Shown here piece after piece: positions 1 to 23,208 of a stretch of 23,208 nt of DNA (the stretch's first letter is position 1; every line of letters starts with the position of its first letter). This stretch comes from a virus. The notes below the pieces were generated by a model. The model was not told the origin of the DNA, ran no database searches, and saw only the letters and a list, made by a program, of their open reading frames with translations. Made by a program: the position numbers and the translations under genes. The stretch spans positions 1 to 23,208 of IMG/VR virus record IMGVR_UViG_3300012944_000063. The stretch is one strand, 5' to 3'.

Positions 1-349
1 CTCCCGGCGTTTCCCCCCCGAGCCGACCCCCCCACGATTCCCCGGCCGGCGCCATGGTCGCCACCGGCGCCGACGGTGCTGAGGGTGCGGTGGATCGCTG
101 GTGGGGGTGTGGGGGCCGGGGTGCGGCGCTAGGCGCCCGAGGTGGCGCCACGGTGGCCCCCAGCGAGCGCGGCGGGGGGTTCCGGTGTGACCAGGGCCGC
201 GGGCGGCCCACGCCCGCCACAGGGCCACACAGGGCCGTTTCCGGCGAATCGGGGCCGCAGGGCGTTCTGACGGCCTCCAGGAGGGCGCAGGGCGTGACCA
301 TGGCCGCCGGTGGGGGATCGCTGGCTACGGGGCCACGTAGGGGCCGCCG
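1..349. other. GC-rich region upstream of packaging genes, no supported gene
   Basis: No convincing gene was found here. Open frames exist on both strands, but their products are Arg/Gly/Pro-rich and their third-position GC is lower than in the real genes. The stretch holds G-runs around 101-124, a 10-bp palindrome GTGGCGCCAC at 142-151, a 14-mer CGCCACAGGGCCAC at 215-228 that recurs near attP, and GGCCACGTAG at 331-340 that recurs in two other intergenic places. It lies directly before the methyltransferase and terminase genes, where phages often carry packaging start sites, but no cos or pac site can be named from the sequence. Confidence 0.5.
331..340 (+). repeat. GGCCACGTAG motif, copy 1 of 3 (all intergenic)
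   Basis: The 10-mer GGCCACGTAG was found at 331-340, 5663-5672 and 16727-16736, in each case between genes. The first and third share a longer context: GGGCCACGTAG, then a GCCG-CGG tail. A related 14-mer CGCCACAGGGCCAC is at 215-228 and 16719-16732. This may be a regulator binding site. The count is by eye. Confidence 0.45.
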
Positions 350-373
350 GTGGCGTTGTGGGGGTGGTCGCCG

Positions 374-1846
374 GTGATCGCTGACGGGTTGGCCGGCTTG
401 GCGGTGGCCATCGACGGTCTCGAGCTGCTGGAGGGCAACCCCCGCCGCGGCGACATCGAGGCGGTGGCGAGATCGCTGGACCTGTTCGGCCAACGCAAGC
501 CGATCGTCGCCACCCGCGACGGCGTGGTGATCGCCGGCAACCACACCCTGGCCGCCGCCCGCCAGTTGGGATGGCCGGAGATCGCCGTGGTGTGGGTCGA
601 CGACGACGAGGCCACCGCCAAGGCCTACGCCCTGGCCGACAACCGCACCCACGATCTCGGCGGCTACGACGCCGAGGCGCTCGCCGCGCTGATATCCGAG
701 GTGGCCGGCTACGAAGACGAGCTGCTGTTCGCGTCGACCGGCTACACCGCCGACGACCTGACGTTGCTGCTGGCCGCCACCACCACGCCGGCATCGGTCG
801 CCGCCGACGTCGACGAGGCGGAGGCGGCCGGCGATGTCGACCCGGCGGTGGTGGTGGTCACCCATCCCGGCGATGTGTGGCAGCTCGGCCCCCACCGGCT
901 GGTGTGCGGCGACTGCCGCGACGCCGGCGTGGTCGCCGCGCTGCTGGAGGGCCGGCGCGTCAATGTCGCCTTCACCAGCCCGCCCTACGCCGAGCAGCGC
1001 GACTACGACCCGGCGTCGGGGTTCGTGCCCATCCCGCCCGAGCTCTACGTCGACTGGTTCGCCCCGGTGGCCGCCAACGTCGCCACCCATCTCGCCGCCG
1101 ACGGCTCGTGGTTCGTCAACATCAAGCCGGCCGCCGACGGGCTCGACACCGAGCTCTACGTCCACGATCTCGTCGCCGCCCACGCCCGCCGGTGGGGGTG
1201 GCATTTCGCCACCGAGTTCTGCTGGGAACGGGCCGGCGTCCCCAAGGCGGTGCGGCGCCGGTTCAAGAACCAGTTTGAGCCCATCTACCAGTTCACCCGC
1301 GGCGAGTGGAAGGTGCGCCCCGACAACGTCAAACACGTGTCGACGGCGGCCATCTACGCGCAGGGTCGAGGGTCGGGCAACAACGGCTGGGCCGGCCGCC
1401 AAGGCTCGGGCGGCGTGATCGACCAGGGCCGCCGGCGGCGACCGCATGACCCGGCCAAGGTCATGCCGGGCACGGCGGCCAAGGCGCAGGGCACGAACCG
1501 CTCGTCGATCGGTGAAGGGGTCGAGCTCGGGTTCGCCTTCCCCGGCAACCGCATCCCCACCTTCACCGGCACCCACACCGCCACCGGTCACGCCGCCGCC
1601 TTCCCCGTCGGCCTGCCGGCGTGGTTCGTGCGTGCCTTCAGCGATGCCGGCGATGTCGTGTTCGACCCGTTCGCCGGTTCGGGGTCGACGATCCTGGCCG
1701 CCCACGCCGAGCACCGCGTGGGGTTCGGTGTCGAGCTGTCGGCGGCCTACTGCGATCTCATCTGCCGGCGGTGGCAGGCGGTCACCGACATCGCCCCCAC
1801 CCGCGCCGGTGAGGTCGTCGACTTCAGCGTGGCGGCGCCGGCATGA
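374..1846 (+). CDS. ParB-like domain fused to beta-class DNA methyltransferase
   Basis: A 490-aa predicted DNA modification enzyme. The N-terminal ~90 residues match a ParB/Srx-type domain (NPR motif, then a VIAGNHTL-type loop and ADNRT). The C-terminal part is an AdoMet-dependent amino-methyltransferase: catalytic TSPPY at about residues 201-205, then the AdoMet-binding DPFAGSGS at about 431-438. The order catalytic motif, then target region, then FxGxG marks the beta class, and an SPPY-type motif is most often N4-cytosine, though N6-adenine cannot be excluded. The GTG at 374 was chosen because it leaves a usual short leader before the ParB domain; GTG 350 and GTG 404 are in frame. The stop overlaps the next gene (ATGA). 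It probably protects phage DNA from host restriction; specificity cannot be read from the sequence. Confidence 0.88.
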   Translation: MIADGLAGLAVAIDGLELLEGNPRRGDIEAVARSLDLFGQRKPIVATRDGVVIAGNHTLAAARQLGWPEIAVVWVDDDEATAKAYALADNRTHDLGGYDAEALAALISEVAGYEDELLFASTGYTADDLTLLLAATTTPASVAADVDEAEAAGDVDPAVVVVTHPGDVWQLGPHRLVCGDCRDAGVVAALLEGRRVNVAFTSPPYAEQRDYDPASGFVPIPPELYVDWFAPVAANVATHLAADGSWFVNIKPAADGLDTELYVHDLVAAHARRWGWHFATEFCWERAGVPKAVRRRFKNQFEPIYQFTRGEWKVRPDNVKHVSTAAIYAQGRGSGNNGWAGRQGSGGVIDQGRRRRPHDPAKVMPGTAAKAQGTNRSSIGEGVELGFAFPGNRIPTFTGTHTATGHAAAFPVGLPAWFVRAFSDAGDVVFDPFAGSGSTILAAHAEHRVGFGVELSAAYCDLICRRWQAVTDIAPTRAGEVVDFSVAAPA

Positions 1847-2340
1847 GCGAGCCGCCGCGCCCTCTCGGCCCCATCGCCCGAGCGACATGGGACGAAGCCA
1901 TGGCGGCGGGGTTGGCCCCCACCGACGCGCTGCTGGTGTTGGCCGAGGCGGTCGACGAGCGCATGGCGTTGCGGATCCGCATCCTGCGGGAGCCCACCCC
2001 CGAGGACCGCAAAGCGTTGCGAGACCTCGAGGACGTCATCACCCACCGCCGGTTCGTGTTGCGCCTCGACTCGGCGCCGGCCGAGATCGTCGACCTGCTG
2101 GAGGCGGCCATCACCGAGATCGCGCCGGTGGTGCGGCGCCAGCCCCTGGCCGCCATCGCCCGGGCGCTGGCCGTCGGCTTGGAGGAAGCCACCGCCCGCG
2201 GCGATCCCCATGGGCAGGCGGCGGTGGCCCGCGAGCTGCGTAGCGTCTACCACGAGTTGGCGGGACCACTGACCGATGACCCTTTCGACGCCTTCCTCGA
2301 TCGTCTGTCGACCCCGCTGGGCGACACCGCGCCGGCCTGA
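1843..2340 (+). CDS. putative small terminase subunit
   Basis: A 165-aa, mostly helical, charged protein starting with ATGA overlap to the methyltransferase and ending inside the large terminase gene. Small terminase subunits recognise phage DNA and hand it to the large subunit; they are poorly conserved, and this call rests mainly on position and size. Seen directly are a short Pro-rich N-terminus and several amphipathic helices between residues 8 and 150. No clear helix-turn-helix motif can be assigned by eye. The alternative is a conserved hypothetical protein placed before the terminase. Confidence 0.6.
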   Translation: MSEPPRPLGPIARATWDEAMAAGLAPTDALLVLAEAVDERMALRIRILREPTPEDRKALRDLEDVITHRRFVLRLDSAPAEIVDLLEAAITEIAPVVRRQPLAAIARALAVGLEEATARGDPHGQAAVARELRSVYHELAGPLTDDPFDAFLDRLSTPLGDTAPA

Positions 2341-3733
2341 CCGGTTGTCGTACGGCCCGGCGGTGGCCGAGGTGGCGCGCATCTTGGCCCCCGGCGCCCG
2401 CCTCGACGGCGGCGTCGGGTTCATGCCATGGCAGACGCAGGTGGCCGACGTCGCCGGTGAGGTCAACCCGGCCACCGGTCGCTTCTTCTACGACACGGTG
2501 GTGGTGGTCGTTCCCCGCCAGGCGGGCAAGACGTTGGCGGCGTTGGCGACGCAGATTCAGCGGGCCACCATCGGCCGGCGCCAGCGCGGGTGGTACACGG
2601 CGCAGACACAGAAAGACGCCGCCAACAAGTTCCGATTGGAGTGGGCGCCGCTGGTGCAGGCGTCGGGATTGGGGCCGCTGATCAAGGTGCGCCAACAGGC
2701 CGGCTCCCAGGGGTTCACCCTGTCGAGGGTTGGTTCCACCGTCAACCTGTTCGCACCGGTCGAGCGGGCCATCCACGGCGACCAGGCCGACTGCGTCATG
2801 ATCGACGAGGGATGGGCGTTCGACATCGGCACCGGTCTCGCGTTGGAGACCTCGATTCGGCCGGCGCAAGCCACGCGCCGGCATCGACAGCTGTGGTTGA
2901 TCTCGGCCGGCGGCACCGAGGCGTCGACGTGGCTAATCAAGTTTCAGAAGCTGGGCCGCGCCGCCGTCGAGGCCGACACCGGCGGCGGCATCGCCTACTT
3001 CGAGTGGTCGGCCGCCGATCACCTCCGCGACATCGACCCCTACGACCGTGACCTCTGGTGGGCCACCCACCCGGCGCTCGGCTTCACCATCGAGGAGGAG
3101 ACCATCGCCGCCGACGCCGACACCATGGACGTGGCCGAGTTCTGCCGCGCCTACCTGTGCGTGCCCACGGCGCATCTCACCGACCAGAAGATTCCGGCGC
3201 AGTCGTGGGGCTACTGCTGCGCCCCCGCCTCGCAATGCGACGACCCCATCGCCATCGCCTTCGATGTCGCCCTCGAGCGTGACGCCGCCTCGGTGGCGAT
3301 CGCCGGCGTCACCGCCGACGGCCACGACCACGTCGAGGTGGTCGCCAACCGCGCCGGCACCGGATGGGTGGCTGACCGCGTCGAGCGGCTGTGGGAGCGG
3401 TGGCCGTCGGTGGCGGTGGCCGTCGACCCGTTCGGGCCGGCCCGATCGATCGCCGACGAGCTGGAGCGGCGCGGTGTGTTGATCACCCGTGCCGGCGCCG
3501 GCGACGTCGCCTCGGCGTGCGGCGACTTCTACGACGCCGTGGTCGAGGACCGGTTGCGTCACCGCGGCCAAGGTCTCCTCGACGCCGCCGTCGGCGGTGC
3601 CGGCACCCGGCCCATCGGGGAGGCGTGGGGCTGGGCCCGGCGTTCGAGTACTACCGACATCTCGCCCTTGGTGGCGGTGACGTTGGCCCGGTGGGCGTGG
3701 CATGACTCGGCCGGCTCGCCGGCGATCAACTGA
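2276..3733 (+). CDS. terminase large subunit
   Basis: A 485-aa packaging motor with ATPase and nuclease domains, acting at the portal vertex of the procapsid. Walker A is PRQAGKT at residues 80-86. Walker B is VMIDE at 174-178, with the catalytic Glu 178. The RNase H-like nuclease domain begins near residue 326, with Asp330 in IAFDVA and Asp384 in VAVDPFG as likely metal ligands. Length is normal for actinophage enzymes. The ATG at 2276 overlaps the small subunit by 65 nt. It is preferred because the TPRRPDRLSYG segment resembles the conserved N-terminus of the family as I recall it. A TTG at 2345, just past the upstream stop, is the alternative start. It cuts the concatemer or cos ends during packaging. 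Confidence 0.93.
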   Translation: MTLSTPSSIVCRPRWATPRRPDRLSYGPAVAEVARILAPGARLDGGVGFMPWQTQVADVAGEVNPATGRFFYDTVVVVVPRQAGKTLAALATQIQRATIGRRQRGWYTAQTQKDAANKFRLEWAPLVQASGLGPLIKVRQQAGSQGFTLSRVGSTVNLFAPVERAIHGDQADCVMIDEGWAFDIGTGLALETSIRPAQATRRHRQLWLISAGGTEASTWLIKFQKLGRAAVEADTGGGIAYFEWSAADHLRDIDPYDRDLWWATHPALGFTIEEETIAADADTMDVAEFCRAYLCVPTAHLTDQKIPAQSWGYCCAPASQCDDPIAIAFDVALERDAASVAIAGVTADGHDHVEVVANRAGTGWVADRVERLWERWPSVAVAVDPFGPARSIADELERRGVLITRAGAGDVASACGDFYDAVVEDRLRHRGQGLLDAAVGGAGTRPIGEAWGWARRSSTTDISPLVAVTLARWAWHDSAGSPAIN

Positions 3734-3762
3734 CGGCTACCGGCGGCGGTTGACCACAACGC

Positions 3763-3791
3763 GTGACAGGGCAACTGCGGGTGCGTAGGGT
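3763..3791 (+). promoter_or_regulatory. promoter before portal gene, leaderless architecture
   Basis: A -35 box GTGACA (3763-3768), a 17-nt spacer and a -10 box TAGGGT (3786-3791) are visible. Only 6 nt separate the -10 box from the portal ATG at 3798, so transcription would start at or next to the start codon. No Shine-Dalgarno sequence lies before that ATG. Leaderless mRNAs are common in actinobacteria and typically show TANNNT about 7 nt before the start codon. The same boxes and spacing, and the 13-mer GCGTAGGGTGCCG, recur before the capsid gene. Confidence 0.68.
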
Positions 3792-3797
3792 GCCGAC

Positions 3798-5063
3798 ATG
3801 GGGGCCGTCTCGTACCGCACGACATCGGGCCTGCTGGTGGTCGACCAGCGCTCTGGCGGGTTGATCCCCAACGACAACCCGGCCGGCATCCCGCCGGCGA
3901 CGGTGGGGCCGCCTGACTACCAGCCGGGCGACCCCGATGGGGTCGAGATCATCACCCTGGGCGACCCGGTCGACGGCGGCCCCCGGCGGCCACCCCGCCC
4001 GGTGCCGTGGTCGGGATGGCCGGCCGAGTGGACGACCCCCAACTGGTTTGGGCAGCTGCAGCTGCTGACCGACACGGCGTGGACGTGTCTCGACGACAAC
4101 GCCTCGATCCTGGCCGCCATGCCGCCCTACCTGGTGGGCGCGTCGGACACGTTGCCGGCCGACTGGGTCAACAACCCCGACCCCGACCGTTACACGTCGT
4201 GGGTCGAGTTCGCCAAACAGCTGGTGTGGGACTTCCAAGGCGCCGGCGAGGTGTTCGTGTTGACCACCGCCCGCTACGCCAACACCTACCCGGCCCGCTT
4301 CCATGTGGTGCCGCCGTGGTTCGTCGAGATCGACTGGCGGGCCGGCCAACGCCGCTACCGCATCGGCAACATGGACGTCACCGCCGACATGCTCCACATT
4401 CGCTACACGTCGCGCACCACCGACCTGCACGGCCGGGGCCCGCTCGAGGTGGGCGGCCCGCGCATGGTCGCCGCCGCCGCCTTGGCCCGCTACGCGCAGC
4501 AGTTCGCCGTCAGTGGGGCGGTCCCCAACGCGGTGTTGACCTACCCCGGCCGGCTGTCGAAAGAACGCGTCGAAGAGCTGCAGGCGCAGTGGATCGAGGC
4601 CCGCATGAGCCGCATGGGGCTGCCGGCGGTGTTGTCGGGCGGCATCGACTTCAAGACGTTGTCGTACAACCCCAAGGACCTGGCGTTGGTCGAGCTGTCC
4701 CAGTGGAACGAGGCGCGCATCGCGGTGCTGCTGAAGGTGCCGCCGGTGTGTGTGGCGTTGCCGTCGGGGGGTGACTCGATGACCTACAGCAACGTCGAGT
4801 CGCTGTTCGACTACCGGTGGCGGGCCGGGCTGTCGACGTTGACGGCCAACCTCATGGCGGCGTTGTCGGGGTGGGCGCTGCCGCGCGGTACCACCGTCGA
4901 GGTCAACCGCGACGAGTTCGTCAAGGCACCGCCGTTGGAGCGGGCGCAGACGTGGGCGATCTACGTCGCCATGGGCGCCGTGACCGTCGAAGAAGTGCGT
5001 GAGGGCGAGCGGTTCGGCATCGCCGCCCCATCTCAGAGCCTGAGTTCGGGGGTGCTCCAGTGA
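3798..5063 (+). CDS. portal protein (HK97-like)
   Basis: A 421-aa protein expected to form the dodecameric ring through which DNA enters and leaves the head. Position between large terminase and prohead protease is diagnostic. Sequence features fit phage portals: a Pro-rich N-terminus, a clip and stem region, then the segment around residues 310-345 (PPVCVALPSGG followed by TYSNVES), which resembles the conserved portal motif near the tunnel loop. The C-terminus carries the usual acidic, helical tail. The ATG at 3798 sits just downstream of a -10 box, suggesting a leaderless transcript. The end overlaps the protease gene through GTGA. It is a little shorter than many portals, but no domain is obviously missing. 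Confidence 0.9.
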   Translation: MGAVSYRTTSGLLVVDQRSGGLIPNDNPAGIPPATVGPPDYQPGDPDGVEIITLGDPVDGGPRRPPRPVPWSGWPAEWTTPNWFGQLQLLTDTAWTCLDDNASILAAMPPYLVGASDTLPADWVNNPDPDRYTSWVEFAKQLVWDFQGAGEVFVLTTARYANTYPARFHVVPPWFVEIDWRAGQRRYRIGNMDVTADMLHIRYTSRTTDLHGRGPLEVGGPRMVAAAALARYAQQFAVSGAVPNAVLTYPGRLSKERVEELQAQWIEARMSRMGLPAVLSGGIDFKTLSYNPKDLALVELSQWNEARIAVLLKVPPVCVALPSGGDSMTYSNVESLFDYRWRAGLSTLTANLMAALSGWALPRGTTVEVNRDEFVKAPPLERAQTWAIYVAMGAVTVEEVREGERFGIAAPSQSLSSGVLQ

Positions 5064-5656
5064 GCGAAATCGAGATTCGGACGTCGACACAGTTGCTCGA
5101 GGTGCGCCACCCCGAGCGGATCATCGACATCATCGCCGTGCCCTACGACGAGGAATGCCGCGTCCTGCACCACGGCCGATGGGTGGTCGAGACCGTCGCC
5201 CCTGGCGCGTTCGCCGGCGTGTCGAATCCGGTCACGGTGAGGCGGACCCACAACCCGGAGCATCCGATCGGGCGCGTCTTGCACTTCCATCCCAACGACC
5301 CCCGCGGCCTGCGGACCGAGCTGCGGATCGTGGCGACACCGGCCGGCGATGAGGTGCTCGAACTCGCCGCCGAGGACCTGCTCAACGGGTCGGTGGGGTT
5401 CCTGCCGCTGCCCGGCGGCGAGCAGTACACCTACGACCGCAGCCGGCGCCGGGTCACGCGAGCGATGCTCGACCACATCGCCCTGACCGGCGATCCCGCC
5501 TATCTCGGGGCGAAGGTGCTGGCCGTGCGGGCCTCCGCCGGCGACCCGCCGGCCCGCACGGGCACCCCCAACCTCGACCGCATCCGCCTTGAGCAGTTGG
5601 CCACCGCCGCCGGCATGGCCGACCTGCTGCGTGACACCACCGCGGCCGAGGCGTAG
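5060..5656 (+). CDS. HK97-family prohead protease
   Basis: A 198-aa serine protease that trims the capsid delta domain (and itself) during prohead maturation. Likely catalytic residues are His64 in THNPEHP and Ser111 in NGSVGF; the third acidic residue probably lies near residues 138-145. The early motif AVPYDEE and APGAF (about 26-51) are typical of the family. It starts with GTGA overlap to the portal and is followed after 123 nt by the capsid gene, the standard portal-protease-capsid order. Its 3' end carries the -35 and -10 boxes of the capsid promoter. The family assignment is firm; the exact third catalytic residue is an inference. Confidence 0.9.
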   Translation: MSEIEIRTSTQLLEVRHPERIIDIIAVPYDEECRVLHHGRWVVETVAPGAFAGVSNPVTVRRTHNPEHPIGRVLHFHPNDPRGLRTELRIVATPAGDEVLELAAEDLLNGSVGFLPLPGGEQYTYDRSRRRVTRAMLDHIALTGDPAYLGAKVLAVRASAGDPPARTGTPNLDRIRLEQLATAAGMADLLRDTTAAEA

Positions 5657-5659
5657 GGT
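5631..5659 (+). promoter_or_regulatory. promoter for major capsid gene
   Basis: GTGACA at 5631-5636, 17-nt spacer, TAGGGT at 5654-5659. The boxes lie in the last codons and just past the stop of the protease gene. They match the pre-portal promoter exactly in both hexamers and spacing, and both share the 13-mer GCGTAGGGTGCCG (5651-5663). Unlike the portal copy there is no start codon close by. The predicted transcript has a leader of about 110 nt and a strong Shine-Dalgarno GAGGAGG at 5768-5774, 5 nt before the capsid ATG. An extra promoter for the most abundant protein makes biological sense. Confidence 0.68.
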
Positions 5660-5779
5660 GCCGGCCACGTAGTCGAGGGAGACCTCTGGGCGAGCGGACC
5701 GCCACGGCCGCCGGACCAGACGAAGCGACGTCACCGGACTCGGAACAGCACCCACCGTTTCGATTACGAGGAGGTCGCG

Positions 5780-6988
5780 ATGACCGCGACTGACGCCATG
5801 CTCTCTCGGTTCCAAGCCGAACTCGAGGAGCGCCGCACCTTCATGGATGGGCTGGTCGAGGCGGCCGAGTCGGCCGGTCGAGACCTGTCGGCCGAGGAGA
5901 TGGACCTCTACACCCGAGCCCGCGACCGCATGACGCTGGTGGCCGGCCAGATGGTGCCGCTGCAGGAGGGCGCCCGCATCGCCATCGAGGCACGGGCCCG
6001 CACCGCCGAGCTGGTCGGCGCCTACGAGCAGGCCCGCGGTCCCGGTGGGCACGCCGCCCCCGTCGAGTACCGCAGCGCCGGCGCCTACGTGGCCGAGATG
6101 TACTACGCGCAGCTGGGCGACGAGACGGCCCGCAACCGGCTCGAGGCCTACCACCGTGTCGCCGCCCATCAGACCACCGCCGACAACCCCGGTTTGATCC
6201 CCGAGCAGATCGTGCAGCCGATCGTCAACTACATCGAGGTGACCCGGCCGTTGATCGCGTCGGTAGGCCCGGTCGACTTGGGCGGGGGCGCCTGGTCCTA
6301 CGCCCGGGTGACACAGCACACGCAGGTGGGCAAGCAGGCGGCCGAGAAGACCGAGCTCCCGTCACGCAAGATGACGGTCACGAAGACGCCGCTCGGCGCC
6401 GACACCTACGGCGGCTACGTCAACGTGTCCAAGCAGGACATCAACCGCACCTCGCCGGCCATTCTCGACATGGTCATCACCGACTTGGCGCAGCAGTACG
6501 GCATCGAGACCGAGGCAGCGATGGGCGCGCTGATGGTGGCCGGCTCGACGGCGGGGCCGGCCATCCCGGCGGCGCCCACCGCGCTCGACATCTCCAAAGC
6601 CATCTGGTCGGCCGCCGGTCTGGTGTTCGCCGCCACCAAGGGCCAGGGCCGCACCATCGTGGCCGTGTCACCCGACATGCTCGGTCTGATCGGTCCGCTG
6701 TTCCCGGCGTTGAACCCCACCAACGCCATCGCCGCCATGAGCGCCGCCGACATCGCCAACGGTGCCATCCCGTCGCTGAGCGGGCTGTCGTCGCTGATGT
6801 CGGCCGGTCTCGTCGCCGGCACCGTGCTCGTCTACTCGACCGCCGCCCTCAAGGCCTTCGAGTACAAGTACGGCAACCTGCAGGTGGTCGAGCCGTCGGT
6901 GTGGGGCGTGCAGGTCGGCTACGCCGGCGACTTCGACGCCGTCGTCATCGAGGCCACCGGCGTGCAGCGGGTGACGGTAACGCCGTGA
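5780..6988 (+). CDS. major capsid protein (HK97 fold)
   Basis: A 402-aa shell protein. The first ~95 residues are charged and helical with coiled-coil character, as in the delta domain that acts as an internal scaffold and is removed by the upstream protease; no separate scaffold gene is present. The rest fits the HK97 fold: an E-loop/P-domain region around residues 160-230 and an A-domain rich in small hydrophobic residues around 270-370. The start is set by a strong Shine-Dalgarno at 5768-5774. It has its own promoter and a leader of about 110 nt, and overlaps the next gene by GTGA. The protease cleavage point probably lies near residue 90-105 but cannot be fixed by eye. Confidence 0.92.
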   Translation: MTATDAMLSRFQAELEERRTFMDGLVEAAESAGRDLSAEEMDLYTRARDRMTLVAGQMVPLQEGARIAIEARARTAELVGAYEQARGPGGHAAPVEYRSAGAYVAEMYYAQLGDETARNRLEAYHRVAAHQTTADNPGLIPEQIVQPIVNYIEVTRPLIASVGPVDLGGGAWSYARVTQHTQVGKQAAEKTELPSRKMTVTKTPLGADTYGGYVNVSKQDINRTSPAILDMVITDLAQQYGIETEAAMGALMVAGSTAGPAIPAAPTALDISKAIWSAAGLVFAATKGQGRTIVAVSPDMLGLIGPLFPALNPTNAIAAMSAADIANGAIPSLSGLSSLMSAGLVAGTVLVYSTAALKAFEYKYGNLQVVEPSVWGVQVGYAGDFDAVVIEATGVQRVTVTP

Positions 6989-7164
6989 GCCAGTTCGACG
7001 ACCCCAACCGCGAGGCTCTCGGCCTCGACCCCATCTCGACCGGGGCTGGCGCTCCCGACGGCGAGCAGCTCGAGCTACCCGACACGACCGAGCCGGCGCC
7101 GGAACCGGAACCGGTGCCCGAGCCGGAGCCTGAGCGCGGCCGGCGGCGGCCACGCGACGAGTAG
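6985..7164 (+). CDS. small acidic Pro/Glu-rich head protein, unknown function
   Basis: A 59-aa protein starting with GTG that overlaps the capsid stop (GTGA). The C-terminal half is a low-complexity Pro-Glu tract (PEPEP type, about residues 38-50) followed by a basic tail RGRRRPRDE. No domain is recognised. Small low-complexity genes between capsid and first connector are frequent in actinophages and may be capsid decoration or head-assembly accessories, but nothing in the sequence proves this. The overlapping start and codon use like the neighbours support it as a real gene. Confidence 0.68.
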   Translation: MSQFDDPNREALGLDPISTGAGAPDGEQLELPDTTEPAPEPEPVPEPEPERGRRRPRDE

Positions 7165-7167
7165 CCC

Positions 7168-7503
7168 ATGGCCGCCTACGCCACCGTTGAGCAGCTCGCC
7201 GTCGCGCTGCGTATCCAGGTCACCGCGACCAACACCGTGCTGCTGCAGGACTGCCTTGACGCCGCCGCCGGCGAGATCGACTTCGAGGTCGACCTCAAAG
7301 CCGGCGGGGCGGTGCCCGACCCGGTGCCGACGGTGGTGGGGCGCACCAACGTCAACCGGGCGGTGGAGTGGTACAAGGCGGCCGACGCCGCTTATGGCGT
7401 GATCGGCTACGAGCAGGTCGGCGTGTTGTACGCGCCGAAGGACGGCTTCGCCCGCCACGCCGTCAACCTCGGCGCCGTGAAAGAGCAGTGGGGGGTGACA
7501 TGA
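7168..7503 (+). CDS. head-tail connector protein
   Basis: A 111-aa, largely helical protein placed just after the capsid genes. It starts ATAATVEQLA-like (A-Y-A-T-V-E-Q-L), the usual opening of gp6/gp15-type connector proteins that dock onto the portal ring. The segment with CLDAAAGEIDFEVD (about 29-42) is the typical alpha-helical core of this family. It overlaps the following gene through ATGA. Function is inferred from position, size and this helical pattern. Confidence 0.72.
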   Translation: MAAYATVEQLAVALRIQVTATNTVLLQDCLDAAAGEIDFEVDLKAGGAVPDPVPTVVGRTNVNRAVEWYKAADAAYGVIGYEQVGVLYAPKDGFARHAVNLGAVKEQWGVT

Positions 7504-7886
7504 CGGCGTTGGCCGATGCCCGCGTGAAGCTGGCGGCGGCGTTGGCGCCGGTGGCCGACGGCGATCCCATGGTGTTGGTCGATCTCGTCGACGCCCTCGA
7601 GCCGCCGGCGCTCATGATCGGTTGGGGGGAGCCGTGGCTGGTGCCGGAGAGCGCCTGTTGGCAAACCGGCCGCCTGACGATCATCGCGGTGGCCGGCCGG
7701 CTGGTGCCCGGCGCCGGCGTCGCCTCGCTCGAGGACCTCGTCGACTACACGTTCAGCCGGCTGCGAGTCGACGGCGACCCGTGGCCGCTCGATTCGGTGG
7801 GGGCGCCGCGGGTGTTCCCCATCGGCGGTGTCAACTATCTGGCGGCGCGGATCACGGTGCGCGTCCCCATCACAGGAGGTTCCTAA
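7500..7886 (+). CDS. putative head closure / tail terminator protein
   Basis: A 128-aa protein starting with ATG at 7500 that overlaps the connector stop. The sequence is an alpha/beta mix with a VPITGGS C-terminus and strand-rich middle (residues 55-125), comparable in size to head-closure or tail-terminator proteins that seal the head and cap the tail tube. No motif is decisive. It sits directly before the tail tube gene, whose Shine-Dalgarno (AGGAGG, 7874-7879) lies inside its last codons, indicating translational linkage. Confidence 0.6.
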   Translation: MTALADARVKLAAALAPVADGDPMVLVDLVDALEPPALMIGWGEPWLVPESACWQTGRLTIIAVAGRLVPGAGVASLEDLVDYTFSRLRVDGDPWPLDSVGAPRVFPIGGVNYLAARITVRVPITGGS

Positions 7887-7889
7887 CCC

Positions 7890-8366
7890 ATGGCTGATCC
7901 CACGCCGGTCATCCTCTACAACCCCGAGCTCACCATCGGGGGTGTGTCACTCAAGTGTCTGATGAGCCACATCGAGTTGAACCCCGACGTGACCGTCATC
8001 GAGGTGAAGACGTCGTGCGGGATCAAGGAGTATCCCGGCTCGGTGAAGTGGACGCTGAAGGCGCACCTCTACCACTCGTTCGATGTCGACGGCACCAACG
8101 CCGTGTTGACCGAAGCCGTCGAGGCGGCGATACCGGTGGCGTTCACGGTGGTGCCGTCGTCGAGCAAGGCGGTGAGCGCCACGAATCCCGAGTACGTCGG
8201 CGAGTTGATCCCGCAGCCGTTCGCGCCGCTGTCGGGCGATGTGGGCGACTCGTCGGCCATCGACCTCGAATGGTCGATCGTCGGGTGGGGGTTGACGCCG
8301 ACCATGAACATTGCGCCGGCCGGCGGGTTGGCGGCGTCCGACGCGCCGGTGGCGGCGTCGGCGTGA
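7890..8366 (+). CDS. major tail tube protein
   Basis: A 158-aa protein expected to polymerise into the tail tube. It follows the head-closure gene and comes before the chaperone and tape-measure genes. The sequence is beta-rich with the pattern IGGVSLKCLMSHIELNP early and a WSIVGWG motif late (about residues 129-135), as seen in small siphovirus tail tube proteins. The C-terminus is Ala/Pro-rich. AGGAGG ends 10 nt before the ATG. The stop overlaps the next gene by GTGA. Confidence 0.78.
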   Translation: MADPTPVILYNPELTIGGVSLKCLMSHIELNPDVTVIEVKTSCGIKEYPGSVKWTLKAHLYHSFDVDGTNAVLTEAVEAAIPVAFTVVPSSSKAVSATNPEYVGELIPQPFAPLSGDVGDSSAIDLEWSIVGWGLTPTMNIAPAGGLAASDAPVAASA

Positions 8367-8767
8367 GCCAAGGCGAGAGCCACGTCGAATGGGTGGGTGG
8401 CGCCGAGGCGATGGCCGATATCGGCCGGTGGGCCGAGCAGCTGGCGCCGGCGGTGGCGAAAGCGGCGGAGCCGTTCGCGGTGCGGGTGGCCGACATGGTG
8501 GCCGGCCGGGTGCCGCACCTCACCGGGCAGCTGGCCGGCTCGGTCGAGACGGCCAGCGACGACGAGGGGGTCGAGGTGGTGATGGGTGTCGGTGTCGTCT
8601 ACGCCGGGTGGATCGAGTTCGGCGGCAGCCGAGGCCGGCCCTACGTGCCCGATGGCCGCTACCTGTATCCCACCGCGCTGGCCGCCCAAGACGAGTTCGC
8701 GCAGGTCGCCGGCGACGCCGCGACCGACACCGTAGGGAGGTTCCCATGGTCGACACCAACGTCGTGA
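8363..8767 (+). CDS. HK97-gp10-like tail/neck protein
   Basis: A 134-aa protein beginning at the GTG that overlaps the tail tube stop. The C-terminal half contains VVYAGWIEFGGSRGRPYVPDG, shown here as its core motif YAGWIEFG, a signature of HK97 gp10-type head-tail joining proteins. The first half is helical with a RVPHLTGQLAGSV segment that is also typical. In most siphophages this gene precedes the tail tube; here it follows it. The last 22 nt overlap the next gene in another frame, and the Shine-Dalgarno of that gene lies inside this one. Confidence 0.75.
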   Translation: MSQGESHVEWVGGAEAMADIGRWAEQLAPAVAKAAEPFAVRVADMVAGRVPHLTGQLAGSVETASDDEGVEVVMGVGVVYAGWIEFGGSRGRPYVPDGRYLYPTALAAQDEFAQVAGDAATDTVGRFPWSTPTS

Positions 8768-9096
8768 CCAACGGTGAGAGCGCCACCAGCGTGGCGCTAC
8801 CCGACATCATCGAGATCACCACCGCCGAGGCGTCACGCATTCCGTCACCGGGCGCCCAGCGGGCCCTCAAGGCCGAGACCGGCCGGTCGTTCGACGAGTT
8901 GTGCGGCGCCAACGCCGACGGCGCCGACCGGACCCAGACCATGATATGGATGAAGCTGCGCCGTGACCGGCCGGGGCTGCGGTGGGGTGACTGTGACGAG
9001 GTCACCGTCCAGGTCGACGGCGGCGTCCTCGACGTGGACCCTACGAAGCTCGTCGCCTCCGTGATCTCGCCGCCTTCTGCCGATTCTGGCGACTGA
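8746..9096 (+). CDS. tail assembly chaperone, short form (G-like)
   Basis: A 116-aa protein with a good Shine-Dalgarno (AGGGAGG, 8734-8740) 5 nt before ATG 8746, located between tail tube and tape measure. This is the standard place for the G/GT chaperones that coat the tape measure protein during tail assembly. The body around residues 45-105 (SFDELCGAN to VASVISPP) is helical and ends soon after a point where a second open frame begins in the -1 register. The short form ends at 9096; a fraction of ribosomes should shift to make the longer form ending at 9203. Confidence 0.75.
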   Translation: MVDTNVVTNGESATSVALPDIIEITTAEASRIPSPGAQRALKAETGRSFDELCGANADGADRTQTMIWMKLRRDRPGLRWGDCDEVTVQVDGGVLDVDPTKLVASVISPPSADSGD

Positions 9097-9203
9097 GCCC
9101 CGCCGAGGTGTATGAGATGGACGACGACACGTACCGCGCCTTCGTGGGCTACATGCGTGAAGAGGTGCGAGCGCGGGATCGTGCCGCCCGACGGAAGCGG
9201 TGA
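8997..9203 (+). CDS. tail assembly chaperone extension (T-like) by -1 frameshift
   Basis: This reading frame is open from 8997 to the TGA at 9201-9203, has no proper start of its own, and lies -1 to the preceding chaperone. Its last part reads as a protein: FCRFWRLSPAEVYEMDDD, then a helical, basic tail ending RRKR. This resembles the C-terminal extension of actinophage GT chaperones (SPAEV.. followed by a MxxxxYRAFVxYM helix). The shift must occur between 8997 and 9096; the CCT codon at 9040 preceded by C (GAC CCT) allows re-pairing on CCC and is the best candidate seen. No perfect X-XXY-YYZ heptamer is present. The stop is 3 nt before the tape measure start. Confidence 0.7.
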   Translation, partial: RGHRPGRRRRPRRGPYEARRLRDLAAFCRFWRLSPAEVYEMDDDTYRAFVGYMREEVRARDRAARRKR

Positions 9204-9206
9204 GCG

Positions 9207-10913
9207 GTGGCATCGGGCCCCACCATCGTGGCCAAGTTCCTGGCCGACACCAAGCAGCTCACCGGCGAGGTCGACAAGGCCACCAGCTCGGCCAGCGACC
9301 GGCTTGGCTCGTTCGCCAAGGGCGCCGCCCTGGCCATCGGTGGGGCGTTCGCCGTCGACAAGGTCGTCGAGTTCGGCAAGGCCTCAGTCGACGCCGCCGC
9401 CGCCGACGCCGCCGCCCAGGCGTTGCTGGCGTCGGCGCTGAAGAACACCACCGGCGCCACCGACGCGCAGGTGGCCGGCGCCGAGAAGTTCATCGCGAAC
9501 CTGTCGAAACAGGCGGCCATCGCCGACGACGACCTCCGACCGGCGCTGGCCACGTTGGCGCGGGGGTTCGGTGACACCGAGAAGGCGCAGAGCGCCCTGT
9601 CGTTGGCGACCGACGTGGCCGCCGGCACCGGCAAGGACCTGTCGACGGTGACCGAGGCAATGATGAAAGCGGCCAACGGCCAGACCGGTGCTCTGGGCCG
9701 GCTCGGTATCGCCACGAAAGACTCGGCTGGTAACGCCCTCAGCCTCGACCAGATCATGGCGAACATGGCCGACACGTTTAAAGGTCAAGCGAGTGTCGCC
9801 GCCGATTCGACCGCCGGTCGAATGAAAGCGGCCAAGATTGCCTTCGGCGAGTTTCAGGAACAGATCGGCTCGGCCCTGCTCCCGGTTATCGGCACGCTGT
9901 CCACCTTCCTGACGACTACGTTGATTCCGGCCTTATCGGCGGTGGCCGACTGGATCGGCGGGCACAAAGACATCATGGTGGCCGCCTTCATCGGTCTCGC
10001 TGTCGTGGTCGGCTCGGTGGTCATCCCGGCGTTCGTGGCGTGGGCCGTGGCCGCCGGCGCCGCCGCCATCGCCACCATCGCCGCCGCCGCCCCGTTCATC
10101 GCCATCGGCGCGGTGATCGCCGCCGTGGCCTATTTGATTATCAACAACTGGGACACGATCGTGGCCGTGTCGATCGCGGCGTGGGATGCCGTGACCGGGG
10201 CCGTGGCGGCCGCCTTCAACTGGGTGAAAGACAACTGGCCGCTGCTGCTCGCCATCATCACCGGCCCGATCGGCGCCGCCGTGCTGCTGGTGGTGGCGAA
10301 CTGGGACACCATCAAGGATGCCGCCGTGGCCGCTTTCAACTGGGTGAAAGACAACTGGCCGCTGCTGGTCGCCATCATCACCGGCCCGATCGGGCTGGCC
10401 GCGCTCGCCGTCGCCAAGAACTGGGACTCGATCAAGGACGGCGCCCAAGCCGTGCTCGACTTCATCACCGACATCTTCGGCAAGATAGGCGGCGCGATCT
10501 CGTCGGTGGTGGGCGGCATCACCGACGCCGTGGGCAAGGTGGTCGACGCCATCAAGGCGCCCATCAACGCCATCATTCGGGCGTGGAACGGGCTGCAGTT
10601 CACCATCCCGAGTTTCACGTTGCCGAGCTTCGATGTGGGCCCGGTGCATCTCGGCGGTGAGACCGTCGGCGGCTCCACGATCGGCTTTCCTGACCTACCG
10701 CTGCTGGCCGCCGGGGCGGTGCTCACGGCGCCGACGCTGTTCGTGGGGGGCGAGGCCGGCACCGAGATCGTCGCCCCCGAGGCGTTGCTGCGCGCCATCG
10801 TGGCCGAGGAGGGCGGCGGCCACTACACGTTGAACCTGTACCCGCGCACCGCCGACGCCGCCGACATCGCTTACGGCTTCCGCCGGCTCGAGCTCCTGGC
10901 CGGTCTCGGGTGA
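9207..10913 (+). CDS. tape measure protein
   Basis: A 568-aa protein that sets tail length and helps DNA pass into the host. It starts with GTG 9207 three bases after the chaperone extension. The first ~200 residues are Ala-rich helices. A hydrophobic section follows at about 245-400, with several membrane-like segments (VVVGSVVIPAFVAWAVAAG type). Within it a 40-residue unit is repeated: NWD(T/S)I, then FNWVKDNWPLL and AIITGPIG. The C-terminus after residue 470 is strand-rich with a GGEAGTEIVAPE motif usual at the end of tape measures. At about 1.5 angstrom per residue the tail would be near 85 nm. It overlaps the distal tail gene by GTGA. Confidence 0.9.
   Translation: MASGPTIVAKFLADTKQLTGEVDKATSSASDRLGSFAKGAALAIGGAFAVDKVVEFGKASVDAAAADAAAQALLASALKNTTGATDAQVAGAEKFIANLSKQAAIADDDLRPALATLARGFGDTEKAQSALSLATDVAAGTGKDLSTVTEAMMKAANGQTGALGRLGIATKDSAGNALSLDQIMANMADTFKGQASVAADSTAGRMKAAKIAFGEFQEQIGSALLPVIGTLSTFLTTTLIPALSAVADWIGGHKDIMVAAFIGLAVVVGSVVIPAFVAWAVAAGAAAIATIAAAAPFIAIGAVIAAVAYLIINNWDTIVAVSIAAWDAVTGAVAAAFNWVKDNWPLLLAIITGPIGAAVLLVVANWDTIKDAAVAAFNWVKDNWPLLVAIITGPIGLAALAVAKNWDSIKDGAQAVLDFITDIFGKIGGAISSVVGGITDAVGKVVDAIKAPINAIIRAWNGLQFTIPSFTLPSFDVGPVHLGGETVGGSTIGFPDLPLLAAGAVLTAPTLFVGGEAGTEIVAPEALLRAIVAEEGGGHYTLNLYPRTADAADIAYGFRRLELLAGLG
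10209..10393 (+). repeat. 120-nt tandem repeat inside tape measure gene
   Basis: Bases 10209-10273 recur at 10329-10393 with two mismatches (10214/10334 and 10248/10368). The offset is 120 nt, or 40 codons. NWDTI, NWDTI and NWDSI at the edges suggest part of a third, more diverged unit. The near identity even at silent positions points to a recent duplication, or to homogenisation, that lengthened the tape measure. Confidence 0.85.
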
Positions 10914-11794
10914 GCACCATGGAGGCGCCGTGGGTGCCGGCCGACCACTGCGAAACCCACGAGTGGCGCAGCGCGGCGGGGGAGACGATCCGGTTCGTGA
11001 CCCGCACCGGCGCCACGGCGCGAATGATGCCGCCGGTGTCGCTCACGACGGTGCGGGTGCCGCAGGCGCAGGGCGCCCGCTTCCAGGGGGCGCGTCACGA
11101 CGAGCGGCTGGTGGCGTTGCCGGTGGTGGTGCCGGGCCCGACGGCGGGCCGTGACGAGCTGCGCCGGTGGGCGCGGGCCCTCGACCCCATCAAGGGGGAG
11201 GGCACCCTCACCGTCGTCGAGGGCGCCTACGCCGGCCGCCAGCTGGTGTGCGCCTACGAGGCCGGCCTCGACGACTTCACCGAAGAGTGGCCGCTGTTGG
11301 GGTTGACCACGCTCGCCTTCCACGCCGCCGACCCCTACTGGCAGGACGCCAACGAGTCGAGCGCGGTGGCCACCCTCGGGATGACCACCTACCAGTGGTT
11401 CCCGTTCGCCGGCAGCTGGGCCACCCAACCGTTGATCCTCGGCGCCTCCGACGTGTTCGCCGTGTTGACCATCACCAACACCGGCGACGTCGACGCCTGG
11501 CCGGTGGTGACGATCCTCGGCCCCGGCGTCGATGTGACGTTGCGGAACGATTCGAGCGGCGCCCTGCTCCACATCACCGGCAACGTGGCCGCCGGCGCCA
11601 CCGTGATCATCGACACCCGCCCCGGCCACAAGCTGGTCACCATCGACGGCGTCAACGCCTTTGGCCGGCTCAGCGACGACTCGACGCTGTGGCCGCTCAT
11701 CCCCGGCGCCAACCGTGTGGCCATCGCCATCGCGGCGGCCACCGTCAACACCAAGGCCACGTTCGCGTGGCGAAACCGGTGGTTGGCGGCATGA
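10910..11794 (+). CDS. distal tail protein (Dit-like)
   Basis: A 294-aa protein right after the tape measure, the usual place of the distal tail protein that links the tube to the baseplate. Overall pattern fits: an N-terminal beta domain (about residues 15-110), the FHAADPYWQD segment at about 138-147, which is strongly reminiscent of siphovirus Dit proteins (xAxDPYWY type), and a C-terminal galectin-like beta domain with LTITNTGDVDAWPVVTILG. The start is a GTG overlapping the tape measure stop (GTGA). The end overlaps the next gene (ATGA). Confidence 0.8.
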   Translation: MSTMEAPWVPADHCETHEWRSAAGETIRFVTRTGATARMMPPVSLTTVRVPQAQGARFQGARHDERLVALPVVVPGPTAGRDELRRWARALDPIKGEGTLTVVEGAYAGRQLVCAYEAGLDDFTEEWPLLGLTTLAFHAADPYWQDANESSAVATLGMTTYQWFPFAGSWATQPLILGASDVFAVLTITNTGDVDAWPVVTILGPGVDVTLRNDSSGALLHITGNVAAGATVIIDTRPGHKLVTIDGVNAFGRLSDDSTLWPLIPGANRVAIAIAAATVNTKATFAWRNRWLAA

Positions 11795-12894
11795 CCACAT
11801 GGACGTTGTACGTCACCGACCAGCTCGGCGTGCGCCAGGCGCAGGTCGACACCTACGAGCGGGCCGAGGTGATCGCCAGAGCCAACGACGTATCGACGTG
11901 GGCGCTGACCCTGCCCACCGACACCGCCGCCGGCGCCATCTTCGCCGCCGACACCTTCGCCCGGCTCGAGGTACGCATCGACGATCTGGTGTGGCGCTCG
12001 GGGCCGGTGGCCCACCTCGAGCGTACCGTCGACCTCGACGGCGACATGATGGCGGTGGCCGGCGTCGACGACACCATCTGGCTCAAACGGCGCCTGGCCC
12101 ACCCGCAACCGGGCACGGCGGCGCCGCCCTACGCGACCACCGCCTACGACGTCCACACCGGCCCCACCACCACGGTGCTGGCCGAGCTGGCCAACGTCAA
12201 CGCCGGCCCCGGCGCCACCGCGGCGCGGCGGGTGCCCGGCCTCGTCGTGCCCATGCCGGCGCCGGCCGGCCCGGTGGTCACCGTCAACGCCCGATGGCAG
12301 AACCTGCTCACGCTGCTGCAGGACACCGCCCGCGCCGCCGGTGTCGTGTTCGACGTGCGCGACCTCGCCTTCGAGGCCGTCGTACCGGTCGACCGGGGGG
12401 TGGTGTTCGCCGCCGGCCTGGAGACCCTCGGCGCCTGGACTCTCACCGCGTCGGCGCCGACCGGGAACAAGATGGTGGTCGCCGGTCAGGGGGTGGGCAC
12501 GGCGCGGCTGATCCGCGAGGCCACCGACGCCGAGTCGACGGCCACGTGGGGATTGGCCGAGGCGTTCATCGACCGGCGCGACACCGCCGCCGTCGCCGAT
12601 CTCGACCAGGCCGCCGCCGAAGGGCTCGCCGCCGGTGTCACGCCGATCACGGTCATGTTCACGCCGCTCGACACGCCGGCGCAGTCGTTCGGGCGCGACT
12701 GGAACCTGGGCGACACCGTGACGGTGGTGGCCGGCAACCTCACCGTGGTCGACCAGATCCGCGAGGTGCACGTCACCCTGGAGGACTACCTGCCGACCAT
12801 CATCCCGTCGGTGGGCGCCGCCGGCGGTGACCTCGGCATGTTCCGAGCGCTGGCCGGTCTCGACCGACGCGTCCGTCAACTCGAAAGGGTGTGA
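11791..12894 (+). CDS. Gp37-like tail/baseplate protein
   Basis: A 367-aa protein following the Dit-like gene with ATGA overlap. It resembles the siphovirus Gp37-like (ReqiPepy6) family: an opening TWTLYVTDQLG, an early EVIARANDVSTWALTLP region, a central W(Q)NLLTLLQDTAR helix and a late DWNLGDTVTV motif near residue 305-315 before a final beta strand and helix (LAGLDRRVRQLERV). These proteins form the baseplate hub or tail tip. The ATG at 11791 was preferred over far upstream starts in the same frame because the upstream part is an out-of-frame read of the Dit gene. Confidence 0.8.
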   Translation: MTTWTLYVTDQLGVRQAQVDTYERAEVIARANDVSTWALTLPTDTAAGAIFAADTFARLEVRIDDLVWRSGPVAHLERTVDLDGDMMAVAGVDDTIWLKRRLAHPQPGTAAPPYATTAYDVHTGPTTTVLAELANVNAGPGATAARRVPGLVVPMPAPAGPVVTVNARWQNLLTLLQDTARAAGVVFDVRDLAFEAVVPVDRGVVFAAGLETLGAWTLTASAPTGNKMVVAGQGVGTARLIREATDAESTATWGLAEAFIDRRDTAAVADLDQAAAEGLAAGVTPITVMFTPLDTPAQSFGRDWNLGDTVTVVAGNLTVVDQIREVHVTLEDYLPTIIPSVGAAGGDLGMFRALAGLDRRVRQLERV

Positions 12895-12897
12895 GGC

Positions 12898-13701
12898 ATG
12901 GTCGCCATGAGTGTGTGGCCCACCGACGCCGCCGACGGCGCCGTCTCCTCCGAGGCACGGTGGCGGAAGATGGCCCGCTACTGGGAGTCGACCGGCGTGG
13001 CGCAAGGCCAAGCCGGCGAGATGGCCCCGACGTTGGCCGCGCTCAACGTCACCGTGCAAGCCGGCGCCTGTTGGGTTGACGGCCACTACTGCGAGCTGGC
13101 CGGCGCCCAGGTGTTGGCGGTCACCGCCAACGGCCTGGTGGTGGTCCGCTTCGATCCCGCCGCCAACACCGCCGAGCTGCTCTACCGCGACGCCGCCGTG
13201 GCCTTGACACAGAACCCCGCCGGTCAATACGAGATCGCCGTCGCCAAGATGGCGGCCGCCGCCCTCACCGACATGCGGCCCCTGATCGACCGCGGCGGCC
13301 GCCTGTCGTTCTGGACCACCGCCGGTCGAGACCTCAACCTCGCACCGCTGGCCGCCCTGCCCGCCGGCGCCACCGTGACCATGCTGGGCGTGTCGCCGTT
13401 GACGGTGTTCCGGTGGAACGGCGCGGCGTGGGTGCAGCCGACGTTGATCCACGGCGCCACCGGCACCGCCACCACCGACGGCTTCGGCAACTTCGGGATT
13501 GCCGGGATGCCGGCCGGGTCGAAATGGGTGGGCGCGTCGTGCGTGGGGACGCAAACGTCGTTTCCGAAGCTGATGCTGCAGAACAACACCGACGCCCCGC
13601 CGGGCGGCTCCGGGGTGCTGTTCAACTGCCGCAACCCCGACGGCTCCGGTGTCGCCAACTCGACGATCGCCTACTCGGCGGTCGTCGCCTACACCTACTA
13701 G
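12898..13701 (+). CDS. minor tail / tip protein, possible receptor binding
   Basis: A 267-aa protein, the last of the tail operon. The N-terminal ~130 residues (WPTDAADGAVSSEARWRKMARYW onward, given by its core ARWRKMARYW) look like the conserved base of actinophage tail-tip proteins. The C-terminal ~110 residues are Gly/Thr/Asn-rich and beta-structured, as in receptor-binding tips, ending with an aromatic VVAYTY. Being the final, most variable structural gene, it is the best candidate for host recognition, but there is no direct sequence proof. Start ATG 12898 follows the upstream stop by 3 nt. Confidence 0.7.
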   Translation: MVAMSVWPTDAADGAVSSEARWRKMARYWESTGVAQGQAGEMAPTLAALNVTVQAGACWVDGHYCELAGAQVLAVTANGLVVVRFDPAANTAELLYRDAAVALTQNPAGQYEIAVAKMAAAALTDMRPLIDRGGRLSFWTTAGRDLNLAPLAALPAGATVTMLGVSPLTVFRWNGAAWVQPTLIHGATGTATTDGFGNFGIAGMPAGSKWVGASCVGTQTSFPKLMLQNNTDAPPGGSGVLFNCRNPDGSGVANSTIAYSAVVAYTY

Positions 13702-13708
13702 GAGGCCT

Positions 13709-13870
13709 GTGTTCACCACCCATTGCACCAACCCCGACTGCGCCGAGGTCAACGTGGCCAAGGACGTGCCCGAGGACCTGGCCGCCGCTGCCATCGTCTG
13801 CGGCACCTGCGGCGAACCGACCACACCGCCGGCCGACACCGGCGTGACCGCCGGCGACCGCGTCGCATGA
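13709..13870 (+). CDS. small zinc-ribbon-like protein
   Basis: A 53-aa protein starting with GTG 13709; GGAGG at 13701-13705, formed partly by the previous stop codon, is 3 nt upstream. Four cysteines are arranged as C-x4-C and C-x2-C (HCTNPDCAE and VCGTCGEP), a plausible zinc ribbon, followed by an unstructured Pro/Thr tail. Function is unknown. It lies between tail tip and lysis genes and overlaps the next gene by ATGA. Confidence 0.7.
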   Translation: MFTTHCTNPDCAEVNVAKDVPEDLAAAAIVCGTCGEPTTPPADTGVTAGDRVA

Positions 13871-14028
13871 GCGCCCTCGACGAGGCCGCCGCCGACGACG
13901 GCGCCATCCACCGCTTCTGGCGGTTCATCCTCGAGCGCCGCCGGCGCCGGCTACCGGAGTTCGATCTCGACGACATCGAGGAGCTGCGCGCCGCCATCGA
14001 CGTGTGGGAGCGGGAGGAGGAGGCGTGA
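13867..14028 (+). CDS. small charged hypothetical protein
   Basis: A 53-aa protein, highly charged: a run of arginines near residues 24-28 is flanked by acidic helices at both ends (final WEREEEA). No domain is recognised. The start overlaps the zinc-ribbon gene (ATGA), and the end overlaps the endolysin GTG by 4 nt. Its final GAG/GAG/GAG codons also form the endolysin Shine-Dalgarno (14012-14022), so translation of the two is linked. It could be a tail-tip accessory or lysis accessory; nothing decides between them. Confidence 0.62.
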   Translation: MSALDEAAADDGAIHRFWRFILERRRRRLPEFDLDDIEELRAAIDVWEREEEA

Positions 14029-14948
14029 CCTATCTGTGGCTCACCGATCTCGACCTGGCGTTCCAGAAGGCCGGCGTGCCCTATGTCGAGGTGAACGAGA
14101 ACCCCTCCGACTACACCGGCTCGCCGTCGTGGCGCACCCGTGGCCGGCCGGCGTCGACCGGCGACTTCAACCCCGGCGGCATCCTGTGCCACCACACCGC
14201 CTCACCCCAGGGCACCAGCGACACGACCGACATCAACGTGATCCTGTGGGGGAACGGCGATGCGCCGGGCCCGATCTCGCAGCTCTACATCGGCCGCACC
14301 GGCACGCTCTACATCTTGGCCGCGGGCCGGGCCAACCACGGCGGCAAGGGAGCGTTTCCCGGCGGGTCGTGCCAGGACATGAACGCCGCCCTGTTCGGGA
14401 TCGAGGTCGGCAACGACGGCGTCGGTGAGCACTGGTCCGACGAGTGCACCGAGACGTATGCCAGCACCGTCGCCGCGCTGCTCGACTACTACGGCGGCAC
14501 CACCGCTCAGGTGTGGTTGCACGCCACCACCGGCCCGCCGTGCGGCAACTACAAGATCGACCCGGCCGGCCCCTGGCAACGCCAACCCGATCTCGCGGGC
14601 GGCGGCGCCGGCACCTGGGACCTCGACATCTGGCGCCAGTTCGTCGACGAGCACCGGGGCGGCCCACCACCGGCGCCAGCCCCACCACCCACCCACGAAG
14701 AGGAGCAATCCATGCCGCTCACCTATGTCGTGTCCTACGGCGATGTCCCCGGCCTCGACGGCGACGGTGCCATCTACGAGGTGGCCGCCGGCAAGCGCCG
14801 CCACGTCTCCAGCGACGAGTGGTACCAGGTCCTCAAGGGCGTGGTCATGGGGGCCGACGGGTCGGTGCCGCTCCACTCGCCGTGGACCCCGGTCGCCTTC
14901 GTCACCAACGGCTACGTGCTGGCCGGGATGCCCGAGGCCGGGCCGTGA
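14025..14948 (+). CDS. endolysin, N-acetylmuramoyl-L-alanine amidase
   Basis: A 307-aa cell-wall hydrolase that cuts the bond between muramic acid and the peptide. It belongs to the amidase_2/PGRP type: zinc ligands are expected at His56 or His57 (CHHT), His166 (LHATTG) and Asp179 (NYKIDP), and Glu127 lies in FGIEVG. A Pro-rich linker (about 212-223) leads to a C-terminal ~78-residue domain (VSYGDVPG, KRRHVSSDEWY) likely to bind the cell wall. Start GTG 14025 has a GGAGGAGGAGG purine run upstream. An in-frame ATG at 14712 with its own strong Shine-Dalgarno could give the binding domain alone. A holin-like gene follows with GTGA overlap. Confidence 0.9.
   Translation: MTYLWLTDLDLAFQKAGVPYVEVNENPSDYTGSPSWRTRGRPASTGDFNPGGILCHHTASPQGTSDTTDINVILWGNGDAPGPISQLYIGRTGTLYILAAGRANHGGKGAFPGGSCQDMNAALFGIEVGNDGVGEHWSDECTETYASTVAALLDYYGGTTAQVWLHATTGPPCGNYKIDPAGPWQRQPDLAGGGAGTWDLDIWRQFVDEHRGGPPPAPAPPPTHEEEQSMPLTYVVSYGDVPGLDGDGAIYEVAAGKRRHVSSDEWYQVLKGVVMGADGSVPLHSPWTPVAFVTNGYVLAGMPEAGP
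14697..14714 (+). promoter_or_regulatory. internal Shine-Dalgarno and start inside endolysin gene
   Basis: GAAGAGGAG (14697-14705), then 6 nt, then ATG 14712, in frame with the endolysin. It lies exactly at the boundary between the Pro-rich linker and the C-terminal domain. It would start a 78-aa cell-wall-binding fragment. Several described endolysins make such a second product, which joins the full-length enzyme. Confidence 0.6.
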
Positions 14949-15172
14949 TCGAGCTGGGCCGCTACGGGGCGATGTGGTGGCGGCCGGCCGTGTCGATCGT
15001 GCTGGGGGTGACGCTGATCACCCTCGGCCTGGTCGGCTACCACGTCGAGGCGGGGGCCATCATCGCGGGGGCGATCCTGCTCGGCCTGATCTCGCTCGAC
15101 GGGGTGCTCGAGGCGTTCGAGGTGCGCCGCCGCCGTCGGCCCGACGACCCCGACGGTAGACACCCGTCGTGA
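14945..15172 (+). CDS. putative holin (two transmembrane segments)
   Basis: A 75-aa protein starting with a GTG that overlaps the endolysin stop. Two hydrophobic segments are clear: about residues 14-33 (VSIVLGVTLITLGLVGYHV) and 36-55 (AGAIIAGAILLGLISLDGV). The C-terminus is strongly basic and then acidic (RRRRRPDDPDG). Size, two TM helices, charged tail and position after the amidase fit a class II-like holin that opens the membrane at lysis. No family signature is available by eye, so the call depends on topology and context. Confidence 0.72.
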   Translation: MIELGRYGAMWWRPAVSIVLGVTLITLGLVGYHVEAGAIIAGAILLGLISLDGVLEAFEVRRRRRPDDPDGRHPS

Positions 15173-15186
15173 GCTGGGGTTATTGT
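15157..15186 (+). promoter_or_regulatory. promoter after lysis genes
   Basis: TAGACA (15157-15162), 18-nt spacer, TATTGT (15181-15186). Both boxes are close to the sigma-70 consensus and rare in DNA this GC-rich. The -35 lies in the last codons of the holin-like gene. In-frame GTG codons at 15189 and 15195 lie 2 and 8 nt past the -10 box, so the transcript could be leaderless from 15195. Confidence 0.6.
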
Positions 15187-15194
15187 CGGTGATC

Positions 15195-15848
15195 GTGGGT
15201 GAACGCAACTGGACCCGCGGCCGGCTCCCCGTCCATCTCGCCACCGTGCCGGCCGGTCTCAACCCCGGCGGGTTGTGGCTGCGGCTGTGCAGCGACGACG
15301 CCGTCTTGGTGGAACGGGCGCTGTCGGCCGCCGACTCGCTCGAGCGCCTGGCCGAGGAGCACGGCACCCTCGCCGGTGAGCTGGCCGACCACGGTCACAC
15401 CGCGTGGGCGTACGTCTACGACGGCGACGGCGGCGAGTGCTGGGCCACCATGATCGTGACGCCGCCGTGGCCGGCCCCCGGCGACGTCCGCCTGGCCTCG
15501 CTCGACGCCAACATGGCCGCCGGCTTCGCCGCCGGTGGCCGGTGGTCACCACGAAAGGCAGGAGTGATGGCTGAGAAGCCGCGCCGCACCGAGGAGCCCC
15601 ACGACCGGCTGACCCGCATCTGTGACGCCATGACCGAAACATTCGACGCGCACCCCGAGCACCAACCCGACGACAAGTGCATCGTCTTTCTCGATAGCGA
15701 GAAGAAGGGCGGGCTGGTGATCTACGGCTACGACGATGACGCCGAGGCCATGACCCACCTGTTGCTCCACCTCAAGGCCATCTTCGCGGCCAACGGCAAG
15801 CGGCTCGATCTCATGTTCCTCGACGACGACGGGATCACCCGTGGCTGA
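15195..15848 (+). CDS. hypothetical protein, possible in-frame two-part gene
   Basis: A 217-aa protein of unknown function. The first ~120 residues are a mixed alpha/beta domain (LWLRLCSDDAVLVERAL, AWAYVYDGDGG). The last ~94 residues (CIVFLDSEKKGG, YGYDDDAEAMTHLLLHL, MFLDDDG) form a separate acidic domain that looks like a small conserved actinophage protein from memory. Between them lies an AGGAG and in-frame ATG at 15567, so the second half may also be made alone, or two genes have fused. GTG 15195 was chosen because of the -10 box 8 nt upstream; TTG 15183 and GTG 15189 are in-frame alternatives. The last 8 nt overlap the next gene. Confidence 0.72.
   Translation: MGERNWTRGRLPVHLATVPAGLNPGGLWLRLCSDDAVLVERALSAADSLERLAEEHGTLAGELADHGHTAWAYVYDGDGGECWATMIVTPPWPAPGDVRLASLDANMAAGFAAGGRWSPRKAGVMAEKPRRTEEPHDRLTRICDAMTETFDAHPEHQPDDKCIVFLDSEKKGGLVIYGYDDDAEAMTHLLLHLKAIFAANGKRLDLMFLDDDGITRG
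15557..15569 (+). promoter_or_regulatory. internal ribosome binding site within 15195-15848 gene
   Basis: GGCAGGAG (15557-15564), then ATG 15567, in frame at the junction of the two domains. The spacing from AGGAG to ATG is only 2 nt, which is short, but this is one of the better Shine-Dalgarno matches in the window. It would start a 94-aa product. Confidence 0.45.
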
Positions 15849-16200
15849 CCGCCGGTTCATGGATGAACCCCGGTTGGTGGCCGGCGTCGACCTGTTGGGC
15901 CGCACCGGGGCGCGGTCGTTCCGGGTGGGCTACTCCGACCCCGACGACGGCGAGCCGACCGTCTGGTACGCGGCGGGGGTGTGGTCGGCCGGCGCCGAGG
16001 CGGCCGCCGCCCTCGACCCGGTCACGGCGGTGATGCGGCTGTGCGAACAGGTGGTCGACGGCGGGATCTGCACCCACTGCGGCCGGCCGACCATCTTCGT
16101 GGCCGACGTCAACGGCGGCGACCTGCTCGACGCCATCGGGTGCGTCACCGCGTTCGACCCCGAGCTCGCCACCTTCCGGCGGGACTGCGCCAGCGGCTAG
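15841..16200 (+). CDS. conserved phage hypothetical with CxxC motif
   Basis: A 119-aa protein of unknown function beginning with GTG 15841. The C-terminal half has a pattern I recall from many actinophage hypothetical proteins: LCEQVVDGGICTHCGRP, then IGC, then FDPELATFRRDC. The CTHC pair and the two later cysteines could bind one zinc ion. The N-terminal half contains a VGYSDPDDGEP segment and an aromatic pair WY. It lies between the two-part hypothetical gene and another Cys-rich gene, whose GTG overlaps its TAG by one base. Confidence 0.75.
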   Translation: MADRRFMDEPRLVAGVDLLGRTGARSFRVGYSDPDDGEPTVWYAAGVWSAGAEAAAALDPVTAVMRLCEQVVDGGICTHCGRPTIFVADVNGGDLLDAIGCVTAFDPELATFRRDCASG

Positions 16201-16370
16201 TGGAGTGCCCGCACGGCGAGGAGGTGGGCGCCCCCCCGTCGATCGTGCGGTGCCGGCGTGGGTTCCCCGGTTGCGACTGCGCCGACGACTGGCTGGCCGA
16301 CCCCACCCCTGCCGCCACCGTCGAGACCCGCCGGGTGATGGCGTGGTGGCGAGACCACGACGCCCTCTAG
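16200..16370 (+). CDS. small Cys/His-rich hypothetical protein
   Basis: A 56-aa protein whose GTG starts at the last base of the previous TAG (TAGTG). Cys3, His5, Cys18, Cys25 and Cys27 (ECPHG, RCRRG, GCDCADDW) may bind zinc; a tryptophan-rich end (MAWWRDHDAL) follows. No family is recognised. It ends the rightward transcript of the structural half, and its stop shares the CTAG palindrome (16367-16370) with the stop of the convergent minus-strand gene. Confidence 0.6.
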   Translation: MECPHGEEVGAPPSIVRCRRGFPGCDCADDWLADPTPAATVETRRVMAWWRDHDAL

Positions 16371-16618
16371 CGCCAGTCGGCGCTGGCGGCCAGGGCGACG
16401 ACGTGTTCGGCTTCCCAACAGCCCGGCCGGTGGCGCACCAACGCCGCCGTGCCGCCTCGGGCGGCGGCCACCTCGGTCAGGGCCATGGCCAACAGGTCGG
16501 GGAGGTTGGGACCGGCGAACACCCCCGGCTGCGCCTGGCGGGGTGGGTCGCAGCTGTCGAGGGCGGCGGTGATGGCGGCCACGAGACCGGCCAGCACCTG
16601 ATCGGGCGACGCAGGCAT
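16367..16618 (-). CDS. minus-strand hypothetical gene next to attP
   Basis: An 83-aa protein on the strand opposite to all lytic genes, starting at the ATG complementary to 16616-16618; GTG codons at 16633 and 16654 are alternatives. The sequence is protein-like and not a shadow: helices with DQVLAGLVAAITAALDS, a GPNLPDLLAMALTEVAA segment and VRHRPGCWEAEHVVALAA. No family is recognised. A gene transcribed against the lytic operon beside the attachment site is a typical place for prophage-expressed cargo or a regulator, but this is inference. No clear promoter was found upstream. Confidence 0.6.
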   Translation of the reverse strand: MPASPDQVLAGLVAAITAALDSCDPPRQAQPGVFAGPNLPDLLAMALTEVAAARGGTAALVRHRPGCWEAEHVVALAASADWR

Positions 16619-16931
16619 GGCGCATGGTGCCACGGCGCCCCGACTGGCGCCCACGTCGCCCTGTAGCGAGCGCGATGGGGTTGGCGGCCCTGGTCATACC
16701 CGGCGCCCCCCCAACGCTCGCCACAGGGCCACGTAGCGCCGTCGGGCCCCGCGGCCGGCGCCGGCCTGAGAGCGTCACAGTGTCGGGGTGAGGGTCGCGC
16801 CGGCCGGTGCGTCGGAGGGGCGCCGGCCGGCGCCGACGACGATGCTCACCCTGCAATGGGCACCCTGGCGCACCCGGAATCACTGACGTGCATGTAGGGT
16901 CATGGGTGATCACGTGAAGGTGCCGGTCGTG

Positions 16932-16974
16932 TTGCCAAGGTGAAGGTCAGGGGTTCGAGTCCCCTCGTCCGCTC
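16932..16974 (+). other. attP: attP core matching 3' half of tRNA-Gly(GCC)
   Basis: The 43 nt read as the 3' half of a tRNA: anticodon loop TTGCCAA (anticodon GCC, 16932-16938), anticodon stem GGTGA, variable AGGTC, T-arm AGGGG-TTCGAGT-CCCCT (16949-16965), acceptor strand CGTCCGC and discriminator T. U73 with GCC fits tRNA-Gly. The bases before 16932 (TCGTG) do not pair with GGTGA, and no 5' half of a tRNA lies upstream. This is therefore not a tRNA gene but the phage copy that rebuilds the host gene on integration. Tyrosine integrases commonly cross over in the anticodon loop. The integrase gene starts 129 nt downstream. Confidence 0.88.
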
Positions 16975-16977
16975 GAA

Positions 16978-16996
16978 ACCCCAGGTCAACTGGGGT
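16978..16996 (+). terminator. small hairpin directly after attP core
   Basis: ACCCCAG (16978-16984), loop GTCAA, CTGGGGT (16990-16996): a perfect 7-bp stem with a 5-nt loop. No U-run follows. It could stop transcription coming from the host tRNA gene or from the left, or be part of the attP architecture. Confidence 0.45.
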
Positions 16997-17102
16997 GAAT
17001 GAAGGTTTCCGGGGGCGGTGAGAGGCCCGCGAAACCGTCTGAGAGCATCACCCACCCCACCAGACGGCCAGCGACCCTCACCCTGCGAAGGAGACCCAAC
17101 CC

Positions 17103-18044
17103 ATGGCCCAACGACCCAACGACCCGCTGGTGGCCGAGTTCATCGACGACACCGACTGGACCCCCCACGTCAAGGCCAACGCGGTGTCGACCTTCAACCG
17201 CTACGTGACCTGGTGCGCCGGCCGGCCGGTGGCGCTGCTCGAGGTGCGCCGGCCCGACCTGCGGGCGTTCCTGGACCACCGGCGCGAGACGGTGGCGGCG
17301 TCGACGCTGCGTACCGACTGGCGGATGCTCAAGGCCTTCTACGCCTGGTTGGCGACGCCGGTGGCCGAGGGGGGCGGCGGCGAGCTCACCCGCGACCCCA
17401 TGGCCGGCGTCAAAGGCCCGAAGCTGGCCGGCCGGCCGTCGACCACCGCCGCCCGCCCCGACGACGTCGCCACCGTCGAACGGGGGTTCCCGGCCACCGA
17501 GGCGGGCCGGCGCAACGCCGCCATGGTGTCGCTCATGTTCCGGTCGGGGATGCGCGTCGGGGAGCTGGCCCCCCTCGATCTCGCCCACTACCAGGTGCGC
17601 CCCGACGGCCACGCCGTCCTGTTCATCCCCATCACCAAGACGCTGGAGCCGCGGTGGGTGCCGGTGCATCCCGAGACGCAGCGCTACCTGGAGCGCTACC
17701 TACGCCGGCGCGGCCGGGCCGCCGGCCCCCTGTTCCGGGGCGAGGGCGACCGCACCAAGGCCATCGACGGCCGCCTGACCACCCGGTCGATCCAGCTGGT
17801 GGTGCGGCGCATCACCGCCCGCCTGGGGGTCAAGTTGTCGCCCCACCAGCTGCGCCGCGCCTTCACCGCCGAGTATCTACGCGCCGGTGGCGATGTGGTG
17901 TCGCTGGAGATCATCGGCGGGTGGGCCGATCACCGCATGCCGCGCCGGTACCTGGCCGACGAGGAGGCGGCCGCCGCCGTCGACCGCTACTTCGACGTGG
18001 TGGCCACCCCGCGGCCCCGGCGTCTGCAGGCGGTGGGAGCATGA
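17103..18044 (+). CDS. int: tyrosine integrase
   Basis: A 313-aa site-specific recombinase that integrates the phage at the tRNA-Gly target. The N-terminal SAM-like core-binding domain spans about residues 8-95. The catalytic domain holds Arg151 (SGMRVGEL), Lys179 (PITKT), His248 and Arg251 (PHQLRR), Trp274 in the second-His position (GGWADH), and nucleophile Tyr283 (RRYLAD). All are in place, so the enzyme should be active. There is no large extra arm-binding domain beyond the first few residues, so arm binding may be weak or rely on partners. AAGGAG ends 9 nt before ATG 17103. The gene lies directly beside attP and overlaps the next small gene by ATGA. Confidence 0.95.
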   Translation: MAQRPNDPLVAEFIDDTDWTPHVKANAVSTFNRYVTWCAGRPVALLEVRRPDLRAFLDHRRETVAASTLRTDWRMLKAFYAWLATPVAEGGGGELTRDPMAGVKGPKLAGRPSTTAARPDDVATVERGFPATEAGRRNAAMVSLMFRSGMRVGELAPLDLAHYQVRPDGHAVLFIPITKTLEPRWVPVHPETQRYLERYLRRRGRAAGPLFRGEGDRTKAIDGRLTTRSIQLVVRRITARLGVKLSPHQLRRAFTAEYLRAGGDVVSLEIIGGWADHRMPRRYLADEEAAAAVDRYFDVVATPRPRRLQAVGA

Positions 18045-18256
18045 CGGCCATGGGAGACCACGACGACCGCCTCGACCGGCTCGAGCGGGCCGTGTCCGAT
18101 CTGGCCACCATCGGCATCAAGACGGCGGCGACCGTCGACCGGCTGGCCACCACCGTCGAGGGGCTGGCCGGCACCGTCGAGGGGATCGGCGCCCATCTCG
18201 ACCGGCTGGCCTTGATCGTCACCGACCACATCGAGAACCACCGCAACGACCAGTAG
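18041..18256 (+). CDS. small coiled-coil protein linked to integrase
   Basis: A 71-aa protein (start ATG 18041 overlapping the integrase stop; ATG 18050 is an alternative). It is an almost continuous amphipathic helix with heptad-like repeats: DRLDRLERAV, TVDRLATTVEGLAGTVEGIGAHLDRLALIV. Such short coiled coils often form oligomers; here it may assist the integrase or act in membrane-near assembly, but no family is recognised. A strong hairpin follows at 18285-18318. Confidence 0.7.
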   Translation: MTAMGDHDDRLDRLERAVSDLATIGIKTAATVDRLATTVEGLAGTVEGIGAHLDRLALIVTDHIENHRNDQ

Positions 18257-18284
18257 CGAAACGCCGCCAGCCGGAGGATTTCTC

Positions 18285-18318
18285 GCCCGTGCGCCCTGAT
18301 GAACCGGGGTGCGCGGGC
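18285..18318 (+). terminator. terminator-like hairpin after integrase operon
   Basis: GCCCGTGCGCCC (18285-18296) pairs over 12 bp with GGGTGCGCGGGC (18307-18318), including two G-U pairs, around a 10-nt loop. A T-containing but not pure U-tract follows (GTGCTTCGTTATG). It separates the integrase pair from the excisionase-like gene. Confidence 0.6.
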
Positions 18319-18352
18319 GTGCTTCGTTATGCGTCTCCATGCGTGGCAGGGT

Positions 18353-18402
18353 GACGCCGCGTCAACATGGCCCCTTGCTGAGCGTCGACGCGCGGCGTTG
18401 AC
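18353..18402. promoter_or_regulatory. operator-like symmetric region before excisionase gene
   Basis: The region has a 10-bp perfect palindrome GCGTCGACGC (18382-18391) flanked by GTCAAC (18361-18366) and its complement GTTGAC (18397-18402), each extended by similar GC-rich bases. Nested dyads of this kind upstream of a small HTH gene suggest protein binding, for example by that HTH protein. No convincing -10 box was found with the TTGACT at 18398-18403. Confidence 0.4.
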
Positions 18403-18438
18403 TACCAGTGATCATCCGTTCGATCGGAGGATGACGCG

Positions 18439-18648
18439 TTGACGGATACCGAATCGGGCGCCCAACTCCTGTCCGTCGTCGAGGTCGGTGAGTGGCTCCA
18501 CCTCCACCCGCAGACGGTGCGCCGGTACATGAACACCGGCGCCCTCGGCTTCGTGCGGGTGGGCCGCTACCGCATGGTCTCGCTCGACCAGCTCGTCGCT
18601 TTCATCACCGCCCGCCGCACCGACGGCGACGGCAACGGCGACCACTAG
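18439..18648 (+). CDS. excisionase-like helix-turn-helix protein
   Basis: A 69-aa DNA-binding protein of the MerR-like/excisionase type. The core is residues 10-60: LLSVVEVGEWLHLHPQTVRRYM (helix-turn-helix) then GALGFVRVGRYRMVSLDQLVAF (wing and following helix), the normal layout of these proteins. It starts with TTG 18439; CGGAGG at 18425-18430 is 8 nt upstream, while the ATG directly after that purine run ends after three codons. As the only HTH protein found, it may be both excisionase with the integrase and a regulator of the early genes. The His/Gly/Asp tail has no known role. Confidence 0.85.
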   Translation: MTDTESGAQLLSVVEVGEWLHLHPQTVRRYMNTGALGFVRVGRYRMVSLDQLVAFITARRTDGDGNGDH

Positions 18649-18724
18649 CCAGGGCCGGTGGCGGGGCGCCTCTCAGCACCACCCGCCCGTCTCGCCGCCG
18701 GCCCCCCAACCCCGAGGGGAAACG

Positions 18725-19015
18725 ATGCCGGGCCGCGACGACTACCTGCTCAGTGTCCACAGTCTGGACAGCTACCTACTCGCTGACCACACCTTCGTCG
18801 TCAAGCGCCTGGTAGACGTCGAGGCGGCGATGGAGCGGTGCCGCACCGAGCGCGACCAGGCCGTGGCGGCGCTGTACTTCGTGCGGCGATGGCTCGACGA
18901 GGGCGTCGCATGGGAGCCCTTTGACCCGGCTCGTGGGCAGCGCCTCGACGACCTGATCGCCGCCGTGCTGGACGTGGTGTCTGGCCGCCACCCATCCGCC
19001 TATCGCCCCGACTGA
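18725..19015 (+). CDS. small hypothetical protein before primase gene
   Basis: A 96-aa, mostly helical, acidic protein with a good GAGGGGA (18714-18720) 4 nt before the ATG. A long central helix includes KRLVDVEAAMERCRTERDQ, followed by DPARGQRLDDLIAAVLDVV. No domain is recognised. It ends 9 nt before the primase-helicase start and is likely cotranscribed with it, so a replication accessory role is possible but unproven. Confidence 0.72.
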   Translation: MPGRDDYLLSVHSLDSYLLADHTFVVKRLVDVEAAMERCRTERDQAVAALYFVRRWLDEGVAWEPFDPARGQRLDDLIAAVLDVVSGRHPSAYRPD

Positions 19016-19024
19016 CGCGGAGGC

Positions 19025-21523
19025 GTGCATCCCCTCCAGGAGATCGCCGCCACGCGCGGCTGGCGGGTGTTCCCCTGCCATCACATCACCGTCGGTCGTC
19101 GGTGCTCATGCGGCCACGCCGACTGCAAGTCGAAGGGCAAGCACCCCCGCACCCGCCACGGTCTCACCGAGGCGTCGAACGACCCGGCGGTGGCCGCCGG
19201 TTGGGCCGCCCGGTGGCGCCTGGCCAACGTGGGGGTGGCCACCGGGGAGGCGTCGGGGTTGGTGGTCGTCGACCTCGACGGCGCCGGGGCGAAAGCATGG
19301 TGGGCCGAGCAGCAGCTCGAGCACGGCTACCGCCACACCGGCCTGGCGCAGACCACGCCGGGCCATGGCGGCGGTCTGCACGCCTTCTTCGCCCGCCCCG
19401 ACGACGGCCGCATCTACCGCAACTCGACGAGCCGCCTGGCCCCCCACGTCGACGTGCGCGGCGATGGCGGCTATGTGGTGGTGGCCCCGTCGAACCATCT
19501 CGATGGCCTCTACGCCTGGGTCGACGCCGAGGCGCCGGTGCCGGCCATGCCGGCGTGGCTGGCCGATCTGTGCGCCGACCCGCCGCCGGCGCCGGCCAAG
19601 CCGCGGCCGGCGACGAGAGCGCCGGCCGGTGTCGGCTATGGGCCCGCCGCGCTGGCCGACGAACTCGACCGGTTGAACGCCGCCGCCGAGGGCACCCGCA
19701 ACGACGTGCTGAACGCCGCCGCCTACAACCTCGGCCAGCTGGTCGCCGGCGGTGTTCTCGACGTCGAGTTGGTACGGGCGGCGTTGGTCGGCACCGCCGC
19801 CAACATCGGTCTCGGTCAACGCGAGATCGACCGCACCATCGCCAGCGGCCTGGAGGCCGGGGCCCGCAACCCACGCCACGCCCCCGAGCCCCCGGTGCGG
19901 GGGTCGCCACCGCTGCCACCCTCCGCCGATAACGGTGGCATCAACGGCGACACCCCGCAGCGACGCACCATCATCGTGAACGACCGGGCGCTGGAGCTGT
20001 TGGCCGGCGACGTCGCCGACGCCATCCACGAGACCAACGACCCGCCGCGGGTGTTCGTCCGTGGCGGCCGCCTGGTGCGGGTGCGGCCCGACGAGCGGCA
20101 CCGGCCGTCGATCGAGGCCCTGTCGGCGGTATCGCTGCGCCACTACGCCGCCCTGGCCGCCACCTACAACATTCTGCGCGTCACCGCCGACGGCGAACGG
20201 CGCCGCGAGACGTTCCCGCCCAAAGACGCGGTGGTCGATCTCCTCGAGCGCGACGCCTGGTCGTTCCCGCCGCTGCGGGCGGTGTCGGCGGCGCCGGTGG
20301 TGCGCCCCGACGGCACCATCCACGCCCGCCACGGCTACGACCCGGCCACCGGCTACTTCCACTGGTCGCCCGGCGATCGGGTGCCGCCCATCCCCCGCCA
20401 CCCCGACATGGCCGAGCGCACCGCCGCCGGCGAGCTCGTCGCCGAGGCGATCGCCGATTTCCCGTTCGAGACCGACGCCGACCGGGCCAACGCCTGGGGG
20501 TTCCTGCTGACGCCGCTGGTGCGGCCGGTGCTCGACGCGGTGCCGCCCATGGCCTTGATCGACGCCCCCCAACCGGGCACCGGCAAAGGCATGTTGGTCA
20601 AGCTGATGGCGGTGATCGCCTACGGGTCAGCGCAGGCCATGACACCGCTGCCGGAGCGGGAAGAGGAGTTCGCCAAGCTGTTGACCACGTTCCTGCTGCA
20701 GGGCCAACCGTTGATCGTGCTCGACAACATCGACCGCCCGTTGCGGTCGCCGACGCTGGCCGCCTGTCTCACCTCGGACCCCTACGCCGGTCGAGTACTC
20801 GGCCAGAGCTCGGCGCCGTCGGTGCCCAACGCCGCCGTCTACTGCGCCACCGGCAACAACATCGCGGTGGGCGGCGATCTCGCCCGGCGGTGCTACCGGA
20901 TCCGTCTCAACTTCCGTGGCCCCAACCCCGACCGCCGCCGTGGCTTCGTCCACGACCCGCTGTTGGTGTGGGCCATCGCCAACCGCCACCGGCTGCTGGC
21001 GGCGTTGGCCACCATGGTGCGGGCGTGGTGGGTCGACGACCAGCCACCAGGCGACGTGCAACCCATGGGCGAGGCCACCGAATGGGCCAGGGTGGTGGGG
21101 GGAATCCTCACCCACGCCGGCGTCGCCGGCTTCCTCACCAACCTCGACGAGCTACGCCAGGGGGCCGACATCGACGACGGCGAATGGGCCGCCTTCCTCG
21201 CCAAGTGGCGAGCCGAGTTCGGCCCGGCGCAGGTGACGGTGGCCGATCTCACCCGGCGCCTCGACACCGAACCGAGCTTCCGGGCGGTGCTACCGGGACG
21301 GGTGGCCGGGGCGTGGGACACCACCCGGTGGCTGACCACCTTCGGATCGAACCTGCGCTCTCGCCAGGGCCGCTACCACGGCACCCCCGGCTTCTACGTC
21401 CGGCGCCACCACACCGACCGCATGGGGCGGGCCATCTGGTCGGTGGGCCAGTTCGACGACCCCGACCCTGACGGTGCCGGCGAGGTCGAGGCCGAGGCCG
21501 ACGTCGAGCCCGAGCAGTTCTAA
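19025..21523 (+). CDS. bifunctional primase-polymerase with helicase domain
   Basis: An 832-aa replication initiator. The N-terminal prim-pol (archaeo-eukaryotic primase) domain spans about residues 1-165: a Cys cluster CSCGHADC at 27-34, metal-binding Asp83 and Asp85 (VVDLDG), His119 (GGGLHAFF) and the DVRGDGGYVVVAPS region at 142-155. A linker with Pro-rich parts follows. A AAA+ helicase-like part holds Walker A APQPGTGKG at 514-522 and Walker B LIVLDNID at 563-570. Such fusions prime and unwind phage or plasmid origins. No DNA polymerase or SSB is visible, so host enzymes are needed. Start GTG 19025 places the usual GWRVFPC near the N-terminus, although GGAGG is only 1 nt away. Confidence 0.88.
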   Translation: MHPLQEIAATRGWRVFPCHHITVGRRCSCGHADCKSKGKHPRTRHGLTEASNDPAVAAGWAARWRLANVGVATGEASGLVVVDLDGAGAKAWWAEQQLEHGYRHTGLAQTTPGHGGGLHAFFARPDDGRIYRNSTSRLAPHVDVRGDGGYVVVAPSNHLDGLYAWVDAEAPVPAMPAWLADLCADPPPAPAKPRPATRAPAGVGYGPAALADELDRLNAAAEGTRNDVLNAAAYNLGQLVAGGVLDVELVRAALVGTAANIGLGQREIDRTIASGLEAGARNPRHAPEPPVRGSPPLPPSADNGGINGDTPQRRTIIVNDRALELLAGDVADAIHETNDPPRVFVRGGRLVRVRPDERHRPSIEALSAVSLRHYAALAATYNILRVTADGERRRETFPPKDAVVDLLERDAWSFPPLRAVSAAPVVRPDGTIHARHGYDPATGYFHWSPGDRVPPIPRHPDMAERTAAGELVAEAIADFPFETDADRANAWGFLLTPLVRPVLDAVPPMALIDAPQPGTGKGMLVKLMAVIAYGSAQAMTPLPEREEEFAKLLTTFLLQGQPLIVLDNIDRPLRSPTLAACLTSDPYAGRVLGQSSAPSVPNAAVYCATGNNIAVGGDLARRCYRIRLNFRGPNPDRRRGFVHDPLLVWAIANRHRLLAALATMVRAWWVDDQPPGDVQPMGEATEWARVVGGILTHAGVAGFLTNLDELRQGADIDDGEWAAFLAKWRAEFGPAQVTVADLTRRLDTEPSFRAVLPGRVAGAWDTTRWLTTFGSNLRSRQGRYHGTPGFYVRRHHTDRMGRAIWSVGQFDDPDPDGAGEVEAEADVEPEQF

Positions 21524-21524
21524 C

Positions 21525-21585
21525 CGCCGGGCCGGTGGGGGCGATCTCACCCTCATGTTGATGTGGGGAACCCACCGGCCCGGCG
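21525..21585. terminator. bidirectional terminator, 15-bp perfect stem
   Basis: CGCCGGGCCGGTGGG (21525-21539) is the exact reverse complement of 21571-21585. The 31-nt loop can fold further (CCCTCAT against ATGTGGG with one mismatch). It lies right after the primase stop and before the end of the convergent minus-strand gene at 21603, so it can stop transcription from both sides. No U-tract is present, as is common in high-GC actinobacteria. Confidence 0.75.
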
Positions 21586-21602
21586 ACCGGCCGGCACTGT
21601 AG

Positions 21603-21716
21603 TCACCACCAGCCGAGGCCGGCGCCGATGCTCCACACCACACCGCCAGCCATCGACGTCAACCAGGCGTAGAGCCAGAACAGCTCGGCCCGGCTCGGCT
21701 CGCCGTCGCCGGTCAT
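21603..21716 (-). CDS. 37-aa membrane peptide
   Basis: A tiny protein starting at the ATG complementary to 21714-21716. It has a soluble acidic start (TGDGEPSRAE) and one transmembrane helix at about residues 12-32 (LFWLYAWLTSMAGGVVWSIG), ending GLGWW. The ATG overlaps the stop of the upstream minus-strand gene (ATGA), the coupling seen in the rest of this genome, which supports it as real. Known phage peptides of this type include superinfection-exclusion and antiholin proteins; the function here is unknown. Confidence 0.55.
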   Translation of the reverse strand: MTGDGEPSRAELFWLYAWLTSMAGGVVWSIGAGLGWW

Positions 21717-21889
21717 GGGTCGAGATCGTCGAGGAGCACGGCGGCCAGCATGGCGGTGTTCGACTGCGGCGGGTAGTCGAGCACGTCGGGCCCCGCGTCC
21801 GCGAAGGCCGCGACCATGGCCTCGATCCCCGCGGCGGCCTCGCGCAACTCGCGGGCCAGCGTCGTCAGTTGCGCGGTCGTCAGTCGCAT
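21713..21889 (-). CDS. 58-aa hypothetical protein, first gene of minus-strand pair
   Basis: A 58-aa helical acidic protein read from the ATG complementary to 21887-21889 to a TGA at 21713-21715. Key segments are LTTAQLTTLARELREAAAG, DAGPDVLDYPPQ and MLAAVLLDDLD. Codons keep the high third-position GC of real genes here. It is translationally linked to the TM peptide. A 14-bp palindrome lies 14 nt upstream of its start codon, and a TACCGT-like -10 box (complement at 21897-21902) is 7 nt before the start. It could be a regulator or half of a small two-protein system. Confidence 0.58.
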   Translation of the reverse strand: MRLTTAQLTTLARELREAAAGIEAMVAAFADAGPDVLDYPPQSNTAMLAAVLLDDLDP

Positions 21890-21903
21890 GGCGGCGACGG
21901 TAG

Positions 21904-21917
21904 CGGGCGGCCGCCCG
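21904..21917. promoter_or_regulatory. 14-bp palindrome upstream of minus-strand pair
   Basis: CGGGCGGCCGCCCG is a perfect palindrome centred 22 nt before the start of the 58-aa gene. It overlaps the spacer of a weak minus-strand promoter candidate (TACCGT, complement of 21897-21902; -35 region TGCCGA is poor). It may be an operator. Confidence 0.4.
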
Positions 21918-22006
21918 ATTCGGCATGACGGTGATCGCCGGTGCGTACCGATGCCGGCCGGTGCGCGTCTCGACCCCTAACCCCTACCCTTCCAACATCA
22001 TCACTA

Positions 22007-22114
22007 GCGCGGGGGGTGCATAGGGTGCAGAGGGTAGGTGTCTACATGACGCGAACGCATTATCACTATGGCGGGGACGTCAAACAGGACGCCAACCCTC
22101 TGCACCCCCCGCGC
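22007..22114. repeat. large interrupted inverted repeat in divergent region
   Basis: The right arm ACCCTCTGCACCCCCCGCGC (22095-22114) is fully matched by the left arm, which is split: GCGCGGGGGGTGCA at 22007-22020 and GAGGGT at 22030-22035, with TAGGGTGCA (22021-22029) inserted. The loop (22036-22094) is AT-richer than its surroundings. GGGTGCA occurs at 22014-22020 and 22023-22029, with its complement at 22101-22107. CCTACCCT (21984-21991 region) and AGGGTAGG (22031-22038) form a further dyad. It could be an origin, a terminator or a regulator site between the divergent transcripts. Confidence 0.75.
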
Positions 22115-22130
22115 CCACCGGCGCCGACGA

Positions 22131-22159
22131 ATGACATCGGTGGGGTTCGGTCGTAGGCT
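22131..22159 (+). promoter_or_regulatory. promoter of HNH gene, leaderless architecture
   Basis: ATGACA (22131-22136), 17-nt spacer, TAGGCT (22154-22159), then 7 nt to GTG 22167. The boxes and spacing match the two GTGACA-N17-TAGGGT promoters of the head genes. No Shine-Dalgarno precedes the GTG, which suits a leaderless transcript. Confidence 0.68.
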
Positions 22160-22166
22160 CCCGCTC

Positions 22167-22454
22167 GTGCAGCTCCACCTTGACGGCGTGCCGCCGCCCC
22201 TGCCGCGGGTGGGCCGCGTCTACGACGGCGACTGGGAGGTGGTGCGCCGGTTCGTGCTCGAGCGCGACGGCTTCGTGTGCCAGTGGTGCAAGGGGCCGGC
22301 CACCACCGGCGATCACGTCGAGGCGCTCGTCGATGGTGGCGCCCGTCTCGACCCCGCCAACATCGTGGCGGCGTGCATCCCGTGCAACTCCCGCCGGGGC
22401 GCCGAGGCGGCGCGGCGCCGGCACTCGTTGGGGGAGCTGTCGCGTGACTGGTGA
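22167..22454 (+). CDS. HNH endonuclease
   Basis: A 95-aa nuclease of the HNH family. The ordered motif is Cys38-x2-Cys41, Asp49-His50 (TTGDHVEALVDGG), Asn65 (LDPANIV), Cys70-x2-Cys73-Asn74. The cysteines bind structural zinc, and His50 and Asn65 sit at the metal-dependent active site. Small HNH enzymes near terminase genes are known to be needed for cos cleavage or packaging; here the gene would be about 1.4 kb from the terminase if the window closes to a circle. Start GTG 22167 follows a -10 box by 7 nt. It overlaps the methyltransferase by GTGA. Confidence 0.88.
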   Translation: MQLHLDGVPPPLPRVGRVYDGDWEVVRRFVLERDGFVCQWCKGPATTGDHVEALVDGGARLDPANIVAACIPCNSRRGAEAARRRHSLGELSRDW

Positions 22455-22984
22455 TCGGGGGGCGGTGGGCTGTTGTGCTCGTCGGTAGACCGGCCGACAA
22501 CCACCCGCAGCAGACGGGCCGCCGAGGGGCGCTCGATGTCGTCGACGACCGACGCACCCCGGCCGATCTCCTCGACGAGTGCGCCGAGATCGCTGGCCTC
22601 GACGGGTTCGACCTCGACGCCGCCGCCACCGAGGCGAGCACCAAGGCGCCGGCCTTCTACAGCCTGGCCGACGACGGCCTGCGGTGTGCGTGGTGGGGTC
22701 GGGTGTGGTGCAACCCGCCCTACTCCGACTGCGGCGCGTGGGTGAAGAAGGCGCACGCCGAGGCGCACCGGTGCGAGCGGATCGTGATGCTGCTGCCGGC
22801 CAACCGCACCGAGCAACGGTGGTGGCAGGAGCTCGTCGAGCCGGGCCGTGGCGACGGCTCGCTGGTGGTGCGCTTCCTCGGTGGCCGCCGGCGGTTCGAC
22901 CGGCCCGGCTGGGTCAAGCCGGTGAAGGGCGACCGGCCGCCGTTCGGGCTGTGCGTCGTGGTGTTCGCTGGAGGTGTCGCGTGA
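22451..22984 (+). CDS. phage-type DNA N6-adenine methyltransferase
   Basis: A 177-aa enzyme of the small phage Dam-type family. Visible motifs are RRTPADLLDE at about 34-43, FDLDAAATEAS at about 53-63, and catalytic NPPY at 88-91 in WGRVWCNPPYS. After it come a conserved helix (GAWVKKAH) and the LLPANRTEQRWWQ segment at about 114-126, all standard for this family. The first ~32 residues have no match and may be untranslated if the true start is further in. The GTG at 22451 overlaps the HNH stop in the same way as other genes. It may protect phage DNA, including from the adjacent HNH nuclease. Confidence 0.85.
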   Translation: MIGGRWAVVLVGRPADNHPQQTGRRGALDVVDDRRTPADLLDECAEIAGLDGFDLDAAATEASTKAPAFYSLADDGLRCAWWGRVWCNPPYSDCGAWVKKAHAEAHRCERIVMLLPANRTEQRWWQELVEPGRGDGSLVVRFLGGRRRFDRPGWVKPVKGDRPPFGLCVVVFAGGVA

Positions 22985-23139
22985 CTGGTGAGGTCGACGA
23001 GCTCGTGGCCGCCGTGCACGAGATGGGCCGAGCGGTCGACGCGCTGCGGCTTGAGGTGCCGGCTGCGGTGGCCGACGACGTGGCGGTGCGGTGGCGGCGT
23101 GTGCTTGCCGGCCTCGATGGGGTGGGGGTGGCGCGGTGA
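22981..23139 (+). CDS. small hypothetical protein
   Basis: A 52-aa helical protein with a GTG start overlapping the methyltransferase stop (GTGA). The first half is acidic (TGEVDELVAAVHEMGRAVD) and the second half has ADDVAVRWRRVLAGLDG. No family is recognised. Its TGA overlaps the ATG at 23139 by one base. Confidence 0.6.
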   Translation: MTGEVDELVAAVHEMGRAVDALRLEVPAAVADDVAVRWRRVLAGLDGVGVAR

Positions 23140-23208
23140 TGGTGCTCGAGGTGGGGGTGGGGGTGGCCCCCCCCCGGTGGGGTCGACGGTGGGGTGGTGG
23201 TCGTGCGC
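23139..23208 (+). CDS. ORF running off the right end (partial, low support)
   Basis: ATG 23139 overlaps the upstream TGA (TGATG) and the frame stays open to the edge. The visible product (VLEVGVGVAPPRWGRRWGGG) is low-complexity and lies in G/C-homopolymer-rich DNA. If the window ends are joined, the frame continues to the TGA at 375-377, which overlaps the methyltransferase GTG at 374. The base composition makes a real gene uncertain. Confidence 0.3.
   Translation, partial: MVLEVGVGVAPPRWGRRWGGGRA

Follow-up and report, generated by a model that had tools for sequence, protein, structure and literature searches.

A GGGTGCA inverted repeat as a probable replication origin for a phage PrimPol-helicase

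A 108-nt inverted repeat at positions 22007-22114 of a 23,208-bp virus fragment (hereafter the window, meaning the whole stretch of DNA analyzed) is probably the phage replication origin used by the PrimPol-helicase encoded upstream of it, as judged by comparison with other genomes. A sequence-only reading of the window had named an origin recognized by the PrimPol initiator as the first of two alternatives, and the comparative evidence favors it. In other phages and prophages, genes for PrimPol/SF3-type helicases are followed directly on their 3' side by the same arms, and inverted iteron arrays occur 3' of the gene in the window's own initiator family. Computation showed the repeat, its capacity to fold, its low-GC center, and the association of these arms with primase-helicase genes elsewhere.

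The inverted repeat and its genomic surroundings

The window carries terminase, portal, capsid, and tail genes ordered as in small actinobacteriophages, and its nearest terminases are those of Gordonia phages and Rhodococcus phage RRH1 (34-37% identity). A close relative of the whole phage was not found. The element occupies a 277-bp gap between a minus-strand operon and a rightward HNH gene, that is, between divergent genes and after the primase-helicase as first described, on the 3' side of the PrimPol-helicase gene and 484 bp from it with two minus-strand ORFs between. These two ORFs (21603-21889; 58 and 37 aa) gave no convincing family matches. The shorter inverted repeat at the PrimPol stop codon is probably a bidirectional terminator rather than an origin. 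Comparison of the element and of a related Nocardioides element (locus L194) with isolated phages by blastn gave no match, and relatives of the ParB-methyltransferase, when followed, did not lead to a homologous non-coding region.

Table 1. Features of the element and its neighborhood in the window
Feature	Position	Strand	Remarks
PrimPol (PF09250) fused to P-loop helicase, predicted C-terminal winged helix	19025-21523	+	Proposed initiator
Inverted repeat at PrimPol stop codon	21525-21585		Perfect 15-nt arms, 31-nt spacer; between convergent genes
Small ORF, 37 aa, TM-like	21603-21716	-	Overlaps 58-aa ORF by ATGA
Small ORF, 58 aa, first of two-gene operon	21713-21889	-	Overlaps 37-aa ORF by ATGA
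Tandem ACCCCTA/ACCCCTACCCT	21973-21991	+	Left of arms; putative accessory sites
Left arm	22007-22042	+	Two GGGTGCA units (22014, 22023) and 9-nt insertion TAGGGTGCA
Lower-GC center	22043-22087		Presumed unwinding region; contains CTACATGACGCGAACGCAT, like CTACCTGCGTGACGCGCGCAT of locus L004
Right arm	22088-22114	-	One GGGTGCA unit, minus strand (22101)
HNH endonuclease (PF01844)	22167-22454	+	First gene right of element

The sequence-only reading had described a 20-nt right arm matched by a left arm with a 9-nt insertion, three GGGTGCA units, and an AT-richer loop, and each of these was found in the sequence. The right arm at 22095-22114 reads GCGCGGGGGGTGCAGAGGGT in reverse complement, and the left arm from 22007 reads GCGCGGGGGGTGCA, then the insertion, then GAGGGT. 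At full length, the left arm comprises GCGCGGGGGGTGCA, the insertion, and GAGGGTAGGTGTC, the right arm is GCGCGGGGGGTGCAGAGGGTTGGCGTC in reverse complement, and 25 of 27 positions pair when the insertion is set aside. Three of the five GGGTGCA copies in the record fall within the element. The center (22036-22094) has a G+C content of 54% versus 71% for the record, and the 60-mer starting at 22030 is the joint lowest-GC 60-mer of the record. The tandem repeat (ACCCCTA copies starting at 21973 and 21980) and the CCTACCCT/AGGGTAGG dyad (21983-21990/22031-22038) also exist, but they are placed at the edge of the element rather than packed within it, and the earlier start coordinate of 21981 was about 25 nt too far left. 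Two iteron sets flank a low-GC region, with a low copy number (three full heptamers). Counts of repeated 7-mers in the window showed no peak at the element (rank 78-143 of 229); a hairpin with a small number of iterons describes it better.

Folding was judged against dinucleotide shuffles. As RNA, the 201-nt region reached -101 kcal/mol (z = -5.9, with 0 of 200 shuffles as stable), and z was -4.6 for the opposite strand and -4.0 with DNA parameters. Of 660 sliding 140-nt windows, the two that folded best both lie on the element, which makes it the record's strongest folding site. Its gapped inverted-repeat score was unmatched by 500 shuffles of the divergent region; slightly higher raw inverted-repeat scores came from GC-rich sequence at 16.5 kb and 0.7-0.9 kb. 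Given these z-scores, the top-ranking windows, the shuffled scores, and the low-GC center, the inverted repeat is more than chance. A separate GC-rich segment with strong inverted repeats, 16560-16910, lies before int and gave the fourth-best folding window (z = -5.0). Cumulative GC skew had its minimum at 22204, which agrees with an origin here but is weak evidence in so short a record.

Occurrence of the same arms at other loci

A pattern built from the window arms alone, GTGCAGAGGGT-N(40-70)-ACCCTCTGCAC, had one other match among 2.9 million viral contigs. At this locus, L004, the repeat lies inside a gene for a 1562-aa protein that joins PrimPol, a D5-type helicase, and a family-A polymerase (PolA), directly after the helicase domain. 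Since neighboring genes were not used in the search, the primase-helicase context of L004 is an independent outcome. The L004 arms are longer and near-perfect (GGGTGCAGAGGGTGCAGG...), and the loop resembles that of the window.

A survey scan for GGGTGCANNGGGTGCA returned 120 viral loci, which were sorted by repeat geometry. D5_N (PF08706) had been searched before this sorting in 16 loci chosen by eye for inverted repeats, and controls were searched later; the final set of 17 inward-facing loci comprised survey loci plus four new ones from a stricter pattern. D5_N was present in the record of 13 of the 17 inward-facing GGGTGCA loci versus none of 45 direct-pair controls (Fisher p = 2.9e-10), although L157, a direct-repeat locus outside the 45 controls, does carry a helicase homologue. 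The stricter pattern had eight viral matches; seven are in records with D5_N, and the eighth, L174, is 84 bp from a P-loop ORF. At most inward-facing loci, the repeat and the 3' end of a P-loop helicase ORF overlap or are separated by no more than 84 bp. In L071, by contrast, the two are 3 kb apart, and no helicase was found at L147 or L122. Main repeats face outward in L122, L156, and L148, and D5_N was found in none of these three records. In L122, the outward-facing GTGCACCC repeats (2226-2321) form a hairpin beside a terminase gene and represent a different element.

The window element fits the inverted GGGTGCA set in having inward-facing repeats, a hairpin-forming center, and a PrimPol-helicase 484 bp away. 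In 15 of the 17 elements, the center between the iterons folded more stably than shuffled versions of itself (z <= -1.5), with the window reaching -5.9. The check by covariation of the arms yielded no support: in 12 aligned elements, the iteron columns were invariant and the covariation term was about zero. Changes in the 2-nt linker were not diagnostic either, since the iteron of each genome can be a 9-mer. With invariant heptamers and little covariation, a need for the hairpin itself is suggested.

The same repeat type was observed next to other initiators. In L144 (8915-8990) it adjoins a Toprim-VapE initiator, and in L174 (10291-10410) its neighbor is a P-loop protein that matched no Pfam family; the GGGTGCA motif is thus not bound to one helicase family. 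In Streptomyces phages Asis and Mischief19, the primase gene is followed on its 3' side by short GGTGCA hairpins, which may be promoter operators rather than origins.

Searching 257 Gb of bacterial genomes with a looser pattern gave four matches only. Two of them, in Nocardioides (L194) and Acidimicrobiia (L195), adjoin a D5-type helicase gene; the others are a copy without such a gene in a Nocardioides prophage (L197) and a Bacteroidales site that is unrelated. Among 395 Acidimicrobiia genomes, the sole carrier was the one already known, which indicates that the inverted GGGTGCA element is no background motif. A near-identical inverted GGGTGCA element lies upstream of an HNH-terminase gene at L197 (5417-5503)/L200 (8918-9004) in Nocardioides sp. 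Yes46-02. No homologous initiator was found within the 20 kb read of the L197 prophage, where the element may be an orphan origin, a satellite-like element, or a sequence with a different role.

The initiator, its relatives, and competing explanations

The PrimPol domain of the window initiator matched PF09250 (E = 3e-34), and its helicase has the Walker-type motifs PGTGKG and IVLDNID. D5_N was not detected in this helicase, which falls on a separate branch (phrog_10537/29234/19930) from the D5 proteins that use GGGTGCA. With the single window protein as query, no initiator relatives were found among the viral contigs. A full-length structural model was unusable (pLDDT 34), and a model of the last 140 residues reached pLDDT 73 (80-91 in the core) with helix-helix-helix-wing order. 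The C-terminal domain thus models as a winged helix; its structural neighbors were mostly winged helices, weak matches at Z 4-6, below the decisive level, and Foldseek gave no significant match for the domain. Profile comparison supported no relationship between window-type and D5-group C-terminal domains (HHalign probability 7%).

Four independent relatives have inverted iteron arrays directly 3' of the window-type initiator gene, each array being the densest repeat window of its locus. The iterons differ in sequence: TTGCGGGTAT in vir525 (near-identical to L192), TTCCGGTAGT in L191, GCGGGGTT in L193, and AGTGAGCT in Rctr197k. The layout is kept across relatives, and the iteron sequence varies by lineage. 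No repeat peak was found directly 3' of the gene in RcXuper, RpAliso, phiAsp2, and TPWB-08, large phages with related helicases. Inverted iterons around an AT-rich stretch directly 3' of a primase gene were also observed in Paenibacillus phage LincolnB (GTAACAGA; L202, 4664-4950) and in satellite Javan204 (GGTGAC; L204, 4801-5100), so that an isolated phage shares the layout of phage-inducible chromosomal islands (PICI) with a satellite.

The main rival to an origin is an operator: a phage repressor or activator would bind the repeat and thereby regulate the minus-strand and HNH operons from their divergent promoters. Its position in the gap between divergent genes, the repeated half-site dyads typical of operators, and an HTH_17 protein encoded by the phage at 18439 are in keeping with such a role. 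We nevertheless consider it unlikely. A search limited to the sigma-70 consensus found no promoter-like site, the dyad is much longer than usual operators, and the same arms occur at 3' ends of helicase genes and even within coding sequence (L004, L084, L097, L108, and L117), which makes a role at divergent promoters unlikely. A packaging site (cos or pac) just upstream of the HNH gene appears less probable still. HNH relatives lie at genome ends beside terminase (the gene comes last in RRH1 and spans the record ends in Emperor), and the L197 repeat is directly upstream of an HNH-terminase gene; yet in the window HNH and Dam separate the repeat from the right end of the record while terminase occupies the left end, and a cos like that of RRH1 would therefore be expected at the contig ends. 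The neighbors at L004, L084, L117, and L107 are replication or modification genes, with no terminase. The contig has no end repeats.

The element could also be the attP of the tyrosine integrase encoded at 17103-18044, with the repeats as arm-type sites, but it is 4 kb from int, and a better candidate is the tRNA T-arm-like segment GGGGTTCGAGTCCCCTCGTCCGCTC (about 16938-16978) directly upstream of int. This segment is a likely attP core; no host tRNA matching it was found in 198 Acidimicrobiia genomes or in three prophage hosts. An attP role for the element is accordingly very improbable, and we give equally little credence to a transcription terminator or structured RNA. The fold is very stable on both strands, as that last reading would have it, but there is no T-run and no terminator-like site was found, Rfam matches were only sub-threshold microRNA-type hairpins, the element lies between divergent rather than convergent genes, and the 15-nt repeat at 21525-21585 is a better terminator candidate.

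Several observations count against the origin reading as well. The 484 bp and the two-gene minus-strand operon separate the element from the initiator gene, there are only three full heptamers with no 7-mer peak, and the window helicase gave no D5_N match. The large phages with related helicases lack a repeat peak directly 3' of the gene, the near-identical L197 repeat has no homologous initiator within the 20 kb read, and the winged-helix matches are weak (Z 4-6).

Proposed mechanism and known origin systems

By analogy with SaPI Rep, SCCmec Cch2, and pRN1 ORF904, we infer protein binding, ring loading, melting, and priming at the element, leading to bidirectional replication. The predicted C-terminal winged helix of the initiator would recognize the inverted GGGTGCA heptamers (two on the left, one on the right, and some partial copies). 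Two helicase hexamers would then assemble face to face, the low-GC center would melt and could extrude as a hairpin, and the PrimPol domain would prime the exposed strands so that replication proceeds in both directions.

What would be new is a GGGTGCA group that spans differing helicase cores. It is possible, though less likely than not, that GGGTGCA inverted-iteron hairpins are one widespread origin type, common to numerous tailed phages and prophages whether their G+C is low or high. The initiators serving it would differ in their helicase core: PrimPol-D5, Toprim-VapE (L144), a P-loop protein of no assigned class (L174), and the window PrimPol-helicase. The origin and a DNA-binding domain would then be exchanged together among replication systems, or a shared factor would read the motif. 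A search of the open literature found nothing relevant, among the papers listed, tying the GGGTGCA heptamer to origins, which is not proof of absence. To our knowledge, the origins of most environmental phages are unmapped. A sequence signature beside PrimPol/D5-type helicase genes would allow origins to be predicted from sequence alone, and it offers a short DNA target on which the initiator can be tested directly.

Precedents for such origins are known (PMC4234260, PMC6092414, PMC7581432). The SaPI/PICI rep-ori resembles the window in pairing a primase with an initiator helicase, sometimes as one fused protein, and in having an AT-rich stretch bracketed by two groups of short iterons 3' of the initiator gene (PMC6092414, PMC7581432). 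The window element differs in belonging to an ordinary tailed phage and in lying 484 bp from the gene, beyond two minus-strand ORFs; its iterons are few, and the helicase gave no D5_N match. The rep-ori organization was reported from no other bacterial replicon (PMC6092414); if the origin reading is true, this layout, called PICI-confined (PMC6092414), exists in ordinary phages, which bears on the source of the replicons of such satellites. In SCCmec, the C-terminal DNA-binding domain of the initiator helicase Cch2 likewise acts on repeats downstream of its operon at a putative origin, but binding needed direct repeats, not inverted repeats (PMC7581432). Phage P4 alpha, set beside the window by description, has a winged helix that binds origin repeats (the alpha/crr system, as summarized in PMC4234260), on a primase-helicase of the Toprim type rather than PrimPol.

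A counterpart of the hairpin is known from plasmid pRN1. ORF904 combines PrimPol, helicase, and a C-terminal winged helix (predicted in the window), and a stem-loop of ~100 nt, comparable to the 108-nt hairpin of the window, lies downstream of the gene and is required for pRN1 replication (PMC4234260). Similar stem-loop origins have already been proposed for Bordetella phages BIP-1/BPP-1 (PMC4234260). The pRN1 stem-loop is without iterons and its stem sequence is unconserved, whereas the window joins a hairpin with GGGTGCA repeats. Since similar repeats adjoin primase-helicase genes in many unrelated phages, the window element is most likely a further example of a known origin layout, that of PICI/SaPI with a pRN1-type hairpin, and not a new kind.
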